Source: a virus
Strand: one strand, 5' to 3'
IMG/VR virus record: IMGVR_UViG_3300011114_000226
Span: 1-63,616 of that record
Length of the DNA stretch: 63,616 nt
Both the position numbers and the translations under genes were made by a program. The notes beneath the pieces were generated by a model, which worked only from the letters and a program-made list of their open reading frames with translations, had not been told where the DNA came from and did not search any database. Below are positions 1-63,616 of this stretch, one piece after another. The number at the start of each line of letters is the position of its first letter. The stretch's first letter is position 1.

Positions 1-89
1 ATTTGGAATGGGCGACTCAGTTGATGCGTCTGTGACAAGAAATGCTGGATCAAATGATGAGTTTGGTCTAAACGGCGTCTATACATTTA
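1..89. repeat. Terminal direct repeat, left copy (circular-contig overlap)
   Basis: These 89 bases are identical to the last 89 bases of the window. The repeat lies inside one reading frame that runs across the junction without interruption. That is what a circular or terminally redundant genome cut at an arbitrary point would give. It is most simply an assembly overlap and not a biological terminal repeat, because it sits inside a tail gene and not at a transcription boundary. Confidence 0.95.
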
Positions 90-580
90 CATGCTACGAT
101 CAAGACGGCAATGTTAAATGGGAAGACAATTTTGAAAATTTAACAACAAACGTAGGTCGTCAAAGCTTACTTAATTCATACTTTGCTAACACAGGCGGCG
201 GCGCAGTTGTTATGGGTCTTATGACTAATAATGCTGTACCATCATCTACACCAGCTTACACAGACACACAAGCATCTCATGCAGGTTGGTTTGAAGCAGG
301 CGGTACAAATTTACCTACATACTCTGGCACAAGAAAAACACCAGCGTTTAGTACTGCAACAAATGCTAACCCATCAGTGCTTTCTACAAGTGCTGCGGTA
401 GTATTCTCAATGACTGGTTCTGGTACTGTAACAGGTGCATTTATTAATATTGGTGGTTCATCAACAATTGATAACACAACAGGTACATTGTTCTCTGCAG
501 GTAACTTTACAGCAGGTTCTAAAACTGTAACATCAGGCGACACAATTAACGTAACATACACTTTATCAGCTTCGGGCTAA
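2..580 (+). CDS. Tail/virion appendage protein (3' part; start is at 63511)
   Basis: This is the continuation of the frame that opens with ATG at 63511 behind a strong AAGGAG site; the joined protein is about 198 residues. It is rich in Thr, Ser, Gly and Asn with beta-type periodicity and has no membrane segment. The next gene follows at 591 behind GGAG, and the preceding one (63075-63500) has similar composition, so it belongs to the tail-appendage run. I do not recognise a catalytic domain. The internal ATG at 8 has no good ribosome site and should not be used as the start. Role as a structural tail protein is inferred from composition and context. Confidence 0.8.
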   Translation, partial: FGMGDSVDASVTRNAGSNDEFGLNGVYTFTCYDQDGNVKWEDNFENLTTNVGRQSLLNSYFANTGGGAVVMGLMTNNAVPSSTPAYTDTQASHAGWFEAGGTNLPTYSGTRKTPAFSTATNANPSVLSTSAAVVFSMTGSGTVTGAFINIGGSSTIDNTTGTLFSAGNFTAGSKTVTSGDTINVTYTLSASG

Positions 581-590
581 GGAGTCCTAA

Positions 591-1988
591 ATGGCTCTAG
601 TAGTCTATGATCGTGTACAAGAAACGACGACTACATCAGGTACAGGTTCTGTAACCTTACTTGGTGCAGTCAGCGGATTCCAATCGTTTGCTGTTGTTGG
701 AAATACTAATACTACCTATTACACTATTACAGATGGTGCTCAATGGGAAGTAGGTATTGGCACGTATTCTACATCGGGTCCTACGTTAGCACGTACTACA
801 GTATTATCTAATTCAAATGGTAATACAACACCTATTACTCTATCAGGTGGACTAGCTCAAGTCTTTGTTACTTATACCGCTGAAAAATCAGTCAATCTAG
901 ATGCATCGGACAATGTTACTCCTTTAGGTACCATTGCGTCTGGCACTTGGCAAGGAACTACGGTTGGAGTTTCTTACGGTGGTACAGGTGTAACAGCTTC
1001 TTCAGGTGCAAGTAGCGTAGTACTAAGAGATGCTAATCAAAATACTTCACTTAATAATATATTTAGAAATACAACGTCTACAGTGTCTACTGGTGGTACA
1101 ACAGTACTTACAGCAGCTTCATCATTTACACAAGTTTTAACTGGTACTTTAGCTCAAACATATCAGTTACCTGATGCTACTACATTAGTTAATGGTGCAA
1201 GCTTTCAGTTTAATAATAACTCAACGGGTCTTTTAACTATCGTAAATAATGGGTCAGGTGCAGTTGCAACTGTAGCTGCTGGTGGTGCGGCTCAAATATT
1301 TTTAACATCAACAAGCACTTCTAATGGTACTTGGGATGTGCATGGTTATATACCTGAAAATGTTACTTGGGGTACAAACGCCTTATCTTTAGGTTCTACT
1401 GTAATTACAGGTGGTACTTGGAATGGTGGTACGATTGGTACAGCTTATGGTGGTACAGGTCTAACTAGCTTTACTTCTGGTGGTGCTTTATATGCAACAT
1501 CAACATCGTCATTAACAAGTGGTACGTTACCTGCTACCTCAGGCGGTACAGGATTATCAACATACACAACAGGCGATGTCATATATGCAAGTGCTACAAA
1601 TACGTTAGCTAAAGTAGGTATTGGATCAACAGGACAAGTTCTTACAGTAGCAGGCGGTATTCCAACATGGGCTGCAGCAGCATCTGGCGTTACCATTACT
1701 AACGATACATCTACGGCTACAGCGTTATATCCAACATTTACAAGTGCTACTTCAGGATCAGTATCTGGACTTAACGTTACAAGTACCAAACTTACGTTTG
1801 TGCCAACAACAGGTTCTTTAACTGCGCCACAAACTGTGGCATCAAATGGTCTAGTTGTAAATAGTAATACAGTAAGTGCAAGTTATAGTATTCCAAGTGG
1901 ATCAAGTGCTACAAGTACAGGTCCTATGACTATAGGTAGCGGAGTTACTGTGACTGTACCTACTGGATCTAGGTGGGTAGTGTTATAA
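591..1988 (+). CDS. Tail fibre-like structural protein
   Basis: The protein has 465 residues, almost free of Lys and Arg after the first hundred and dominated by Thr, Ser, Gly and Asn. The short motif YGGTG recurs (around residues 130, 285 and 290), together with TSGTL/ATSGG variants; this is the repetitive beta-rich design of phage tail fibres and appendages. The N-terminal ~90 residues (VYDRVQETTTTSG onward) look like the attachment module found at the start of many marine and freshwater phage tail proteins. The C-terminal end (GSGVTVTVPTGSRWVVL) closely resembles that of the protein at 2961, so the two share a terminal module. SD AGGAG precedes the ATG. It probably contacts the cell surface. 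Confidence 0.75.
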   Translation: MALVVYDRVQETTTTSGTGSVTLLGAVSGFQSFAVVGNTNTTYYTITDGAQWEVGIGTYSTSGPTLARTTVLSNSNGNTTPITLSGGLAQVFVTYTAEKSVNLDASDNVTPLGTIASGTWQGTTVGVSYGGTGVTASSGASSVVLRDANQNTSLNNIFRNTTSTVSTGGTTVLTAASSFTQVLTGTLAQTYQLPDATTLVNGASFQFNNNSTGLLTIVNNGSGAVATVAAGGAAQIFLTSTSTSNGTWDVHGYIPENVTWGTNALSLGSTVITGGTWNGGTIGTAYGGTGLTSFTSGGALYATSTSSLTSGTLPATSGGTGLSTYTTGDVIYASATNTLAKVGIGSTGQVLTVAGGIPTWAAAASGVTITNDTSTATALYPTFTSATSGSVSGLNVTSTKLTFVPTTGSLTAPQTVASNGLVVNSNTVSASYSIPSGSSATSTGPMTIGSGVTVTVPTGSRWVVL

Positions 1989-1989
1989 C

Positions 1990-2928
1990 ATGTTTGGGCT
2001 ATCGACCTTTGCCCAAGCTCCGTTCGCTTCATTAGGTGGTACAAAATTTGATGTAGCGGTAGCCGAGAGTTATAGTTTAAGTGATGTCTATGCTATATCA
2101 AGCGTAGATTATGTTGGTTTAGTTGAAGATACGGTTGCATTAACAGATGATGTACCTAACCAATTTAATTACTTTTTAACTAACGCAGAAGCGTTTGACC
2201 TAGCAGATGACTATACAGGTAATTTAGATTCGAACGCTGCTAATGATGAAAGTTTAACACTTACTACAGCAGAACTAGGTGCATGGAATACAAGTGCATC
2301 ATTAGCTGAAACATTTAGTATAAGTGAAGCAGTGTCTTCAATCGTTACTTTCTTAGCGGAAGAAGCTGAAAGTGCAGTGCTTAGTACAACTGAAGCAGCT
2401 CAAGCTGACTTTGTAGGATTAGATGAAGAAGCCGTTACCTTAACTACAACAGAAGCAGCTCAGGCTGACTTAGTAGGATTAAATAGTGAGGCTATAACTT
2501 TATCAGATACAGAAGCTGCACAAGCAGACTTAGTAGGCGCAGTTGATGAAAGTACTACTTTAATTGACGAAGAAATTGGTAATGCTGATATTAGCACCGC
2601 AGTAGATGAGACATTTACTTTATCAGATGACTATGGCAGCGGATTTACTTTCTTTGTAACCATAGATGAAACAGCAACATTAACAGATGCTTACGGTGGT
2701 ATAAGAGCAGTTTTTGCATCAGTGACTGATACGACCGGATTAACAGATACTTACACAGTGGTTGCTAACTTTAGCCCAACAGTGCTTGAAACTCTAACCC
2801 TTTTGGATTCGGCTTTTGCTACGGGTTGGTTTGTAATAAATGATTCACAGACACCTAGCTGGGTTGATGTTAACGATGCTCAAACACCAAGTTGGAGCGT
2901 AATACCCACTACTATACCTAGTAGTTAG
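1990..2928 (+). CDS. Acidic repetitive tail protein
   Basis: The protein has 312 residues, strongly acidic (many Asp and Glu, very few Lys) and built from repeats of the form ES/ET-x-TLSD-x-Y. In the middle there are three near-identical 20-residue units containing EAAQADLVGL. The C-terminus carries a duplicated phrase, SQTPSWVDV and AQTPSWSVI. No enzyme motif is visible. The gene is packed one base after the previous stop and belongs to the tail cluster. It could be a fibre shaft or a trimerising spacer; that is inference. Confidence 0.65.
   Translation: MFGLSTFAQAPFASLGGTKFDVAVAESYSLSDVYAISSVDYVGLVEDTVALTDDVPNQFNYFLTNAEAFDLADDYTGNLDSNAANDESLTLTTAELGAWNTSASLAETFSISEAVSSIVTFLAEEAESAVLSTTEAAQADFVGLDEEAVTLTTTEAAQADLVGLNSEAITLSDTEAAQADLVGAVDESTTLIDEEIGNADISTAVDETFTLSDDYGSGFTFFVTIDETATLTDAYGGIRAVFASVTDTTGLTDTYTVVANFSPTVLETLTLLDSAFATGWFVINDSQTPSWVDVNDAQTPSWSVIPTTIPSS
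2392..2571 (+). repeat. Three in-phase 60-bp tandem repeats within the acidic tail gene
   Basis: Units begin with GAAGC at 2392, 2452 and 2512. The spacing is exactly 60 bases, so each encodes 20 residues (EAAQAD..VGL...A.TL). The first two are most alike; the third has diverged, mostly at third positions and near its 3' end. Copy number could change by slippage or recombination without breaking the frame. Confidence 0.8.
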
Positions 2929-2930
2929 GT

Positions 2931-2936
2931 TATAAT
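2931..2936 (+). promoter_or_regulatory. Possible late promoter -10 element (TATAAT)
   Basis: A perfect TATAAT, followed by AC, sits in the short gap before the gene at 2961, with AAAAAGGAC as ribosome site downstream. The region 17 bases upstream (ACTACT) is a poor -35. The same TATAATAC string occurs before the decoration gene (55813), and CATAATAC before pqqA (55614). A late promoter read by modified host polymerase is possible but unproven. Confidence 0.3.
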
Positions 2937-2960
2937 ACGAATATATAAAAAGGACGATTT

Positions 2961-3908
2961 ATGGCAAGTACCTATAGTGATTTAAAGATAGAACTTATCG
3001 GGACTGGTGAGCAATCAGGTACCTGGGGCACCACTACGAATACCAATTTTAGCACTGCAATATCTGAGGCTATTACTGGTACTGCTGATGTTGCCTTCTC
3101 AAGTGCAGATGTCACTTTAACACTTACTAATACTAATTCTGCTCAAACAGCTCGTAACTTAAGACTTAATTTAACAGGTACTTCAGGCGGTGCTCGTAAC
3201 TTAATCCTAGGTTCAGGCTGTCAAATTGAGAAATTCTACCTAATAAACAACGGTGTATCTGACGCAGTTACAGTAAAAAATACAACAGGTTCAGGTGTAA
3301 TAGTTCCTGCTGGAACAGCTATGTTGGTCTTTAATAACGGTACTGATGTGGTTAATCCCCTTACTTATTTTACAGGTACTTTAGTATCTAGTTCAGCTAC
3401 GATTACAGGCGGTACAATTAATGGTACATCCATCGGTGGAAGTACAGCTGCCGCAGGTTCATTTACTTCATTAGCAGCGTCTGGTAATACAACCTTAACA
3501 GGTGACTTAGCCGTTAATGGAAACACTACACTTGGTAATGCGTCTGGTGATACAATACTACTTAATGCTGCGACAGCTACCATACCTAACAATTTAACTT
3601 TTAGTGGTACAGGTACTATTAGATTACCTAATGGTACAACAGCAGAAAGACCTAGCCCAACAGCAGGTATGATTCGTTATAATACTACGGAAAATACTTT
3701 TGAAGGTTATGCTGCGGGTCAATGGGGATCTATTGGCGGTGGTGCTACAGGTGGTGGTGGTGACCAAGTATTCTATGAAAACGAATTAACAGTAACAGCA
3801 AATTACACATTAACAACAAGCAGAAACGCAATGTCTACAGGACCCATAACAATCGATTCAGGTGTTACCGTGACAGTTCCAACAAATCAGCGTTGGGTCA
3901 TATTATAG
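2961..3908 (+). CDS. Tail fibre / appendage protein
   Basis: The protein has 315 residues. The N-terminus (TYSDLKIELIGTGEQSGTWG) is a module commonly seen at the start of phage tail-appendage proteins that polymerise on the tail. The middle is Thr/Gly-rich with TITGGTINGTSIGGS repeats. Near residue 220-245, ERPSPTAGMIRYNTTENTFE resembles the fibre motif also used in the adhesins at 7668 and 8751. The C-terminus (ITIDSGVTVTVPTNQRWVIL) is shared with the protein at 591. No catalytic motif is seen. It is predicted to be a beta-structured fibre component. Confidence 0.7.
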   Translation: MASTYSDLKIELIGTGEQSGTWGTTTNTNFSTAISEAITGTADVAFSSADVTLTLTNTNSAQTARNLRLNLTGTSGGARNLILGSGCQIEKFYLINNGVSDAVTVKNTTGSGVIVPAGTAMLVFNNGTDVVNPLTYFTGTLVSSSATITGGTINGTSIGGSTAAAGSFTSLAASGNTTLTGDLAVNGNTTLGNASGDTILLNAATATIPNNLTFSGTGTIRLPNGTTAERPSPTAGMIRYNTTENTFEGYAAGQWGSIGGGATGGGGDQVFYENELTVTANYTLTTSRNAMSTGPITIDSGVTVTVPTNQRWVIL

Positions 3909-3917
3909 GAGAAGTAA

Positions 3918-4670
3918 ATGGCACAAATTATTCTAGATTCTAATAATAACTTAATACAAGGTGACTTTGATAACGCCACGTTAAACAATCGTACTAAGTT
4001 ACAAACGACAACTACTAATGCTACGACTAACGTCTATGTAGTTCCTAACGGCTCATCTACATCTGCAGGGGTTTCTGTTGCTAATAACTCAAGCCTTACT
4101 AATGCATCTAAAATTGTCATGGCTACAAACGGTACAACCGACACACAAATTATTTCTGGTGTAAATGGTTCTGGTACTTACTTACCGATGAGCTTCTACA
4201 CCAACAACACCCTAGCAATGCAAATAGGAACGAATGGTCAAATAACTGTGGCGGCTACGGCTAATCCAGCGTTTAGTGCTTGTAAATCTGGAAGTGCACA
4301 ATCAATTACTTCAGGAGTTTATACAAAAGTTACATTTAATACAGAGAATTTTGATACTAATAACAACTTTACCTCATCAACATTTACTCCTACTGTAGCA
4401 GGATATTATCAAATTAACGGCAGAGTAGATTCGGAAACATCTGGATCTATTACTAGACTTTTAATTGCTATATTTAAAAACGGCATTGAAGCTACTAGAG
4501 GCGGTGATATGTTAGCTGGAAATGCAGTTGTTGTTAGTGATGTTATATATTGCAATGGGACTACTGACTATCTTGAAATTTATACCTATATGATTGGAAC
4601 AAGTTTAGTTGCTAGAGCTAATGTGGCTAATCTTACTTATTTTAGTGGTTCTATGATTAGGAGTGCATAA
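3918..4670 (+). CDS. C1q-like domain tail protein
   Basis: The protein has 250 residues. The N-terminal ~110 are a Thr/Asn-rich stalk. The C-terminal ~135 (from FSACKSGSAQS) look like a C1q/TNF-type jelly roll: a start on NPAFSA, a central TFTPTVAGYYQINGRV strand pair and a late DYLEIYTYM strand, ending in YFSGSMIRSA. Phages use C1q-like heads as receptor-binding tips. SD GGAG lies seven bases upstream of the ATG. A second C1q-like protein occurs at 14187. Domain call is from motif order; receptor binding is inferred. Confidence 0.7.
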   Translation: MAQIILDSNNNLIQGDFDNATLNNRTKLQTTTTNATTNVYVVPNGSSTSAGVSVANNSSLTNASKIVMATNGTTDTQIISGVNGSGTYLPMSFYTNNTLAMQIGTNGQITVAATANPAFSACKSGSAQSITSGVYTKVTFNTENFDTNNNFTSSTFTPTVAGYYQINGRVDSETSGSITRLLIAIFKNGIEATRGGDMLAGNAVVVSDVIYCNGTTDYLEIYTYMIGTSLVARANVANLTYFSGSMIRSA

Positions 4671-4837
4671 TGACTTTATACGAAAAAATTATATCTATTT
4701 ACCCAGAACTAGCAGACTTTGATTTTGCATCTGGAGTCATCACTTTACAAAACGACAGCGATGGTAAAGGTGACTACATAGCTAAATGGGATCACCCAAC
4801 GTTACCACGTCCAACAAAAGAACAACTAGGAGCATAA
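4670..4837 (+). CDS. Small XkdW-like tail-region protein
   Basis: The protein has 55 residues. The start overlaps the previous stop by one base (TAATG). It opens MTLYEKIISIYPELADFDF and ends near WDHPTLPRPTKEQLGA. The pattern 'xLYPEL...I.LQND.DG.GDYIAKW.HP.L..PT.EQL' matches small proteins found between tail-fibre genes of many phages, related to XkdW; they may help fibre assembly. Translational coupling to the C1q-like gene and placement just before the adhesin at 4841 support a chaperone or connector role, which is inferred. Confidence 0.7.
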   Translation: MTLYEKIISIYPELADFDFASGVITLQNDSDGKGDYIAKWDHPTLPRPTKEQLGA

Positions 4838-4840
4838 CCA

Positions 4841-6112
4841 ATGTCCTCACTCATTTTAGCCGGAGATACCTCAGGAGCCATAACGTTAACAGTGCCAACC
4901 GCGGCTGGAACGAATACAATCACGCTTCCCGCTTCAACCGGTACTGCGATAACGACAGCGTCTACATCAGGTATACCTGGTACAGTTAACTGGACAACAG
5001 TACAAACATCAAGCGTTAGCCCAGCGGTAGCAGGTACAGGCTATCCAATGAACACAACAAGCGGTGCTTTAACTGTGACACTCCCAGCAACACCCACAGC
5101 AGGTAACATGATTTCTATTGTGGACTATGCGGGTACAGCAGCTACAAATAATATAACAATCAATCTAAATGGAAACAAGATTCAAGGCTCAACTTCTGAC
5201 AGACTAATAAATACAAATAGAGAAGCTATTAATTTAGTTTATGTAGATAGTACCCAAGGCTGGCTTGCTTACTCTGATGTTTATTCTACAACGGCTCCTA
5301 TACCTCTAATACCTTATACAGCTTCATATCTTTTAGTGGCTGGTGGTGGTGGAGGTGGTTCAACAACTGGCGGCGGCGGCGGTGCAGGTGGTTATTTAAC
5401 AGGTACAACATCTTTATCCGTTGGAACAGTTTATACAGCTACAGTAGGTGGTGGTGGAAATGGTGGAACAACACCAGCAAGCGGCACACAAGGGTCAAGC
5501 TCTACATTTACAGGATTAACTACTGCTGTAGGTGGTGGTAGTGGCGGAGGAAATGGTACTCCTGCTGGTGTTGGTGGTAATGGCGGTTCAGGTGGTGGTG
5601 CTGGATGGGGAACTAATCCAGCAGGTACAGGAACTCCAGGGCAAGGAAATAATGGCGGTGCTGGAGCATCTTCTCCTCCAATAGGTGGTGGTGGTGGTGG
5701 AGCTTCTGCTGTAGGCTCTGCTGGCGGTCCTGCAAGTGGGGGCAATGGTGGGTCTGGTACGGCAAATTCAATTACAGGAACCCCTGCCTTTTATTCAGGT
5801 GGTGGCGGTGCTGGATACTATATATCAACCCCTGCAGGAGCAGGAACTCCATCAACTGGCGGTGGCGGTGCTGGTGGAACTCCTGCAAACGGAGCAGGAA
5901 CTGCAGGAACTGCAAATTCAGGTGGTGGAGGTGGAGGTGGAGGTGTTCCCGCTGCTCCACAAGCAGGCGGTGCTGGAGGTTCAGGTGTAGTTATACTTTC
6001 TGTTCCAACAGCTAATTACTCTGGTACTACAACAGGCTCACCTACCATTACAACATCAGGTAGCAATACAATTATTAGATGGACTAGTGGTTCAGGAACC
6101 TACACAGCATAA
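4841..6112 (+). CDS. Glycine-rich tail adhesin, copy 1
   Basis: The protein has 423 residues. Residues 1-150 form an N-terminal module (ILAGDTSGAITLTVP, then TVTLPATPTAGNMISIVDYAG). From about residue 163 (PYTASYLLVAGGGGGG) it becomes a long polyglycine region of GGGG, GGNGGSG and GGAG runs. It closes with a conserved tail (SGVVILSVPTANYSGTTTG, then a TWTSGSGTYTA-like end). Such glycine-rich domains can pack as polyglycine-II helices and act as tip adhesins, as known for T-even gp38-type adhesins. Copies at 6112, 7668 and 8751 share the second half; only 6112 shares this N-terminal module. Confidence 0.75.
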   Translation: MSSLILAGDTSGAITLTVPTAAGTNTITLPASTGTAITTASTSGIPGTVNWTTVQTSSVSPAVAGTGYPMNTTSGALTVTLPATPTAGNMISIVDYAGTAATNNITINLNGNKIQGSTSDRLINTNREAINLVYVDSTQGWLAYSDVYSTTAPIPLIPYTASYLLVAGGGGGGSTTGGGGGAGGYLTGTTSLSVGTVYTATVGGGGNGGTTPASGTQGSSSTFTGLTTAVGGGSGGGNGTPAGVGGNGGSGGGAGWGTNPAGTGTPGQGNNGGAGASSPPIGGGGGGASAVGSAGGPASGGNGGSGTANSITGTPAFYSGGGGAGYYISTPAGAGTPSTGGGGAGGTPANGAGTAGTANSGGGGGGGGVPAAPQAGGAGGSGVVILSVPTANYSGTTTGSPTITTSGSNTIIRWTSGSGTYTA

Positions 6113-7383
6113 TGGCTTCTTTCATTGTTTACGGTGATGCGTCAGGTCAAGTAACGGTTGCAGCACCTGCTGCTGCGGGTACCAATACAATTACGTTTCC
6201 TGCGGAAACAGGAACGCTGATAACATCAGCCTATACAGGCGCAGCCCTTCCTGGTCAAATCGCGTGGGATACCACAGTAAAGACATCAGGTTTTACAGCA
6301 GCAATAGATGGTGGTTATTTTTGTAATACAACAGGCGGAGCGTTTACAGTAACCCTACCAGCAACCCCAACACGTGGTGACTTTGTAGTCATTGTTGACT
6401 ATGCAGGAACTGCAGGAACAAACAACATCTTAATTGGGGCTAACGGAAATAACATAAATGGAATATCAGGTAATGCGGCTATAAGAACTAATAGACAAGG
6501 TTTAACGCTTACTTATATTGATGCAACACAAGGTTGGTTAGCTACAAGTAATGTTTATGCAACTTCTTTTGGTGTACCTTATACTGCTTCTTATTTAGTT
6601 GTAGCTGGCGGAGGTGGTGCTGGCGGTCGTAGGGGTGGAGGTGGTGGTGCTGGAGGTTTATTAACTGGAACTACTACTCTTACCCAAGGCACAGTTTATA
6701 CAGCTACTGTAGGTGCAGGGGGTAATGGCGGAGATGGCACACCGTCTCCTTCAACTGTTGGTTCAAATTCTATTATTTCAGGTACAGGGTTAACCACTAT
6801 AACTGCTATTGGTGGCGGTGGCGGGGGTGGCGGAACTGACACAGCTGCTTCTAATGGTGGTTCAGGTGGAGGTGCAGGTCGACAACCTAACAATACTGCC
6901 GGAACAGGAACTCCTGGTCAAGGTAATAATGGTGGTTCTAGTATCAATGCAGGATCAGGCGGTGGTGGCGGTGCTTCTGCTGTTGGCGGAAATGGAACAA
7001 CACCAGCTTCAGGAAATGGTGGTAACGGAACTGCATCTTCTATTAGCGGTTCATCTGTAACTTATGCTGGCGGCGGTGGCGCCGGTGGCGGTGCATCATC
7101 TCCATTAACGGGTTCAGCAGGATCAGGCGGTACAGGCGGAGGCGGTAATGGTTCTACTGGTGGTACCGGAACTACTGGAACTGCAAATACTGGTGGTGGT
7201 GGTGGCGGTGGAGGTTGGAATGCTCCAACAGGATATTCAGGTGGTAATGGTGGCTCAGGCGTAGTTATACTAAGTGTACCTACAGCTTTTTATTCAGGTA
7301 CAACTACTGGAAGCCCTACAATAACTACGTCAGGATCTAATACAATTCTTACATACACAACTTCAGGAACTTACACAGCATAG
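6112..7383 (+). CDS. Glycine-rich tail adhesin, copy 2
   Basis: The protein has 423 residues and starts one base before the end of copy 1 (TAATG overlap), so translation is probably coupled. It has the same architecture as copy 1: N-terminal module (FIVYGDASGQVTVAAPAAAG, then LPATPTRGDFVVIVDYAG), junction PYTASYLVVAGGGGAGG, polyglycine region, and closing SGVVILSVPTAFYSGTTTG. The two N-terminal modules are clearly homologous but diverged, whereas the C-terminal tail is strongly conserved. This points to an old tandem duplication with diversification of the glycine-rich middle. Presumed receptor-contact protein. Confidence 0.75.
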   Translation: MASFIVYGDASGQVTVAAPAAAGTNTITFPAETGTLITSAYTGAALPGQIAWDTTVKTSGFTAAIDGGYFCNTTGGAFTVTLPATPTRGDFVVIVDYAGTAGTNNILIGANGNNINGISGNAAIRTNRQGLTLTYIDATQGWLATSNVYATSFGVPYTASYLVVAGGGGAGGRRGGGGGAGGLLTGTTTLTQGTVYTATVGAGGNGGDGTPSPSTVGSNSIISGTGLTTITAIGGGGGGGGTDTAASNGGSGGGAGRQPNNTAGTGTPGQGNNGGSSINAGSGGGGGASAVGGNGTTPASGNGGNGTASSISGSSVTYAGGGGAGGGASSPLTGSAGSGGTGGGGNGSTGGTGTTGTANTGGGGGGGGWNAPTGYSGGNGGSGVVILSVPTAFYSGTTTGSPTITTSGSNTILTYTTSGTYTA

Positions 7384-7392
7384 GGTATAATT

Positions 7393-7671
7393 ATGGCAAA
7401 GATGACTATAGAAGAACTTATTAAAGAATTTAGTAACGAACAAGGTTTTCAATTTGGTATTGACATCGTAATGAAGTCATTAAGACCAGGTGCACTTTAC
7501 GGCTTATCAGCCTCTGGAGGCACTTTTGAAATTGTATCGTGGGATGAGTCAAACGAATTACCACCACCATCATCACAAGAAATACGAGATGAATATATTC
7601 GTCACCAAACCATCAAAGAATTTTTAGACAGTATTAAGAACTACGAAGAACTATATAGGAAGCTTGCATGA
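7393..7671 (+). CDS. Small tail-region protein between adhesins
   Basis: The protein has 92 residues, starting MAKMTIEELIKEFSNEQGFQF and ending in a charged helix after PPPSSQEIRDEYIRHQTIKE. It is mixed alpha/beta with no membrane segment and no catalytic motif I can name. It sits between adhesin copies 2 and 3, and its stop overlaps the start of copy 3 (ATGA). The C-terminal part resembles small XkdW-like or fibre-assembly proteins. Function unknown; an assembly factor for the adhesins is the reasonable guess. Confidence 0.6.
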   Translation: MAKMTIEELIKEFSNEQGFQFGIDIVMKSLRPGALYGLSASGGTFEIVSWDESNELPPPSSQEIRDEYIRHQTIKEFLDSIKNYEELYRKLA

Positions 7672-8741
7672 GTATTGTTTTAGATCCAGTTAACGGAATT
7701 ACCCAAGCCTCATGGACTACAGCAGGTCGCCCTGCTTCGCCTAGTGCAGGTCAGGTAGGGTTTAATACAAGTTTAAATTCGTTAGAACAATATACAGGCA
7801 CAGCTTGGCAAACAATACCAAGTTGGACAACAGCGAATAGACCCGTAACACCCGTAGCTGGATACCAAGGATACAACACTTCACTAAGTGCTTTTGAGTT
7901 TTATAACGGCACGACATGGGTTGGGTTTAATAGTTCTATTCCGTATTCTGTGTCTTACCTTGTGGTTGCAGGTGGCGGTGGTGGCGGATATTATTTTGCT
8001 GGTGGTGGTGGAGCTGGTGGTTATTTAACAGGTACAACAAATTTAATAGCTGGAACTACATATACCATTACAGTGGGTAGTGGCGGAGCTGGAGGAACAT
8101 CATCAGTAAATATAGCATCTAGTGGTGTTGATTCATCAGTATCAGGGTCTGGATTAACAACTATTACTTCAACTGGTGGTGGTGGTGGTTGTGGTGGTGG
8201 ATCTGGAAATGGATTAAATGGTGGTTCAGGTGGAGGCGGTTCTGGAGCTTCTGCAGGCGTAGGAGGATCTGGAACTCCTGGTCAGGGAAATAATGGTGGT
8301 ACAGGCGCTCAAGGTTCAGCAAATTTTGGCGGAGGTGGCGGTGGCGGTGCTTCTGCGGTAGGAGCTGTGGGAACTGGATCAGTAGGTGGTAATGGCGGTG
8401 CAGGAACAGCTTCAAGTATTACAGGTACTCCAGCTACTTATGCTGGTGGTGGTGGTGGCGGAATTTATTTATCAGGTACTGTTGGTACAGGAGGATCAGG
8501 CGGAGGTGGAGCTGGATCTATAGGTCTTGCAACTGCTGGAACTGCAAATACAGGTGGTGGCGGTGGAGGATCTGAAAGAGGTAGTGGAAACACATCAGGT
8601 GCTGCAGGTGGTTCAGGAGTAGTTATTATTTCAGTGCCAACAGCTTCATATAAAGGAAATTACACAGGACCTGCTACAACAGGAACAAACGGATCAAACA
8701 CTTGGATTAGATGGACAGGTTCAGGAACATATACAGCTTAG
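7668..8741 (+). CDS. Glycine-rich tail adhesin, copy 3
   Basis: The protein has 357 residues. The N-terminus differs from copies 1 and 2: two repeats of WTTAGRPASPSAGQVGFNTS and WTTANRPVTPVAGYQGYNTS type, each ending in an aromatic-rich YNGTTW-like phrase. It then has the same junction (IPYSVSYLVVAGGGGGG), a polyglycine middle and the conserved SGVVIISVPTASYKG tail with GSGTYTA at the end. The gene overlaps the preceding small gene by four bases. The protein is a mosaic of a trimeric fibre-attachment N-terminus and the shared glycine-rich receptor tip. Confidence 0.75.
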   Translation: MSIVLDPVNGITQASWTTAGRPASPSAGQVGFNTSLNSLEQYTGTAWQTIPSWTTANRPVTPVAGYQGYNTSLSAFEFYNGTTWVGFNSSIPYSVSYLVVAGGGGGGYYFAGGGGAGGYLTGTTNLIAGTTYTITVGSGGAGGTSSVNIASSGVDSSVSGSGLTTITSTGGGGGCGGGSGNGLNGGSGGGGSGASAGVGGSGTPGQGNNGGTGAQGSANFGGGGGGGASAVGAVGTGSVGGNGGAGTASSITGTPATYAGGGGGGIYLSGTVGTGGSGGGGAGSIGLATAGTANTGGGGGGSERGSGNTSGAAGGSGVVIISVPTASYKGNYTGPATTGTNGSNTWIRWTGSGTYTA

Positions 8742-8750
8742 GAGAAAGAA

Positions 8751-9863
8751 ATGCCAATAACAATTAACGGAACAACAGGGATAAACAACGTAACTTGGTC
8801 AACTGCAGGTCGTCCACTCTCGCCTGCTACAGGTCAAACAGGTTATAACACAACCCTCAATGCCTACGAAACATACAACGGTACTGGCTGGACTGTGACT
8901 GCATCATGGACAACTGCAAATCGCCCTGTAACTCCCGCTGCAGGATACTCAGGCTATAACACAACCCTAGCTGCATTTGAATTTTATAATGGTTCATCTT
9001 GGGTTTCTATTAACTCTAACTATCTTATTTATACAGCTTCATATTTAATTGTAGCTGGTGGTGGAGCTGGTGGTGGTTGTGGTCCAGCAGGTGCTAGATA
9101 TGGTGCTGCTGGCGGAGGGGCTGGTGGATATTTAACTGGGACTATAACATTAAATGTGGGGACAGTTTATACAGCTGTTGTAGGCGCTGGAGGAACTGGA
9201 GTTGCAGCTGCGAATCCATCATCTGCTCAAGGTGGTAGCGGATCTAATTCAACTTTCCCAGGAGTAACTGCTACTGTAGGTGGCGGTGGTGGCGGATATG
9301 ATACGGGTCCAGTTGGATCAAATGGATCTTCTGGAGGCTCTGGCGGAGGTGGTGGAGGTAATGGTAGTGTTGGTGGTAGTGGTACATCTGGACAAGGTTC
9401 TGCTGGAGGTAGTTCATCTCCAATTCCATCCCCCCAAGGAGCTGGTGGTGGTGGCGGTGGCGCAGGTGGTGTAGGATCAACCGCAACTAATGGTGTAGGA
9501 GGTAATGGTGGTGCGGGTACAGCCTCATCTATTACTGGAACTCCTGCTACATATGCTGGTGGTGGAGGTGGCGGACTTTATACATCTGGTACTGCGGGAT
9601 CTGCGGGATCTGGAGGTGGAGGTGCTGGAGGTGCGGTTGCAAATTCTGGTGCTGCTGGTACAGCTAATACAGGTGGTGGAGGTGGTGGAAGTTCAGCCAA
9701 CGGCGGATTGTTAGCAGGAGGTAATGGTGGTTCTGGTGTAGTTATTCTATCCGTCCCAACTGCAAACTATACGGGTACCGTAACAGGTTCACCAACAGTG
9801 ACAACATCAGGAAGTAATACTATAATTAAATGGACCAGTGGTTCTGGTACATACACAGCTTAA
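8751..9863 (+). CDS. Glycine-rich tail adhesin, copy 4
   Basis: The protein has 370 residues, with SD GGAG before the ATG. It has the same N-terminal type as copy 3 (WSTAGRPLSPATGQTGYNTT, then WTTANRPVTPAAGYSGYNTT), junction YTASYLIVAGGGAGGGCG, a glycine-rich middle with one Cys, and the conserved C-terminal tail (SGVVILSVPTANYTGTVTG, then a TSGSGTYTA end). Copies 3 and 4 form one pair and copies 1 and 2 the other. An HNH endonuclease gene follows three bases later. Confidence 0.75.
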   Translation: MPITINGTTGINNVTWSTAGRPLSPATGQTGYNTTLNAYETYNGTGWTVTASWTTANRPVTPAAGYSGYNTTLAAFEFYNGSSWVSINSNYLIYTASYLIVAGGGAGGGCGPAGARYGAAGGGAGGYLTGTITLNVGTVYTAVVGAGGTGVAAANPSSAQGGSGSNSTFPGVTATVGGGGGGYDTGPVGSNGSSGGSGGGGGGNGSVGGSGTSGQGSAGGSSSPIPSPQGAGGGGGGAGGVGSTATNGVGGNGGAGTASSITGTPATYAGGGGGGLYTSGTAGSAGSGGGGAGGAVANSGAAGTANTGGGGGGSSANGGLLAGGNGGSGVVILSVPTANYTGTVTGSPTVTTSGSNTIIKWTSGSGTYTA

Positions 9864-9865
9864 CA

Positions 9866-10354
9866 ATGACTACACAAGATAAATTAAAAGAGCTTTTTAC
9901 ATACAACGAAGACGGAACCTTTACTAGAAATAGCACGGGTAAAGTTGTAAAATGTTCTAAAACAAAAGGGCAACGCTATCTAAGAATAGGTATAGATGGT
10001 AAACCACGCTCTTTACACAGAATGATATTTTTATACCATCATGGTTATTTACCTAAAGTGACAGATCATATTGATGGCGACAGGTATAATAATAGAATAG
10101 AAAACTTGCGTGAGGTAACTCAACAAGAAAATTGTTTTAATAGTAAACATAGAACGACTAGCAAATCGCCATATAAAAATGTGTATTTGCAACCACCAAC
10201 TAAGAATTCTAATTGGAAAAGAAATTGGGTTGTTAGTTTAATGGTAAAAGGTAAACGTATTTATGTAGGTAGTTTTGAGGATTTAGAGCTTGCTAATTTA
10301 GTAGCACATGAAGCAAGAGCTAAGTATCATGGAGCATTTGCTCGTAATTTTTAA
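9866..10354 (+). CDS. Free-standing HNH endonuclease with AP2-like domain
   Basis: The protein has 162 residues from the ATG encoding MTTQDKLKELF. Upstream in-frame codons belong to the adhesin C-terminus and were rejected as a start. An HNH_3-type core lies at about residues 46-82 (SLHRMIFLYHHGYLPK, then TDHIDGDRYNNRIENLREV), with the catalytic DHIDGD.YNN..NLR pattern. The C-terminal part (KSPYKNVYLQPPT, WVVSLMVKGKRIYVGSFED) is an AP2-like DNA-binding domain. This is the standard make-up of mobile homing-type endonucleases of phages. It is wedged between tail genes with no link to their function, and the next gene has an abnormal ATT start. Confidence 0.85.
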   Translation: MTTQDKLKELFTYNEDGTFTRNSTGKVVKCSKTKGQRYLRIGIDGKPRSLHRMIFLYHHGYLPKVTDHIDGDRYNNRIENLREVTQQENCFNSKHRTTSKSPYKNVYLQPPTKNSNWKRNWVVSLMVKGKRIYVGSFEDLELANLVAHEARAKYHGAFARNF

Positions 10355-10365
10355 ATTGGTAAATT

Positions 10366-10372
10366 AAAGGAG
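10366..10372 (+). promoter_or_regulatory. Strong ribosome binding site that fixes the ATT start
   Basis: AAAGGAG with seven bases to the ATT codon. It is one of the better Shine-Dalgarno matches in this region and leaves little doubt that translation begins at 10380 despite the near-cognate initiation codon. Confidence 0.75.
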
Positions 10373-10379
10373 AACTAAA

Positions 10380-10733
10380 ATTTCACACTTCGCTAAAGTA
10401 ACAGACGGTAAGGTAACGCAAGTTATCGTTGCTGAAAAAGAATTCTTTGATACCTATGTAGATTCTACACCAGGTGAATGGATTCAAACATCGTACAACA
10501 CACAAGGCGGTAAACATCTTTTAGGTGGTACACCACTACGTGGTAACTACGCTGGTATTGGTTATACCTATGACAGAGCTAACGATGTATTCTATGCACC
10601 ACAACCATATGCTTCATGGGTTTTAAATAAAACTACATGGACTTGGGAAGCTCCTGTAGCAATGCCTACTGATGGTAAACAATATACATGGGATGAAGCA
10701 GTTAAGAACTGGGTTGAAGTAGCAGCTCTGTAA
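10380..10733 (+). CDS. Conserved phage virion-region protein read from an ATT start
   Basis: The protein has 117 residues. It begins SHFAKVTDGKVTQVIVAE after the initiator and ends near WDEAVKNWVEVAAL. I recognise it as a widespread small phage protein that normally begins MSHFAKV; the inner motif NYAGIGYTYDRANDVF and the late Trp-rich end fit that family. Here the initiator position is ATT. The frame is closed by TAA at 10365-10367, only four codons upstream, and none of those codons is ATG, GTG or TTG. A full AAAGGAG ribosome site ends seven bases before the ATT, exactly where expected. The gene is intact to its stop. Function unknown; probably structural. Confidence 0.85.
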   Translation: MSHFAKVTDGKVTQVIVAEKEFFDTYVDSTPGEWIQTSYNTQGGKHLLGGTPLRGNYAGIGYTYDRANDVFYAPQPYASWVLNKTTWTWEAPVAMPTDGKQYTWDEAVKNWVEVAAL

Positions 10734-10801
10734 TGAAGATCCTAGTTGGGGTTTTAATTACACTTTGTTTACTTGTTTGGGTACATTGTTTAGGGAGTTA
10801 A
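10733..10801 (+). CDS. 22-residue single-pass membrane peptide
   Basis: The start codon overlaps the previous stop (TAATG) and the stop ends two bases before the next gene. The peptide reads MKILVGVLITLCLLVWVHCL plus two residues: a lysine, then a continuous hydrophobic helix. It sits at the head of the lysis cassette. Tight coupling on both sides argues that it is translated. It might be a small lysis regulator or antiholin-like peptide; no family assignment is possible at this size. Confidence 0.55.
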   Translation: MKILVGVLITLCLLVWVHCLGS

Positions 10802-10802
10802 A

Positions 10803-11075
10803 ATGAACATGGAAAAAATAACTAATATGTTGTTCCCAGTAATAGTCTCGGCTATTGCTTGGTTACTTACGTCAATGTCATCCATTCAAGCTGACTTAAT
10901 TAATATTAAATCTAAAATGCCTATTCTTATTACAGAACAAGGTGTGCCAACTGACAGTCCAGTATCAGCGGATCAAAGAGCAAAGCTCAAAGAAGAGTTA
11001 AAATTACAAATAGCTGAACTGTCTATCCGTGTAAGACTTTTAGAAGAACATGAAAAAACAAGAGGATATAAATAA
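10803..11075 (+). CDS. Small membrane protein of the lysis cassette
   Basis: The protein has 90 residues. One N-terminal transmembrane helix (about residues 10-26, LFPVIVSAIAWLLTSM) is followed by a hydrophilic region and a charged coiled-coil C-terminus (DQRAKLKEELKLQIAELSIR). SD GGGAG precedes the ATG; the stop shares a base with the next start. The layout resembles i-spanins or holin accessory proteins. A similar but inverted arrangement (coiled coil first, membrane helix last) occurs in the protein at 57434. Role in lysis is inferred from location directly upstream of the holin and endolysin. Confidence 0.65.
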   Translation: MNMEKITNMLFPVIVSAIAWLLTSMSSIQADLINIKSKMPILITEQGVPTDSPVSADQRAKLKEELKLQIAELSIRVRLLEEHEKTRGYK

Positions 11076-11560
11076 TGTTTAGTATCTTAAGTTCAATTTT
11101 AGGTTTTGCAACCGCAGGTCTACCAAGTATCCTTGGCTTCTTCCAACAAAAGGGAGATCAATCGCATGAGCGTGAGATGGCTAGACTACAAAATGAACAA
11201 GCATTACTTATGGCTGAAAAAGGCTTTGTATCTCAAGAAAAAATAGCAGCGATTAATTTGGAGGGTACTTATGCAGAAACATTTACTCAAGAAAGACAAG
11301 CGCTTTATGAACACGATGCGAAACTTGTACACGATGCAGCACCCTGGGTTAGAACTCTTAATGCAGCTGTCCGCCCTATTGTTGCTTTCACTTTTGTAGC
11401 ATTACTTATATTTGTAGATGTAGCTGGTTTTATTTGGGCTGTAAATACTGTAGGGTTTAGTCGTGAGTCTATGGATGTTATATTTTCATCCGATGAAATG
11501 GCTATCGTAGGTTCTATTATTGGTTTTTATTTTGGTGCTAGGACTTGGGAAAAGAAATAA
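11075..11560 (+). CDS. Holin of the three-transmembrane, GTA-type family
   Basis: The protein has 161 residues: an N-terminal hydrophobic helix (SILSSILGFATAGLPSILGF), a charged amphipathic middle (HEREMARLQNEQALLMAEKG, up to AAPWVRTLNAAVRPIVAF), then two transmembrane helices (about 105-127 and 140-156), ending in FGARTWEKK. The W-x-R-x-LNAAVRP-x-VAF motif and the FYFGARTWEKK end are characteristic of the 'holin of 3TMs' family (PF11351-type) found in gene transfer agents and phages. It would form the inner-membrane lesion that releases the endolysin encoded immediately downstream. Confidence 0.85.
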   Translation: MFSILSSILGFATAGLPSILGFFQQKGDQSHEREMARLQNEQALLMAEKGFVSQEKIAAINLEGTYAETFTQERQALYEHDAKLVHDAAPWVRTLNAAVRPIVAFTFVALLIFVDVAGFIWAVNTVGFSRESMDVIFSSDEMAIVGSIIGFYFGARTWEKK

Positions 11561-12010
11561 GTGAATGTATCAAAAGCTGGTATCGTTCTTATCAAACATC
11601 ACGAGGGTGTGCGTAGTCGTCCCTATCGTTGCCCTGCAAACTTGTGGACTGTTGGTGTTGGTCACCTTATCGGCAACGGCAAACATTTGCCTGATACTTG
11701 GAACAGAACTTTTTCGCAGGAAGAAATAGATGGAATTCTTAAATCCGACTTACGTCGCTTCGAGTTGGGAGTACATAAGATGCTACCTAACGTGCCTTTA
11801 CGACAACATGAGTTTGACGCTCTTGTCAGTTTTTGCTTTAATCTGGGTCTTGGATGCTTTCAAAGATCAACACTCCGTCAAGCGCTTTTACGCGGCAATA
11901 AAAAAGCGGCTATGGAATCGTTAGTTAAATATTGTCGTGCAGGTGGTAAAATATTACGAGGTCTACAAATTCGTAGGCTAGATGAAAAAGCACTCTTTGA
12001 AGGTAAATAA
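11561..12010 (+). CDS. Endolysin, GH24 lysozyme (GTG start)
   Basis: The protein has 149 residues, a muramidase that cleaves the MurNAc-GlcNAc bond of peptidoglycan. The GH24 catalytic pattern is visible: E15 in IKHHEGVRSRPY, then a residue eight further on, then T30 in LWTVGVGH. The middle position, Asp in T4 lysozyme, is Cys24 here. Other family marks are SFCFNLG (about 91-97) and the C-terminal GLQIRRLDEKALF. There is no signal peptide, so release depends on the holin just upstream. It starts with GTG directly after the holin stop, with GGAAAAG as a weak SD. Confidence 0.9.
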   Translation: MNVSKAGIVLIKHHEGVRSRPYRCPANLWTVGVGHLIGNGKHLPDTWNRTFSQEEIDGILKSDLRRFELGVHKMLPNVPLRQHEFDALVSFCFNLGLGCFQRSTLRQALLRGNKKAAMESLVKYCRAGGKILRGLQIRRLDEKALFEGK

Positions 12011-14187
12011 TGCCATTAAGTAAACTAGTTTTTAAACCAGGAGTTAACCGAGATCAAACTGATTATGCCTCAGAAGGCGGTTGGTATGAGATGGACAAAG
12101 TTCGCTTCCGTTCGGGATTCCCTGAAAAACTAGGTGGCTGGACTGTTAAAACATTTAATGCTTACGAAGGTTCTGCTCGTAGTCTATTCACATGGGCTGC
12201 TATTAGTGGTGCTAAGTTAACAGCTGTTGGTACTAATGAAAAGATTTATATTAATACAGGTACGACGCTCTACGATATAACACCTCTCCGAGTTACATAT
12301 ACTTCTACTACAACACCGTCAAGTAGTGATTGTTTTAGAACAACAAATGGTTCTAATTTAGTTGAAATCTTAAACATCACTTCAGGTATACAAGATGGTG
12401 AATGGGTTACATTTAGTGGCGTAACTACTGCCGTAGGCGGTGTACCTGCTGCTGACTTTAATAAAGAATTTCAAATCACCATTATAGGAGGAGCGTTCTT
12501 TATTGCGGTTGCAACTACGGCAACTTCTACTGCTACTTCTACAGGCAATACAGCCATCGTTGCAAAATTTGATATTAATATAGGTTACCCTATTGTAACA
12601 GCAGGTTATGGTTGGGGTGCAGGTGCATGGTCTCGTGGTACTTGGGGTTCTGGTTCTGTCACACCTATTTTCTTCCCAGCTCGTTTAGAATTCTTTGATA
12701 ACTTTAATCAGAACTTAGTTTTTAATATTAACGGCGCGGATCTTTATTATTGGGAATATGACGACTCTTTTGCAACTCGTGCTGTGACATTACAGTCTAT
12801 ACCAGGTGCTATCGCGGTTCCTAGAGAAGTTGATTATTCATTGTTTGCATCATCAGGTCATTATGTAGCACTAGGTTGTACTAATTATCTAGCTACGACA
12901 GTAGCAGGTGTATCGATGTCAACTATGACGCGTGGTGGTACAGGTAATTTAACGGCTACTGTTACAACATCTACTGCATATAATTTACAATCAGGTGATT
13001 ACATTACTGTATCAGGATGCATACCTACTCAGTTTAATGGCACTTTCCAAATTACTTATATTGATGCAACGCACTTTAGTTATACGATGACATCAGCGCC
13101 TGCTAGTAACGCTACAACGGTAGGTACCTATGTATACAATAATTACACCGGCACTTATGATCCACTTCTTATTCGTTGGGCAAACGTAGATGCAACCATA
13201 GGTCCTGAGCCAGAAGTATGGCAACCGACTGTTACAAACACAGCAGGGTTCTTAAGACTACAATCAGGTTCACAAGTAATAGCTGCGGTAAACTCAAGAC
13301 AAGAAATGTTGATCTTTACAGATACTTCATTGACATCGATGCAGTTCTTAGGTACAGCAGAAGTGTTTGGTTTACAAGAGTTATCACATAATATTTCTAT
13401 TGCGGGACCTAATGCTGTAGTAGGTATTAATAACGTAGTTTACTGGATGGGACGAGATAAGTTCTTCACATACTCTGGTCGTGTGGACGCATTACCTTGT
13501 ACACTACGTCAATATATATTCGCTGATATTAACTATAACCAAGCACAACTTTTCTTTGCAGGTACCAATAATCAGTTTAATGAAATTGTTTGGTTCTACT
13601 GCTCAGCTACTTCGAATGAAATTGATCGCTATGTTATCTATAACTATTCAGAAAGTATTTGGTACTATGGTCAATTAAATAGAACTGCATGGTTAGATTC
13701 AGGTGACTTCACTAATCCTATTGCTGTGGCAGGGGGTTGGGTTTATGATCAAGAAAACGGTGTAGATGATGGTCAACCTAATGGTGCAGCACCTCTACCT
13801 ATTTCAGCTTATATTCAGTCTGCAAGTGTTGACATTGATGATGGTGATAAATATATGTTAGTGCGTCGTATTATTCCAGACATTAACTTCACTCAATCAG
13901 AACAAACTAACCCTGTGACAGGGGCTACTAATACAATTCAAACTACGATTACTGTAGGTGTTCAAAACTTCCCAGGTGCAGCTTCAGTTACTACGAATGC
14001 ATCAGGTTTTACTACAGCGCGTAACATTACAACAGCGACAGCCACAGTGGATCAATATACAAACCAAGTATTTATAAGATGTCGTGGTCGTCAGATGAGT
14101 TTTAGAATTGAGTCAAACAATGTGGGAACTCAGTGGCAACTTGGTATGCCTAGAGTTGATGCGCGTCCAGACGGAATGAGAAACTAA
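12010..14187 (+). CDS. Tail hub / packaged-DNA stabilisation protein (P22 gp10-like)
   Basis: The protein has 725 residues. The N-terminus (KLVFKPGVNRDQTDYASEGG, then MDKVRFRSGFPEKLGGW) is diagnostic of the large tail-hub proteins of podoviruses related in role to P22 gp10. Two inserted Ig-like or fibronectin-like beta modules (about 100-180 and 300-380, with TTATSTATSTGNT and TSTAYNLQSGDYITVSGC) precede a beta-propeller-like region (FLRLQSGSQVIAAVNSRQEM, then VVYWMGRDKFFTYSGRVDAL). The C-terminal GRQMSFRIESNNVGTQWQLG motif is also typical. It starts in the endolysin stop (TAATG). It closes the tail channel. Confidence 0.8.
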   Translation: MPLSKLVFKPGVNRDQTDYASEGGWYEMDKVRFRSGFPEKLGGWTVKTFNAYEGSARSLFTWAAISGAKLTAVGTNEKIYINTGTTLYDITPLRVTYTSTTTPSSSDCFRTTNGSNLVEILNITSGIQDGEWVTFSGVTTAVGGVPAADFNKEFQITIIGGAFFIAVATTATSTATSTGNTAIVAKFDINIGYPIVTAGYGWGAGAWSRGTWGSGSVTPIFFPARLEFFDNFNQNLVFNINGADLYYWEYDDSFATRAVTLQSIPGAIAVPREVDYSLFASSGHYVALGCTNYLATTVAGVSMSTMTRGGTGNLTATVTTSTAYNLQSGDYITVSGCIPTQFNGTFQITYIDATHFSYTMTSAPASNATTVGTYVYNNYTGTYDPLLIRWANVDATIGPEPEVWQPTVTNTAGFLRLQSGSQVIAAVNSRQEMLIFTDTSLTSMQFLGTAEVFGLQELSHNISIAGPNAVVGINNVVYWMGRDKFFTYSGRVDALPCTLRQYIFADINYNQAQLFFAGTNNQFNEIVWFYCSATSNEIDRYVIYNYSESIWYYGQLNRTAWLDSGDFTNPIAVAGGWVYDQENGVDDGQPNGAAPLPISAYIQSASVDIDDGDKYMLVRRIIPDINFTQSEQTNPVTGATNTIQTTITVGVQNFPGAASVTTNASGFTTARNITTATATVDQYTNQVFIRCRGRQMSFRIESNNVGTQWQLGMPRVDARPDGMRN

Positions 14188-14855
14188 TGGCTCAAAGAAT
14201 TATAAATGCAACTAAAGCACCTGCACTAGCCTTAACACCTACGCAGTTTTCTCAAGTGCATTTTGATTTATTTAATAATCAACTTCGTGTTTACTTTAAT
14301 ACCTTAGACGCATTTACGGCTATATTAAGTAACGCTGATGGAGGATCAAGTTTAAGTTTTCCTCACATTGCAGCTTCTGATTTAACTGATCAAATAGCAA
14401 CAGGTAATAATACGCCTACAGTAATAAATTTTAATACTTTAGATTCTGGATTAGGTTGGACTTTAAATGCACCGGGCTCTGCAATCGCAGGATTTGCAGG
14501 TGTTTATACTATTAGATATAGTCTTCAATTTGTTAATACGGATAATGCCATACATAGTGCGGTTGTTTGGATTAAAGTAAATGGTGTTGATCTTGCTAAT
14601 TCTGCTACAGAATTTAGTATTCCTGCCCGTAAAAGTGCGTTAATACCTAGTTATGTGGCAGGATATTCTGAAGCTACGTTTGAAATAAACTCAGACGATG
14701 AGATTGAACTTTATTGGGCAACGGATCTAGCAGGCAATCCTACTACTCCTACAAACGGAGTTTATATTTTCCATGATAATGCTCAAACCGTACCTTATGC
14801 TAGACCTGCAATTCCATCAGTAATAGGCTCAATTACTTTTGTTTCAAGACTTTAA
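14187..14855 (+). CDS. C1q/TNF-like tail protein
   Basis: The protein has 222 residues. It begins MAQRIINATKAPALALTPTQ and carries a helical linker (VHFDLFNNQLRVYFNTLDAF) followed by a beta-sandwich of C1q/TNF type: GLGWTLNAPGSAIAGFAGVY, TIRYSLQFVNTDN, VVWIKVNGVDLANS, FEINSDDEIELYWATD and VIGSITFVSRL as successive strands. Starts within the previous stop (TAATG). Proteins of this type often follow the gp10-like hub gene and form receptor-binding or decoration knobs. Family assignment is from strand pattern and is moderately secure. Confidence 0.65.
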   Translation: MAQRIINATKAPALALTPTQFSQVHFDLFNNQLRVYFNTLDAFTAILSNADGGSSLSFPHIAASDLTDQIATGNNTPTVINFNTLDSGLGWTLNAPGSAIAGFAGVYTIRYSLQFVNTDNAIHSAVVWIKVNGVDLANSATEFSIPARKSALIPSYVAGYSEATFEINSDDEIELYWATDLAGNPTTPTNGVYIFHDNAQTVPYARPAIPSVIGSITFVSRL

Positions 14856-14892
14856 TTATGTTAACATTACACTATATTAAAAAGGACGTTTT

Positions 14893-16242
14893 ATGGCAAC
14901 ACATCAACTAGCTCAAGGCTTAGCTTCCCTCGGTAGACATGGTGACTCCATGCTTATGCACGTTAGTCCAGCTGAAGTAGAAGGATTAAGTGCACTGGGT
15001 AAAATGACAGGTCACAAACTACACACTAATCCTCATACAGGTATGCCTGAAGCATTTGATTTTGGTAGCTTCCTTGCTTCTCTTTTACCTACAGCTGCAG
15101 GATTTATGGTTGGTGGTCCAGCAGGGGCTGCTATGGGACTTAAAGGCACAGCTGCAACATTAGCTCCGATTGCAGCAGGTATGGCTACTGGTGCAGCAGT
15201 TGCTGGTGCTAAAGGTGATGATTTGCTGACAGGCACTTTAATGGGTGGACTTGGCGGATTTGGTGGGGGTAATTTAGGAAGTTCATTAGGTAAAATGGGC
15301 GCTCAAGGCGGATATCAAGCAGGGCAGGCAGTTACTGCAGGCGTACCAGAAACAACTGCAGCTGGCTTAGATGCTTTAAACACAACAGCAAATCCATTTT
15401 TTGGTGCGGCAAACACAATGCCTACAGCACTAACAAACGCTGGATCTACAGCAGCTTCAACTGCAGCGCCTGTGGCTTATTCAGAAGGTCTAGGACAAAT
15501 GGGTCGTGGTGCTATGGAGTTATTAAGCCCCGGCGGATATGATAAATTTACTTCTCCAGCTATTGGCGGATCTGCTATGCAACTAGGTGCTCCATTAGGT
15601 ATGGCAGCTTTATCTGGCGTGCAAGGAGATATGTATCCTGAAATGGATACATCATTAGAAGAAAAACGTAAAGCTGAAGAAAATAAATATAGAGATCCTA
15701 GAACAGGTTTATTGAATTTAGCTCAAGCTTCTCCAGGTTTAAGATTAGCTACAGGCGGTACAGTTAATACTAATTCAAGTACTATTTCATCAGGCGGCAT
15801 TCAAGATTTGTATGGTACAAATGACCAAACAACAGGCACACAAAATTTAAGTAAAGAAGGTTACGGAATTGGTAGATTAAATTCATTAGCTGCTGAAGGC
15901 TCTCGTGCTAAAGCTGCGGATACATTCTATGCTATGGGCGGTCCAATTGCTTTTGCTGATGGCGGAATATTTGAATTAGAAGCTGCTAAAGGCGGATATT
16001 TAGATGGTCAAGGTGATGGTATGAGTGATTCGATACCTGCTACAATAGAAGGTAAACAATCCGCTCGTTTAGCTGACGGTGAGTTTGTAGTTCCCGCAGA
16101 TGTGGTAAGTCATTTAGGTAATGGCTCTTCAAAAGCCGGCGCCAAGAATTTATACGCTATGATGCATAAAGTAAGAAAAGCAAGAACAGGTCATACTAAA
16201 CAAGGTAAAGAAATTAAACCACAAAAATACATGCCTGCATGA
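14893..16242 (+). CDS. Internal virion / ejection protein candidate with Gly-Ala-rich membrane-active region
   Basis: The protein has 449 residues. The N-terminal motif HGDSMLMHVSPAEVEGLSAL is common in podovirus structural proteins of the tail cluster. Residues ~60-140 are a Gly/Ala-rich hydrophobic stretch (LLPTAAGFMVGGPAGAAMG and relatives) that could insert in membranes. The C-terminus (ATIEGKQSARLADGEFVVPA, then HKVRKARTGHTKQGKEIKP) is basic. The phrase 'ADGEFVVPADVVS' is typical of phage tail-associated internal proteins. Likely ejected with DNA; inferred. The stop overlaps the GNAT gene (ATGA). Confidence 0.65.
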   Translation: MATHQLAQGLASLGRHGDSMLMHVSPAEVEGLSALGKMTGHKLHTNPHTGMPEAFDFGSFLASLLPTAAGFMVGGPAGAAMGLKGTAATLAPIAAGMATGAAVAGAKGDDLLTGTLMGGLGGFGGGNLGSSLGKMGAQGGYQAGQAVTAGVPETTAAGLDALNTTANPFFGAANTMPTALTNAGSTAASTAAPVAYSEGLGQMGRGAMELLSPGGYDKFTSPAIGGSAMQLGAPLGMAALSGVQGDMYPEMDTSLEEKRKAEENKYRDPRTGLLNLAQASPGLRLATGGTVNTNSSTISSGGIQDLYGTNDQTTGTQNLSKEGYGIGRLNSLAAEGSRAKAADTFYAMGGPIAFADGGIFELEAAKGGYLDGQGDGMSDSIPATIEGKQSARLADGEFVVPADVVSHLGNGSSKAGAKNLYAMMHKVRKARTGHTKQGKEIKPQKYMPA

Positions 16243-16649
16243 AACAAATACAATTAGTAAGTCCAGACTTTGTAAGTAAACTCTGGGATAAAATACAGCC
16301 TTTTTTTGATGCCTCATTAAAATATAGTAATGATGATTATAGTATTGATCAAATAAAGATGTTATTAGTAAACGGGCAACAAAGACTTTTAGTTGCGGTT
16401 GAAGATGAAAATATTATAGGCGCTTCAGCAGTTGAGTTTATTAATTATCCTAATCAAAGAGTATTACATATTACATCGATGGGTGGTAAAGCATTAATTG
16501 AACCTGATATGATTACGCAATTTGAAGACTGGGCTAAATCACAAGGTGCAACAAAGATTAGAGCATTTGCACATGATGCTCAAGCAAGATTATACAGAAT
16601 GAAAATGGGTCTTAATACCGTAACGCACGTGGTGGAGAAAACAATATGA
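16239..16649 (+). CDS. GNAT-family acetyltransferase-like protein
   Basis: The protein has 136 residues with the GNAT layout: QQRLLVAVEDENIIGASAVE for strands 2-4, then VLHITSMGGKALIEPDMITQ at the acetyl-CoA-binding region, ending GATKIRAFAHDAQARLYRMKMGLNTVTHV. The usual R/Q-x-x-G-x-G/A acetyl-CoA loop is not clearly preserved, so catalytic activity is uncertain. Genes of this kind recur in podovirus tail/internal-protein clusters between hub and internal proteins. It is coupled to both neighbours by four-base overlaps. It might modify a virion protein or a host target; neither can be read from sequence. Confidence 0.7.
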   Translation: MKQIQLVSPDFVSKLWDKIQPFFDASLKYSNDDYSIDQIKMLLVNGQQRLLVAVEDENIIGASAVEFINYPNQRVLHITSMGGKALIEPDMITQFEDWAKSQGATKIRAFAHDAQARLYRMKMGLNTVTHVVEKTI

Positions 16650-17746
16650 AATTATTTAACATATTTAACTGGGTACAAAACCTAGTAGAAGCATTTACTT
16701 TTTATTCCGGAGGTGGGGGTGGAGGTTCACAAACTTCTACAGGTACAACCTATACTTCTAATTTACCAGAATATGCTAAACCTTTCTTTGAACAAGCTCT
16801 TGTTTCTGCAGGTAAAAATGTATTTGAAACAGACTCTTCAGGTGCGGTTACAGGTGTTAAACCAATGCCTACTTATACAGGCGACAGAATTGCAGGGTTT
16901 ACTCCAGGTCAAGAAGCAGTACAAAGAAACATAGCAGGACTTACAACACCAGGTGGTTTTGCTGATGCAAGATCAGGATTAGGTATGGGTTCAGGTATGG
17001 GCTACGGTACAGCAGGTGCTGGACTATCAGGTGCTTTAGGTTATAGACCCGCTTCAGTAACAGGTGGCACATTTACTCCCGGCATGGCAGATTATTATGG
17101 TGATCCATATCAACAACGTGTAACTGATATTGCATTAAGAGAAGCTCGTCGTCAAGGTGACATTGCTGCACAACAAGGCGCTATGGGAGCTATTAAACGA
17201 GGTTCATTTGGTGGTGCTCGTCAAGCATTGATGCAAACTGAACAAGAAAGAAACTTACAACAAAACTTAGCAGACATTCAATCTAAAGGAAGTCAAGCTG
17301 GGTTCCAATCTGCGCAACAACAATTTAATGCGGATGCTGCAAGGCAACTACAGGCACAACAAGCTAATCAACAAGCGCTACAAGGTGCAGCTCAATTACA
17401 ATCTCAAGTAGGACTTGGTGGATTATCAGCTGGACTACAAGCATCTAAAGATCAAGCTATGACAGCAGCTGCAGAACAAACGGCTAATCTTGAAAGACTT
17501 AAAACTCAGGCAGCTAGTGAAGGCGAGAAACAAGCACTGCAACAAAAAATTAATGATCTTCAATACCAAACAGCAATGGAAGCAAGAGATTGGGAAAAGA
17601 AACAACTCGAGTTTTACAATGCAATGCTTCGTGGAAATACTGGTTTGGCTTCAACACAAATTCAATATGCGCCTCAAGTTTCTGGTATATCACAACTTGG
17701 TGGACTTGGTTTAGGTGCACTTGGTCTTTCTAAAGCACTAGGATAA
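16646..17746 (+). CDS. Internal virion / tail protein, Gln-Ala-rich
   Basis: The protein has 366 residues. It starts with an amphipathic helix (MKLFNIFNWVQNLVEAFTFY) and a polyglycine hinge. The motif NLPEYAKPFFEQALVSAG is typical of a conserved podovirus structural family, and GFTPGQEAVQRNIAGL follows. From about residue 165 it is a long coiled-coil, Gln/Ala-rich region (ALREARRQGDIAAQQGAMGA, GGARQALMQTEQERNLQQNL). The C-terminus is again Gly/Leu-rich (GGLGLGALGLSKALG). Probably part of the internal core or ejection channel. The four-base start overlap with the GNAT gene suggests coordinated translation. Confidence 0.65.
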   Translation: MKLFNIFNWVQNLVEAFTFYSGGGGGGSQTSTGTTYTSNLPEYAKPFFEQALVSAGKNVFETDSSGAVTGVKPMPTYTGDRIAGFTPGQEAVQRNIAGLTTPGGFADARSGLGMGSGMGYGTAGAGLSGALGYRPASVTGGTFTPGMADYYGDPYQQRVTDIALREARRQGDIAAQQGAMGAIKRGSFGGARQALMQTEQERNLQQNLADIQSKGSQAGFQSAQQQFNADAARQLQAQQANQQALQGAAQLQSQVGLGGLSAGLQASKDQAMTAAAEQTANLERLKTQAASEGEKQALQQKINDLQYQTAMEARDWEKKQLEFYNAMLRGNTGLASTQIQYAPQVSGISQLGGLGLGALGLSKALG

Positions 17747-17755
17747 GGATAAAGT

Positions 17756-19294
17756 ATGAACCTCTTAAAAATACAAGACATGCTCAAAGGTGCACCCGAT
17801 CAAACACTAGTGGGCTACGTTCAAAACCCTAGCGGTCAAGTACCTACTTATTTAGCGTTGAGTGAATTACAGCGTAGAAAAGAAATGCGTGCTTCATACC
17901 AAGCTAATAAACCAGAAGATAAATCAGTTGCAGAAGACTTAGTTCAAGAATCCCAACCGGGTGTTATGGGCTTACCTGCAGGACAACCTATGCAACAAGC
18001 AATGCAACCACAACCTGAAATGCCTGCAGAACAAATGGCTCAAGGTGGTTTAGCAGAACTTGATGTGGGTGATATGTATAATGAAAACAATTATGCTAAC
18101 GGTGGTATCGTTGCGTTCAATGATGGGGGCAATGTTCAAAACTACGCTGAAGGTGGCACTTCTAGAATAGGTGATTTCTTTAGGTCTAGGATGGATAAAT
18201 ATGACATCGATAGACAGATTAATGACCTTATGACTGAGAAAAATAAATATAGATTTGATTATATAGGCTCATATACACCAGAACAACGTGCGGCAGCGGA
18301 AGCTAAAAATTTAGAAATTGATAAACAGATTGCAGACTTACAATCTAAGCGAAGCACTCCATCACAAACTACTGGAAGTACTACATCAGGCGGGTACACA
18401 TATAAACCAGGAGAAAGCCCAGTAGTTGGAAGCAATACTCTTGTTGATAATACAGTTAAGTTTGCAGATTTACCTGTTCAACCTAAATCTAATAGTGGTT
18501 TTGGTGCACCTAAATTAAATATTCCTGAAGCGCTTACTATAGATAAAGCTATGGAAGACCGTAAGAGAGCTATGGAACTAGCAGGTGTACCTGCAGACTT
18601 TTACTCATCAGAAGTTGAAAAAAATAAAACTGATCGTGAAGCATTAAAAGACGAAAGAGAAAAAGCAAAATACTTCGCATTAGCAAAAGCAGGTTTTAAA
18701 ATGGCATCTCAAAGACCTCAATATGGTAAAGCGCAAAGTGCTCTTGCTGATATAGCAGAAGGTGCTGAAGCAGGGCTTGAACAATATGGTAAAGATGTTA
18801 AAGATATTAAAGCTGAAGATAGACTTCTTAAACAAGCTGATCGTAAACTTGCTGAAGCTCAATACTTACAACAACGTGGTGACGCCGAAGGCGCAATGAA
18901 AAAGATTAGTGAGCGAGAAGCACTTATTCAAGACTACAATAAATTACAATACTCAGGTGGTATTCAGCTTCAAGCCGCTAAAATTGCCGCATCCAGACCT
19001 ACTGATATGGGCATGTTGCTTGACGAAGCTAGAAAAGATCCTAAATATTATACTAAGAAAGATGGTAAAGCAGTGTTTGATTTATCTAAAGCACTCGATG
19101 ATATTAAAGGATATGGAAATAAACTTGATATAGCTTCATTAAAAGCACTTAATGATGAGCTTAAAACTACATTTGATGCTACTAAAAAAGCAGAAATTCA
19201 AGCTAAGATTGACGCGATTATGTCTGGTGGCGGTAGTGACGGCTCAATGAGTTCAGCAATTCCATCAGGCGTTAAGGTAACAAGAACTCAATAA
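17756..19294 (+). CDS. Internal virion protein
   Basis: The protein has 512 residues. N-terminal half: DQTLVGYVQNPSGQVPTYLA then an EMRASYQANKPEDKS region, followed by Gln/Met-rich low complexity and GGIVAFNDGGNVQNYAEGG, a Gly-Asn motif found in many environmental-phage internal proteins. C-terminal half is highly helical and charged (RKRAMELAGVPADFYSSEVE, AEDRLLKQADRKLAEAQYLQ), with no catalytic signature. Position between the 366-residue and 1,673-residue proteins suggests the trio is packaged in the head and ejected. Function inferred. Confidence 0.65.
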   Translation: MNLLKIQDMLKGAPDQTLVGYVQNPSGQVPTYLALSELQRRKEMRASYQANKPEDKSVAEDLVQESQPGVMGLPAGQPMQQAMQPQPEMPAEQMAQGGLAELDVGDMYNENNYANGGIVAFNDGGNVQNYAEGGTSRIGDFFRSRMDKYDIDRQINDLMTEKNKYRFDYIGSYTPEQRAAAEAKNLEIDKQIADLQSKRSTPSQTTGSTTSGGYTYKPGESPVVGSNTLVDNTVKFADLPVQPKSNSGFGAPKLNIPEALTIDKAMEDRKRAMELAGVPADFYSSEVEKNKTDREALKDEREKAKYFALAKAGFKMASQRPQYGKAQSALADIAEGAEAGLEQYGKDVKDIKAEDRLLKQADRKLAEAQYLQQRGDAEGAMKKISEREALIQDYNKLQYSGGIQLQAAKIAASRPTDMGMLLDEARKDPKYYTKKDGKAVFDLSKALDDIKGYGNKLDIASLKALNDELKTTFDATKKAEIQAKIDAIMSGGGSDGSMSSAIPSGVKVTRTQ

Positions 19295-19297
19295 AAA

Positions 19298-22200
19298 ATG
19301 CCTTCATATAAAATTGAAATTCCGGGTCAAGGTTCTTTTAATGTTGACTCTCCCACGGAATTAACTGATGATCAAGCCTATAGAGCTGTGCAACAGCAGC
19401 TACAAATAGAAGCTCAACCCCAAACTGCTGGTATAGGTGAAGCCCTAAAAGGTGGAACTAAACGCTTAATAGAATCTATACGTACAGGAGTGGAAGCTCC
19501 GTTTATTGGCGGTGAAGAAGCCGCTGCAAGGGGTATCGCTCGACAAGAAGCAATCACAGAAAAACCTGCTGCAAGTCTAGATGAAATTAAACGTATCTAT
19601 GAACAAAAAGGTTTACTCCCCGCAGCTAAAGAAGCCATATCACAACTTCCGGCTAGTATAGCTGAACAAGCCCCGTTTATTGGCACCATGATCGGTGGTG
19701 CTAGATTGGGCGCTATGGTAGGCGGTGTACCTGGTGCTATAGCCGGCGCTGCAATATCTCCATTCCTTTCCGCCGCTGGATCTAACATTGAACGCCAAGC
19801 GCAAGAAGATATTAAAGCAGGGCGTCCTATTGATGTTAGTAGAGCTAAAGCATATGCTGCAGCATTACCACAAGCCGCTCTTGATGTAGGCGCTATGGAA
19901 TTAGGGCTAGGTAAAGTTTTAGGTATTAGCAAAATGGGTACTGAAGCTGCAGAAAAAATAGCAACAGAGTCATTAAAAAAATCTATTGCTATAGGTATTG
20001 GTAAAACTGCATTAGCTGAAGTTCCTACAGAAGTTGTTCAACAAATGTTAGAGAGATCTCAAGCTGGGCTTTCTTTAACTACCCCAGATGCATTAAAAGA
20101 ATATAAAGACACAGCATATCAAGCAGTATTATTATCCCCATTAGGAAGCGCGGCACGTATTGCAGAACGAGGAGAAGCTAAACAAAAAGTAGAGGCGTTA
20201 GCTAATCTAGGTGCAGACCAACAACGGGCTTATGAGGAATCAATTAGAGCTGAACAAGTTGCCACACTTAAAAATGATATTGAAGAAATGCAAAGACAAA
20301 AAGCAATTCAAGACGCTATTCTTCCGCCAGAACAATATAAATTATTAGCTGCTCCTAAACAAGAACCTATTGTAGCTACATCAACAGAAGCTTTAGGCAC
20401 AGAAAAACAAATAGAAGAGTATTTAAAAACTGTCCCTGAAGAACAACAAGTAGCCGAACGTGCAAGGCTTATGGGTATGGCGTCACAACCTATCCAATCA
20501 ATTATTTCTGATAAAACATTACAAGATTTAGGTATTGGTAAATCAGCTATAATTAGAAAAAATGGAATACTACAAAATTTAGATTTAACTAACCCAGAAA
20601 AAGCTCAAGAAGCTGTAGATATTTTAACTGCATATAAAGATACAACAGGCGTTAATAAGAATACTAAAGCTAAAGTAGAAGAATATATTGCTAACATTCC
20701 TAATTTAATAGAGGCAGCTAAAAATGAAAGATTGGTCACCGAAGGATCTAGAGATAATCTTCAAGTATCTGGACAACCCGTATCAGGAGAAGTTTCCCCT
20801 ACAGCTCAAGGAGAGCTCGGAGATGGAGTTACTAACCTTGCAGACGTTACTGGAAGACTTGAAGGACGAACAGAGGCACAGCCCGCTGCATTAGCGCCAG
20901 AAACTACTGAAGTAATGAAATCCGCAGAAGAGCTTGCACCTACTACGGAAGAAGTTGCTCCTACAGAAACAATATCTCCTACAGCAACTGGGGAAACACA
21001 ATTATCTAAGGATGAAATAACTACTACCTCAGAAACCCCGGAATCAATTCTAGCTGCTTTAACAGAGCGCTTTGGTAATAATATAAATAAAGCCGTTGAC
21101 AGAGGAGATGTAAAACTTATTACAAGTGATCAAGCTCCATCAGATATAGCAGCTGATGCGGTAGCATATTATGATAAAGGTGTTGCTCATTTAATTACAG
21201 ACAGATTATCTAAAGAAGAAGCTCCTCGTAAGATACTTCACGAAGTAGGTGCTCACTACGGTCTTGAAGGTATGGCTGGTAAGAGTTTATATAGAGATAT
21301 TCTACGTACAGTCAATAGGCTTAAAGATACAGACAAAGATGTAAGAGCTGCGCATGAGCATGTTAACAATAGGTATAAAGAATTAGCACAAGGTAGTCAG
21401 CCCCATTTAGAAGAAGTGCTTGCTCGTCTTGGTGAGTCTGCGCCTAATCATAATTTATGGCGTCGTATTGTTGCAGCCGTAAAAGATTTCTTATATAAAA
21501 AAGGTTTATGGAATGTTAACCGTATGGATGTTAAAGATATCCAAGACTTAATTAACAGGTCTACTGCAAAGGCTCTAGCAGGCAAGATTAAACCGGCTAA
21601 AACTACAGAAATTAAATATGCTAAAGAAGAAGCTCAAGAAGTATCTCCTGAATACCAAGGTACTAGTATATTTGCTCCACCAAAAGAAAAAGAAGGTGGT
21701 AATTTTAAAGAGCATGTAGAAGATTTTAAAAACTTTAAATTTGATAAAGATACAAGAGAAGATCTATTCTTAAAAGGCAGAATTAAAGTTGCTTATTCAG
21801 GAGCGGGCGTACAAAGCAAATTAATGGACGACTTTAATGATACAGTAAATGATGCGTTAAAGGGCGTTCGTGCTGACGTATTAATGAGCCAAGCTTTAAA
21901 TAGTAATATCCTAGGATCTGAATCAGCCAAAATAGGATTCGTAGATTTTGATGATCTTAATATAGCACGTGTTGTAGCTAACGAAAATAATCTATCTAAC
22001 ATTAATGAAGAGATTGCTAAACTATCAAAACAAATCGGTCCTGAAAATGCTAAGCATGTAACTCAGGCTTACTTATTAGGGCTACGTTATCAATATGAAC
22101 TAGATGAAAATAATAGACTTGAGACCCAAGCTAAAAAAGAAGAGTCAGAAGGCAAGAAAGCAACAGCTGCTAAAACAAGAGAAGGTAAAACTAAAATAAC

Positions 22201-24319
22201 AGAAGAGCAGCAAGCAGCAATCCCTGAAGCATTAAGTTATGGAGATAAGTATCCTGAAGTAAAACGCGTTGCGGAAATGTATAAAGTCTTCAATGATAAC
22301 GATACTAACATGCTAGAAAAAGCGGGTATCTATTCTAAAGACCAAGCTGAACGATATAGAAAAACAAGAGGCTATGTACCTCTATTTAGATTAATGGACG
22401 AAATGGAAAGAGCTAATCCAGGCGCTCGTCAATTCTTTAGAGGCTTTGCAGATGTAGGTCGTGAATATGCATTTGAAGGTTCTGAAAGACAAGTACTAGA
22501 TGTATTTGATAATATGCTAACGCGTCATATGTGGGCGGTTAATGCTGCTGTCAGAAATAAAGCCAATCAACAAGTTGCTAAACAGCTTGCGGTTAGAAAT
22601 GATAATGGAAAGGTAGACCTTCATGAAAATATTAATCCAGAAAAAATTGATAGAATGGCTCCGGTCTTTGTCAATGGTAAACGTAGGTTTGTTGAGTATA
22701 CAGATCCTAATTTTGCTATTGCTATACATGGCGCTGAGCCCGCACTAGGTCCTATCCTAGGCATGTTTGGTACAGCAAGTAGAGCACTTCGTATTGGTGT
22801 AACTTCATTGCCTCCATTCCAAGTTTATCAAGTATTTAATGATGCAACTCGTGCAGCTATGTTATCAGGCGTTAAGAGCCCATTTAAACTTATGGCTAGG
22901 GTTATTGGAAGCTTCGGCACAATCCTTAAAGATCAAACAAATGATCCTATCTCAATTGAAATGAAACGATTAGGTATTAGTGGGGGCTATGGTCACACAG
23001 CGTTAGAAGTTTCTGACAAGATGCGTCGTGATCTAAATTTAAAAACAAATACGTTAATGAAGCAAGCTTTAGATAAAGCAGAGAAATTTGCAGCTGCATC
23101 TGATATGGCGCAACGTAGAGCTATTTATATTCAAACTTTATTAGAATCGGGCGGTACTCAAAACCCTGATGGCTCTATATCAGGCGGTAATAAAGTATTA
23201 GCTATGCACCGTGCTATGGATATTATTAACTGGCAGAAGCATGGAACGTCCGGCAAATTAAGAATTTTATCTCAAGTTGTTCCGTTTATGAATGCATATA
23301 TCCAAGGCATGGATGTTTTAATTGGTGCTATGCGTGGAAAAGCAATTAGTGGTACAGCGAAGAAAGAAGCTCAAACATTATTTCTACAGACAGCCATTAA
23401 GATTGCAGCGCTATCCATGCTATACTCAATGTTGATTGCGGATGATGAAGAGTATCAAAAGCTTGATGATAGAACTAAAGTAAGATCATTCATTATTCCT
23501 GGCGCTGGAGTTAAGATTCCTGTGTCTGCTGAAGTTGCGCTGTTAACAAAAGCAATCCCAGAACTTATGTATCAGTATATTTCTCGTGAGGGTACAGCAA
23601 GCCCGATGGATGCTACTAAACTACGTAATGAACTTGGCGTAGCTCTTCTTGATGGATTGTTAGGTCCTAACTTATTACCACAAATTGCGCGCCCTACATT
23701 AGAAGCCATAACTAATTATAACTTCTTAACTGGTAGTCCTCTCGTAGGTAGAGGCTTAGAGAATTTAAGAACCTCTGATCAGTTTACAGAGAATACTTCT
23801 GAGCTTGCTAAACTTATTGGTAAGTCCGGTATTATTTCGCCATTAAAAATAGATCATTTAATGAAGGGGTACGGAGGCACTGCAGTTTCAGGCGTCCTTT
23901 ATGGCACCGATGCAGTAGCTAATGTGTTCTACGAAGATAAATTACCTACAACTCCATTACATAAAGTTCCAAGTATTGGCTCATTCTTCTACAACCCTAA
24001 TGGCAAAGATCAACTCAATGATTACTATGACCTTAAAGATAGAGTAGCAGAAGTAGTAACTACATATAACCGACTAGTGAAGTTTGGTCATCAAGGTGAA
24101 GCGTTAGAATATGCGCAAGAAAATAAAGAGCTAATGTCTATCAAGTCTCAAGTTAATGCTATCAATACAAACATGACTAAGCTTCGTGATTTCCGTAAAG
24201 CTGTAATTAATAGTAATATAAGTTCAGATGCAAAACGCGACCAGCTAGATAAAATTGATCTTCAGATTAATGCTATGGTTAAAAACATAGGAATGCTAAG
24301 AGTTCAAGCAGGACTTTAA
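19298..24319 (+). CDS. Giant polyvalent internal/ejection protein
   Basis: The protein has 1,673 residues. It begins with a short beta module (PSYKIEIPGQGSFNVDSPTE), then a hydrophobic Ala/Gly-rich stretch at ~115-165 (ASIAEQAPFIGTMIGGARLG) able to cross or seat in a membrane. Near residue 647 lies HEVGAHYGLEGM, the HE-x-x-x-H-x-G-L motif seen in large polyvalent proteins and thought to be peptidase-related. The C-terminal ~650 residues resemble the LPD38-type domain (RALRIGVTSLPPFQVYQVFN, then QVVPFMNAYIQGMDVLIGAM). The classic zinc motif HExxH is absent. Known proteins of this type are packaged and delivered with DNA. It ends in a four-base overlap with the convergent early genes. Confidence 0.75.
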   Translation: MPSYKIEIPGQGSFNVDSPTELTDDQAYRAVQQQLQIEAQPQTAGIGEALKGGTKRLIESIRTGVEAPFIGGEEAAARGIARQEAITEKPAASLDEIKRIYEQKGLLPAAKEAISQLPASIAEQAPFIGTMIGGARLGAMVGGVPGAIAGAAISPFLSAAGSNIERQAQEDIKAGRPIDVSRAKAYAAALPQAALDVGAMELGLGKVLGISKMGTEAAEKIATESLKKSIAIGIGKTALAEVPTEVVQQMLERSQAGLSLTTPDALKEYKDTAYQAVLLSPLGSAARIAERGEAKQKVEALANLGADQQRAYEESIRAEQVATLKNDIEEMQRQKAIQDAILPPEQYKLLAAPKQEPIVATSTEALGTEKQIEEYLKTVPEEQQVAERARLMGMASQPIQSIISDKTLQDLGIGKSAIIRKNGILQNLDLTNPEKAQEAVDILTAYKDTTGVNKNTKAKVEEYIANIPNLIEAAKNERLVTEGSRDNLQVSGQPVSGEVSPTAQGELGDGVTNLADVTGRLEGRTEAQPAALAPETTEVMKSAEELAPTTEEVAPTETISPTATGETQLSKDEITTTSETPESILAALTERFGNNINKAVDRGDVKLITSDQAPSDIAADAVAYYDKGVAHLITDRLSKEEAPRKILHEVGAHYGLEGMAGKSLYRDILRTVNRLKDTDKDVRAAHEHVNNRYKELAQGSQPHLEEVLARLGESAPNHNLWRRIVAAVKDFLYKKGLWNVNRMDVKDIQDLINRSTAKALAGKIKPAKTTEIKYAKEEAQEVSPEYQGTSIFAPPKEKEGGNFKEHVEDFKNFKFDKDTREDLFLKGRIKVAYSGAGVQSKLMDDFNDTVNDALKGVRADVLMSQALNSNILGSESAKIGFVDFDDLNIARVVANENNLSNINEEIAKLSKQIGPENAKHVTQAYLLGLRYQYELDENNRLETQAKKEESEGKKATAAKTREGKTKITEEQQAAIPEALSYGDKYPEVKRVAEMYKVFNDNDTNMLEKAGIYSKDQAERYRKTRGYVPLFRLMDEMERANPGARQFFRGFADVGREYAFEGSERQVLDVFDNMLTRHMWAVNAAVRNKANQQVAKQLAVRNDNGKVDLHENINPEKIDRMAPVFVNGKRRFVEYTDPNFAIAIHGAEPALGPILGMFGTASRALRIGVTSLPPFQVYQVFNDATRAAMLSGVKSPFKLMARVIGSFGTILKDQTNDPISIEMKRLGISGGYGHTALEVSDKMRRDLNLKTNTLMKQALDKAEKFAAASDMAQRRAIYIQTLLESGGTQNPDGSISGGNKVLAMHRAMDIINWQKHGTSGKLRILSQVVPFMNAYIQGMDVLIGAMRGKAISGTAKKEAQTLFLQTAIKIAALSMLYSMLIADDEEYQKLDDRTKVRSFIIPGAGVKIPVSAEVALLTKAIPELMYQYISREGTASPMDATKLRNELGVALLDGLLGPNLLPQIARPTLEAITNYNFLTGSPLVGRGLENLRTSDQFTENTSELAKLIGKSGIISPLKIDHLMKGYGGTAVSGVLYGTDAVANVFYEDKLPTTPLHKVPSIGSFFYNPNGKDQLNDYYDLKDRVAEVVTTYNRLVKFGHQGEALEYAQENKELMSIKSQVNAINTNMTKLRDFRKAVINSNISSDAKRDQLDKIDLQINAMVKNIGMLRVQAGL

Positions 24320-24522
24320 GCAATACGCCAAGCTCTAACCCCAAGACATTCGTCTTTCACAGTCACAAAAGCTTTTACTTTTACTCCCGCTCGTTTAGCT
24401 CCCGACTCTAATGCATAGATCATAGGTGCAGGCTTTAAGGTGGGGACAAAGAAACTATCCCCTACACTCATTGCGTCAAACGGAAATATCCATTCAGGTT
24501 CAGTCAGTTGAGTCAGAATCAA
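24316..24522 (-). CDS. Small conserved early protein (probable TTG start)
   Basis: The protein has about 68 residues and ends VFVTVKDECLGVRAWRIA-like, with FPFDAMSVGDSFFVPTLKP in the middle, a beta-rich pattern seen in small phage proteins of unknown function. It is the last gene of the leftward transcript; its stop overlaps the stop of the giant rightward gene by four bases. It overlaps the end of the primase-helicase gene by 23 bases. The start is uncertain: TTG at 24522 is the only conventional initiator in frame, but the AAAGGG upstream is too close to it, so ATT or CTG slightly downstream could be used. Confidence 0.55.
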   Translation of the reverse strand: MILTQLTEPEWIFPFDAMSVGDSFFVPTLKPAPMIYALESGAKRAGVKVKAFVTVKDECLGVRAWRIA

Positions 24523-27349
24523 ACCCTTTCACAGCGCCTGGAATCGTATTTAAATCTATCTTATACACACGAGTAGTTGACTTACCTACATCTTTCCAAC
24601 CTGCTGACATACGTTTAACTGAACTCTTACCTGCATCAATGTCAATACCTAGAGCCATGATCTGAAATATAAACTCTTTAGTACTGATACTCATTTCATG
24701 CAAGTACTTATCAAACTCTGTTTTAGATATATACATGGTATGACTATCATTCTCAACACGAATAACAAACGATGTACGAGGTTCCATAACAATCTTATTA
24801 TCTTTGAATGCAAGGATACCTGTTTGATTTCTATTAATGTAGTCTGAAAGTATGGACTCATAGTTAACACTATTAACCTTAACTACGTTGTCTCTAATCG
24901 CTACCATCTCAGCTACAATCTTGTGGTAGATTCTTTCCAAGTCAAACTGAGTAATGCCCGCAGCATTGGTTATTTCACCTGCAGTCATTGCAACGGACAC
25001 TACGTTTTCATAGAATCGATACGCAGTATCTTCTCCAAAGTTCTTCTTGAAGCGTAGGCACCATTTGTCAACAGCCTTGCTAATACCTGATTCACCTAAT
25101 TGATATACGCCCTTAATAAATTCAGGACCAGCCCAACCATAGTTAAATCTAAATTGATCAAATATATCTCGACCTAATGCAGAGTCATTCCTAAATGCTT
25201 CTGGTTTTCTTACAGTAAGCTCAATCAATCGTGCAACTTCACCATTAGGATCTTTTTTCAATGTAACTAACTTATCATATAAAGATTGGTTTGATGTAAA
25301 GATTGCAACTAATGAAGCTGACATCTCGTGATCTCGTTCTGCGTTAACAGAAGCTTGCATTCTAATCTTTGATTTACCTTGAGATATTTTATGGATCAGC
25401 TGAGACAATGTTTTAGGTAAGATGTTACCTACTTCGTCTAATCCGAATGGAATATTATGTAGACCTAAGTACCGCCCAGTCATACCATTCTCTGTTGCTT
25501 CTAACACGGATAGATCCTTAGGATTGCCCCATACACTTAGTGCTGCATATAAAGCGCCTGTCTTAGCCGCACCGGATTCACCTGTTAAACATATAGTGAC
25601 CCCTGATGTCGATGTATAGTCCATCAAAGCCGAGCCAAACCCTGTCAACATTGTAAATGCGTGGAGTTCTAAACTTGGTGTATTAAGTTTGTTTGCAGCT
25701 TCCTTCCATGCTTCGTATGTACCTGCTGTACTTAAATGCTTGGCAATACCTCGGCAAAGCGGAGAAGTCGGAGACGATACTTCTTTGCCATCTCGTAAAT
25801 ACTCCGTAGCACCAATTACAAATGATTCTCTGTTGGGTGTCCAGCCCATTTGCATACGCATGATTTCTGCGGGACTCTTGTTCATGAGGTATTGACCCCA
25901 CTTAATTATATAACTCATAAGATAACCTACTTCCTTATTTCCTGGATTAAATAACACGCCGTTACTAGCTATGACCTCTTTAAATTTGTCTAACGCGTAG
26001 ACATGCTTAATAGGTAGTAAGAATTCTCTTTCAGGATCGTTGGGTAACATGGCTTTCATAAGTAAGCATTCGCCATCAGCGACACTGAAGATTCTCTTAA
26101 TAGGGTATATATCATACAAGGATACGATGACAGATTTTTGTTTTGTTATGTTTCCATCATCGTCTTCTTCGGCTATTAAGTAATAAATACCACCGTTTTT
26201 TCCATAAACAAACGGATAAAGTTCTTCAGGTAATGTCTTAAGTGCAGTTGTGACTGTGCCTGTTTTAGGATCAGGTGTATGCACCACAGCATGTTCTGAA
26301 GGTGGAACTGTTTGTAATTCTTTTCCAATATTAATTGGAGTATTAACTTTTGTTTTAAATGCGCATCCTTCGCATCCGCCTGGATTAACTTCTTCCATCG
26401 TTTTACAATAATAAGGTTTTAATCTACCGCCATCAGGTAGAATTGTTTTTCTAATTGTAGCGTCGCGAGTATAACCTGGATGATCCTCTGACATCATATG
26501 AATAGCTTCATCACCATCACTGCAATTCACAGCAATAGATAAGCCTGCTCTCCATACAGGTTCAGTTAGATTCTTTGAGTTCTCTAGAATAAACTTAATC
26601 TGATTACATCCTTCACCATTTAAAGACTTAATAGCCAAATCAGAAAACTTAGTTTGATAATTATCAAGCTTAGCTGCTTTTCTTTGTTCTTCTGATAAGT
26701 TACCTCTAGGGATAGATGCAAGAATATCATCTTGACTTTGTACTATTTCTCCTAGAAAGTTTTTAAACTCATCGAATGAATAGATAGGCATGTCTGTACC
26801 TATTACTTTAGTAGGCGTAGGAGGTTCAGTCTTTTGATTAAATGTATCTGGGCATCGTAGAATACGAGCCAAGTCTGCGGTGACTACAGGATCAATGTTA
26901 AGTCCATGAGATAAGCAGAAGTTCTTAAACTTTTCAGCATAAGGTTTCCATTCATCCGCAGGAATATCTTTGTCAAACAACCAGTAAGCGTGAACACCGC
27001 CACCTGAATCAATGCGAACTGGAGGAGGTAATTCATTTGCTTCTATAAATATATCAATCGCGTTTAGTGCATCTTGTTTAGTATCATACCCTTTACCTTC
27101 ACCTACATCTAAGTCTACAAAGAAAGACCTTACAGATTTAGCTTCATCTGCTTTACGGCTATAGCCTTTGAATGAACTCATGGCTACAAAGATATTAGTT
27201 TTAGTATTTTTCTTAGAGGATACGAAACTTTCTAGGTCGTCAATTGATTCTACAAATTTATGTTTTGTTGTTTTGTCAATCGGGTCTATGGTTGCTACGC
27301 AATAAATGCCGGTCGAGGGTAATGCTTTTTTATAAAATTCTTTAATCAT
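24500..27349 (-). CDS. Primase-helicase (RepB-type primase + DUF927-like ATPase)
   Basis: The protein has 949 residues. The N-terminal domain carries archaeo-eukaryotic-type primase motifs: acidic pair D79/D81 in FFVDLDVGEG, then SGGGVHAYWLF with H120 and ILRCPDTFNQK. A Cys cluster (YCKTMEEVNPGGCEGCAFK, about 320-338) may bind zinc. The C-terminal half is a DUF927-like helicase ATPase with Walker A TGESGAAKTG (about 590) and Walker B-like FGLDEVGNILP (about 635). A winged-helix-like tail follows. Such fusions prime and unwind DNA at phage origins. It is the largest early gene and, with the polymerase, helicase and nuclease genes, forms the replisome. Confidence 0.85.
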   Translation of the reverse strand: MIKEFYKKALPSTGIYCVATIDPIDKTTKHKFVESIDDLESFVSSKKNTKTNIFVAMSSFKGYSRKADEAKSVRSFFVDLDVGEGKGYDTKQDALNAIDIFIEANELPPPVRIDSGGGVHAYWLFDKDIPADEWKPYAEKFKNFCLSHGLNIDPVVTADLARILRCPDTFNQKTEPPTPTKVIGTDMPIYSFDEFKNFLGEIVQSQDDILASIPRGNLSEEQRKAAKLDNYQTKFSDLAIKSLNGEGCNQIKFILENSKNLTEPVWRAGLSIAVNCSDGDEAIHMMSEDHPGYTRDATIRKTILPDGGRLKPYYCKTMEEVNPGGCEGCAFKTKVNTPINIGKELQTVPPSEHAVVHTPDPKTGTVTTALKTLPEELYPFVYGKNGGIYYLIAEEDDDGNITKQKSVIVSLYDIYPIKRIFSVADGECLLMKAMLPNDPEREFLLPIKHVYALDKFKEVIASNGVLFNPGNKEVGYLMSYIIKWGQYLMNKSPAEIMRMQMGWTPNRESFVIGATEYLRDGKEVSSPTSPLCRGIAKHLSTAGTYEAWKEAANKLNTPSLELHAFTMLTGFGSALMDYTSTSGVTICLTGESGAAKTGALYAALSVWGNPKDLSVLEATENGMTGRYLGLHNIPFGLDEVGNILPKTLSQLIHKISQGKSKIRMQASVNAERDHEMSASLVAIFTSNQSLYDKLVTLKKDPNGEVARLIELTVRKPEAFRNDSALGRDIFDQFRFNYGWAGPEFIKGVYQLGESGISKAVDKWCLRFKKNFGEDTAYRFYENVVSVAMTAGEITNAAGITQFDLERIYHKIVAEMVAIRDNVVKVNSVNYESILSDYINRNQTGILAFKDNKIVMEPRTSFVIRVENDSHTMYISKTEFDKYLHEMSISTKEFIFQIMALGIDIDAGKSSVKRMSAGWKDVGKSTTRVYKIDLNTIPGAVKGFDSDSTD

Positions 27350-27385
27350 AATTGCAGTGACTTTCTATATTTTTAGTCAACAGTT

Positions 27386-27427
27386 CTCCGACGTACAAAT
27401 GTACGGTTTTTTCGGTTTATATCGGAG
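27386..27427. promoter_or_regulatory. Nested inverted repeats between HTH regulator and primase-helicase
   Basis: Outer arms CTCCGA (27386-27391) and TCGGAG (27422-27427) enclose a compact dyad CGTACA-AA-TGTACG (27392-27405). The pair lies in the 99-base gap between the HTH gene and the primase-helicase gene. It is a reasonable operator for the neighbouring HTH protein, or an mRNA hairpin controlling helicase expression. No clear -10/-35 could be placed beside it. Confidence 0.4.
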
Positions 27428-27448
27428 CAAATCTATTTTACTACGTTT

Positions 27449-27760
27449 TTATATTCTGTCGATAACTTTCGCATCAATAAAGTTTTTAGCTTCGTTTAGT
27501 GACATAGCAGGTAATCTGCCGTTGTCAAGATCCAGCTTAACTAACTCTATAAATTTAGCTATCTTCTCATAATTCTTTTCTCTAACGTATTGACCTCTGA
27601 ACCAACTATGTATAGACATCCTTGATACATTAAAGGCTTTAGCTACGTAAGAGGTAGGAAGGTTTGCTTTCACACAAACCTTACCCAGTTGAACTCCGAT
27701 CCTTGTGGGATCAGCTTTGTGTAAATCAAGTAAAAATCGTTCGCTATAAGGGCGTGCCAT
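27449..27760 (-). CDS. Helix-turn-helix regulator (Cro/CI-like)
   Basis: The protein has 103 residues. A helix-turn-helix is seen at about residues 26-58: LGKVCVKANLPTSYVAKAFN, then VSRMSIHSWFRGQYVREKN, with the typical 'A..FNVSR.SI..W..G' recognition segment. Flanks are helical and charged. It lies between the probable ssDNA-binding gene and the primase-helicase gene and is transcribed with them. It probably regulates early transcription or the switch to late genes; the dyad just downstream of the gene is a candidate target. No integrase accompanies it, so a lysogeny repressor is unlikely. Confidence 0.75.
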   Translation of the reverse strand: MARPYSERFLLDLHKADPTRIGVQLGKVCVKANLPTSYVAKAFNVSRMSIHSWFRGQYVREKNYEKIAKFIELVKLDLDNGRLPAMSLNEAKNFIDAKVIDRI

Positions 27761-27769
27761 ATTATCCCC

Positions 27770-28651
27770 TTATGACTTTACAGACCATTTATTGATGATG
27801 CTACTAACATCAGCTTTAGGTGCCTGTGGTTGTGCAACGGTTGATTCTCTTAATACAGGTTCAGCTACATCCGCCGTTGGCGCAGTTGGTGTTGCTTGCG
27901 TAGTGGCTGGTGCTACCGCTGCTTGAGGTGCTTCAATTTTTAATAGATCCTCTTCAGGTTGGTACACGCTTAATTTAATATAATTTTCCGCAGCTGTGCT
28001 TTGTCCTACTTCTTCTATCACTGGTATCACTTCTGGTGATACAGCACCTGTAGCTTGGAAAAGAATACGTGGATGTTGAACTGCTGTGTCGAATTGCATA
28101 CGCGTCACTACAACGTTATTGCTAATACCATTTGAAGCTAAGTATCTAACATAAGGTTGGAACGGACGACGACCTGCTTCTTCTGAACCCCAACATGATT
28201 TACCTGGGATCACTAATTGCATAACTTCTTTTGGGTCGTTCGGTAAAACAACTGCTGTTCTCCAGTGTAGACGACAGCCTGGGTTTGCACCTTTGATACT
28301 ATGTGGACATTGATTACATGCAGGTGCTTGAGGTTCTTTAACTTCTTTATCAGGCACGCGTGAATCTGATGACCAACATGAAGGAGTTACTTTCTCTCCT
28401 TCTTTGTATGATGATGCATAAAATATTCTATGTGGGTTGTGTGCCATACGGACAAAGATAACATCCATAAAGCGTTCATCAATGGCACCCATTTCTTTAC
28501 CATTAACATATTTTCTAAATACTCCGCCTTTGATAGAGATACGTTTGCTACTTGAACCGGCACCGCCAGCAACAGCTAATGTATCTTCGTTAAGACCTTT
28601 AGTAACTAATTGCGAACTTTGTTGTAACTGACTGATTAAATCTGTACTCAT
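27770..28651 (-). CDS. Probable ssDNA-binding protein
   Basis: The protein has 293 residues. The N-terminal ~215 are beta-rich and include RISIKGGVFRKYVNGKEMG and FMDVIFVRMAHNPHRIFYAS. A Cys cluster follows (CWSSDSRVPDK, then CNQCPHSIKGANPGCRLHW), which could bind zinc. The last ~75 residues are a Pro/Ala/Thr-rich flexible linker ending IINKWSVKS, similar in design to SSB tails although not acidic. It sits in the replication block between a coiled-coil gene and the HTH gene with GGAGTT upstream. ssDNA binding is inferred from context and architecture. Confidence 0.55.
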   Translation of the reverse strand: MSTDLISQLQQSSQLVTKGLNEDTLAVAGGAGSSSKRISIKGGVFRKYVNGKEMGAIDERFMDVIFVRMAHNPHRIFYASSYKEGEKVTPSCWSSDSRVPDKEVKEPQAPACNQCPHSIKGANPGCRLHWRTAVVLPNDPKEVMQLVIPGKSCWGSEEAGRRPFQPYVRYLASNGISNNVVVTRMQFDTAVQHPRILFQATGAVSPEVIPVIEEVGQSTAAENYIKLSVYQPEEDLLKIEAPQAAVAPATTQATPTAPTADVAEPVLRESTVAQPQAPKADVSSIINKWSVKS

Positions 28652-28660
28652 AATAACTCC

Positions 28661-29098
28661 TTATCGACTCGTTGGTTTTCTAACTATGATGCTGTATTCT
28701 CTAACAGAACTAATACCTGGTGGTAATCCTTCTGCTTCCTTACCTTGCATATACTCTTTAAAGTTTCCATTGTGTATACGTTGTTGCAGTAACTCTAATG
28801 CGTTGTGTTCTATAATATACTGTTTGAATTCATCCCAATTACTACAGTTGTATTGCTCTTTAACTGTCTTAGTAATAGTGCCGTTGTTTGTTCTTAGGCT
28901 TTCTACCTTTAGCTCATTACATTCATCAAGCATAAAGTGTTCTAGCTGTTTCATTTCTGATTCTAATTCTTCTTTCTTCAGCATATATTGCCTATATAGA
29001 TTATCACTAGCGCTACGTATTGTCAAGTACGCTTTGACTAATTCATCAAGTTTAGGGCTTTCTTGTATTGGTTGATCTACTACTTGTTCTTCACTCAT
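28661..29098 (-). CDS. Coiled-coil early protein
   Basis: The protein has 145 residues. A central coiled coil (YRQYMLKKEELESEMKQLEH) is followed by a compact domain, TKTVKEQYNCSNWDEFKQYI, then LLQQRIHNGNFKEYMQG and LPPGISSVREYSIIVRKPT. The ending 'PGI..V.EYSI.VRKP' is seen in small phage proteins next to recombination or ssDNA-binding genes. Function not known. An accessory role for the ssDNA-binding protein is plausible from adjacency. Confidence 0.6.
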   Translation of the reverse strand: MSEEQVVDQPIQESPKLDELVKAYLTIRSASDNLYRQYMLKKEELESEMKQLEHFMLDECNELKVESLRTNNGTITKTVKEQYNCSNWDEFKQYIIEHNALELLQQRIHNGNFKEYMQGKEAEGLPPGISSVREYSIIVRKPTSR

Positions 29099-29100
29099 AA

Positions 29101-29532
29101 TTACTCCTCTATTTTTTTACCGTAACTAAATAATAACTGTTTGGGAACTAGGAATGCTTTCTTTGATGCGGTATCCCCAGTGCCTACAAACTCTCTATAA
29201 ACTAATTTATTTAAAAATATACAATTAACTATATCCATAGGTTTCATAATGACAAAATCAACATCATCATAAAAGACCCAATAGTCTGCAGTCGTGGACA
29301 TAAGCCCTGACCGTTTATCAAACATCTCTATTTCTACTACAATGTTCCCTGTCTTGTTACTCATCGGGTCATACTTAACTTCTACAGATTCATCTAACTC
29401 AGGTACCCAAATATCGTACCCTTTATACTTATGTATCAATGAGGCTGAAGGATACTTCTTCCTAATCAAGTCTAGAAATTTTAATTCTATATTGATACCT
29501 CGTTGTAAATCTTCTTGGAATGTGTTAGCTAT
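29101..29532 (-). CDS. PD-(D/E)XK-like nuclease read from a probable ATA start
   Basis: The protein has about 143 residues. From the proposed start it reads xANTFQEDLQRGINIELKF, continuing LDLIRKKYPSASLIHKYKG, then DIWVPELDESVEVKYDPMS. That gives E in the first helix, D at the end of a hairpin and an E-V-K (E-x-K) motif, the core of PD-(D/E)XK nucleases; VVEIEMF follows. If translation began at the first in-frame ATG (29469), the whole first helix would be lost. The frame upstream is closed by TGA in the helicase gene. ATA at 29532-29530 overlaps the helicase stop and lies eight bases after GAGGAG. A role in DNA repair, resolution or host-DNA degradation fits. Confidence 0.65.
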   Translation of the reverse strand: MANTFQEDLQRGINIELKFLDLIRKKYPSASLIHKYKGYDIWVPELDESVEVKYDPMSNKTGNIVVEIEMFDKRSGLMSTTADYWVFYDDVDFVIMKPMDIVNCIFLNKLVYREFVGTGDTASKKAFLVPKQLLFSYGKKIEE

Positions 29533-31094
29533 GATTCAATCTCCTCTCGATAAAGGTCAACTAATTTAGTATGCATATCTACTTTACCTTGTAGCATAGC
29601 GTACATCTTCTTCTCTACTTCTGAACCCTGTAAGTGAACGACTGTCATTTTATTAACCTGACCTACACGATCCATACGTGCGATACATTGTAGATACGTT
29701 TCAACCGACATTACTGGAGACCAAAAGACTACCGTGTCTGCTCTTGTTAACGTGACACCATGTGAAGCTGATTGAGGTTGAACTACTAAGACTCTAGGTT
29801 CATCCATCGTTTGAAACATATTAATAATCTGTGCTCGTTGGGTAGCTGATACATCCCCTTGAATAATCGCGATGCTGACATTGTTATCTGTTAGGTGCCT
29901 AGCTACAACTTCTATCGTATGTCTATAAGGAACAAAGACAATAACTTTCTGTTCTGTTTCTTCGATGACCTCGTCTAACGCTTTAAGTCTTGTACTAATA
30001 TCAAACTCAATGACTTCTCTCTTATCCGTGTAGACTGCACCACCTGAGATCTGAAGTAGTTTATTCAGTCCTGCCGCGGCGTTGACAGCACTGACTTGAG
30101 TGCCAGCTGTCTCAATCATCATTTGTTCTTTAAGTAGCTTGTAATACTTCTGTGCTTGTGGGGTAAGAGGTACGTCTCGTGTTTGATACATGACGTCAGG
30201 TAAGTCCAAGCAATCATTCTTAGCAAACCTAATTGCCGGTTGTAATACTTTGAATACTTCATGACGTGCGTTTGTTTTCGGTATCCATTTAAATCTTGTA
30301 ATCTGAGTCATGACTTTGTCACGCCAAGCCATACTAAATTTAGGTACGTTCTGTGGGCATACTAAGCGAGCAAGTCCATAAGCATCTACAGGAGACTGGG
30401 ATGCAGGTGTCCCTGTTAACATCCATAACATGGTTTCAGGTTTAAGTAGTTTAGCCAGCGTCTTCCAGCGCGTAGTAGAAGGGCTCTTATATGCATTAGC
30501 TTCGTCGACCACGATCAAATCGAAGTTACCCTTTTCTATATCTTCACGAACAATCTGAACGCCGTCATAATTAATTACTACGAATTCGTAACCACCTTCA
30601 ATAATCTTTTTTCGTTTGGCAGCTGTACCATGTGCAACCGCGATAGTTCGATGCATAGCTGTGTTCATTACATCCGATTGCCACGCTGAATACATAATAG
30701 ATAAAGGACATATCACAAGAACTCTTTTAACTAAGCCTTGTTGCATTAAATAATCGGCAGCCCAAATAACAGACGAGGTCTTCCCAGTACCTGCTTCGTT
30801 AAAACAAAATGCACGGCGATTGATACTTAAAAATTCTGAGGTAGCTCTTTGGTGATCGAAGGGTCTATACAACCCAGGAAAATTATAATCTCGTGAAATG
30901 GGAGAAGGAAGATTACTTCGGAATGAAACGAGCTGGTTTAACTTTGTCATCTCAGGTACACCCCAGAAGACAATCATGTCTGCTAAGTTGCCACGCCATT
31001 CGATAACTTCTGACTTCTCAATATTGCTTGTGATATGTGGAACGATGTGTTCCGGCACGGTGATTTTTAATGCGGTATTTTCTATAAGTTCCAT
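29529..31094 (-). CDS. SNF2/DEAD-type superfamily II helicase
   Basis: The protein has 521 residues. Motif I is FNEAGTGKTSS with K105; motif II is LIVVDEAN (D197, E198), then MLWMLTGTPASQSPVDAYGL as motif III, and the C-terminal lobe carries QCIARMDRVGQVNKM (motif VI, the Q-x-x-x-R-x-x-R-x-GQ of SNF2 helicases). Compact size without accessory domains is usual for phage SNF2-like proteins, which remodel DNA-protein complexes or assist recombination and replication. It is preceded by a good promoter at 31140-31167 and starts the block that ends at 24316. Confidence 0.9.
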   Translation of the reverse strand: MELIENTALKITVPEHIVPHITSNIEKSEVIEWRGNLADMIVFWGVPEMTKLNQLVSFRSNLPSPISRDYNFPGLYRPFDHQRATSEFLSINRRAFCFNEAGTGKTSSVIWAADYLMQQGLVKRVLVICPLSIMYSAWQSDVMNTAMHRTIAVAHGTAAKRKKIIEGGYEFVVINYDGVQIVREDIEKGNFDLIVVDEANAYKSPSTTRWKTLAKLLKPETMLWMLTGTPASQSPVDAYGLARLVCPQNVPKFSMAWRDKVMTQITRFKWIPKTNARHEVFKVLQPAIRFAKNDCLDLPDVMYQTRDVPLTPQAQKYYKLLKEQMMIETAGTQVSAVNAAAGLNKLLQISGGAVYTDKREVIEFDISTRLKALDEVIEETEQKVIVFVPYRHTIEVVARHLTDNNVSIAIIQGDVSATQRAQIINMFQTMDEPRVLVVQPQSASHGVTLTRADTVVFWSPVMSVETYLQCIARMDRVGQVNKMTVVHLQGSEVEKKMYAMLQGKVDMHTKLVDLYREEIES

Positions 31095-31139
31095 ACTAAT
31101 CCAATTAACTAATGTATTAACTCGTTATACTAATCCTGT

Positions 31140-31167
31140 AGTATATCAGTGCTACTTATAATGTCAA
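31140..31167 (-). promoter_or_regulatory. Sigma-70 type promoter for the helicase block
   Basis: On the minus strand, TTGACA (31167-31162) is followed after 16 bases by TATACT (31145-31140). The -35 is a consensus match and the -10 differs at one position (TATAAT). It lies in the 87-base gap before the helicase start and would drive the leftward genes from 31094 to 24316. Confidence 0.75.
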
Positions 31168-31181
31168 GTATAACTTAACAC

Positions 31182-31436
31182 TTATTTCATTGAACTATCT
31201 TTATTTCTTTTGAATGATCTGTTCTTACTTGGGGCTTCTAATTTAATACCATCTTTATTAGATCCGCCTTTTGATAGCGCTTTAACATGGGCTACATCTT
31301 TGCCTTTACGTGCAACACCTTTAGCATCTAGCTTACGACGTGCGCGTTGACGTTCCATACGGGCTTCGTGTTCACCACGTTCCACCTGTTGGGAGTATTC
31401 GAGTTTATAGGGTCTTGGTTTTTTAGTATCAGCCAT
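31182..31436 (-). CDS. Small basic HNH-like (degenerate) protein
   Basis: The protein has 84 residues, very rich in Lys and Arg. The C-terminal half (DVAHVKALSKGGSNKDGIKL, then PSKNRSFKRNK) follows the HNH layout 'DVDH...LSKGG.N...NL....SKNRS', but the first His-containing pair is AH in place of DH and the middle Asn is changed. It resembles the small HNH-like proteins common beside replication genes in aquatic podoviruses. DNA binding or nicking is possible; loss of the catalytic Asp makes nuclease activity doubtful. Confidence 0.6.
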   Translation of the reverse strand: MADTKKPRPYKLEYSQQVERGEHEARMERQRARRKLDAKGVARKGKDVAHVKALSKGGSNKDGIKLEAPSKNRSFKRNKDSSMK

Positions 31437-31448
31437 ATTGCTATTATA

Positions 31449-32105
31449 TCATGCGCGGTTAAAGTCACAGGACTTGACTGGACAATATTTGCATAATGGT
31501 GTAGGGTTTGGAGCCCATACATTGTTGGCATATGAGTTATCAAGACGCTCTAAAGGTCCATAGAACTTTTCCCATGACTTGTCAATATCTTTTCTATCGT
31601 ATTCTTCTGTGATAAAAGAACCATGCATAACGAAAAGAAGTCCAGCTTTAATTTTATTAACTTGAGGGAAATGAGCAAACGTCATAAGAGACATAAGCCT
31701 TAACTGTTTAGGGTCGGGATACTTATTGCTACCAGTTTTATAATCCACAATGAAAGCATAATCGTTATCAACGATAAGTAAATCGACAATCCCACGAACC
31801 CAACGTTTAGGATCAGTGAAGTCACATACCGTACGGTCTTTATTAAGAGCCATTTCATATTCAGGATACTTAACACCAGGAATAGCAATGAGGCTATCAA
31901 CTGCATCTTTAAATCTGAGATAATTGACTGCAAGTTCTTTTCCGTCTTTAACATAATCCTCAAGAGCTTTATGTACTTCTGTTCCGTATACCATTTTCTC
32001 TGATGGAATAATTTCGTAATTCTGTGCGACTTTAATTTCATAATATTGTTTAGGGCAATTTTGATATTGCTTGAGAGATGAGTATGACCACGTAAAGTCA
32101 GCCAT
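31449..32105 (-). CDS. Cas4/RecB-like PD-(D/E)XK exonuclease
   Basis: The protein has 218 residues. It opens MADFTWSYSSLKQYQNCPKQ with C17. GTEVHKALED carries the conserved His; RGIVDLLIVDNDYAFIVDYK contains D108, D121 and K123 of the nuclease core, and QLRLMSLMTF is the Q-x-x-x-Y-like helix. The C-terminus has C205, C208 and C213 in CKYCPVKSCDF, so four Cys could hold an iron-sulphur cluster as in Cas4 and AddB-type nucleases. It probably processes DNA ends in recombination or degrades host DNA. It overlaps the next upstream gene by one base. Confidence 0.85.
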   Translation of the reverse strand: MADFTWSYSSLKQYQNCPKQYYEIKVAQNYEIIPSEKMVYGTEVHKALEDYVKDGKELAVNYLRFKDAVDSLIAIPGVKYPEYEMALNKDRTVCDFTDPKRWVRGIVDLLIVDNDYAFIVDYKTGSNKYPDPKQLRLMSLMTFAHFPQVNKIKAGLLFVMHGSFITEEYDRKDIDKSWEKFYGPLERLDNSYANNVWAPNPTPLCKYCPVKSCDFNRA

Positions 32106-32287
32106 TATACCGGAGTCCTTCTCGCAATCTCTTTAGCTATCTTTGCACGCTTCTTACCCGCTTCTTTAACTTTGTCTAGCATCTCATATAAAACTTTTAA
32201 AGATAAAGCTTTAAGTCTATCCTTGCCCGTCTTTGTTTTAAACGGGTTAGCATGTCGTTTACTCTTGTGTATTTGTTGTGTCGCCAT
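32105..32287 (-). CDS. Small basic early protein
   Basis: The protein has 60 residues, strongly basic and helical (KSKRHANPFKTKTGKDRLKA, then KVKEAGKKRAKIAKEIARR). No recognised family. Could bind nucleic acid. Linked by short overlaps to the nuclease gene downstream and to the small gene upstream, so part of the same operon. Confidence 0.6.
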   Translation of the reverse strand: MATQQIHKSKRHANPFKTKTGKDRLKALSLKVLYEMLDKVKEAGKKRAKIAKEIARRTPV

Positions 32288-32450
32288 GATCTACTTTCTG
32301 GACGTTGCCCGTCGATCTATTAAGTTCATATTCAGGTAATACTTCTTTCTTTTTCCTAAAGATTAAGTCAAAGTTTTTTTCAAATTGTTCTGAGTTTGGT
32401 TTAGATTGCATCCAATCTCCTGTCACATCATTCCTCGCTGTTTTTTTCAT
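32259..32450 (-). CDS. Small conserved phage protein (TARNDxTGD type)
   Basis: The protein has 63 residues. The chosen start is the ATG that overlaps the preceding stop (TAATG), giving MKKTARNDVTGDWMQSKPNS. The motif 'ARND.TGD.. .SKP' followed by a short 'FDLIFRKKK' helix is a pattern I associate with a small protein found in many aquatic phages near replication genes. Upstream ATGs in frame lie inside the dioxygenase gene and lack a ribosome site. Function unknown. Confidence 0.6.
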   Translation of the reverse strand: MKKTARNDVTGDWMQSKPNSEQFEKNFDLIFRKKKEVLPEYELNRSTGNVQKVDHGDTTNTQE

Positions 32451-33010
32451 TACCATACCCATGATACAAAACTATCTCGTATCCCTTTCGTCACTGGATT
32501 AACTTTATGCGGATACAAAAAGTTAGATGGGAATATTAATATGTCCCCTTGTTTTAATTTAATTTCCATGTCATCAAACATGATAAATTCCCCGCCTTCA
32601 TAGTCATCATTAAGAAATCCTACGATAGACAATGTCGGTATGCCTTTCATTTTACCATCAAACATATCATGTATGTGATCACAATGTTTAGCCATAGTCT
32701 TACCTTCTCTGTATCGATTAAATCTTATATGAGTAAAACCTTGCCACCCATTAAAGTAATCGTTTTTAAAGTCGGTGAGGATATATTGGCTGATAGCTTC
32801 CCATACTTTTTGTGTAAGTTTGTCGCGTGTTGCAATATTATCCCATGACACATCAAGTTCTTGGTCACCACTTTGAGTTACATACTTACCATCGGCATTA
32901 TAAAATACATGTTGTTTCCATGTAGCTTCATCTATTTCTTTTCTTATTTGGTCACATAACTCTTTATCAAGCCATGGATATACTTTGATATAGTCTGTTA
33001 ACTTATCCAT
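32450..33010 (-). CDS. 2-oxoglutarate/Fe(II) dioxygenase, prolyl-4-hydroxylase type
   Basis: The protein has 186 residues. The double-stranded beta-helix core is seen: metal ligands H109-x-D111 in MAKHCDHIHD, distal H168 in NFLYPHKVNP and R178 in KGIRDSFVSW for 2-oxoglutarate. Between them TLSIVGFLNDDYEGGEF is the classic 'L..Y.LN.DY.GGE' strand of P4H-type enzymes. Substrate unknown; phage members are proposed to hydroxylate proteins or modify nucleic acid. It is the first of three neighbouring dioxygenase-like genes that overlap each other by eight bases. Confidence 0.85.
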   Translation of the reverse strand: MDKLTDYIKVYPWLDKELCDQIRKEIDEATWKQHVFYNADGKYVTQSGDQELDVSWDNIATRDKLTQKVWEAISQYILTDFKNDYFNGWQGFTHIRFNRYREGKTMAKHCDHIHDMFDGKMKGIPTLSIVGFLNDDYEGGEFIMFDDMEIKLKQGDILIFPSNFLYPHKVNPVTKGIRDSFVSWVW

Positions 33011-33620
33011 TTTTAAACTCTGTCAATGATTTGTTATCGCCTAAAGTTCCCTTAATAAAAGAATTAAATGCAAGGCTAACTCTTACATCGTCGGCTATTA
33101 CATCTTCTACATGATGCGTTAAGCTTGAAGGAAACATAACTATACCGCCTGTCTTAACATTAAACCACCATGAGTCGGAGTTCATAATGTCAAAGGTATC
33201 AGTAGCTAATTGCAGTTGTTTGTAACCTGACCTATGAAATGTAATCTTATCTTTAGTCGAGTCAGTAGATATATAAAATACGCCTGATATAAAACTATTT
33301 GGATGTTCATGCTTATGATGGAATTCGCCTTTCTTAGTCCAATTAAGCCATGACTGTGTAACAAAAGCTTCGGCTGGGTATTTAGGTTTATATACACGCT
33401 TAACATATTCATTAAGCTGTTCAGTCACAAACTTATTTAAATCCGCCATCTCAGGCTCATTAAGTATGTAATTGTTGTTAGATGTAACATTGCCTACGTT
33501 ACGATTGGTAGATGTTGAATGGCTTTCTATATATGCAAGTTCTTTTTTAGTAAAATCTCTGCCGATGTTATTAAACATAACAGGGGTCGGGAATAATAAT
33601 TCAAAGTTTGGTTCATTCAT
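33003..33620 (-). CDS. 2-oxoglutarate/Fe(II) dioxygenase-like protein (TIGR02466 type)
   Basis: The protein has 205 residues. FELLFPTPVMFNNI at the N-terminus, WLNWTKKGEFHHKHEHPNSF (ligand His residues ~101-106), ISGVFYISTDS, and the distal pair SSLTHHVEDV with DDVRVSLAFN match the putative 2OG-Fe(II) oxygenase family called TIGR02466/PF13759, common in aquatic phages and bacteria. Substrate unknown. Eight-base overlaps with both neighbouring dioxygenase genes imply that all three are translated together. Confidence 0.85.
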   Translation of the reverse strand: MNEPNFELLFPTPVMFNNIGRDFTKKELAYIESHSTSTNRNVGNVTSNNNYILNEPEMADLNKFVTEQLNEYVKRVYKPKYPAEAFVTQSWLNWTKKGEFHHKHEHPNSFISGVFYISTDSTKDKITFHRSGYKQLQLATDTFDIMNSDSWWFNVKTGGIVMFPSSLTHHVEDVIADDVRVSLAFNSFIKGTLGDNKSLTEFKNG

Positions 33621-34107
33621 AATTGGTCTGTATGTCCTTTAATAAGTCATTGAAGCTTAACTCATCTTTATTTTTAGCAAATTCAATGCTCATCAAGTAT
33701 CGGGTCGTTTCAAAATTATACACCGTATGAGGCACTTGCGTATTAAATAAATAATAAGTGCCAGGTTTGTATTTTAACTCTTGAATAGTAGAAACGATTT
33801 GATCTGTATCAAACTTAAACGCACAAAAACTTCTCGTATTGGGGGTAAGTAACATATTGACACCGACACCGCGTCTTGTATCTGTGTGCCAATCATAGCA
33901 AGTATAGGGATCATACTTTAAGATGCCCACAATATAGTTATATCTTTGGGACAGCCATATAAAGAATGGGTCTTCATATAAAACTTCAGGTGGTATTAGC
34001 CTTGCACCAAAATGATAGTAAGGTAGCCAGTCGCCCGGTGATATTGCTATATCAAATAGCTTGTTGGTAATGGTAGATTTCTTACCTATTTCATAGTATG
34101 GCTTCAT
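33613..34107 (-). CDS. Cupin-fold dioxygenase-like protein (aspartyl/asparaginyl hydroxylase-like)
   Basis: The protein has 164 residues. Possible metal ligands are H74-x-D76 in YDWHTDTRRG and H127 in FNTQVPHTVYN, with R136 (FETTRYLMSIEF) at the position that binds 2-oxoglutarate. CAFKFDTD and YKPGTYYLFN supply the intervening strands. The order H-x-D, H, R is the dioxygenase signature, although overall similarity to a named family is weak. Third member of the consecutive array; an HNH gene follows upstream on this strand with a four-base overlap. Confidence 0.75.
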   Translation of the reverse strand: MKPYYEIGKKSTITNKLFDIAISPGDWLPYYHFGARLIPPEVLYEDPFFIWLSQRYNYIVGILKYDPYTCYDWHTDTRRGVGVNMLLTPNTRSFCAFKFDTDQIVSTIQELKYKPGTYYLFNTQVPHTVYNFETTRYLMSIEFAKNKDELSFNDLLKDIQTNYE

Positions 34108-34724
34108 TTAAAATATCTTTCTGAATGTTTGTTGCTCTTATTTAAATTCCATTTAGCAGGTACTACTTCTATATTGTTGTAAACGTTTGTTCCCCCTATA
34201 GATATAGGTATTGTGTGGTCTACATGCCACCTAGTATTAAACAATTCTTCTCTTAATATTCTTAACAAATGGGCTTCTTTTAAAACAAACTTGTCAAAGT
34301 CCGTCATATTTTTTTCTATTGCTCTTTTTCTAGCATCTTTTATTGCAATTAATGCACGTTGGCTAGGGGTTCTATTTTTTCTCCGCTGGGCTTCTTTACC
34401 TTTTTCGGTTTTGTTCCATCGCTTCTTCCATTCTTGTTTAGTTTTTCGAGCAAGTGGATTATTTTGAAGGTATCTTTTTATTATCGCCCGTCTAAGAGCA
34501 CGCCCCTTTTCAGTTTTAATATATGCTTTTTTTCGTATGTTTCTTCTACGCCAAGCAAATTCTTTTCTTAAACATTTTCTTTTTGCCTTGCTTTCTTTAA
34601 CCGCAATTAATATTAATTGCGTTTCCATTCGTTTCTTTTGTTTTAATATTTCTTTTTCTTCTAAAGTAAATTGATTTAGAAATTTTCGTCTTTCTCGTCT
34701 CGTAGCTAAATCTTTATACGGCAT
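34104..34724 (-). CDS. HNH endonuclease inserted beside DNA polymerase
   Basis: The protein has 206 residues from the ATG at 34724, which overlaps the polymerase stop (TAATG) seven bases after GGAG. The N-terminal ~140 residues are extremely basic with KTEKGRALRRA and KTEKGKEAQRRKN repeats, like other mobile phage HNH proteins. The catalytic segment WHVDHTIPISIGGTNVYNN, then IEVVPAKWNLNKSNKH, has the D-H and N...H residues of HNH nucleases. It breaks an otherwise functional replication operon and is probably a mobile free-standing endonuclease. Confidence 0.85.
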   Translation of the reverse strand: MPYKDLATRRERRKFLNQFTLEEKEILKQKKRMETQLILIAVKESKAKRKCLRKEFAWRRRNIRKKAYIKTEKGRALRRAIIKRYLQNNPLARKTKQEWKKRWNKTEKGKEAQRRKNRTPSQRALIAIKDARKRAIEKNMTDFDKFVLKEAHLLRILREELFNTRWHVDHTIPISIGGTNVYNNIEVVPAKWNLNKSNKHSERYFK

Positions 34725-36589
34725 TAGCACTCTCCATAACTTGCTCCGTCATGTGCCTCACACGCTACAGGTAGCCCTGTTGCCCAGATAGGAGGAGTTG
34801 ACATAGTGGACATTATAAAGGAGAGAGCTTCTTCCACGTCTGCCTCTGGAACAACATTGACTACCGCATCGTGAACAGTGAGCACAGGTCGATACTTCTT
34901 ATTAATCTCTATCATCTGTTCGCCTACAATAATTCGTGCTAGTGCTTGAACTACATTCTCTACGACTGATCCACCCCATATAGAGTTAACACCCCGTCTA
35001 GACTTATATGTGAATTTAGATTTAGCTTCTGAGGTATCCCATTTAAGATCAGGGTAATAGATATAAAGACCGTTAGGTAACTTAATACCTTTAGGTGTAA
35101 TGAGTAAGGACTTACGTGCATCTAAGTAATAGGGTTCTTTTCCGTCTTTCCATAACGACATGTCTTGTAGTGCATCATCGCATGCTTTCCATAAGTCAAT
35201 TACTTTATTATTAACTTGGCGATACACGCCTACTAACCGTTTACATTCTTGGTCATCTAAATCCACACCTGCCGATATCTTTAACGTCTGTTGTAGCTTA
35301 CTCCATCCAGTGCCATAGCCTAGTCCTAGAATACAAGTCTTACCTACCGCACGTTCAGTCTTATCATCTTTAGTAATTGTCTTGCCATAAATCTTTGATG
35401 CAAATTCTGAGTATACATCTCGACCTTCTTCATACCAGCTAACTACATCGTTCTGTCCGGCTAACCATACAAGAACCCTTGCTTCAATTTGAGATGAGTC
35501 GCAGTTAATAACCCGATGTCCTTCGGGTGGGATGATGGCATTCTTTAAGGCTTTCTTTTTCTTATCTCTTGCTGGTAAGTTTTGGAAGTTAACTTTGTCC
35601 GATCCTGCCCATCGACCCGTATGTGCGCCGTAATACTTAAGAGGAATAGGCAGCTTGCCCTTATTACGCGACCCAATACCGATGAACCTTTCAATTCTAC
35701 TCTCCTCAATAGTTGACTTCGTACCTAACCTTACACGACATAATTCTTGAATGAAGGGATCTTCATGCTCGCATAAATCTAGAAAGCCCTGATCACCCTT
35801 GGCTAAAGCGAAAGTATCTTTTCCATTTGCCGGAGATATTTTAGTAGGCACTACAACGCCCAATTCTGTGAGTATCTCAGCAAATTGTTTGTTACTTGCA
35901 AGCTTGCCTCTGACGCATTCTTCTGTATCACATTCTAATCTTGTCATCAAACCTTTTAATAGCTCTGACTTTTCTAGTTGGACTTCTTCTAATCTGTCTT
36001 GCAATAAGCCATCGTCGACTTCTAAGACAGGCTCTGTATACATGCGTAAGGTTATGTCAATCAGTTTGATCTCTGACTCTGGGAATTCTGGGGCTAACAC
36101 TTGGAATAATTTGTAAGTAAGTTCTACGTCGTTCTTGCAGTATGAACCATATTGCGCTAAGTCATTCATGCTAAAGTCTTCTAGTCGTTTACCTTTAGCG
36201 TCGATAACTTCTGTGCCTTTACGACCTAGATTGTATTTCTCCACAAGAAAAGCGAGGCTTCCACCCACGTCCACGCCATGTTTAGCGCGTGCCATAGACA
36301 ACGTATCCAAATAGACAGCAGGAATGATATTAAAAATGAATGCAAGAATAGCCCCATCGAACTGTGTGTTGTGGCATAAGAGGACAGAGCTTTTCCAGTC
36401 GATTGTATCCAGCTCTTGCTTGATCGCATTATGTGTGCCTGTAATCCACTTTGTTTCCCCATCATCAATCTTAATACCCACGCCGATGACTTGGAATCTT
36501 TCATGTCTTATGTATTCTTCTGTGGTTAGATTGGTTAGTGAAAACCCTGTTTCATAAAAGGTTTCGAAATCTAGGGTAACAAGTTGCAT
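34724..36589 (-). CDS. DNA polymerase, family A, with 3'-5' exonuclease
   Basis: The protein has 621 residues. Exonuclease motifs: Exo I VTLDFETF (D7, E9), Exo II CHNTQFDGA (N74, D78), Exo III YCKNDVELTY (Y150, D154). Polymerase motifs: GAHTGRWAGSDKVNFQNLP (321-339); motif A NCDSSQIEARVL with D364; motif B RAVGKTCILGLGYGTGW (K417, Y425); motif C VLTVHDAVVN with H573-D574. There is no 5' nuclease domain, as usual for phage polymerases of this size. It replicates the genome with the primase-helicase and ssDNA-binding protein. Its transcript starts with a structured 200-base leader. Confidence 0.95.
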   Translation of the reverse strand: MQLVTLDFETFYETGFSLTNLTTEEYIRHERFQVIGVGIKIDDGETKWITGTHNAIKQELDTIDWKSSVLLCHNTQFDGAILAFIFNIIPAVYLDTLSMARAKHGVDVGGSLAFLVEKYNLGRKGTEVIDAKGKRLEDFSMNDLAQYGSYCKNDVELTYKLFQVLAPEFPESEIKLIDITLRMYTEPVLEVDDGLLQDRLEEVQLEKSELLKGLMTRLECDTEECVRGKLASNKQFAEILTELGVVVPTKISPANGKDTFALAKGDQGFLDLCEHEDPFIQELCRVRLGTKSTIEESRIERFIGIGSRNKGKLPIPLKYYGAHTGRWAGSDKVNFQNLPARDKKKKALKNAIIPPEGHRVINCDSSQIEARVLVWLAGQNDVVSWYEEGRDVYSEFASKIYGKTITKDDKTERAVGKTCILGLGYGTGWSKLQQTLKISAGVDLDDQECKRLVGVYRQVNNKVIDLWKACDDALQDMSLWKDGKEPYYLDARKSLLITPKGIKLPNGLYIYYPDLKWDTSEAKSKFTYKSRRGVNSIWGGSVVENVVQALARIIVGEQMIEINKKYRPVLTVHDAVVNVVPEADVEEALSFIMSTMSTPPIWATGLPVACEAHDGASYGEC

Positions 36590-36613
36590 AGTTTTCCTAT
36601 GTTATTAATTAGT

Positions 36614-36700
36614 GCTATCTCATGCAAACGACAGATAGCGGTGCCGTATTGTTGATGTGACTAAAGGGGAGGCTTTAGGTCACCCTACTTGCATTGTAGG
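36614..36700 (-). ncRNA. Structured leader upstream of DNA polymerase (three hairpins)
   Basis: Three consecutive inverted repeats lie in the 198-base gap before the polymerase gene. In + coordinates: GCTATCT (36614-36620) with AGATAGC (36633-36639); GTGACTAAAG (36657-36666) with CTTTAG-g-TCAC (36673-36683), a ten-pair stem with one bulged base and a six-base loop; and CCTAC (36684-36688) with GTAGG (36696-36700). In the leftward mRNA the loop of the long stem reads CCUCCC. This could be a translational control element or a small RNA. I found no tRNA here. Confidence 0.5.
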
Positions 36701-36787
36701 TACTTGGTGGGCTACTCGCGGTTATATAATAGCAAAAATACCATCACGAATTTTCATATATAAATAAAGTGCTTTCGCCCGTTGACT

Positions 36788-37054
36788 CTATATGACTGAT
36801 AATAATAGCAGTATAGCTACCACTACGGCAAACATTATTTTACTGTTTCTATCTTCATTCTTTTCAAAGTTATCTTGTTTGTATGGTGCGCCCCATGCTT
36901 CTCTTGCTGAACGCGGTGTAGGTCTATCAAACGCATCGGGATTAAAAAATCTCCAGCCTTTCTTAGCATTCTTTTTAAATACTTTCATTTGCCATGATTC
37001 AAATTCTCGTATAGCCATTCTTGCACTCGGACTAAAGTTACTTGTATTACTCAT
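36788..37054 (-). CDS. Small protein with C-terminal membrane anchor
   Basis: The protein has 88 residues from the ATG at 37054 (AAGGAG seven bases upstream); longer in-frame openings run into the zinc-finger gene and were rejected. Soluble N-terminal part: SNFSPSARMAIREFESWQMK, then a basic-aromatic KKGWRFFNPDAFDRPTP. The final ~17 residues (MFAVVVAILLLLSVI) form a single transmembrane helix at the very C-terminus, so it is tail-anchored. Function unknown. Confidence 0.6.
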   Translation of the reverse strand: MSNTSNFSPSARMAIREFESWQMKVFKKNAKKGWRFFNPDAFDRPTPRSAREAWGAPYKQDNFEKNEDRNSKIMFAVVVAILLLLSVI

Positions 37055-37055
37055 A

Positions 37056-37265
37056 TCAATTCTCCTTTTTCTTTTGGTAGCTTTCAAATTCGTTTCGGCA
37101 TTGAATTGAACACCAACGTCGGTCATCCTTAATCGGTTCTTCACACCAGATACATGCCCCTGTCTGATTAGAAGGTTTTTTGATTTGTTCATGTGCGTTC
37201 CTTATACCGACATCGATGGCGTGTTGCATTAAATCATTAGCTACGTCGGCGTCATCTCCCATCAT
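37056..37265 (-). CDS. DksA/TraR-like C4 zinc-finger protein
   Basis: The protein has 69 residues. The N-terminal helix (DVANDLMQHAIDVGIRNAHE) is followed by a C4 finger: GACIWCEEPIKDDRRWCSIQCRNEFESY. Its C-x2-C ... C-x3-C layout and following helix are those of TraR/DksA-type short proteins, which bind the RNA polymerase secondary channel and alter promoter use. In a phage that relies on host RNA polymerase, this is a candidate transcription modifier. The start overlaps the next upstream gene by four bases. Confidence 0.75.
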   Translation of the reverse strand: MMGDDADVANDLMQHAIDVGIRNAHEQIKKPSNQTGACIWCEEPIKDDRRWCSIQCRNEFESYQKKKEN

Positions 37266-37516
37266 ACGTTATATTTCATCCCTTGCCTTTTTGTATTTGT
37301 TTCTGAGGTATTATTAAAATACCCATTCCACTTGGTATTTGCCCCTTTAGGTAATGCTTTAGGTAATTTAATTAAACCTTTTTTATCTAGCTCTCTTATC
37401 CTTATGGCAGTTCCTGTGGCGTTTAATACAATTTGATTACGCGTTGCGTTTGGATACTTTTCCATATACTGATTTACTGCTTCGATGATTTGCTCATCTG
37501 TTTTTTTGCTATTCAT
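37262..37516 (-). CDS. Small winged-helix-like early protein
   Basis: The protein has 84 residues from the ATG that overlaps the preceding stop (TAATG, GGGGAG upstream). The segment EQIIEAVNQYMEKYPNATRN, QIVLNATGTAIRIRELDKKG, LIKLPKALPKG looks like a helix-turn-helix plus wing ('...R...L...G.I'). It may bind DNA. The C-terminal part is basic and Asn-rich. No family named. Confidence 0.5.
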   Translation of the reverse strand: MNSKKTDEQIIEAVNQYMEKYPNATRNQIVLNATGTAIRIRELDKKGLIKLPKALPKGANTKWNGYFNNTSETNTKRQGMKYNV

Positions 37517-37698
37517 TAAAACAAACACTCCCCTACTAATTTAAATAAATCTTCTTTAACCTGTTCTACTTTCTCAAGTCTGATTACTTTAGCATGAGGA
37601 TTCTTTTCTGTAAACCATTTAGCTTCCTTGACAGACCATCTATATTGGCGTATGACTTCACCCTCATCGTCCACTACTGCATAACTAAATGGAATCAT
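37516..37698 (-). CDS. Small early protein
   Basis: The protein has 60 residues. It opens MIPFSYAVVDDEGEVIRQYR, a beta-hairpin pattern, followed by a helix KEAKWFTEKNPHAKVIRLEK. Overlaps the next gene (TAATG) and the membrane-protein gene upstream by four bases. Not recognised. Confidence 0.55.
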   Translation of the reverse strand: MIPFSYAVVDDEGEVIRQYRWSVKEAKWFTEKNPHAKVIRLEKVEQVKEDLFKLVGECLF

Positions 37699-37910
37699 GG
37701 TGCTAAAGTTCTTACTTCAAAACATTCAAGGTGTGACTTCACATAAAAGTTTGGTCTAATCTCTTCATAGAGTTCGCCTTGCACACACTTAAGATTCATA
37801 CTATATTTCTTTTGCACATGAATAGATTGCATGATTGCCCATGTAAGTAGCGCGCCTAATATAAATCCTACTATGATAAACCCTGTGCCTTCGTATTTTT
37901 TATCCATCAT
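37695..37910 (-). CDS. Single-pass membrane protein (spanin-like layout)
   Basis: The protein has 71 residues. The N-terminal charged start MMDKKYEGTG is followed by one transmembrane helix (FIIVGFILGALLTWAIMQ) and a ~40-residue periplasmic part with two Cys (LKCVQGELYEEI, HLECFEVRTLAP). It lies directly after a lipoprotein gene and near a SleB-type hydrolase on the same strand, which together look like a lysis set. i-spanin function is only inferred; the periplasmic part is short and lacks a long coiled coil. Confidence 0.55.
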   Translation of the reverse strand: MMDKKYEGTGFIIVGFILGALLTWAIMQSIHVQKKYSMNLKCVQGELYEEIRPNFYVKSHLECFEVRTLAP

Positions 37911-38155
37911 ACTCTCCTATATTGTCTGTATATTCTACACATTTTCTTGCCTTGTGCAACATTGACTAAATTACATTTTGTGATAGGTTTATTTTGTGCG
38001 ATTAGGTATTGCTCACCCGCCAACTGAATGCTACCTTGCACAGCTATGTTGGTTGCTATCTCAGCACACCCTGTTAAACTAAAGACCATTAAAAGCTTCA
38101 GTAAGTCTTTGTGTAGACTCCCGATAACTTTTAATTCCTGTAATCTTTTCAGCAT
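37907..38155 (-). CDS. Putative lipoprotein (o-spanin-like)
   Basis: The protein has 82 residues from the first ATG. A basic N-terminus (MLKRLQELKVIGSLHKD) leads to a hydrophobic run LLKLLMVFSLTGC ending in a lipobox L-T-G-C. The mature part is about 52 residues (AEIATNIAVQGSIQLAGEQY, ending in a basic CRIYRQYRRV). The first 26 codons overlap the neighbouring gene. A shorter start at the internal Met (38089) would leave too short a signal sequence. Outer-membrane attachment is predicted; a spanin role is inferred from neighbours. Confidence 0.55.
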   Translation of the reverse strand: MLKRLQELKVIGSLHKDLLKLLMVFSLTGCAEIATNIAVQGSIQLAGEQYLIAQNKPITKCNLVNVAQGKKMCRIYRQYRRV

Positions 38156-38330
38156 TTGCTTCGTCTTTATATAATGGGGTGATCGTAATATAATGTTTCT
38201 TATTAGGAAGGTCTCGTATCCACGACAACTCTTTGGGGCGGAACTGTGTTATCGATGACCATACTAAATCACCATTAACATTGAATTCCTCCGTTGACCA
38301 TGCGTATGGTTGTTTAAGGGTTTCTTGCAT
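38079..38330 (-). CDS. Small early protein next to the hydrolase
   Basis: The protein has 83 residues, with two short beta-rich blocks: EEFNVNGDLVWSSITQFRPK and HYITITPLYKDEANAEKITG. There are no membrane segments. It overlaps the end of the hydrolase gene by 17 bases and the lipoprotein gene by up to 77. Family unknown. Confidence 0.5.
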   Translation of the reverse strand: MQETLKQPYAWSTEEFNVNGDLVWSSITQFRPKELSWIRDLPNKKHYITITPLYKDEANAEKITGIKSYRESTQRLTEAFNGL

Positions 38331-38700
38331 ATTTACTTCCGCCTTGTTTATAAAATATTAAATTCGACCATTTTACTACAGGTTGCAATCCTGTCCATGA
38401 TCTTGGTTTCTTTATTGTTGTGTCATGAAAGTGAGTGGCTCCATAACTATAATCTACTTCTAATCTATGTAATACTTTGTATGCTATGTTTCTATATTCT
38501 TGTCGGATCACCGAAGGTGGCTTGGTTAAACCATACCAACTAAACTGCGCGGGTCTCTTCATCTCATAACATACGTTCCTATGATTAAAATCAGCTCTAC
38601 GCATTAAAACGTAGCCTACGGCGATTTGCGCTTCGCGTGGCTCATGAGCGGACTCCATGTAAATGGTTGTGGCTAGGCACAATAAGGCTTGGTCAAGCAT
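38314..38700 (-). CDS. SleB-type cell-wall hydrolase (Hydrolase_2)
   Basis: The protein has 128 residues. It begins LCLATTIYMESAHEPREAQI, then AVGYVLMRRADF, which matches the catalytic 'A..IY.EA.GEP..GQ.AVA.V..NR' block with E16 as the acid. QFSWYGL and YGATHFHDTTIKKPRSW correspond to the 'C.QFSW' and 'GATHYH' motifs of SleB/CwlJ lytic transglycosylase-like enzymes. No signal peptide. SD GGGGGAAG lies seven bases upstream of the ATG. It is a second peptidoglycan hydrolase beside the GH24 endolysin, encoded on the early strand. Confidence 0.8.
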   Translation of the reverse strand: MLDQALLCLATTIYMESAHEPREAQIAVGYVLMRRADFNHRNVCYEMKRPAQFSWYGLTKPPSVIRQEYRNIAYKVLHRLEVDYSYGATHFHDTTIKKPRSWTGLQPVVKWSNLIFYKQGGSKYARNP

Positions 38701-38741
38701 AAGCTTCCCCCTTCTTCTTTATCACTGGTTTCAGTAATCTT

Positions 38742-39029
38742 TTAGGATTGGTTCTCTTCGTGAGAAATTAATTTGTCTAGATACCATCGGGCTTTTTTTA
38801 AGTCCTCGATACCGTTCTTGAATTTGTATCTCCAAATATACTTAATGACGTTAGCTACGCAAACTGCGCTGATGCCTATCAATCCTTTAGTAGATTCTTC
38901 AATAGCGTCGATGCACTCAATCTTGCCTTGAGTGTAGTGTGATGGGTGGTTAACATTGTCTCCTGCACCCGTATGTTTTACTGCTTTACTTCCTGTGTAA
39001 CTATGTAATATCTTCTTTAACCTAGTCAT
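38742..39029 (-). CDS. DUF3310 (SaV-like) protein
   Basis: The protein has 95 residues. The domain is clear: DNVNHPSHYTQGKIECIDAI, then VANVIKYIWRYKFKNGIEDL, then KKARWYLDKL. This 'NHP.HY..G.IE.ID......Y..RY..KNG.EDL.KA..YL' pattern is the DUF3310 family, found in many phages close to replication and nucleotide genes. Its biochemical role is not established. It overlaps the VRR-nuclease gene by four bases. Confidence 0.9.
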   Translation of the reverse strand: MTRLKKILHSYTGSKAVKHTGAGDNVNHPSHYTQGKIECIDAIEESTKGLIGISAVCVANVIKYIWRYKFKNGIEDLKKARWYLDKLISHEENQS

Positions 39030-39313
39030 TCAATCTCCTTTACTAGAGCTAATAGTGCCTCTATATTATCCTCATTTACCACGATTGCCAAGCCCTGATT
39101 GCGTTGTATCTCTTTTATGTTGTGTTTTTGCAACAACGTAGTTTCGTTCTTTCCGGCTTTACATTCGATACCAATGAACTTTCCTTTATAGCAAGCGATG
39201 ATATCCGGCACACCACTCCTACCAAATCCCCCACTCATCGGGGAAAAGTGATATGCGCCAATGTCATCTAATATCTTCTTAACTTGCTTTTTAACTTTGG
39301 CTTCGGGTTTCAT
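39026..39313 (-). CDS. VRR-NUC domain endonuclease
   Basis: The protein has 95 residues, a minimal stand-alone VRR-NUC. Catalytic signature: GRSGVPDIIACYKGKFIGIE with D37 and E50, then CKAGKN with K52 (PD...E-x-K). A helix with the trailing Q/H residues (TLLQKHNIKEIQRNQG) and AIVVNED strand complete the fold. Phage members can be Holliday-junction resolvases or structure-specific nucleases; here a role in resolving replication intermediates before packaging is likely. Overlaps both neighbours by four bases. Confidence 0.88.
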   Translation of the reverse strand: MKPEAKVKKQVKKILDDIGAYHFSPMSGGFGRSGVPDIIACYKGKFIGIECKAGKNETTLLQKHNIKEIQRNQGLAIVVNEDNIEALLALVKEIE

Positions 39314-39585
39314 ATGGTAGGTATGATGTTAAGTTCTGATTGACTCGATGTCCATATGCTACCGGCTTCGTTACCTTCATCGTCACTCATAGCGACTATC
39401 CAATGACCATCTTCAAACTCAATAACAACGCCATTCTTAGTCCATGCTAAGTCCTCAGTCTCCCTATCGTTTAGGTATCTTACACGTCGAATGGTTTTAC
39501 CGACGAGAAAGTTACTTGCTAGGTTACCCCAATGTTCTCTGAGTTCTGCTTTGCTTTGTTCAACTAGTTCTTTGTTTTCTTCCAT
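39310..39585 (-). CDS. Small acidic early protein
   Basis: The protein has 91 residues. The helical N-terminus (ELVEQSKAELREHWGNLASN) is followed by a beta-rich part, TIRRVRYLNDRETEDLAWTK, then VVIEFEDGHWIVAMSDDEGN. The second part resembles small phage proteins that fold as a five-stranded sheet. Function unknown. Overlaps the nuclease gene by four bases. Confidence 0.6.
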   Translation of the reverse strand: MEENKELVEQSKAELREHWGNLASNFLVGKTIRRVRYLNDRETEDLAWTKNGVVIEFEDGHWIVAMSDDEGNEAGSIWTSSQSELNIIPTI

Positions 39586-39718
39586 CTTGTTTCTCCTTTT
39601 TAAATCTTTCTGCGCCTGTGGTTATCATGCGAGCGTATGCACTTGCGTCTTCCAACGCACTATCTTCAAATAGTGATTGCTCTTGTATTGCGTATTCCAA
39701 GTCTTGATCAATCGTCAC
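39560..39718 (-). CDS. Small early protein (GTG start)
   Basis: The protein has 52 residues from a GTG at 39718, placed five bases after GGAGG; the upstream ATG in frame (39754) is inside the neighbouring gene and has no ribosome site. Sequence after the start is TIDQDLEYAIQEQSLFEDSA, then a helix with LEDASAYARMITTGAERFKK. Not recognised. Confidence 0.5.
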   Translation of the reverse strand: MTIDQDLEYAIQEQSLFEDSALEDASAYARMITTGAERFKKEKQDGRKQRTS

Positions 39719-39989
39719 ATTTACCTCCGATACATGCACGCGCGATGATTTCATTTTCTATATCGTTGTATGCGTCTGCTTGCACAAGGTGATCTGCGTA
39801 TTTCTTTTGTCTGTCGTATAAACTATGCTCAACTTCCGTTGCATATGCTTTGACAACCATGCCCTTTTCTCGTAACGGCTCGGCGATAATGGTGGTGACG
39901 TGATCACTTGGTTCTACACCCCATGTCTTTACTTCTTCATACTTTGTTTCTTCCATGCTTACTTCGACTACTACGCTAAACTTAATCAT
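39708..39989 (-). CDS. Small early protein
   Basis: The protein has 93 residues, beginning with a strand pair (MIKFSVVVEVSMEETKYEEV) and later TTIIAEPLREKGMVVKAYAT. There are two Cys near the C-terminus (ARACIGGKCDD). No membrane segment and no known motif. AGGAGG lies upstream of the ATG. Confidence 0.55.
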   Translation of the reverse strand: MIKFSVVVEVSMEETKYEEVKTWGVEPSDHVTTIIAEPLREKGMVVKAYATEVEHSLYDRQKKYADHLVQADAYNDIENEIIARACIGGKCDD

Positions 39990-39998
39990 ACTTCCTCC

Positions 39999-40226
39999 TT
40001 AATGTATTGCATCTCTGTTCATGTGCCTATCTAAAATCTGATCTAACTCTTTTTTCATTTCGATAAGTTTGATAGCCCTTTGCTGACATTCTTGCACCTC
40101 GCCTATCGACATGTTCCTTGCTATCTCTAGTGCTAACTTAGTAGATTCGTCAGACTCGGCATCACTTGGTGCCACGACTGCTCTTACCATAGCTTCTACT
40201 AATGCATCTTCTTTAGTCGTAATCAT
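39999..40226 (-). CDS. Small helical early protein
   Basis: The protein has 75 residues, almost entirely helical and charged (KEDALVEAMVRAVVAPSDAE, then EVQECQQRAIKLIEMKKELD). No recognised family. Starts inside the stop of the preceding membrane-protein gene (ATGA). Confidence 0.55.
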   Translation of the reverse strand: MITTKEDALVEAMVRAVVAPSDAESDESTKLALEIARNMSIGEVQECQQRAIKLIEMKKELDQILDRHMNRDAIH

Positions 40227-40393
40227 CTTATCACCATCACAAGTAAAAGAAACAAGTTAATACCAAGTGAAACAACCGCACAAGTTCTTAGTCGTCTGTA
40301 ATGTTCTTTGTTAATTGGTGTGTATTCGCTCATGTAAATTTCTCTATCATAATCCATGCTACTCATCATTCTATGTTTTGGTCTTTGGCTCAT
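40223..40393 (-). CDS. Small membrane protein
   Basis: The protein has 56 residues. A basic N-terminus (MSQRPKHRMMSSMDYDREIY) and HYRRLRT precede one C-terminal transmembrane helix (AVVSLGINLFLLLVMVI), ending in Arg. Coupled at both ends by four-base overlaps (with the genes at 40390 and 39999), which supports translation. Function unknown. Confidence 0.55.
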   Translation of the reverse strand: MSQRPKHRMMSSMDYDREIYMSEYTPINKEHYRRLRTCAVVSLGINLFLLLVMVIR

Positions 40394-40563
40394 TTCTTAT
40401 CTCCACTAATTAAGTTAATGATCTCTGCTTTTGCTTGTTCTTTGCCATCTGCTAATCCTAGTTCGTATGCTTCATCAACAAAGTATCTAATCTCGTTAAA
40501 CTCTTTGTCGTATCGTTCTGCCATTCCTTTTTGCACTTCTTCCATAATTTTAGTTGTCGCCAT
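40390..40563 (-). CDS. Small helical early protein
   Basis: The protein has 57 residues from the ATG at 40563 (GAGGAG upstream). Helical and charged throughout: ATTKIMEEVQKGMAERYDKE, then VDEAYELGLADGKEQAKAEI. It resembles the next protein upstream in its 'A...G...G' helix pattern (compare DAMRLGIVRGINFA), suggesting the two are distant paralogues. Function unknown. Confidence 0.5.
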   Translation of the reverse strand: MATTKIMEEVQKGMAERYDKEFNEIRYFVDEAYELGLADGKEQAKAEIINLISGDKK

Positions 40564-40789
40564 TCTTTTTCTCCTCAAAGTTTTTTAATGATTGCATATA
40601 CTGATTTGTTGCAAAGTTAATACCTCTTACAATACCTAGTCGCATCGCATCATAAAACATCTTGGCATCTTTCTCTGACCTTGTTCTATTATGCGTCTCA
40701 ACATACTCGTAATACTCAGCTACCGCTACTTCTATAATGTCTTCCTCAAACTTGCGTTTCTTTTCTTCGTTGATCTGATGTTGTGTCAT
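40550..40789 (-). CDS. Small helical early protein
   Basis: The protein has 79 residues, helical and charged: NEEKKRKFEEDIIEVAVAEY, then SEKDAKMFYDAMRLGIVRGI. No recognised family. The start overlaps the preceding stop (ATGA). Confidence 0.55.
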   Translation of the reverse strand: MTQHQINEEKKRKFEEDIIEVAVAEYYEYVETHNRTRSEKDAKMFYDAMRLGIVRGINFATNQYMQSLKNFEEKKNGDN

Positions 40790-40953
40790 TTAAAAATCCT
40801 CCTTACTCCGTCAAAGATACCTAGTAAATCATTAGGTTTTAAATCGTCCTTGTTGAATGCAAACGGCGTCTTCCTGCCATTCGTGTGTATGACATAGCCT
40901 GTCACTACTACTTGTTCTACTATGTATTGCTTTTCTTTTTTAGTAGTCACCAT
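40786..40953 (-). CDS. Small early protein
   Basis: The protein has 55 residues, starting MVTTKKEKQYIVEQVVVTGY and ending DLLGIFDGVRRIFK. A beta-rich first half is followed by a basic tail. It overlaps the genes on both sides by a few bases, in keeping with this operon's packing. Not recognised. Confidence 0.5.
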   Translation of the reverse strand: MVTTKKEKQYIVEQVVVTGYVIHTNGRKTPFAFNKDDLKPNDLLGIFDGVRRIFK

Positions 40954-41179
40954 CGGGGTCTCCATATTTCTGTGCTTGGTGTTCTAGTATATCACGGTTG
41001 TATTCATACTCAACCTCATCTAAGAATCCCTCGATGTCACTGCCCGCTTGTCTAAATGCTTCCGGTAGTGCTATCTCTTCTATTCTGCCGTCTTCCCATT
41101 TAACCCCAATCCACCATGATTTAATGCGTACAGGTTCTTGTGGTTCGGGTGGGTCTAAGTCTCTTTCTAAATCGCTCAT
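40940..41179 (-). CDS. Small acidic early protein
   Basis: The protein has 79 residues, pI clearly acidic. Sheet-like region VRIKSWWIGVKWEDGRIEEI followed by a helix PEAFRQAGSDIEGFLDEVEY. Not recognised; four-base overlap with the gene upstream. Confidence 0.55.
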   Translation of the reverse strand: MSDLERDLDPPEPQEPVRIKSWWIGVKWEDGRIEEIALPEAFRQAGSDIEGFLDEVEYEYNRDILEHQAQKYGDPDGDY

Positions 41180-41400
41180 GTTGTTTCCCTTTCAAAGTAG
41201 TTCATACATTGTTCGTAGATACCATTAAATAAGTCTTGTCCGTATTCTGTATTACTTGTGTTGCCATCTTCGTCATCTTGGATACACTTATGTTCTATGT
41301 CTAAAATAAATAATACATCATCATAGATTGCTTCTGCTAACTCACCCGCTTTTTCATTAGGTGAATTGTCTATCATTTCTGTGCCGTTAATAAGTTTCAT
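41176..41400 (-). CDS. Small acidic early protein
   Basis: The protein has 74 residues, acidic: NSPNEKAGELAEAIYDDVLF, then YGQDLFNGIYEQCMNYFERE. Entirely helical in appearance. Not recognised. Coupled by overlap to both neighbours. Confidence 0.55.
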   Translation of the reverse strand: MKLINGTEMIDNSPNEKAGELAEAIYDDVLFILDIEHKCIQDDEDGNTSNTEYGQDLFNGIYEQCMNYFERETT

Positions 41401-41618
41401 GTTGACGCCCCTTTTACTCGTTTGTCTATGTAAGATAATTCTTTTTCATAGTCCTTTATTTCTTTGCCTGTTAAAAAATGGTTCTCGCCACAACAACTGC
41501 CTTTCCACTCGGGCACTTCATCATAGCAATAAACACAATACGTCACGCCGTCATCTAAATCGTCAAACTCGGTTTCAACTGCGGGTTCAAACTTCTCTGC
41601 CGTCCATTCTTTACTCAT
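41397..41618 (-). CDS. Small zinc-ribbon early protein
   Basis: The protein has 73 residues. TYCVYCYDEVPEWKGSCCGE, then NHF, places Cys-x2-Cys and Cys-Cys/His residues as a likely zinc-binding knuckle; the rest is charged (KEIKDYEKELSYIDKRVKG). Could bind nucleic acid or modify a host protein. No family named. Confidence 0.55.
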   Translation of the reverse strand: MSKEWTAEKFEPAVETEFDDLDDGVTYCVYCYDEVPEWKGSCCGENHFLTGKEIKDYEKELSYIDKRVKGAST

Positions 41619-41821
41619 TCTTTGTCCTCCTCAATTTCAAATCCGCCTAACCATTTTGGGGTTTTGTTATCTTCTAACTCCTCGTAAAAATCTAATTGCA
41701 AGTTCACGTTGTTTGTGCTTAGTTCTTCTATGATATCGCTTAGCTCTTCCTCATTCTCCGCTTTGATTTCTACGTCTTGCCATGCGTTATAAAACACTCT
41801 TACTTTATATTTCTTTTTCAT
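41615..41821 (-). CDS. Small early protein, DpnD/PcfM-like pattern
   Basis: The protein has 68 residues. It opens KKKYKVRVFYNAWQDVEIKA, then ENEEELSDIIEELSTNNVNL: a beta-strand pair, an 'A.nEeEA' turn and a helix, the pattern of small DpnD/PcfM-like phage proteins. The two genes downstream (41818 and 41997) share the strand-E-x-x-E-A pattern. Function unknown. Confidence 0.55.
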   Translation of the reverse strand: MKKKYKVRVFYNAWQDVEIKAENEEELSDIIEELSTNNVNLQLDFYEELEDNKTPKWLGGFEIEEDKE

Positions 41822-42000
41822 ACTGCCTCCTCTTTAATATCTTCCATTCCCACATGCTCTATTTGAAAATCTCGATAGTCTTCGGGTTCTAAGTATGACA
41901 TGCGTTCATAAAATTCTTTCATGGCTTCCTCTTGTGTTTCTGCTTCAATGTCCGTTTGATATATGGCTCTTTCGCTCGCTGTTATAGTGAATCGTTTCAT
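41818..42000 (-). CDS. Small early protein, paralogue of neighbours
   Basis: The protein has 60 residues. RFTITASERAIYQTDIEAET, then QEEAMKEFYERMSYLEP. The 'I.AET.EEAM..F' element is shared with the proteins at 41615 and 41997, so these three look like a local family of small beta-alpha proteins. Coupled by four-base overlaps. Confidence 0.55.
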   Translation of the reverse strand: MKRFTITASERAIYQTDIEAETQEEAMKEFYERMSYLEPEDYRDFQIEHVGMEDIKEEAV

Positions 42001-42209
42001 CTGACTTCCTCCTCTATATATTCAACCTCAATCACCGCTAGTCCAAATTCATGGCGTGCTTTTTCCATTGCATGCTCTTCGTTCTTAGCATGAATTAAAC
42101 CTAGTCGCCTTCCCTTTTTATCTAGTGCCTCATACCATAACTCTGTCATATACCCTCCGTATAATTGTGTTGTCACTCTGTTAATCTCATTAAATAAGTT
42201 CATGCTCAA
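41997..42209 (-). CDS. First gene of the early operon
   Basis: The protein has 70 residues. MTELWYEALDKKGRRLGLIH, then AKNEEHAMEKARHEFGLAVI, again with a strand-turn-helix containing 'A.NEE.AM..A'. It is the gene nearest the consensus promoter at 42237-42265, so it should be the first and most abundant product of this operon, a typical position for host-takeover proteins. Function unknown. Confidence 0.55.
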   Translation of the reverse strand: MSMNLFNEINRVTTQLYGGYMTELWYEALDKKGRRLGLIHAKNEEHAMEKARHEFGLAVIEVEYIEEEVR

Positions 42210-42236
42210 CCTCCCTTTGTGTTTACCTCGTTAATC

Positions 42237-42265
42237 AATATACGCTTGCGTTTTTATCATGTCAA
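42237..42265 (-). promoter_or_regulatory. Consensus sigma-70 promoter for the main early operon
   Basis: On the minus strand, TTGACA (42265-42260), 17 bases, TATATT (42242-42237). The bases GCG lie directly upstream of the -10 and G directly after it, and the same GCG-TATATT-G is found in the promoter at 45530. It lies 28 bases before the first start codon and would drive the leftward genes from 42209 to about 36788. Confidence 0.85.
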
Positions 42266-42420
42266 GTATTATTTACTAATTAATTTTATGGGGGTTTTGA
42301 TAAGCGCTAAGTCTCGCCCTCGCCTTCCCTCTAGGTTTAAACCCCGCTCGCTATGCCTCTTCCCTCGCCCGCCTTCTTTAACCACTGGTTTCAAATTCTT
42401 TTTAAGCCTCGCCCGCCAAA

Positions 42421-42455
42421 TAAAAAAAGAGGGCATGGGGTTTTAATCCATGCCC
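42421..42455 (-). terminator. Rho-independent terminator of the gp88/ArdC-like module
   Basis: On the minus strand GGGCATGG and CCATGCCC (arms at 42448-42455 and 42431-42438) form an eight-pair stem with a nine-base loop, followed by TCTTTTTTTA. It lies 50 bases after the stop of the gp88-like gene. The 155 bases between it and the promoter at 42237-42265 contain no gene that I can support. Confidence 0.85.
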
Positions 42456-42506
42456 TTGAGATGTCACTAAGTGACAGGGTAAACTAATTTATAAAGCTCG
42501 ATCATA

Positions 42507-43193
42507 CTATGCAATCACAAAACCCGTTTTGTCTTGTCGCGCCTTGCCCTTAGCTTTCAATCCTACAATTATATTCTTATCCTCTATAAATCTAGCGTCG
42601 TGATCGTCGCCGTTGATAACAGGGCGCCCCTCAAATTCAACCGGTAAGATTTTAAACACCGTCGCCACGCGCATGTTATTACTTAGCGCTTGCCTATTAA
42701 ACTTAATGAAGGATTGTACCCCGCTATATGAAAAAGTAAGATCATAATTATCCGGTAAGTTTTTCCTATTCGGGTTTTTGGTATAGTCATAAAATTGTAG
42801 CTCGGGAAAAAGCTCGAATATATTAAACTCACCTAGCATAATCTTTTCCCATTCGATGTCACTCGTTCCATTAAGTCGAACCACGGCTTGCATGTTTTTC
42901 TTTTTTGCTTGCGCTTTTAACTTGTGAATATCCTCGATCAATTGAGCCATAAACTCGCCCCTGTTATCGTTGAATAGTTTTGCTTTCCTCAACCTCGCGC
43001 TTTTAACGTTGCTAAAATTGCCCCGCCCCGCCGTATTAAGACAGGCAACGTGACACTCGGCGACCTTAGCAAAGGGGCAAAGGTTTACCCCGCTTAAATC
43101 ATAGGGCGCTAGGTATAAAATACCCGTTAAGAATCCCGCCTTATTACTTTTAATTGTTTTGGTGTCACTGTTTACGCTTAATAATTTATACAT
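42507..43193 (-). CDS. gp88-like Cys-motif phage protein
   Basis: The protein has 228 residues. It begins YKLLSVNSDTKTIKSNKAGF, then LTGILYLAPYDLSGVNLCPF; a Cys group follows (LCPFAKVAECHVACLNTAGR) in a C-x7-C-x3-C layout. Other marks are KAKLFNDNRGEFMAQLIEDI, VVRLNGTSDIEWEKI and GDDHDARFIEDKNIIVGLKA near the end. This is the gene product 88-like family of phage and plasmid proteins, whose function I do not know. Radical chemistry or metal binding by the Cys group is possible but unsupported. Codon choice is richer in CGC and CCC than the replication block. Confidence 0.7.
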   Translation of the reverse strand: MYKLLSVNSDTKTIKSNKAGFLTGILYLAPYDLSGVNLCPFAKVAECHVACLNTAGRGNFSNVKSARLRKAKLFNDNRGEFMAQLIEDIHKLKAQAKKKNMQAVVRLNGTSDIEWEKIMLGEFNIFELFPELQFYDYTKNPNRKNLPDNYDLTFSYSGVQSFIKFNRQALSNNMRVATVFKILPVEFEGRPVINGDDHDARFIEDKNIIVGLKAKGKARQDKTGFVIA

Positions 43194-43360
43194 GATTCAC
43201 CCCTTAAAATTTTCTCATATGGTTTTATCTCGTTTAATAGCTCGTCTTTGAATAGATCGTCTTGAATTTTTAATTTAATTCTTATCTTATTTATTTTTCT
43301 TTTAAGGCTTTTCGGCATGAGTGCTTTTAATATCTCGTCCGCTAGTTTTTCTTTTTTCAT
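43178..43360 (-). CDS. Small basic protein
   Basis: The protein has 60 residues, helical and Lys-rich: KKEKLADEILKALMPKSLKR, then KINKIRIKLKIQDDLFKDEL. Overlaps the gp88-like gene by 16 bases. Not recognised. Confidence 0.5.
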   Translation of the reverse strand: MKKEKLADEILKALMPKSLKRKINKIRIKLKIQDDLFKDELLNEIKPYEKILRGESCINY

Positions 43361-43361
43361 T

Positions 43362-43685
43362 TTATAAATACCCCTCTAAACCCGCGTCGACCATTTGCCA
43401 TACCGCGTCGCTTATGTTTTTATAAGTTTCAATTTCCTTATCGGTTATGAATCCTCGGTCGCCCTTTTCGGCATAGTCACCTTGAACCACGATCCTATCA
43501 CCCGCCCACGTTCCTATTAGTTCATGATCTCGAAAATCACCCCCGCCCCGCCCGTTGCTATTTGCTACTAACATAAAAAGCGCGGTCGTCGACGTTTTCG
43601 TGCCGACTTGTTCGGCGAGCTTTAAAAAGTCCGCTCTAAAATATTCTTTTTTATCTATGTTATATACTTTATGATATTGACCCAT
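43362..43685 (-). CDS. Conserved MGQYxxV-type protein
   Basis: The protein has 107 residues from the ATG at 43685, eight bases after AGGGG; a GTG three codons upstream is less well placed. It reads GQYHKVYNIDKKEYFRADFL, then LMLVANSNGRGGGD-like and LIGTWAGDRIVVQGDYAEKG. This 'MGQY..V.N.DK.E......SNGRGGGD....IG.WAGDRI...GDYA' pattern is widespread in bacteria and their phages and plasmids, but I know of no assigned function. It is accessory cargo here. Confidence 0.7.
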   Translation of the reverse strand: MGQYHKVYNIDKKEYFRADFLKLAEQVGTKTSTTALFMLVANSNGRGGGDFRDHELIGTWAGDRIVVQGDYAEKGDRGFITDKEIETYKNISDAVWQMVDAGLEGYL

Positions 43686-43686
43686 G

Positions 43687-43869
43687 TTATTCACCCCTTT
43701 TAAAATATTGGTGTTTTTCTATCCATTGCCCCTCTATTGGTAAATGCAATGATTCTTTTTCTTTTTCGGTAAATTTATCCGCTTGCTGTAAGTCGTCGAC
43801 CCATCCAATATCGTTTGACCATAATAAGTCGTTATCACTTTGCGCCTGTATAATATAAATGTTTTCCAT
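43687..43869 (-). CDS. Small accessory protein
   Basis: The protein has 60 residues: MENIYIIQAQSDNDLLWSND, then a DDLQQADKFTEKEKESLHLP helix. The pattern 'W.N..GWVD...A..FT..E' resembles small phage/plasmid proteins of no known role. AAGGGG lies upstream. Confidence 0.5.
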   Translation of the reverse strand: MENIYIIQAQSDNDLLWSNDIGWVDDLQQADKFTEKEKESLHLPIEGQWIEKHQYFKRGE

Positions 43870-43885
43870 GCTATGCCCCTTGTAA

Positions 43886-44044
43886 TTAAGATAACTCAGT
43901 TAAAAAAGCCTCAAGTTCGCGCCCGTGGTTATCAGATAATAAAACTATTTGATCGGTTATAAACTCGCGTATTACATAATAGCCCGTGGATATATTGTTA
44001 TCGATATCCTTATAAAAAACCTCGTCGCCTTGAAAATATTCCAT
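43886..44044 (-). CDS. Small accessory protein
   Basis: The protein has 52 residues. MEYFQGDEVFYKDIDNNIST, then YYVIREFITDQIVLLSDNHG, a likely small beta-barrel, ending EAFLTELS. Its start overlaps the stop of the next upstream gene by one base. Not recognised. Confidence 0.5.
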   Translation of the reverse strand: MEYFQGDEVFYKDIDNNISTGYYVIREFITDQIVLLSDNHGRELEAFLTELS

Positions 44045-44271
44045 TATAAATACCCCCCGTTTTTGCTTAGCTCTTCCGCTAAGTTACCACCTATTATTGA
44101 TTTTATTGAGCCTCGCCCTGTAATATGCCCTAGGTTATTTTCTAACGCTATCCAGTTTTCGCCCCATGATATCTCTATTAATGGGTAACCCTGTTTAATT
44201 GCCTCAATTGCGCACTTTTTAACTTGCGCGTAACTCGGTTTTTTACCTTCAAAATAATATTCAAATAACAT
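44044..44271 (-). CDS. Small accessory protein
   Basis: The protein has 75 residues. MLFEYYFEGKKPSYAQVKKC, then EAIKQGYPLIEISWGENWIA. Alpha/beta with a central GENWI strand; the C-terminus is Gly-rich. Not recognised. Confidence 0.5.
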   Translation of the reverse strand: MLFEYYFEGKKPSYAQVKKCAIEAIKQGYPLIEISWGENWIALENNLGHITGRGSIKSIIGGNLAEELSKNGGYL

Positions 44272-44273
44272 AA

Positions 44274-44459
44274 TTACACCCCCCTTTTATTAATAAATTT
44301 AATCAATCTTAAATAAAACTTTTTCGCCCTCGCGTGCCGTGATTCAAAAAATAAACTATATAAATAGGTTACGCGCTCAAAATTATTTTGCATGAATGCT
44401 AAGTCCTTATAAATTGCCCCGTCCCGTTTCATGTAATGAGTATAAAAAATGTTATTCAT
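44274..44459 (-). CDS. Small basic accessory protein
   Basis: The protein has 61 residues from the ATG at 44459 (GAGGGGG upstream). MNNIFYTHYMKRDGAIYKDL, then FFESRHARAKKFYLRLIKFI. Aromatic and basic. Overlaps the ArdC-like gene by eight bases. Not recognised. Confidence 0.5.
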   Translation of the reverse strand: MNNIFYTHYMKRDGAIYKDLAFMQNNFERVTYLYSLFFESRHARAKKFYLRLIKFINKRGV

Positions 44460-45306
44460 GCTCGACCCCCTCAACGTTTAATAAATAATTCACGGCTTTT
44501 TGAGCTTTCGCGCTTGCGCTTATAATGAATTTTTTGTCGCCCCTTAGCGCTTTAATCCATGAATCAATGTAACTCGCATGCTGTAATTGAGCATTAATGC
44601 CGTTATACGCGCAAAGCATTGAGGCGCCTAGCTCGGCGATAAGCTCTTCAAAGGCGTAACCCTCGGACCCGAACGAATCATTTTTTAAACGTGCTAAGCG
44701 TTTTTCCGATCCTGTATAATGTATTAATTCATGATAAGCGGTCGCGTAATAATCCGCGCTAGTATTAAATGATTCTTTTTCGGGCAGGTTTATTTGATCG
44801 AGTGAAGGTATATAACATGCGCGCCCCCCGCCGTGTTTTATCGTTGCCCGTGTATTTTTAATGAATGCCTCGCATGATTCTAAAACCTCGAATTCGGGCT
44901 TGATCTCTTTTACTTGATCGGGTAACCCGTCGACCGCGTCCCTATTGAATACAGTATAACTTTTTAACATAGGTATTTTTTTGAGGTCACCCGTCGACTT
45001 GTCTTTTATCTCGAGGGGCTTATAAAATATGACGTTGACGCCTTTCGAACCCTTGCGAACTTGCGCGCCTAGGTTCTGAGCTTGCTTATATGTCAACCAT
45101 TCATTCGAGGCGCCGAACTCGCCCGTTGATTGTAATAAACTAAGATAGAAAAAATTAACGCCGTTATAAATATTTTTAGTGACTGGATTAAACGGTAAGC
45201 CCTCGCCCGCCTTCCATGGTTTCACCCACGGCGCCACGCCCTTTTCTAACTCAGTTAAAATTCTATTTGTTATATTTTGCGCGATATCATTATTTAATTG
45301 ATTCAT
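44452..45306 (-). CDS. ArdC-like antirestriction protein / zincin
   Basis: The protein has 284 residues in two domains. The N-terminal ssDNA-binding domain (about 1-130) contains ITNRILTELEKGVAPWVKPW, PFNPVTKNIYNGVNFFYLSL and GASNEWLTYKQAQNLGAQVR. The C-terminal zinc metallopeptidase-like domain carries HELIH (192-196) in ATAYHELIHYTGSEKRLARL and ELIAELGASML as the third-ligand helix. ArdC proteins protect incoming ssDNA or plasmids from restriction. In this phage it could shield the genome early after entry. AAGGGGTAAAAAC precedes the ATG. Confidence 0.88.
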   Translation of the reverse strand: MNQLNNDIAQNITNRILTELEKGVAPWVKPWKAGEGLPFNPVTKNIYNGVNFFYLSLLQSTGEFGASNEWLTYKQAQNLGAQVRKGSKGVNVIFYKPLEIKDKSTGDLKKIPMLKSYTVFNRDAVDGLPDQVKEIKPEFEVLESCEAFIKNTRATIKHGGGRACYIPSLDQINLPEKESFNTSADYYATAYHELIHYTGSEKRLARLKNDSFGSEGYAFEELIAELGASMLCAYNGINAQLQHASYIDSWIKALRGDKKFIISASAKAQKAVNYLLNVEGVEHE

Positions 45307-45317
45307 GTTTTTACCCC

Positions 45318-45470
45318 TTAATAGATATTATGTAATTCAAAAAATATGGCATTGCTATGATTAAAGCCCTGTAATTGAGCTAACTTAACTAAGTCATCAA
45401 AATGCCTCTCAATAAACCATTCGCTAAAATAGTCATCATTGGTTATTAATTTATTTATATTCCAGTCCAT
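45318..45470 (-). CDS. Small accessory protein, first gene of the module
   Basis: The protein has 50 residues. MDWNINKLITNDDYFSEWFI, then ERHFDDLVKLAQLQGFNHSN. The ribosome site is AAGGGGT, the same unusual type as its neighbours. It follows the promoter at 45530-45558 and precedes the ArdC-like gene. Not recognised. Confidence 0.5.
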   Translation of the reverse strand: MDWNINKLITNDDYFSEWFIERHFDDLVKLAQLQGFNHSNAIFFELHNIY

Positions 45471-45529
45471 TTTTTTACCCCTTTTTATAGTTTTATTTTA
45501 AAAACCCCGTGTTTACAGGGTTATCGCTC

Positions 45530-45558
45530 AATATACGCTCATTTTTTAAATATGTAAA
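45530..45558 (-). promoter_or_regulatory. Sigma-70 promoter of the ArdC/gp88-like module
   Basis: On the minus strand, TTTACA (45558-45553), 17 bases, TATATT (45535-45530), again with GCG before and G after the -10. It differs from the promoter at 42237 by one base in the -35. It would drive the genes from 45470 to the terminator at 42421. Confidence 0.8.
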
Positions 45559-45608
45559 CTATTATTTTACTAATTAATTTTAAGGGGGGTTATATATAAG
45601 GTATATGT

Positions 45609-45638
45609 AAAAACAAAAAAGGGCGTAATTAAACGCCC
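45609..45638 (-). terminator. Rho-independent terminator
   Basis: On the minus strand GGGCGT, loop TTAATT, ACGCCC, then TTTTTTGTTTTT. It lies 26 bases after the small membrane gene at 45664-45768 and separates it from the module promoter at 45530. Confidence 0.8.
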
Positions 45639-45663
45639 CGTAATACTTGATTAAAATACTAGG

Positions 45664-45768
45664 TTAAAACTTATTAAAATGAAAATGTAAGATCGATAAC
45701 ACTGTAATAATGTTAACCAATTGAAACGCTATAAAACCATAGATAAAAGCTTTTTGTTTTTTTGTCAT
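45664..45768 (-). CDS. 34-residue membrane peptide
   Basis: It opens MTKKQKAFIYGFIAFQLVNI and continues ITVLSILHFHFNKF: a basic start and one transmembrane helix with His-rich end. It has a GAGG site ten bases upstream and its own terminator downstream, which supports it as a real transcription unit. Function unknown. Confidence 0.5.
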   Translation of the reverse strand: MTKKQKAFIYGFIAFQLVNIITVLSILHFHFNKF

Positions 45769-46570
45769 GCTATATATACCTCGATAAGTTAAAAAAGTAA
45801 AACTAAGTATTACAATCTTATAAACGTATGAAAAACGAAAATGTAAGACTTATTTTAAAAAATGTTACAGGTTTTTAGTAAACTTAGCGGGTTTTATCGT
45901 GTAAGTCATTGTTTTATAACGTGTTACAGGTGTTACACTATTTCACTTTACTAATAAACACAAAAAACGACGGTTTTAAGCGGGGCTAGGTTTTACTAAG
46001 TTATTGTTTTATATATATAATATATTTTATTATTATTAATTAATTAATGCATAAAATGCAAAATGTTACATGTTACAGGGTTTTAAAATTATATAGCGGG
46101 TTGTTTTTTCTATCGGTTACATTGCGCAAAGAGGGGTCGCGTCGACTTAGTTCTTACCGAGTTTTACAGGGGGGCATACTATGTTTTTACTTGTAACATT
46201 GTAACGCGGGGTTATTACTTAGTTAAAACAAAGTCATAGGCGCGTTACAATCAAGCGTTACATTAATAAACCTTGTAACATCGTTGATTATTAAGCTTTA
46301 TTTTGTTTACTAGGTTTCAAGCAAAGTTTACTAGGTTATAACCCTGTTTTTACTAGGGATACCCCGCCCCGACCCCCCAAAACCAAGTTGGGACTCCGCT
46401 CGACTTCGTTACACTTTGATCTGCACAAACAATCTGCAAAAAAGTCCAAATCTCAAACCCACCCCCTATGAAAAATAAAGGGTCAATCAAAAAATTTCTA
46501 TAAAAAAATTAGTCAAATATCGTATGTAAAGTTTCATTCAAAGGAAGGGAAAGGGTAGAACGAATGAAAA
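45769..46570. other. Gene-poor region with AT-rich tract and repeats: candidate replication origin
   Basis: No protein-coding frame is supported in these ~800 bases. The region holds an AT-only tract of short repeats around 46011-46047 (TATATATATAATATATTTT, then TATTATTATTAATTAATTAA) and about ten copies of GTTACA or TGTAAC in both orientations between 45863 and 46280. Two of these copies form tandem pairs: TGTTACAGG with TGTTACACT at 45922-45939 and TGTTACA with TGTTACAGG at 46064-46079. A GC-rich patch (CCCCGCCCCGACCCCCC) lies near 46362-46378. Iterons next to an easily melted tract are the usual layout of replication origins. It sits between the divergent early and late halves. Confidence 0.5.
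45863..45939 (+). repeat. Direct repeats TGTTACAGG
   Basis: TGTTACAGG occurs at 45863-45871 and 45922-45930, and TGTTACACT follows at once at 45931-45939. Further copies lie at 46064-46079. These are candidate iterons or operator half-sites. Confidence 0.6.
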
Positions 46571-46915
46571 CTAAATAGCTTTAGGATCGAAGTTATATAA
46601 CTCGGAGTAAACGTCTTTAATACGTAGGAACTTCTCGCCGTGTTGATCAAAGTCATCGTCGCCCTTATAGTACAGGTGCAAATGGATCATTTCGTGGAGA
46701 AGCGTTTGGAAAATGGTGATAAAGTGACCACAAGAACCAGAACTTATTTCAATAGCCATCTCTACTTCGTCAAAACAGCCATATATAGTAGGGTTCTTAA
46801 TGACTCGGAACTTGACTTTGTTAGACTTAGGCATCTTTAGGGTGTTAAAAGGGGGTAGCTGGCATGCCATGTTGTACAAAATCTCTAGGTTCTTAGAGGT
46901 TAACGTGGTTTTCAT
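46571..46915 (-). CDS. SprT-like zinc metalloprotease
   Basis: The protein has 114 residues. TLLHEMIHLHLYY carries the zinc motif HEMIH (74-78), and DFDQHGEKFLRI supplies the third His (H92) in the 'GH.F' position of SprT/Spartan-like proteases. CGHFITIFQ precedes it. SprT-like proteins are often found next to replication genes and may remove DNA-bound proteins. A possible promoter (TTGACT, 19 bases, TAAAAT) lies upstream on this strand but its spacing is long. Confidence 0.85.
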   Translation of the reverse strand: MKTTLTSKNLEILYNMACQLPPFNTLKMPKSNKVKFRVIKNPTIYGCFDEVEMAIEISSGSCGHFITIFQTLLHEMIHLHLYYKGDDDFDQHGEKFLRIKDVYSELYNFDPKAI

Positions 46916-47053
46916 CAGAAAGTCCAGGTTAAAACAACAAGGGCTAAGTTAGGCTGAGTAAAAAGAAGGGTTATCATGGTAGTATTTTACCAAAAACTAG
47001 GTTAGAATAGTCAAATTAGCTGCAATTAATTCCAAAAGGTGTAACAGCGACAC

Positions 47054-47752
47054 ATGAATCAAGAAAATATCCAAGTAGATCAAGGACATAACTCACCTTC
47101 CGATGTGGTTATTATTCCGTACATAGAAGAAAACGTTCCTTTACCCCGAAATTCCCACGAAGCACTACCTAGTATGACTAATGAGAAGGAAGTTATGGTC
47201 AGAGCGACAACAATTAAGGAACTTAGTGACTTAACTGGCGAAGAAATTGCGCCAGATGCAAAACATAGGCTGGACGCAGAAGAAATTGCGCGGGATATGG
47301 TCACAAATCCACAGAAAAAGCAAGAATTTATAAATTACGCAAATGAAACGATGGCATACTTAGGTGGCATGGTGGGAACCTATAACCATATGATCGTGAA
47401 TGACCTAGCAGAGTTAAAGTTATACGTGGTTAATAAGTTGGTCGAGATAGTACAAGATGAAGAGAGTAATCGCAAAGAACAAATCACAGCACTTCGTTCT
47501 ATCGGAGAAGTAGACGGCGTTGATGCATTCAAGAAAAAGACAGAAGTCCTACATAAGGTTGAGAGTATTGATGAAGTTGAGAAAGAACTGATTAAACTGT
47601 TGAATGAATTTAAATCTCAAGGGCTCATAAAAGCAGATCCTCAAACGATAGACGCAGAACTAGTTGAAGAGCCTGTTATAGAAGAGGTAAAAGAAAAATC
47701 ATTTGACGAGATTGTACAAGAAGCGGTAGATGGAAGTACAACAGGAGACTAA
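47054..47752 (+). CDS. Terminase small subunit
   Basis: The protein has 232 residues, a DNA-recognition partner of the packaging motor. It is acidic at both ends and helical in the middle: TTIKELSDLTGEEIAPDAKH, then YANETMAYLGGMVGTYNHMI, then ESNRKEQITALRSIGEVDGV as the coiled-coil multimerisation part. It has no ATPase motif. Its stop overlaps the start of the large subunit by 23 bases, the standard order in terminase operons. It is the first gene of the rightward late half. Confidence 0.75.
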   Translation: MNQENIQVDQGHNSPSDVVIIPYIEENVPLPRNSHEALPSMTNEKEVMVRATTIKELSDLTGEEIAPDAKHRLDAEEIARDMVTNPQKKQEFINYANETMAYLGGMVGTYNHMIVNDLAELKLYVVNKLVEIVQDEESNRKEQITALRSIGEVDGVDAFKKKTEVLHKVESIDEVEKELIKLLNEFKSQGLIKADPQTIDAELVEEPVIEEVKEKSFDEIVQEAVDGSTTGD

Positions 47753-49286
47753 GGGTGAGAAGTTAACTCCCGCGATGGTGGCAGAGTTAATGAAAGCGGT
47801 TCCGACCATGTCGCCGGAGCTGAAGCGTAGTACACTAGAGAAGATAAGAGTATTTAAAAAGAACTGGGTACAAGATCACGGCAAGGATAACTTTTTAGAT
47901 TTCATTGCACACGTCTACCCAGGCTACATGGTAGGAGCACATCATAGAAAACTGGCACAGATATTTGAAGACATTGCTGCGGGAAAAAAGAAACGCGTTA
48001 TTGTTAACATCGCTCCGCGACATGGGAAGTCAGAGCTTATTTCTTACTTGGCACCGGCATGGTTTTTGGGTAAGTATCCACACAAGAAAGTTATTATGGC
48101 ATCTCATACTGCTGACTTGGCAGTTAACTTTGGTCGCCGTGTCCGTAACCTTGTGGGTAGTGACGCTTACAAGGATATCTTCCCACAGGTAGAACTACAG
48201 GCTGACTCAAAGTCTGCGTCACGATGGGGAACAAACTTTAATGGGGAATATTTTGCTATTGGTGTTGGTGGTGCCCTCGCTGGTCGTGGGGCTGATTTGT
48301 TTATCATTGATGATCCACATTCCGAGCAGGACGCCAAGTTGGGACGATCGGATGTTTTTCTGCCTGCTTGGGAGTGGTTTCAGTCTGGTCCATTACAACG
48401 TCTTATGCCTGGCGGTGCGATTATTGTAGTGATGACGCGGTGGTCTAAGCTAGACTTGACAGGTCAGATTGTGAACCAGATGGTTAAGAATGACGAAGTA
48501 GATAACTGGGAAGTGGTAGAGTTTCCGGCAATCATAGAAGACAAACATGGTGAGATGAAACCGTTGTGGTCAGAGTTCTGGAGTTTAGAAGAGTTATTAA
48601 GTAAGAAGGCAGCGTTAGATGTACGGTACTGGAATTCTCAGTACATGCAAAACCCAGTGTCAGAAGAGGGTGCCTTAATTAAAAGAGAGTGGTGGAAGAT
48701 ATGGGAGAAGGATGATCCGCCTCAATGTGAATTTACCATTATGTCTCTAGATGCCGCACAGGAAGCCAATACAAGAGCTGACTTTAACGCATTAACTATT
48801 TGGGGTGTATTTTTTAACGAAGAAACCAATAACTATAATATAATACTATTAAATAGTATTAAGCAACGACTAGAGTTCCCTGAGCTTAAAGAGCTTTGTA
48901 TACAAGAGTATAAAGAGTGGGAACCCGATGCATTCTTAGTGGAAAAGAAATCTAACGGTGCGGCGCTCTATCAAGAGTTTAGACGCATGGGCATTCCTGT
49001 CGGTGAGTTCACACCGGGTAAAGGGCAAGATAAAATAAGTCGAGTGAATGCAGTGTCAGACTTGTTTAGAAGTGGTATAGTGTGGGCTCCCGATAGACGA
49101 TGGGCTCATGAAGTAATTGAAGAGTGTAATGATTTTCCTAGTGGTGCGAATGATGACTTGGTTGATAGCACAACACTAGCATTGATGCGGTTTAGACAAG
49201 GTGGCTTTATACGTCTACCAAGTGATGAACCAGAAGATATACCAGGATTTAGAAGCAGTTCTCAAAAGAAATTATACGCGTTATAA
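47730..49286 (+). CDS. terL: Terminase large subunit
   Basis: The protein has 518 residues. ATPase: Walker A APRHGKS (95-101), Walker B LFIIDD (190-195), coupling motif VVMTRW (233-238). Nuclease: D341 and D351 in MSLDAAQEANTRADFN, FLVEKKSNGAA with E404, and a terminal GANDDLVDSTTLAL. The RNase H-like nuclease and ATPase order is that of a headful-type TerL. An upstream start is possible only to 47730; an internal ATG at 47775 would still keep all motifs. It cuts concatemers and drives DNA into the procapsid. Confidence 0.95.
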   Translation: MEVQQETKGEKLTPAMVAELMKAVPTMSPELKRSTLEKIRVFKKNWVQDHGKDNFLDFIAHVYPGYMVGAHHRKLAQIFEDIAAGKKKRVIVNIAPRHGKSELISYLAPAWFLGKYPHKKVIMASHTADLAVNFGRRVRNLVGSDAYKDIFPQVELQADSKSASRWGTNFNGEYFAIGVGGALAGRGADLFIIDDPHSEQDAKLGRSDVFLPAWEWFQSGPLQRLMPGGAIIVVMTRWSKLDLTGQIVNQMVKNDEVDNWEVVEFPAIIEDKHGEMKPLWSEFWSLEELLSKKAALDVRYWNSQYMQNPVSEEGALIKREWWKIWEKDDPPQCEFTIMSLDAAQEANTRADFNALTIWGVFFNEETNNYNIILLNSIKQRLEFPELKELCIQEYKEWEPDAFLVEKKSNGAALYQEFRRMGIPVGEFTPGKGQDKISRVNAVSDLFRSGIVWAPDRRWAHEVIEECNDFPSGANDDLVDSTTLALMRFRQGGFIRLPSDEPEDIPGFRSSSQKKLYAL

Positions 49287-49297
49287 GGAAATGAATT

Positions 49298-51829
49298 ATG
49301 GCAATTAATATGGATAAAAGTTTATCACAAGCTCCTCAAGGTATAGAAGAGTTAGCAGCAGGCGCACCCGACTTAAGTATTGAGATTGAAAATCCTGACA
49401 GTGTAACTCTGGATGACGGTAGTATGGAAATTACAATCGTTCCTGGTAAAGAAGTAGGCGACGATGAATTCAATGCTAACTTAGCAGAAGAACTTGATGA
49501 AGGCACGTTAACAGAATTATCTGGAGATTTAATTGGCGAGTATGATTCTGATATCTCATCTAGAAAAGATTGGTTAACTACTTATGTAGATGGTTTAGAA
49601 TTACTTGGATTAAAAGTAGAAGAACGAACAGAACCATGGGCAGGTGCGTGTAACGTTTATCATCCACTGATGACAGAAGCACTTGTGAAATTCCAAGCAG
49701 AAACCATGATGGAAACATTTCCAGCGGCAGGTCCAGTCAAAACACAAATCGTAGGTAAACAAACAAAAGAAAAAGAAGACGCAGCTGAACGTGTTAAAGA
49801 TGACATGAACTATCAGTTGACTGACATGATGCCTGAGTACAGACCTGAACATGAACGTATGTTATGGGGACTAGGTTTAGCAGGTAATGCGTTTAAAAAA
49901 GTATACTACGATCCATCGTTCGAAAGACAAGTAGCTATGTATGTTCCTGCAGAGGACATGGTGGTTCCATACGGTGCATCTAATTTAGAAACAGCAGAAC
50001 GTGTCACACACGTCATGCGTAAGACAAAGAACGAATTAAGAAAATTACAAGTAGCAGGATTTTATCGTGATGTAGATTTAGGTGAACCGTTCTTAGATAT
50101 TGATGAAGCTGAGAAAAAGATTGCTGAGAAATTAGGTTTCAATCCTACAGAAGATGACCGCTACAAAATACTTGAGATGCATGTCTTAAGAGATATTCCA
50201 GAGCTTAGCGATAGTGAAGATGGCATAGCCCTTCCGTATGTTATTACAATTGAAAAGGGAACAGGCACAATACTCTCTATTCGCCGTAACTGGAACCCAA
50301 CTGATAACAGAAAATTAAAACGTCAACACTTTGTTCATTATGGATACATACCGGGCTTTGGTTTTTATTGTTTTGGTTTAATTCATTTGATAGGTGCTTT
50401 CGCCAAATCAGGTACTATGATCTTACGTCAACTTGTTGACGCGGGTACCCTATCAAACTTACCAGGCGGTATGAAGTCAAGAGGACTTCGTATCAAAGGA
50501 GATGATACTCCGATTGCACCAGGCGAATGGCGTGACGTTGATGTACCAAGCGGTGCTATCCGTGACAACATTTTACCGTTACCATATAAAGAGCCTTCAC
50601 AAGTACTTAATCAATTGATGAATCAAATCATCGAAGAAGGACGCCGCTTCGCTTCAGCAGCAGATATGAAAGTATCTGATATGAGTGCAAACTCTCCAGT
50701 AGGTACAACTCTAGCTATATTAGAAAGAACATTAAAAGTGATGTCAGCTGTACAAGCTCGTATTCACTATGCAATGAAACAAGAGTTTAAATTATTAGCT
50801 GGCATTATTCGCGATTACACACCACCAGAATATAACTACGAACCAGAAATTGGTGATAGACGTGCTAAACAATCTGATTATGATTGCTGTGAAGTTATTC
50901 CTGTATCAGATCCAAACGCGGCAACAATGTCTCAAAAGGTTGTGCAATATCAAGCTGTTATGCAAATGGCACAAGCTAATCCACAAATCTATGATCAAGT
51001 AGAATTGAATCGTCAGATGTTAGAAGTACTAGGTGTTAAGAATATTGGAAAACTTATTCCTAATGCAGACGACAAGAAACCTAAAGATCCCGTATCTGAA
51101 AATATGGATATTATTAATGGTAAACCTACTAAAGCATTTATCTATCAAGATCATCAAGCTCACTTAGCAGTTCATATGGCAGCTATGCAAGATCCTAAGT
51201 TAATGCAAATGATGAGTCAAAACCCAATGGCTCAACAAATGCAAGCCGCGGCATTAGCACATATTAACGAACATATTGCGTTTGAATATAGAAAACAAAT
51301 TGAAGAACAATTAGGTGCAGAGCTACCAAAACCGGGCGAAAACTTACCGGAAGATGTTGAACTAGAATTATCTAGATTAACTGCAGCAGCAGCACAAAAA
51401 CTTCTAGCTAAAGATCAAGCAGAAATGCAACAACAACAAGCGCAACAACAACAGCAAGATCCTTTAGTTCAAATGCAACAACAAGAGTTACAACTTAAAG
51501 CTCAAGACTTACAAATTAAAGCTCAAAAAACTCAAGCAGATATTCAACTTGATCAAGCTAAACTTGAACTTGAAAAAGAAAAACTTGCTTCTCATGAAAG
51601 ACTTGAAGGTATTAAAGTTGGATCTAAAACAACGCTAGATAAGAATAGACTTGAAGGAGAACAACTAATACAAGGTGCCCGTTTAGGTATGGACGCAGAG
51701 TTTAAAAAACAAGAACATAGCCATAGAGAAAAAGAAACAGCTATTAATGCGGTCGATCGCTTAATGGAACATAAACATAAAGTAGATGATAGAAATCTAA
51801 CAAAGGAACAAACACAACCTAAGGAGTAA
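49298..51829 (+). CDS. Portal protein
   Basis: The protein has 843 residues. It forms the dodecameric ring at the capsid vertex. Characteristic segments: WLTTYVDGLELLGLKVEERT, EPWAGACNVYHPLMTEALVK, then EFKLLAGIIRDYTPPEYNYE. The C-terminal ~200 residues are Gln-rich and coiled coil (QAEMQQQQAQQQQQDPLVQM, then long KAQ/LEKEK heptads), longer than in T7-like portals and perhaps the barrel that projects into the head in P22-like phages. Located between terminase and scaffold genes, as expected. Confidence 0.9.
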   Translation: MAINMDKSLSQAPQGIEELAAGAPDLSIEIENPDSVTLDDGSMEITIVPGKEVGDDEFNANLAEELDEGTLTELSGDLIGEYDSDISSRKDWLTTYVDGLELLGLKVEERTEPWAGACNVYHPLMTEALVKFQAETMMETFPAAGPVKTQIVGKQTKEKEDAAERVKDDMNYQLTDMMPEYRPEHERMLWGLGLAGNAFKKVYYDPSFERQVAMYVPAEDMVVPYGASNLETAERVTHVMRKTKNELRKLQVAGFYRDVDLGEPFLDIDEAEKKIAEKLGFNPTEDDRYKILEMHVLRDIPELSDSEDGIALPYVITIEKGTGTILSIRRNWNPTDNRKLKRQHFVHYGYIPGFGFYCFGLIHLIGAFAKSGTMILRQLVDAGTLSNLPGGMKSRGLRIKGDDTPIAPGEWRDVDVPSGAIRDNILPLPYKEPSQVLNQLMNQIIEEGRRFASAADMKVSDMSANSPVGTTLAILERTLKVMSAVQARIHYAMKQEFKLLAGIIRDYTPPEYNYEPEIGDRRAKQSDYDCCEVIPVSDPNAATMSQKVVQYQAVMQMAQANPQIYDQVELNRQMLEVLGVKNIGKLIPNADDKKPKDPVSENMDIINGKPTKAFIYQDHQAHLAVHMAAMQDPKLMQMMSQNPMAQQMQAAALAHINEHIAFEYRKQIEEQLGAELPKPGENLPEDVELELSRLTAAAAQKLLAKDQAEMQQQQAQQQQQDPLVQMQQQELQLKAQDLQIKAQKTQADIQLDQAKLELEKEKLASHERLEGIKVGSKTTLDKNRLEGEQLIQGARLGMDAEFKKQEHSHREKETAINAVDRLMEHKHKVDDRNLTKEQTQPKE

Positions 51830-51832
51830 CAC

Positions 51833-52027
51833 ATGGACCAAACGCTAGAGCTATTATTGTCTCGAATAGATGATCAGCGCAAAACAGTTTTAAATAATTT
51901 AGGAGACGGAGCGGCAAAAGATTTTGCTTCGTACCAAAATATGACCGGATATATTCGAGGTTTATCCGTAGCAGAAAGTTTGATTAAAGACCTCGCACAA
52001 AGAATGGAGACGTTTGAAGATGAGTGA
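51833..52027 (+). CDS. Small head-region protein
   Basis: The protein has 64 residues. LLLSRIDDQRKTVLNNLGDG, then ASYQNMTGYIRGLSVAESLI. All helical, a pattern common to small genes between portal and scaffold in related phages ('YQ...G...GL..A...I'). Function unknown. GGAG lies upstream of the ATG. Confidence 0.6.
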   Translation: MDQTLELLLSRIDDQRKTVLNNLGDGAAKDFASYQNMTGYIRGLSVAESLIKDLAQRMETFEDE

Positions 52028-52466
52028 ACAAATCCTTACGATGAATAAGAACTTGGTTGATGCTAATGGCAGACCAATTATTATTCCAACAGTAAATGAA
52101 GTAGATGCAGAAGATATACCAATTGAAGAAAGAGGTTTACAACTTCCAGACCCAAAAGGCTATAGAATTTTGTGTGCAATTCCAGAAGCAGAAGAAACCT
52201 ATAAAGGCGGTATTGTTAAAGCAGCCGGTGCTAAATCTATAGAAGAACATTCGACTGTAGTTTTATTTGTAGTAAAAGTAGGCGACTTAGCTTATAAAGA
52301 TGAAGTCAGATTTCCTACAGGTCCATGGTGTAAAGAAGGTGATTTTGTTTTAACGCGTGCATACGCGGGTACTAGATTTAAAATTCACGGAAGAGAATTC
52401 CGCATTATTAACGACGATACAGTTGAGGGGGTTGTTGAAGATCCTCGCGGCTACACTCGCGCATAA
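52020..52466 (+). CDS. GroES-like co-chaperonin homologue
   Basis: The protein has 148 residues from the ATG at 52020. After an N-terminal extension (MSEQILTMNKNLVDANGRPI), the GroES-type beta-barrel begins at GYRILCAIPEAEETYKGGIV, has a mobile-loop-like stretch (KAAGAKSIEEHSTVVLFVVK) and ends TRFKIHGREFRIINDDTVEG, matching the 'G....I.G.E...I...D.LA.VE' end of Cpn10. Phage GroES analogues assist capsid protein folding by host GroEL, as T4 gp31 does. Its place just before the scaffold and capsid genes fits. It overlaps the preceding gene by eight bases. Confidence 0.75.
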   Translation: MSEQILTMNKNLVDANGRPIIIPTVNEVDAEDIPIEERGLQLPDPKGYRILCAIPEAEETYKGGIVKAAGAKSIEEHSTVVLFVVKVGDLAYKDEVRFPTGPWCKEGDFVLTRAYAGTRFKIHGREFRIINDDTVEGVVEDPRGYTRA

Positions 52467-52476
52467 GGAGTAATAT

Positions 52477-53499
52477 ATGGCTGACGTAAAAGATGGAGAT
52501 ATTGTTTTTGAATATCCAGATGATGACGAAATACCAGGTAATAAGTTTCCTGATGAAAAAGAAGTTTCTATTAAAACTGAAAAAAATGAAGTTAAGATAG
52601 AAACAAAAGCAGACGATATTGATCTTGAAATCGAAGACGATACCCCAGCGGCTGATAAAGGTAAAGAACCTTTACCTAAAGATAAAGTAGAAGAATTAGA
52701 AAATGACACTTTAGAAGATTATTCTGACCGTGTTAAACAAAGAATGGCGCAGCTTAAAAAAGTTTGGCATGACGAAAGACGTGCTAAAGAATCAGCTGAC
52801 CGAGAACGCCAAGAAGCAATTAAATTTGCTCAACAAATTGCTGAAGAAAATAGGAAACTTAAAACTACTTTAAGTAGTGGTGAAGAGACTTATCTACATA
52901 CATTAAAAGGTGCGTTAGAACAGCAATTACATTCAGCTAAACGAGACTATCGTGAAGCCTATGATTTAGGTGATTCTGAAAAGATTATTGAAGCGCAACA
53001 AAAAATGAATGATGCGCAATTTAGACTGTCAGAAGCGCAAAGATATACCCCTCAATATAAAAACACTTTACAAGAGGATGAAAAAGAGGTATATATACAG
53101 GAAAACAGACCTCAAGCACCAAAACCAGACAATAAAGCACTTGCTTGGCAAGATAAAAATGATTGGTTTGGTAAAGACGAAGAAATGACAAGTCTTGCTT
53201 TAGGTGTACATGAAAAATTAGTTAGAAATGGTATAGATCCCACATCTGACGAATATTACCGTCGTATAGATAGTACGATGCAGAAACGATTCCCAGAATA
53301 CTATGGGGATGCAACGCTAGACGAGGACCAACCCGCCCAGCGCACAAAACCTTCGAATGTAGTTGCTCCGGCAACGCGTAGCACCGCGCCAAAAAAAGTG
53401 CGTCTGACGAAGACACAAGTAGCGTTAGCCAAGAAATTTGGTCTAACACCGGAACAATATGCAAGAGAAACTTTAAAATTGGAGAATGCAAATGGATAA
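52477..53499 (+). CDS. Scaffolding protein
   Basis: The protein has 340 residues. The N-terminal ~90 are very acidic (VFEYPDDDEIPGNKFPDEKE), followed by a long coiled coil (RVKQRMAQLKKVWHDERRAK, ESADRERQEAIKFAQQIAEE). The C-terminus has a Pro-rich linker and a basic helical patch (KKVRLTKTQVALAKKFGLTP), the capsid-binding end expected of scaffolds. It lies directly upstream of the capsid genes. Assigned from composition and gene order. Confidence 0.8.
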   Translation: MADVKDGDIVFEYPDDDEIPGNKFPDEKEVSIKTEKNEVKIETKADDIDLEIEDDTPAADKGKEPLPKDKVEELENDTLEDYSDRVKQRMAQLKKVWHDERRAKESADRERQEAIKFAQQIAEENRKLKTTLSSGEETYLHTLKGALEQQLHSAKRDYREAYDLGDSEKIIEAQQKMNDAQFRLSEAQRYTPQYKNTLQEDEKEVYIQENRPQAPKPDNKALAWQDKNDWFGKDEEMTSLALGVHEKLVRNGIDPTSDEYYRRIDSTMQKRFPEYYGDATLDEDQPAQRTKPSNVVAPATRSTAPKKVRLTKTQVALAKKFGLTPEQYARETLKLENANG

Positions 53500-53944
53500 T
53501 ACAAACAGACAAGATCGTGAATTACAAACAAGAGAAGAATTTCAAAGACCTGATAGCTGGAAACCTGCATCATTATTGCCTGAATTTAAAAAGGTACCTG
53601 GTTGGGCTTATCGATGGATTAGAACAAGTCTTCTTAACGACGCTGATAATCTAAATGTTTCTTCAAAAATGCGTGAAGGATGGGAACCCGTTAAATTAGC
53701 GGACCACCCTGAAATGAGAATAATGGTTGACCAAAATTCCCGTTTTAAAGACGGCGTTGAAATTGGTGGACTATTATTATGCAAGATCCCAGAAGAGTTT
53801 GTTGCACAACGTAAGGCTTATTATGAGACAAAATCAAAACAACAAGCCGATGCAGTTGACAACAGCTTTATGAAACAGAATGATCCTCGTATGCCTCTCT
53901 TCGCAGAGTCAAAAGCAACGACTTCATTCGGTAAAGGTAAATAA
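53492..53944 (+). CDS. Head-region structural protein
   Basis: The protein has 150 residues from the second ATG (53492), which is seven bases after GGAG; the first ATG is too close. RPDSWKPASLLPEFKKVPGW, then AYRWIRTSLLNDADNLNVSS, then PRMPLFAESKATTSFGKGK. The protein family recurs between scaffold and capsid genes in aquatic podoviruses; function unknown. It overlaps the scaffold gene by eight bases. Confidence 0.65.
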   Translation: MDNTNRQDRELQTREEFQRPDSWKPASLLPEFKKVPGWAYRWIRTSLLNDADNLNVSSKMREGWEPVKLADHPEMRIMVDQNSRFKDGVEIGGLLLCKIPEEFVAQRKAYYETKSKQQADAVDNSFMKQNDPRMPLFAESKATTSFGKGK

Positions 53945-53967
53945 TATAAACATTTAAGGAGATTAAA

Positions 53968-54591
53968 ATGGCATATCCAACCATTAACAGTCCTTATGGT
54001 TTTGAACCAATTAATCGTTATGACGGTATTGCGTACGCTGGGGCAACTTTACAGATCCCAATTGCGTCAAGTTACAATACTGCAATTTATAACGGTTCTT
54101 CAGTCAAAATCGTAGCGGGCGGCACAATTGAATTATCAGCAGCTACAACTTCCGGCACTATTATCGGTGTTGCAACTGGCTTTCAATACACTAATTCATC
54201 TGGTCAAACAGTTCAAGCTCAATACTACCCAGGTACTAGCGTTACTAATGCTATTGCTTATGTAGTTGTTGATGCATCAGCTGAATTTAAAGTAGCATTA
54301 ACAGTTTCAGGCGCTCCTACAGTAGTAGTTGGTGCTAATGCAACTATTGTTGGTACAAACTTAGCTGAAATTCAAAACGGTACTGGCTCAGCAACAACAG
54401 GTAATTCACAAGCATCATGTGTTATTCCTAGTACTGGTGCGGGCTCAGCAACAACATTACCATGGAGAGTAGTTGCAGTAGTTCCAGACACAGCTTATTT
54501 GTCAGGCTCTACAGTACTTTATCCAGAAGTACTTGTTAAAATTAACAACCCACAGTTGACTGCCCTTACCGGCGTTAATTACACAGCTTAA
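53968..54591 (+). CDS. Head decoration / capsid-associated protein
   Basis: The protein has 207 residues, low in charge and beta-rich: YPTINSPYGFEPINRYDGIA, then GGTIELSAATTSGTIIGVAT, and VKINNPQLTALTGVNYTA at the end. The opening 'SPYGF.P....DG' is common in phage capsid-accessory proteins encoded just upstream of the major capsid gene. AAGGAG precedes the ATG. Decoration role is inferred from position and composition. Confidence 0.65.
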   Translation: MAYPTINSPYGFEPINRYDGIAYAGATLQIPIASSYNTAIYNGSSVKIVAGGTIELSAATTSGTIIGVATGFQYTNSSGQTVQAQYYPGTSVTNAIAYVVVDASAEFKVALTVSGAPTVVVGANATIVGTNLAEIQNGTGSATTGNSQASCVIPSTGAGSATTLPWRVVAVVPDTAYLSGSTVLYPEVLVKINNPQLTALTGVNYTA

Positions 54592-54607
54592 TTAAGGAGA
54601 AAAGAAC

Positions 54608-55522
54608 ATGGCTATTTCACGTGCACAGCTCCTAAAAGAGCTATTACCAGGACTTAACGCGCTATTCGGTTTAGAGTACAAGCGTTATGGCGAAGAACAT
54701 AAAGAAGTTTATGAAACAGAGACTTCAGAGCGTTCATTCGAAGAAGAAACAAAACTTTCAGGTTTCTCAGCAGCACCAGTCAAAAACGAAGGCACAGCAA
54801 TCGCTTATGACAATGCTCAAGAAGCTTGGACAGCTCGATACAATCATCAAACTATCGCTCTTGGCTTCAGCTTAACTGAAGAAGCTGTAGAAGATAACTT
54901 GTATGACACATTATCAGCTCGTTACACAAAGGCTTTAGCTCGCGCTATGGCTTACACAAAACAAGTTAAGGCTGCTGCAGTTCTTAATAATGGCTTCAAC
55001 ACTTCTGGTTCTTACAACGGTGGTGATGGTGTTTCATTATTTAACACAGCTCATCCTCTTGTTTCAGGTGGCACTAACAGCAACACTCAAGCAACTCCAA
55101 CAGACTTGAACGAAACAGCACTAGAAAACGCTGTTATTCAAATCGCTGCATGGACTGATGAGCGTGGTCTTTTAATCGCTGCTCAACCACGTAAGTTAAT
55201 TGTTCCACCAGGTAATCAATTCGTTGCAACTCGCTTGCTCGAAACTGAACTTCGTGTTTCAACAGCTGACAATGATATCAATGCTATTAAGAATAATGGT
55301 TCAATTCCAGAAGGTTACGCAATTAACCACTTCTTAACAGACAGCGATTCATACTTCTTAACAACTGATGTACCTAACGGCATGAAACACTTTGTGCGTA
55401 CTCCGTTATCTACTTCTATGGATGGTGACTTCGATACAGGTAACGTTCGTTACAAGGCTCGTGAGCGTTATTCATTCGGTTGGTCTGATCCTCTCGGTAT
55501 GTGGGGTTCACCAGGTGCTTAA
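54608..55522 (+). CDS. Major capsid protein
   Basis: The protein has 304 residues. It begins SRAQLLKELLPGLNALFGLE; QAKAAAVLNNGFNTSG-like and GDGVSLFNTAHPLVSGGTNS occur in the middle, and RYSFGWSDPLGMWGSPGA closes it. The SLF...HPL and LLIAAQPRKLIVPPGNQFVA strands are typical of the HK97-fold, Mu-gpT-like class of capsid proteins. Strong AAGGAG ribosome site, and the gene ends at a strong terminator, consistent with high expression of this unit. Confidence 0.9.
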   Translation: MAISRAQLLKELLPGLNALFGLEYKRYGEEHKEVYETETSERSFEEETKLSGFSAAPVKNEGTAIAYDNAQEAWTARYNHQTIALGFSLTEEAVEDNLYDTLSARYTKALARAMAYTKQVKAAAVLNNGFNTSGSYNGGDGVSLFNTAHPLVSGGTNSNTQATPTDLNETALENAVIQIAAWTDERGLLIAAQPRKLIVPPGNQFVATRLLETELRVSTADNDINAIKNNGSIPEGYAINHFLTDSDSYFLTTDVPNGMKHFVRTPLSTSMDGDFDTGNVRYKARERYSFGWSDPLGMWGSPGA

Positions 55523-55545
55523 TTAGCAACTGGCTACGTACTACT

Positions 55546-55577
55546 AAGGGACCTGCTTAAAACACAGGTCCTTTTTT
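55546..55577 (+). terminator. Rho-independent terminator after the capsid gene
   Basis: GGACCTG (55549-55555) pairs with CAGGTCC (55565-55571), with a nine-base loop and up to three extra pairs below it; six T residues follow. It isolates the structural operon from the pqqA cassette. Confidence 0.9.
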
Positions 55578-55623
55578 CATGGTTTTCTCTATAGCACTAT
55601 TAATCGTGCGGGTCATAATACGG

Positions 55624-55644
55624 TTATACACACGGTGTGTATAA
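55624..55644. promoter_or_regulatory. 10-bp perfect dyad upstream of pqqA (operator or mRNA hairpin)
   Basis: TTATACACAC and GTGTGTATAA are perfect inverted arms around a single G. The right arm overlaps TATAAA (55640-55645), and a CATAAT box lies five bases upstream (55614-55619). The dyad begins 39 bases before the pqqA start codon. Its length and symmetry are typical of a dimeric regulator site. If transcribed, the same sequence would give a stable 5' hairpin. Confidence 0.65.
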
Positions 55645-55662
55645 AATTTTAGGAGAACTACT

Positions 55663-55734
55663 ATGTGGACTAAACCAGCAGCTACAGAAATGAGATTTGG
55701 CTTTGAAGTAACTATGTACGTAATGAACAAGTAA
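55663..55734 (+). CDS. pqqA: PqqA, coenzyme PQQ precursor peptide
   Basis: The peptide has 23 residues, beginning MWTKPAATEMRFGFEV and continuing TMYVMNK. It matches the PqqA family along its length: MW-x-KP start, short spacer, G-F-E-V-T-M-Y core, basic C-terminus. The two residues linked in PQQ are present: Glu15 and Tyr19, at the same spacing and numbering as in the 23-residue bacterial peptides. In the cell PqqD presents it, PqqE (radical SAM) joins Glu to Tyr, and proteases, PqqB and PqqC complete the cofactor. None of those genes is in this window, so the host must supply them. AGGAG lies seven bases upstream. It stands alone between two terminators. Confidence 0.93.
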   Translation: MWTKPAATEMRFGFEVTMYVMNK

Positions 55735-55774
55735 TGGTTATCGTAACAGACTGCTATTAATTTAGTACTGAATT

Positions 55775-55803
55775 AGGGGGCTTAATGCCCCCTTTTTCTT
55801 TTT
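55775..55803 (+). terminator. Rho-independent terminator after pqqA
   Basis: GGGGGC (55776-55781), loop TTAAT, GCCCCC (55787-55792), then TTTTTCTTTTT. Strong stem and U tract, 41 bases after the pqqA stop. Confidence 0.9.
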
Positions 55804-55812
55804 ATAACGTGC

Positions 55813-55818
55813 TATAAT
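55813..55818 (+). promoter_or_regulatory. Possible promoter -10 for the decoration gene
   Basis: TATAAT preceded by TGC and followed by AC, ten bases after the pqqA terminator. No good -35 is present 17 bases upstream (CCCTTT, in the terminator). A promoter is needed here because of the terminator, so an extended -10 or activator-dependent promoter is plausible. Confidence 0.45.
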
Positions 55819-55824
55819 ACTTGC

Positions 55825-55937
55825 AAATAGTGCCAATTCAGGTATTATTTGGGAATCCGGGTTACCCGGTTCATTAGACTGTCCCGGCAGACGCATACAA
55901 GACTAATGAGCCTAACTTTGTATGAAGGAAAATCAAA
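55825..55937 (+). ncRNA. Structured 5' leader with two mutually exclusive stems
   Basis: The leader contains CCGGGT-T-ACCCGG (55859-55871), then TCATTAG pairing with CTAATGA, and CATACAA (inside that loop) pairing with TTGTATG, which directly abuts the GAAGGAA ribosome site. Because the two long-range stems interlock, they can form either alternative structures or a pseudoknot. GTCCCGGCAGAC in the loop may add a small stem. This is the layout of a translational control element. I cannot assign it to a known RNA family. Confidence 0.55.
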
Positions 55938-56519
55938 ATGGCACAAACAACATTTAGCGGACCAGTCGCGTCCCAAAACGGTTTTATCGGCGGTACAGCA
56001 ACAGATCCAATCGTAGTAACAACAGCACAAAATATCAATCAATCATATGCAACTACATCTGCAACATCAGGTGATACGCGCTTATCTTATAATAGACTAA
56101 CATTTGCAGGCGCAGGCGCAGGCGAAACATTAAGAGTTTTCTCAGTAGTAACTGCAGCACAAGGTGCAGGTCAAACAACTAATGGTTCTCATGTTTCTTT
56201 ATCAGTAAATACAGGCGGTTCAATCACAGGTGCAGCTAATGCTTTACGTGCTACTTTAGGTTTAGCAGCAGGTGTTACATCTGGTGGTACAGTTGCAGCT
56301 ATTCAAGCAGATTCTGACGTAGGTGCAGGCGCTACATTACCATCAAACGCTTCTTGGATTAGATTCACAAACAGCGGTGCAGGTACAGGCTTATCAAATC
56401 TATTTAATGTTCCAGCAGCAATGGTTGCAAATGCCGTTTCAGTATCAGCTACTAAGACAATTAAAATTGTTGACTCAACAGGCACTGCATACTACTTAAT
56501 GGTTTCAGCAGCAGCTTAA
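55938..56519 (+). CDS. Head decoration-like protein
   Basis: The protein has 193 residues, low complexity in Ala, Gly, Thr and Ser. TTFSGPVASQNGFIGGTATD opens it; GETLRVFSVVTAAQGAGQTT and ASWIRFTNSGAGTGLSNLFN occur later, and TGTAYYLMVSAAA closes it. The 'F.GPV.S..GF.G' opening is frequent in environmental-phage capsid decoration or head-fibre proteins downstream of the capsid gene. Its own promoter candidate and structured leader suggest independent high-level control. Confidence 0.7.
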   Translation: MAQTTFSGPVASQNGFIGGTATDPIVVTTAQNINQSYATTSATSGDTRLSYNRLTFAGAGAGETLRVFSVVTAAQGAGQTTNGSHVSLSVNTGGSITGAANALRATLGLAAGVTSGGTVAAIQADSDVGAGATLPSNASWIRFTNSGAGTGLSNLFNVPAAMVANAVSVSATKTIKIVDSTGTAYYLMVSAAA

Positions 56520-56522
56520 TAA

Positions 56523-56678
56523 ATGGAAATTACAAAAGAGTTTCTTTTGTCTGAGATCAAGCGTCTTGAGGCAGAGCGTAATCAAGCATCTAGTTTTGTT
56601 ACAGCTTCTCAGGGCGCCATCGATGCATATACTGCATTAGTGGAAAGATTAGACGCCAAAGAAACAAAAGGGGAATAA
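56523..56678 (+). CDS. Small coiled-coil protein
   Basis: The protein has 51 residues. MEITKEFLLSEIKRLEAERN, then AIDAYTALVERLDAKETKGE. The 'Fl..EI..LE.ER......A.GAI.A...L...L' pattern is common for small virion-cluster proteins that follow the capsid genes. Function unknown. Confidence 0.65.
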   Translation: MEITKEFLLSEIKRLEAERNQASSFVTASQGAIDAYTALVERLDAKETKGE

Positions 56679-56680
56679 AT

Positions 56681-57193
56681 ATGGCAATGCAATATGATGT
56701 AAAACAAGCACACCTAAATTCTAGTGGCTATTTCGTAAACTACCCTGTACGTGTTAAAGGTCTATCATTTGCAGGAGCAGCTACTGCTGGATATGTAACT
56801 TTATTTGATACGTCTTCAACACCTGTTTCATCAAGCGTAACTTACGCACAAACAGCTAATACTGTAACAGTAACGAAAACAGCGCACGGATTAAATACAG
56901 GCGATATTATAGGGATTCACTTTTTAGCAAATTCTGGTGTTTCAGCTACTGATGGTACTTATTCTATTACTAAAACAGGCTCAGATACATTTACCCTTAC
57001 AGATATTAACTCGCGTAGTATTGCTAGCACTGCAGCCGTATATGCTGTTGGTAAATGGTTACTTACTTATGAAACTGTAGCCACTGATATATTTACCAAC
57101 GTTCCGTTCATTCCAGGTGAAGGCATAAGAGCTGAAACAGGTGTATATGCTTACATGGTTAATATGGATTCAGCGCAAATAATTTATGGCTAA
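56681..57193 (+). CDS. Structural protein with Ig-like module
   Basis: The protein has 170 residues. VKQAHLNSSGYFVNYPVRVK, then TVTKTAHGLNTGDIIGIHFL with GSDTFTLTDINSR, the 'T..HGL.TGD.I' pattern of small Ig/ubiquitin-like beta modules in tail and head proteins (compare the inserted modules of the hub at 12010). The end YMVNMDSAQIIYG is typical of head-joining proteins. Overlaps the next gene by eight bases. Confidence 0.6.
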   Translation: MAMQYDVKQAHLNSSGYFVNYPVRVKGLSFAGAATAGYVTLFDTSSTPVSSSVTYAQTANTVTVTKTAHGLNTGDIIGIHFLANSGVSATDGTYSITKTGSDTFTLTDINSRSIASTAAVYAVGKWLLTYETVATDIFTNVPFIPGEGIRAETGVYAYMVNMDSAQIIYG

Positions 57194-57449
57194 TAAGAAA
57201 AAAGGTCCTAGCTTAGCAATTGGACGCGGTGAAAAACTTCCTGTATCGAAAGGTGCAGGTCTCACGGCTAAAGGTCGTGCAAAGTATAACGCAGCTACTG
57301 GGTCAAACCTAAAGGCTCCTCAACCACAAGGTGGACCTCGTAAGAAGTCGTTTTGTGCTAGGATGTCTGGTATGCCCGGTCCTATGAAAGATGAAAAAGG
57401 TAGACCTACTCGTAAGGCTGCTTCTTTAAAAAGGTGGAATTGCAAATGA
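57186..57449 (+). CDS. DUF6321-type basic virion protein
   Basis: The protein has 87 residues, very basic. VSKGAGLTAKGRAKYNAATG, SNLKAPQPQGGPRKKSFCAR, MSGMPGPMKDEKGRPTRKAA, then WNCK. The 'KGAGLTAKGR.KYN..TGS.LK.P' and 'SFCARM.GMPGPMKDEKGRPTRK' blocks are a well-conserved family found in many phages and probably associated with the virion. Two Cys are placed at fixed positions. Function not established. Confidence 0.85.
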   Translation: MANKKKGPSLAIGRGEKLPVSKGAGLTAKGRAKYNAATGSNLKAPQPQGGPRKKSFCARMSGMPGPMKDEKGRPTRKAASLKRWNCK

Positions 57450-57667
57450 GTGCAGAACGTGAAGTTATAGAACACGGTGTTGAGATTAAACATATTCAAT
57501 CAGATGTGGATAGTATTATGGAAGACATGGAACAACTAAAAGCACGTCTAGATGGAATTGAAAAAACACTAGAAGAAATCAAAGGCGGTTGGAAAGTATT
57601 CATTGCTATTGCCACTATTATTTCAGGCGTTATAAGTTGGATGGTAACCCACTGGTTAGGAAAATAG
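57434..57667 (+). CDS. XhlA-like membrane protein (holin accessory)
   Basis: The protein has 77 residues. A coiled-coil N-terminal part (VDSIMEDMEQLKARLDGIEK) is followed by a C-terminal transmembrane helix (VFIAIATIISGVISWMVTHW), ending GK. This is the layout of XhlA/hemolysin-type membrane proteins encoded with phage lysis genes. It sits apart from the main lysis cassette (10733-12010), so it may instead help internal-protein assembly or delivery. The first two or three residues overlap the previous gene. Confidence 0.65.
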   Translation: MELQMSAEREVIEHGVEIKHIQSDVDSIMEDMEQLKARLDGIEKTLEEIKGGWKVFIAIATIISGVISWMVTHWLGK

Positions 57668-57668
57668 T

Positions 57669-57848
57669 ATGAAAGCTTTTATAGAAAAGGTGTTTAAAAT
57701 GAAAAAACAAAAGGAATTATTAGATGAAATTACTCATTCAGAAGTTACAGAAGAAGTTACAGAAGTTGTTGTCGAAACTATCAAGCCTAGTAAAAAAGAA
57801 ACTAAAGTTGAAGTAGAAGTTCAACACACAGATACAAAGGCTGATTAA
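57669..57848 (+). CDS. Small charged protein
   Basis: The protein has 59 residues. MKAFIEKVFKMKKQKELLDE, then a Val/Glu-rich stretch (VTEEVTEVVVETIKPSKKET) and EVQHTDTKAD. Amphipathic start and acidic centre. Not recognised. It starts one base after the previous stop and ends directly before the next start. Confidence 0.5.
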   Translation: MKAFIEKVFKMKKQKELLDEITHSEVTEEVTEVVVETIKPSKKETKVEVEVQHTDTKAD

Positions 57849-58391
57849 ATGCCAAGTAAATCTAAAAAACAACATAACTTAATGGCAGCTGTAGCTAACA
57901 ATCCATCGTTTGCTAAAAAAGTTGGCATATCAAAATCAGTAGGAGAAGAGTTTATGAAAGCAGATAAAACTAAGAAGTTCGGATCAGGTGGATCACTAAA
58001 AGCAGTAGACGCAAGTGAAAATCCTGGATTATCAAAATTACCAACGGAGGCTAGAAATAAAATGGGCTACATGAAAAAAGGCGGTATGGCTAAAGCATGT
58101 GCAACAAAATCAGATGCAAAAGTAATTGCTAAAAAAGAAGTTAAAGGTCATGAATCATCGATGCATAAAATGAAAAAAGGTGGCATGATAGAAAAAGGCA
58201 CAGGCGAAAAATACGCGTCTAAAGCTGCTATGATGAAACACGAAAAGAAAGAAACCAAAGCAGAAGAAATGAAAGAACACAAAATGAAAAAAGGTGGTAT
58301 GTGTGGTTATGCTACTGGTGGTAAAGTATCTCAATTAGCAAAAGCTAACGGTATTGCTAAGCAAGGTAAAACAAAAGGCAAGATTTGCTAG
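57849..58391 (+). CDS. Lys/Gly-rich virion protein with GKTKG tail motif
   Basis: The protein has 180 residues with four or five repeats of MKKGGM (residues ~77, 104, 145 on) between Lys/Glu-rich linkers. PSKSKKQHNLMAAVANNPSF begins the protein and ANGIAKQGKTKGKIC ends it. The final 'GIA.QGKTKG' element recurs in the proteins at 58401 and 61894. The first part ('KSKKQH.LM.AVA...FAKK.GI') is common in aquatic phages and is probably a packaged basic protein. Role not known. Confidence 0.65.
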   Translation: MPSKSKKQHNLMAAVANNPSFAKKVGISKSVGEEFMKADKTKKFGSGGSLKAVDASENPGLSKLPTEARNKMGYMKKGGMAKACATKSDAKVIAKKEVKGHESSMHKMKKGGMIEKGTGEKYASKAAMMKHEKKETKAEEMKEHKMKKGGMCGYATGGKVSQLAKANGIAKQGKTKGKIC

Positions 58392-58400
58392 GAGAATATT

Positions 58401-58658
58401 ATGGCAGTTATTGAAAAAATTAAAAAGTTTGTTAAGGATATTACTCCACCATCAAAAGAACAAAAAGCTAAAATTGAAGAAAAGCAAATGAAGATGGAAG
58501 AAATGAAAGATCCTGAAGCCTATCGTAAAAATAAAGCTATGTATGATGTAAGTACAGAAGTTAAAAAGTTTGATGAGAACTATAAAAAAGGCGGCTCAGT
58601 TTCATCAGCTTCTAAACGCGCAGATGGCATTGCTATTCGCGGCAAAACAAGAGCATAA
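58401..58658 (+). CDS. Small virion protein with GKTRA tail motif
   Basis: The protein has 85 residues. IEKIKKFVKDITPPSKEQKA, a Lys/Glu-rich helix with KMEEMKDPEAYRKNKAMYDV, then KKGGSVSSASKRADGIAIRG and KTRA. The C-terminal 'KRADGIA.RGKT' parallels the ends of the neighbouring basic proteins. Probably virion-associated. Confidence 0.6.
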   Translation: MAVIEKIKKFVKDITPPSKEQKAKIEEKQMKMEEMKDPEAYRKNKAMYDVSTEVKKFDENYKKGGSVSSASKRADGIAIRGKTRA

Positions 58659-58667
58659 GGAAACCCT

Positions 58668-59729
58668 ATGGGCGGTGCAGTAAAAGCAATAACGTCTCCA
58701 GCTAGAATAATATCATCTGCTGCTAGTGCGATTCCTGGCGTTGGTAAAATTGCGGGTCCAGTAGCTGGGTATATTACCGGAGGTCCTATGGGAGCTCTTA
58801 GCTCTATTGCGGGCACAGCCTTGACAGGTGGATATTCCGGTGGCGGCGGTGGCGGGGGTTCTAGCGGTGGGGTTCCTACATATGGTGCTACAGACGCTTC
58901 AGGAGCATTAGCTGCTCCTCCTCCAGGATTTTCTTTTGGGTCAGATTTATATAGTTATGGTGGTGAACCATATGACGCATCTAAATATTTTGTGCAAGGT
59001 AATAAAGGTGTATATAACGTTCTTCCTGAGTTGGGTAATATGTATAGCCCAGAAGCACAAGGTGCACAAGGTACATCAGGTTTTAATGCATATCAAAATA
59101 TATATGGTAAGATGGCAGGCGATGAATTAGCTCAAGCTAATTTACAAAAATCATTCAGTCCTGGCATGTTGTCAGTAGCTCCACAAAGTGGTGCATATAA
59201 ACCGATTGGTGATTTTAATCCAGCTACTACACCTTATGCTGGAGCAAGACCAGATTTACCAAGTTATTTGACTGAAGATATTAAGTCTGCATATGGTGAG
59301 TATCAACCCCAAGCACAAAGTAGTAATGCTAGTTACTTACCTATTCAGTATGCTGATTTTGGGTTTGGAGAAAAAGATAAAGCTTATGAATTAGCTCAGT
59401 TTGCTAGAAGAGAGAATAACCCATTTTTCCAACCTTTTGCTTCACCAACAAGTACAGCGGCACCTACGATGGCTAACCCATTTTCTTTTATTAAGCCACC
59501 AGAAGCACCAGCCCCTGCACCAAGTCCTTATCAACCTGTGGAAGGCGGAGCACCAAGAGGACCTGCTGAACGTGGTATGGTACCAGCAACTACTGCATCC
59601 ATGGGTTCATTTAGACCTGTAGAAGCAAGCTCAGCAACACCGACAACAACTGCGACAGCAAGACGTCCAGAAGAGTATAAACCTGTTAATATTAGGACTG
59701 GCGGATTAGCTAGTTTAAGGAGATCGTAA
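58668..59729 (+). CDS. Internal virion protein, membrane-active N-terminus
   Basis: The protein has 353 residues. The first ~55 are hydrophobic (ARIISSAASAIPGVGKIAGP, VAGYITGGPMGALSSIAGTA), followed by a polyglycine hinge and a long Pro/Tyr/Gln-rich low-complexity region (EAPAPAPSPYQPVEGGAPRG) with a Gly-Leu-Ala end, GGLASLRRS. It could be an ejection or internal protein that inserts into the host membrane. No enzymatic motif. Start follows GGAAACCCT. Confidence 0.55.
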   Translation: MGGAVKAITSPARIISSAASAIPGVGKIAGPVAGYITGGPMGALSSIAGTALTGGYSGGGGGGGSSGGVPTYGATDASGALAAPPPGFSFGSDLYSYGGEPYDASKYFVQGNKGVYNVLPELGNMYSPEAQGAQGTSGFNAYQNIYGKMAGDELAQANLQKSFSPGMLSVAPQSGAYKPIGDFNPATTPYAGARPDLPSYLTEDIKSAYGEYQPQAQSSNASYLPIQYADFGFGEKDKAYELAQFARRENNPFFQPFASPTSTAAPTMANPFSFIKPPEAPAPAPSPYQPVEGGAPRGPAERGMVPATTASMGSFRPVEASSATPTTTATARRPEEYKPVNIRTGGLASLRRS

Positions 59730-59989
59730 TGAGAGCAAGCAGAGGAATGGGTGCTATAAAAAAAACTAAAATACCTAATGCTACTGAGAATACAATGCCA
59801 AAAGGTGTTGTTAAAAAACGTCGTGATAATACTGACTTTACTCAGTTTAAAGAAGGCGGTCCTGTAGGACTTTATGCAAATATAAATGCTAGAAAGAAAA
59901 AAGGCATATCACGCCCTAAATCAAAGTCTACAATAGACCCTAAAGCGTATGCAAACATGAAAGCTGGATTTCCAAAAGGTAAAAAATAA
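59729..59989 (+). CDS. Conserved basic virion protein (GLYANINARKKK type)
   Basis: The protein has 86 residues. KKRRDNTDFTQFKEGGPVGL, then YANINARKKKGISRPKSKST, ending AGFPKGKK. The 'GLYANI.A..K.I' motif with a Lys-rich end is shared by a very widespread small phage protein family of unknown function; members are often next to connector genes. Starts in the previous stop (TAATG). Confidence 0.7.
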   Translation: MRASRGMGAIKKTKIPNATENTMPKGVVKKRRDNTDFTQFKEGGPVGLYANINARKKKGISRPKSKSTIDPKAYANMKAGFPKGKK

Positions 59990-60933
59990 TGGCGCAATTA
60001 ACCACAGGAACCACGAGTTTTAATTTAGATTTAAACAATCTAGTAGAAGACGCATTTGAAAGATGTGGTCAAGAACTTCGTACGGGCTATGATTTAAGAA
60101 CTGCAAGACGTAGTTTAAACTTGCTTACTATTGAGTGGGCTAATCGCGGTATTAATTTATGGACTGTAGAACCAGGTCAAATTCAGTTAAACCAAAACCA
60201 AATTATGTATGCATTACCAAGTGATACGATTGATTTACTTGATATGGTCACGCGTACAGGCACAGGACAGAATCAACAAGATATTAATATTAACCGTATT
60301 TCTGAGTCTACCTACATTACAATACCAAATAAGAATGCAACAGGTCGTCCTATCCAAGTGTGGATCAACAGACAAAGTGGTCAAGAGAACCCTACTACAA
60401 TTACTTTAAATGAAACACTAACTGCTACTGCGTCAACAGCGGCAAACCCTGAAACAATTACATTATCAAGTACAGTGGGTTTAGCTCAATTTGGTTTTAT
60501 TAAGATAGATGCCGAAACTATTCAGTATGGCGGTATTAGTGGTAATACAATTACAGGGTGTATCAGAGCTGTAAATAATACTACATTAGCCGCTCATGCA
60601 ATCGGTGCTAAAATCTCTGTACAAAATTTACCCACAGTAAATGTTTGGGTGGCTCCGGATCAAAGTAATTTTTATACATTTGTATATTACAGATTAAGAC
60701 GCATACAAGACGCAGGTAATGGCGTGACTGTAGAAGATATTCCATTTAGATTTATTCCATGCATGGTTGCAGGGTTAGCTGCATATTTAGCTATGAAGTT
60801 ACCTAATGTAGATCCTATGAGAATACAAATGTTAAGAGCAGACTATGAAGCAGCGTTCCAATTAGCAGCTGAAGAAGATAGAGAAAAAGCTCCAGTACGA
60901 TGGGTACCGCGCGAACAGTTTTTTAGAGGCTAA
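59989..60933 (+). CDS. Head-to-tail adaptor / tail accessory factor (P22 gp4-like)
   Basis: The protein has 314 residues. It starts FNLDLNNLVEDAFERCGQEL then RTGYDLRTARRSLNLLTIEW with ANRGINLWTVE, the helical core of gp4-like adaptors. Residues ~140-220 form an inserted Ig-like beta module (TITLNETLTATASTAANPET). C-terminal FRFIPCMVAGLAAYLAMKLP, NVDPMRIQMLRADYEAAFQL completes the family pattern. It would dock below the portal. Coupled to the previous gene (TAATG). Confidence 0.85.
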   Translation: MAQLTTGTTSFNLDLNNLVEDAFERCGQELRTGYDLRTARRSLNLLTIEWANRGINLWTVEPGQIQLNQNQIMYALPSDTIDLLDMVTRTGTGQNQQDININRISESTYITIPNKNATGRPIQVWINRQSGQENPTTITLNETLTATASTAANPETITLSSTVGLAQFGFIKIDAETIQYGGISGNTITGCIRAVNNTTLAAHAIGAKISVQNLPTVNVWVAPDQSNFYTFVYYRLRRIQDAGNGVTVEDIPFRFIPCMVAGLAAYLAMKLPNVDPMRIQMLRADYEAAFQLAAEEDREKAPVRWVPREQFFRG

Positions 60934-60934
60934 C

Positions 60935-61471
60935 GTGGAAATAATAAAACGACTTGAAGCCAAAGCGTTAGGGATAAAACATTATTTTACAGGCAAGCCT
61001 TGTATACATGGGCATATAGAAAAACGAAGAGTTAATGATCGAATTTGTATGCAGTGTACTAGGGACTTTCATAAAAAAATAAGAGAAACTTTTCCAGAGA
61101 TTCATAACCAAAAAAAGAAAGCTAGTTATGAAAGAACTAAAAAGCATCATTTAGCGCAAAAACAAATTTATAGACAGACTAATAAAGCAAAAGTAAATGC
61201 TCTTGCTAAAGCGTACAAAGTAAGAAAGAAAAATAGAATACCTAAATGGGTTGATAAAGACCATATGCGGTTAATCAAAGAAGTATATGAATTAGCTCAA
61301 GTAAGAACTAAACATTTTGGTTATCTTTGGCATGTAGATCATATTATCCCGTTGCAAGGGGAATTAGTTTCAGGGCTCCATGTAATAGAAAATTTACAAG
61401 TTATACCGGGTATTGAAAATATAAAGAAAAAGAATAAGTTTGAGGTAAACGATGCCAACCAATTACGCTAG
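60935..61471 (+). CDS. Free-standing HNH endonuclease (GTG start)
   Basis: The protein has 178 residues. An N-terminal zinc knuckle (YFTGKPCIHGHIEKRRVNDR, then ICMQC) is followed by a basic helix-rich linker and a C-terminal HNH core, YLWHVDHIIPLQGELVSGLH, VIENLQVIPGIENIKKKNKF, with the D-H pair and N...N/K pattern. It starts with GTG one base after the adaptor stop and overlaps the next structural gene by 20 bases. Probably a mobile element inserted at a gene junction. Confidence 0.87.
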   Translation: MEIIKRLEAKALGIKHYFTGKPCIHGHIEKRRVNDRICMQCTRDFHKKIRETFPEIHNQKKKASYERTKKHHLAQKQIYRQTNKAKVNALAKAYKVRKKNRIPKWVDKDHMRLIKEVYELAQVRTKHFGYLWHVDHIIPLQGELVSGLHVIENLQVIPGIENIKKKNKFEVNDANQLR

Positions 61472-61883
61472 TGCCAAGAACTCGATTGCACAGTGTGATC
61501 GATGTGGGTTTAGATATAAGCTAAATCAGCTTAAAAGATTGGTTATTAAGACCAAAAATGTTAATATACTGGTATGTCCTGAGTGCTGGGAAGTTGATCA
61601 GCCACAGTTACAACTTGGCATGTACCCAGTTAATGATCCGCAAGCAGTGCGTAATCCTAGACCTGATAGCCCAAGTTATTATCAATCGGGATTAGATGGA
61701 TTACAAGTAGAAGCAGGGACAGGAGTATCACCATTACAAACAGGTGTTCCGTTAATGGGCAGTAGAATTATTCAGTGGGGATATAACCCTGTAGGTGGAT
61801 CAAGAGCGAACGATGCTGGATTAACGCCTAATGATCTAGTAGCACAAGGTAACGTAGGCACAGTAACAGTATCAACAACATAA
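61452..61883 (+). CDS. Zinc-ribbon structural protein
   Basis: The protein has 143 residues. The zinc ribbon CDRCGFRYKLNQLK with ILVCPECWEVDQPQ (C-x2-C ... C-x2-C) makes up the first 50 residues; the rest is extended (PSYYQSGLDGLQVEAGTGVS). This 'Cys-ribbon plus LQ-GMYPV-DPQA' type is recurrent between adaptor and tail genes of aquatic podoviruses, so probably a neck or tail component. The start ATG overlaps the HNH gene. Confidence 0.7.
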   Translation: MPTNYASAKNSIAQCDRCGFRYKLNQLKRLVIKTKNVNILVCPECWEVDQPQLQLGMYPVNDPQAVRNPRPDSPSYYQSGLDGLQVEAGTGVSPLQTGVPLMGSRIIQWGYNPVGGSRANDAGLTPNDLVAQGNVGTVTVSTT

Positions 61884-61893
61884 GGAGAAGTAT

Positions 61894-62088
61894 ATGGGAT
61901 TCAGATCAGCAGCAGATGGAATTACTAAACAAGGTAAAACTAAAGGTAAAAATTTAGGTAACGACGGCGCTTCAGTAGGTATCGAAAAAGGTCCTAAACA
62001 TGCAGGTTCTAAAGGTGGCAAAAAGAACATTGACATGAAAACTATGGGTCGTGGTATGGCTAAAGTTGCAGCACAAAAAAAGGGGTAA
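61894..62088 (+). CDS. Small basic virion protein with GITKQGKTKG motif
   Basis: The protein has 64 residues, Lys/Gly-rich. SAADGITKQGKTKGKNLGND at the start, then KGGKKNIDMKTMGRGMAKVA. The first block is the same 'A.GI..QGKTKG' element seen at the C-termini of the proteins at 57849 and 58401. GGAG precedes the ATG. It may bind DNA or a shared virion partner. Confidence 0.65.
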   Translation: MGFRSAADGITKQGKTKGKNLGNDGASVGIEKGPKHAGSKGGKKNIDMKTMGRGMAKVAAQKKG

Positions 62089-62092
62089 TAAA

Positions 62093-62443
62093 ATGGCTAA
62101 AAACGATTTTCCAAAACCAACACCAGCAGGAGCTTATCCGTTAGGTAATGCAAAAAACAACAAAGACGCTAGTGAAACTACTGGGTTTAAATTTCCATCA
62201 GGCGGTACTGGTGATGATCTTAATATTTATAAACAACCAATGCCTAATCCAAACGGTACAGACATCGGCTTTTCTCAAGATCCTAACAAGTTAAAAGCAC
62301 AAGACTTAGATCAAAGTACAGGCAGACAACGTGTAAGCGCAGGTGATCCAGCGTCTAAAAAAATTAATAGACATGGTGAAAAAACTATGCGTGGTTATGG
62401 TGCAGCTACTAAAGGCATCAAAACAAGAGGTCCGATGGCGTAA
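62093..62443 (+). CDS. Structural-region protein
   Basis: The protein has 116 residues from ATG 62093 (AGGGGT upstream); longer in-frame reading enters the previous gene. AKNDFPKPTPAGAYPLGNAK, TGDDLNIYKQPMPNPNGTDI and NRHGEKTMRGYGAATKGIKT, ending RGPMA. The final 'MRG.GAATKG...RGPMA' is a recurring C-terminal signature among phage connector-cluster proteins. Function unknown; probably virion-associated. Confidence 0.65.
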   Translation: MAKNDFPKPTPAGAYPLGNAKNNKDASETTGFKFPSGGTGDDLNIYKQPMPNPNGTDIGFSQDPNKLKAQDLDQSTGRQRVSAGDPASKKINRHGEKTMRGYGAATKGIKTRGPMA

Positions 62444-63078
62444 TGAACTACGCGCAGTTAGTTGCAGAAATACAAAGTTATACCGAGAATACGTTTCAAA
62501 CAACGGATATTGATACATTTATCCAACAAGCTGAACAACGTATTTACAACTCGGTGCAACTTCCTGCGCTTCGAAAGAACGTAACAGGATCTCTTACTAC
62601 AGGTAATAAATATTTAGCGATGCCTAGTGATTGGCTTGCTACATTTAGTTTGGCAGTGATTAACCCAAGTAATGAATACTTATATCTTTTAAACAAAGAC
62701 GTGAACTTTATTAGACAATCATTTCCAGATACAGACGCAATATATTATGGTCAACCTGAATACTATGCGGTATTTGATCAGAATACATTTATTGTAGGAC
62801 CTACTCCAGATGCTGCGTATGCTGCTGAACTACATTATTTTTATTATCCTACATCTATTACAACTGCAGGTACGTCTTGGTTAGGTGATAACTTTAGTTC
62901 TACTTTATTATACGGCTCATTACTAGAAGCGTATACGTACATGAAAGGCGAACAAGATATTATTAATCAATATCAAAAACGATATGATGAAGCTATGGTA
63001 CTATTGAAACAACTTGGTGACGGCAAAGACCGCCAGGACTCATACCGAAGCGGACAAGTAAGGTACCCAGTTAGATGA
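62443..63078 (+). CDS. Tail tubular / connector-like protein
   Basis: The protein has 211 residues. MNYAQLVAEIQSYTENTFQT then TDIDTFIQQAEQRIYNSVQL at the N-terminus, LRKNVTGSLTTGNKYLAMPS in the middle and YEAMVLLKQL-like helix with RSGQVRYPVR at the end. The 'Y..L...I..Y..N........FI..AE.RI......P..R' pattern matches connector/tail-tube adaptor proteins (DUF6682-like). Starts in the preceding stop (TAATG). Confidence 0.75.
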   Translation: MNYAQLVAEIQSYTENTFQTTDIDTFIQQAEQRIYNSVQLPALRKNVTGSLTTGNKYLAMPSDWLATFSLAVINPSNEYLYLLNKDVNFIRQSFPDTDAIYYGQPEYYAVFDQNTFIVGPTPDAAYAAELHYFYYPTSITTAGTSWLGDNFSSTLLYGSLLEAYTYMKGEQDIINQYQKRYDEAMVLLKQLGDGKDRQDSYRSGQVRYPVR

Positions 63079-63500
63079 TTTTAGGACAAGCACAGACCAC
63101 AACGTTTAAACTAAACTTGTTACAAGGTTTAGTAAATTTTAATGCTGGGTCACCATATACATATAAAATAGCATTGTATAATGCGGTAGCTACTATAAAT
63201 AGCGAAACAACTGCATATACAACGCAAGACGAAATTACAGGTACTGGCTATGTAGCTGGGGGTAAAGTTTTAACTCCTACTATAGGTAGTGATACTAGTA
63301 ATAACACGGCTTATGTTACGTTTGCTAATGTAACTTGGAGCCCTGCAAACTTTACGGCTGCTGGCGCTTTGATATATAATAGCACTACGAATGCATCAGT
63401 CGCAGTACTAAATTTTGGTGGAGAAAAAATAGCCACTACAACATTTACAATAGAATTCCCCTCAGCAACTTCAACCACTGCTGTATTAAGAATTAACTAA
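63075..63500 (+). CDS. Tail structural protein
   Basis: The protein has 141 residues. QAQTTTFKLNLLQGLVNFNA, then PYTYKIALYNAVATINSETT, TGTGYVAGGKVLTPTIGSDT and NTAYVTFANVTWSPANFTAA. The Thr/Asn/Gly-rich sheet protein resembles short tail proteins of other aquatic phages. Four-base overlap with the connector gene. It precedes the gene that crosses the window boundary. Confidence 0.7.
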   Translation: MILGQAQTTTFKLNLLQGLVNFNAGSPYTYKIALYNAVATINSETTAYTTQDEITGTGYVAGGKVLTPTIGSDTSNNTAYVTFANVTWSPANFTAAGALIYNSTTNASVAVLNFGGEKIATTTFTIEFPSATSTTAVLRIN

Positions 63501-63510
63501 AGGAGTAATT

Positions 63511-63616
63511 ATGAGCAACATAGACAAATTTGGAATGGGCGACTCAGTTGATGCGTCTGTGACAAGAAATGCTGGATCAAATGATGAGTTTGGTCTAAAC
63601 GGCGTCTATACATTTA
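63511..63616 (+). CDS. Tail/virion appendage protein (5' part; continues at base 2)
   Basis: ATG preceded by AAGGAG seven bases upstream; the product begins MSNIDKFGMGDSVDASVTRN. The frame runs off the right edge and continues without change at bases 2-580, giving a protein of about 198 residues. This provides the true start for the left-edge frame. Confidence 0.9.
   Translation, partial: MSNIDKFGMGDSVDASVTRNAGSNDEFGLNGVYTF
63528..63616. repeat. Terminal direct repeat, right copy
   Basis: Identical to bases 1-89. Removing one copy leaves a circle of 63,527 bp with all reading frames intact across the junction. Confidence 0.95.

Follow-up and report, generated by a model that had tools for sequence, protein, structure and literature searches.

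A conserved phage gene with a probable inherited ATT start downstream of an HNH homing endonuclease gene

The window analysed here is a 63,616-nucleotide stretch of viral DNA (positions 1 to 63,616 of IMG/VR record IMGVR_UViG_3300011114_000226), in which a tail-fibre-like gene, an HNH homing endonuclease gene and a conserved phage gene follow each other on the same strand (Table 1). Ahead of the conserved gene the window reads TAA AGG AGA ACT AAA (10365-10379), then ATT and then TCA, and the frame opened by this ATT runs for 117 codons (10380-10730) to a stop at 10731-10733. A first-pass annotation had named ATT the sole usable start of the gene. Indeed, no ATG, GTG or TTG precedes it back to an in-frame TAA at 10365-10367, and the earliest canonical start inside the frame lies 94 codons in. 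The annotation placed this TAA four codons upstream; it does exclude canonical starts, but it is the fifth codon before ATT, four others separating the two. The other local claims hold: AAAGGAG, a strong Shine-Dalgarno (SD) sequence, stands at a proper spacing of exactly seven bases, and the frame is conserved, with the N-terminus typical of the family, M[SGA]H[FY]AKV, beginning exactly at the AUU. Among SD-backed ATT frames in the window, only the one at 10380 lacks another start, as the ATT at 49295 runs straight into an ATG. RNA folding near the start was ordinary (z -0.03) and Rfam gave no match across 8700-11100; we therefore rejected the idea that the gene is split by a group I intron or another structured RNA.

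Table 1. Features around the ATT start in the window.
Feature	Position	Strand	Basis
Glycine-rich tail-fibre-like protein gene, 5' of the HNH insert	8751..9863	+	Pfam Gly_rich_2, E 2e-15
HNH homing endonuclease gene (longest ORF from 9830)	9866..10354	+	Pfam HNH_3, E 8e-16; PHROG 99 HNH endonuclease, E 3e-53
Leader of the ATT gene, ATTGGTAAATTAAAGGAGAACTAAA, unlike ATG relatives	10355..10379	+	Alignment at the start
Shine-Dalgarno AAAGGAG	10366..10372	+	Seven bases 5' of ATT; duplex -8.7 kcal/mol versus ATG-relative median of -6.2
ATT start codon	10380..10382	+	Sequence and family comparison
Codons 2-5, TCACACTTCGCT, where the exchanged 5' patch ends; they differ synonymously from ATG relatives (TCACATTTTGCA)	10383..10394	+	
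Gene for a 117-aa conserved phage protein, PHROG 7759 (function not assigned), ATT-initiated	10380..10733	+	Profile match

The encoded protein matches the PHROG 7759 profile over its full length (E 3e-31, residues 2-114 on profile positions 2-121 of 125), and members of this family adjoin tail-fibre genes in pelagi-, cyano-, roseo- and Methylophilales phages. AlphaFold2 predicted a mostly beta structure with a mean pLDDT of 91. In a PDB fold search with this model the best match, a cyanophage Pam3 fibre, was not significant (E 0.62), and a search of a viral structure library returned uncharacterised proteins only. The window and most ATT contigs contain no second copy of the gene (exceptions are the loci L089 and L092), so we rejected the idea that it is a spare copy.

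We then compared start codons across the family, in which the ATT loci come from metagenomic contigs and none from an isolate. Of 124 distinct loci, 108 start with ATG, ten with ATT, five with GTG and one with TTG. Among 80 IMG/VR relatives fetched via protein similarity, 73 have ATG, six GTG and one, L024, an ATT whose leader is nearly identical to that of the window. A pattern scan for an SD followed by ATH and SHFAKV codons found nine contigs, all with ATT; an SD-free ATH scan gave eight contigs, none new to this set, again all with ATT and all with AAGGAG. The leader of the ATH-start members is AAGGAGAACTAAA or a close variant, and no ATG member of the family was found with the leader GGAGAACT. 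SD duplexes of ATT genes reach -8.7 to -9.2 kcal/mol versus a median of -6.2 kcal/mol for ATG genes (p 1.4e-5); some of the ATT loci were ascertained through an AGGAG pattern, and the SD-free scan showed no exception. The GTG members (L010, L018, L029, L032 and L152) and the TTG member (L108) also have strong SDs throughout, while those of ATG members are often weak. In a gene tree of 120 genes, built with the start codon left out, ATT is scattered, with at least three forced changes and six at the fewest. ATT is thus retained in related genomes, at ten family loci, although ATG members are interleaved with them.

The same leader precedes ATT outside the family. Searching for WAAGGAGAACTAAAATT alone, without a protein query, we found that WAAGGAGAACTAAA plus ATT opens an ORF of at least 60 codons, with a canonical upstream start absent, in 29 of 37 contigs (23 non-redundant), whereas the control of leader plus ATA or ATC opened a long ORF in none of 89. 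Nearly all ATA control matches are normal ATATG starts; with these removed, the comparison is 29/37 versus 0/11 (p 3e-6). The leader is also common before ATG (at least 120 matches) and so represents a strong initiation site in general use among phages; of the ATH codons, ATT alone was seen to work after it. Leader plus ATT opens long ORFs in ten other phage families, including a virion protein, relatives of jumbo-phage proteins and a late-transcription sigma factor homologue (L179); the ATT gene of L195 appears, from reading its sequence, to encode a primase-like protein. For two ATT families, isolate homologues were checked; their first residue lies at the same position, with ATG or TTG as start codon. 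In bacterial genomes the ATH pattern gave one unrelated chance match. Two side observations concern the gene 5' of such ATT genes: in L178 (1910-2476, minus strand) it encodes a homologue of Acb1, an anti-CBASS protein (Pfam E 5e-13), and in L176 (2873-3712) and L201 it is a helicase gene with an intein-C-terminus-like sequence near its start (NDHNYIANDTVVANC), which L185 lacks.

The annotation had considered a single-base change from ATG near the HNH insertion, and this did not stand. Codons 6-40 of the window gene are 97-100% identical to those of the ATG relatives L001-L004, whereas the leader, the ATT and codons 2-5 are all unlike L001-L004 and resemble the ATT-type phages L085 and L086. 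Differences from L001-L004 amount to 4-7 of 15 in nucleotides 1-15 against 2 of 105 in nucleotides 16-120 (p 3e-6 to 2e-3), and versus L002 and L004 the leader is 35-40% and the body 89-91% identical. Three further ATT/ATG pairs (L084/L103, L088/L099 and L086/L106) likewise have leaders 35-50% and bodies 84-92% identical. Because leader, start and codons 2-5 differ while the rest is near-identical, we conclude that a short 5' patch was exchanged. The pattern of differences would suit a co-converted tract that stops around codon 5, but identity to the donor is only about 70% overall. A conserved island marking an endonuclease site in the window and L085 was rejected: the best 30-column window falls exactly on the start, but block shuffles reach it in 45% of cases. 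On the left side, the end of the fibre gene (...TACACAGCTTAACAAT) is common to the window and L001-L003 and is followed in the window by the HNH gene. As both the fibre end and codons 6 onward are of the local type, and what lies between them is unlike L001-L004, the whole stretch from the HNH gene through leader and ATT to about the fifth codon looks like a single block from a donor.

The HNH insertion that the annotation noted nearby is borne out by the Pfam and PHROG matches as a homing endonuclease gene directly upstream. It is free-standing, with an HNH domain. No SD of its own was seen (9830-9868) and its likely start, ATG 9866, sits just past the fibre stop TAA (TAACAATGA), which suggests translational coupling to the fibre gene. 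The same site is occupied in L085 by a gene of the same HNH family, whose protein is 66% identical to that of the window, and is free of HNH in L001-L004 and L006. In L082 (860-1240, minus strand) a different HNH gene lies directly 3' of the ATT gene, the C-terminus of which is altered (98 aa).

We consider it probable that the gene genuinely starts at ATT 10380, that this start is inherited and that its short 5' patch was moved by recombination, here most likely together with the HNH cassette from an L085-like donor. Leader, ATT and the first few codons would form a patch that travels between phages. In the window, the fibre-gene end on the left and the sequence from about codon 6 on the right would stem from the local ATG-type phage, with donor DNA in between, and homing would be the likely means by which it arrived.

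An alternative that accepts the AUU start attributes the movement of the patch to ordinary homologous recombination between mosaic genes of the tail module, with the HNH gene as a bystander. It draws on the scatter of ATT over the gene tree, on the high mosaicism of the tail-fibre region and on the ATT relatives that have no HNH gene upstream (L024, L082, L084, L086 and L088, and most of the ten family ATT loci). The HNH-preceded window and L085 both have ATT, but ATT also occurs in HNH-less relatives. HNH is therefore associated with ATT but not required, homing is unnecessary for the presence of ATT, and ATT may be older than the HNH gene or may spread through ordinary recombination. Against a mere bystander, however, ATT was found in 2/2 HNH-preceded relatives versus 8/122 others (p 0.006), and elsewhere homing endonuclease genes (HEGs) of unrelated types adjoin ATT starts, while none adjoins the listed ATG control genes. 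The gene directly 5' of ATT is of the HNH_3 type in the window and L085, an HNH gene with NUMOD3 in L177, a NUMOD3/homing endonuclease in L179, a homing endonuclease fragment in L182 and a GIY-YIG gene in L184. Counting only families in which ATT is certainly the first possible start, which drops L184 since it has a canonical start upstream in the ATT frame, a HEG lies directly upstream in 4 of 11 ATT families versus none of the 78 listed ATG-leader families (p 1.4e-4). The ATG control consisted of 101 upstream neighbours among the matches listed, checked with Pfam. With Pfam alone on both sides the small samples give 3/11 versus 0/78 among the matches listed (p 1.5e-3). We judge the bystander explanation unlikely.

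The upstream-frame ending K-E-N-stop of the leader was considered as a HEG signature and rejected, KEN ending 22 of 110 upstream genes among the ATG-leader loci listed. In a small sample of isolated phages, none had a HEG followed by ATT. A bolder extension, which we put forward tentatively and think rather doubtful, is that HEGs in uncultivated phages repeatedly convert the start of the invaded gene from ATG to ATT, the 3' end of the cassette bringing SD and ATT. The altered start may lower the expression of an essential neighbour and, as a speculation, the change in the start region may protect the carrier from its own enzyme.

Could the gene instead be silent or nearly so, its ATG having decayed to ATT so recently that the frame persists? 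AUU is a poor start for the CAU anticodon (PMC10158994), and damage is seen in two ATT copies, L089 being a remnant and L092 carrying a one-base frameshift that leaves the copy in two pieces; this would also fit a weakened start. Selection speaks against such a loss. Pairwise dN/dS among ATT members of the PHROG 7759 family is 0.07-0.31, and 0.08-0.27 between the window and its nearest ATG relatives; these values fall within the ATG background or close to it (median 0.21, 5-95% range 0.12-0.34), so that ATT genes show ordinary purifying selection and are as constrained as ATG genes. In two jumbo-phage families, whose ATG members were not sampled without bias, dN/dS is 0.02-0.06 and 0.09 and ATT is kept across saturated synonymous divergence. 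Decay would also have to explain why ATA and ATC are absent though equally near to ATG, one of them via a transition, why a strong SD stands at every ATT locus and why essential functions are expected for the products of several ATT families. Recent start loss is thus very improbable. At L089 (5319-5468, minus strand) just ten SHFAKV codons come after the ATT leader before the 50-aa frame passes into the C-terminus of a fibre protein, which makes it a remnant of recombination at precisely this boundary; the contig also holds a separate, full, ATG-started copy.

A misread ATG, in sequencing or assembly, was a further concern of the annotation and is scarcely credible: there is only one record for this phage, but the same ATT recurs across contigs, across metagenomes and across gene families, two records or assemblies agree exactly at several of the junctions, and the leader and codons 2-5 differ too.

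Given a genuine ATT start, the strong SD AAAGGAG would position the 30S subunit at AUU, and the initiator tRNA would decode AUU through a third-base mismatch. The protein would then start fMet-Ser-His, with a yield probably below that of ATG. In vitro, an initiator with a CAU anticodon reads AUU at reduced efficiency and with fMet (31% full-length product at 1.5 uM IF3), and no product came from those mismatches with AUC that the assay covered, a set that left out CAU with AUC or AUA (PMC10158994). We rejected a phage-encoded initiator tRNA or IF3 that favours AUU, as neither was found: neither the window nor any of 19 ATT loci contains a tRNA gene, and the window's record has no IF3_C domain. 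By analogy, the low-level or IF3-sensitive start proposed in the first-pass annotation fits what is known of AUU elsewhere.

Gene finders commonly accept only ATG, GTG and TTG, and ATT genes may therefore be missed or trimmed, among them the late sigma factor homologue and virion proteins. If our reading is true, a recurrent, SD-backed ATT exchanged between phages would extend AUU initiation far beyond the few known bacterial cases.

One of these is infC of E. coli, which starts with AUU. A second E. coli case, pcnB, is cited in PMC13009471, and cvfC1 of S. aureus combines AUU with an extended strong SD and yields about 10% of AUG expression (PMC13009471). In these genes AUU limits initiation, and the window's AUU, with its strong SD and probably reduced yield, resembles them, cvfC1 being the closest measured analogue. 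Unlike these fixed chromosomal regulatory cases, ATT starts of the window type belong to phage genes from at least ten families, share one leader sequence and are patchily exchanged between phages. Within PHROG 7759, known phages carry the same protein family at the same site near fibre genes, but the seven isolate or genome records checked have ATG where the window has ATT. Our literature searches turned up no start-codon replacement by homing. The HEG link suggests a route for selfish genes to alter the translation start of the genes next to them, and in T4-like phages endonuclease-driven homing brings co-conversion of flanking DNA (PMC2988022). As with the free-standing HEGs of these phages (seg and mob), whose flanks are converted in homing, the window's HEG adjoins a conserved phage gene; it differs in that its endonuclease activity is predicted and in that the patch beside it supplies the neighbouring gene with an SD and a non-canonical start codon.
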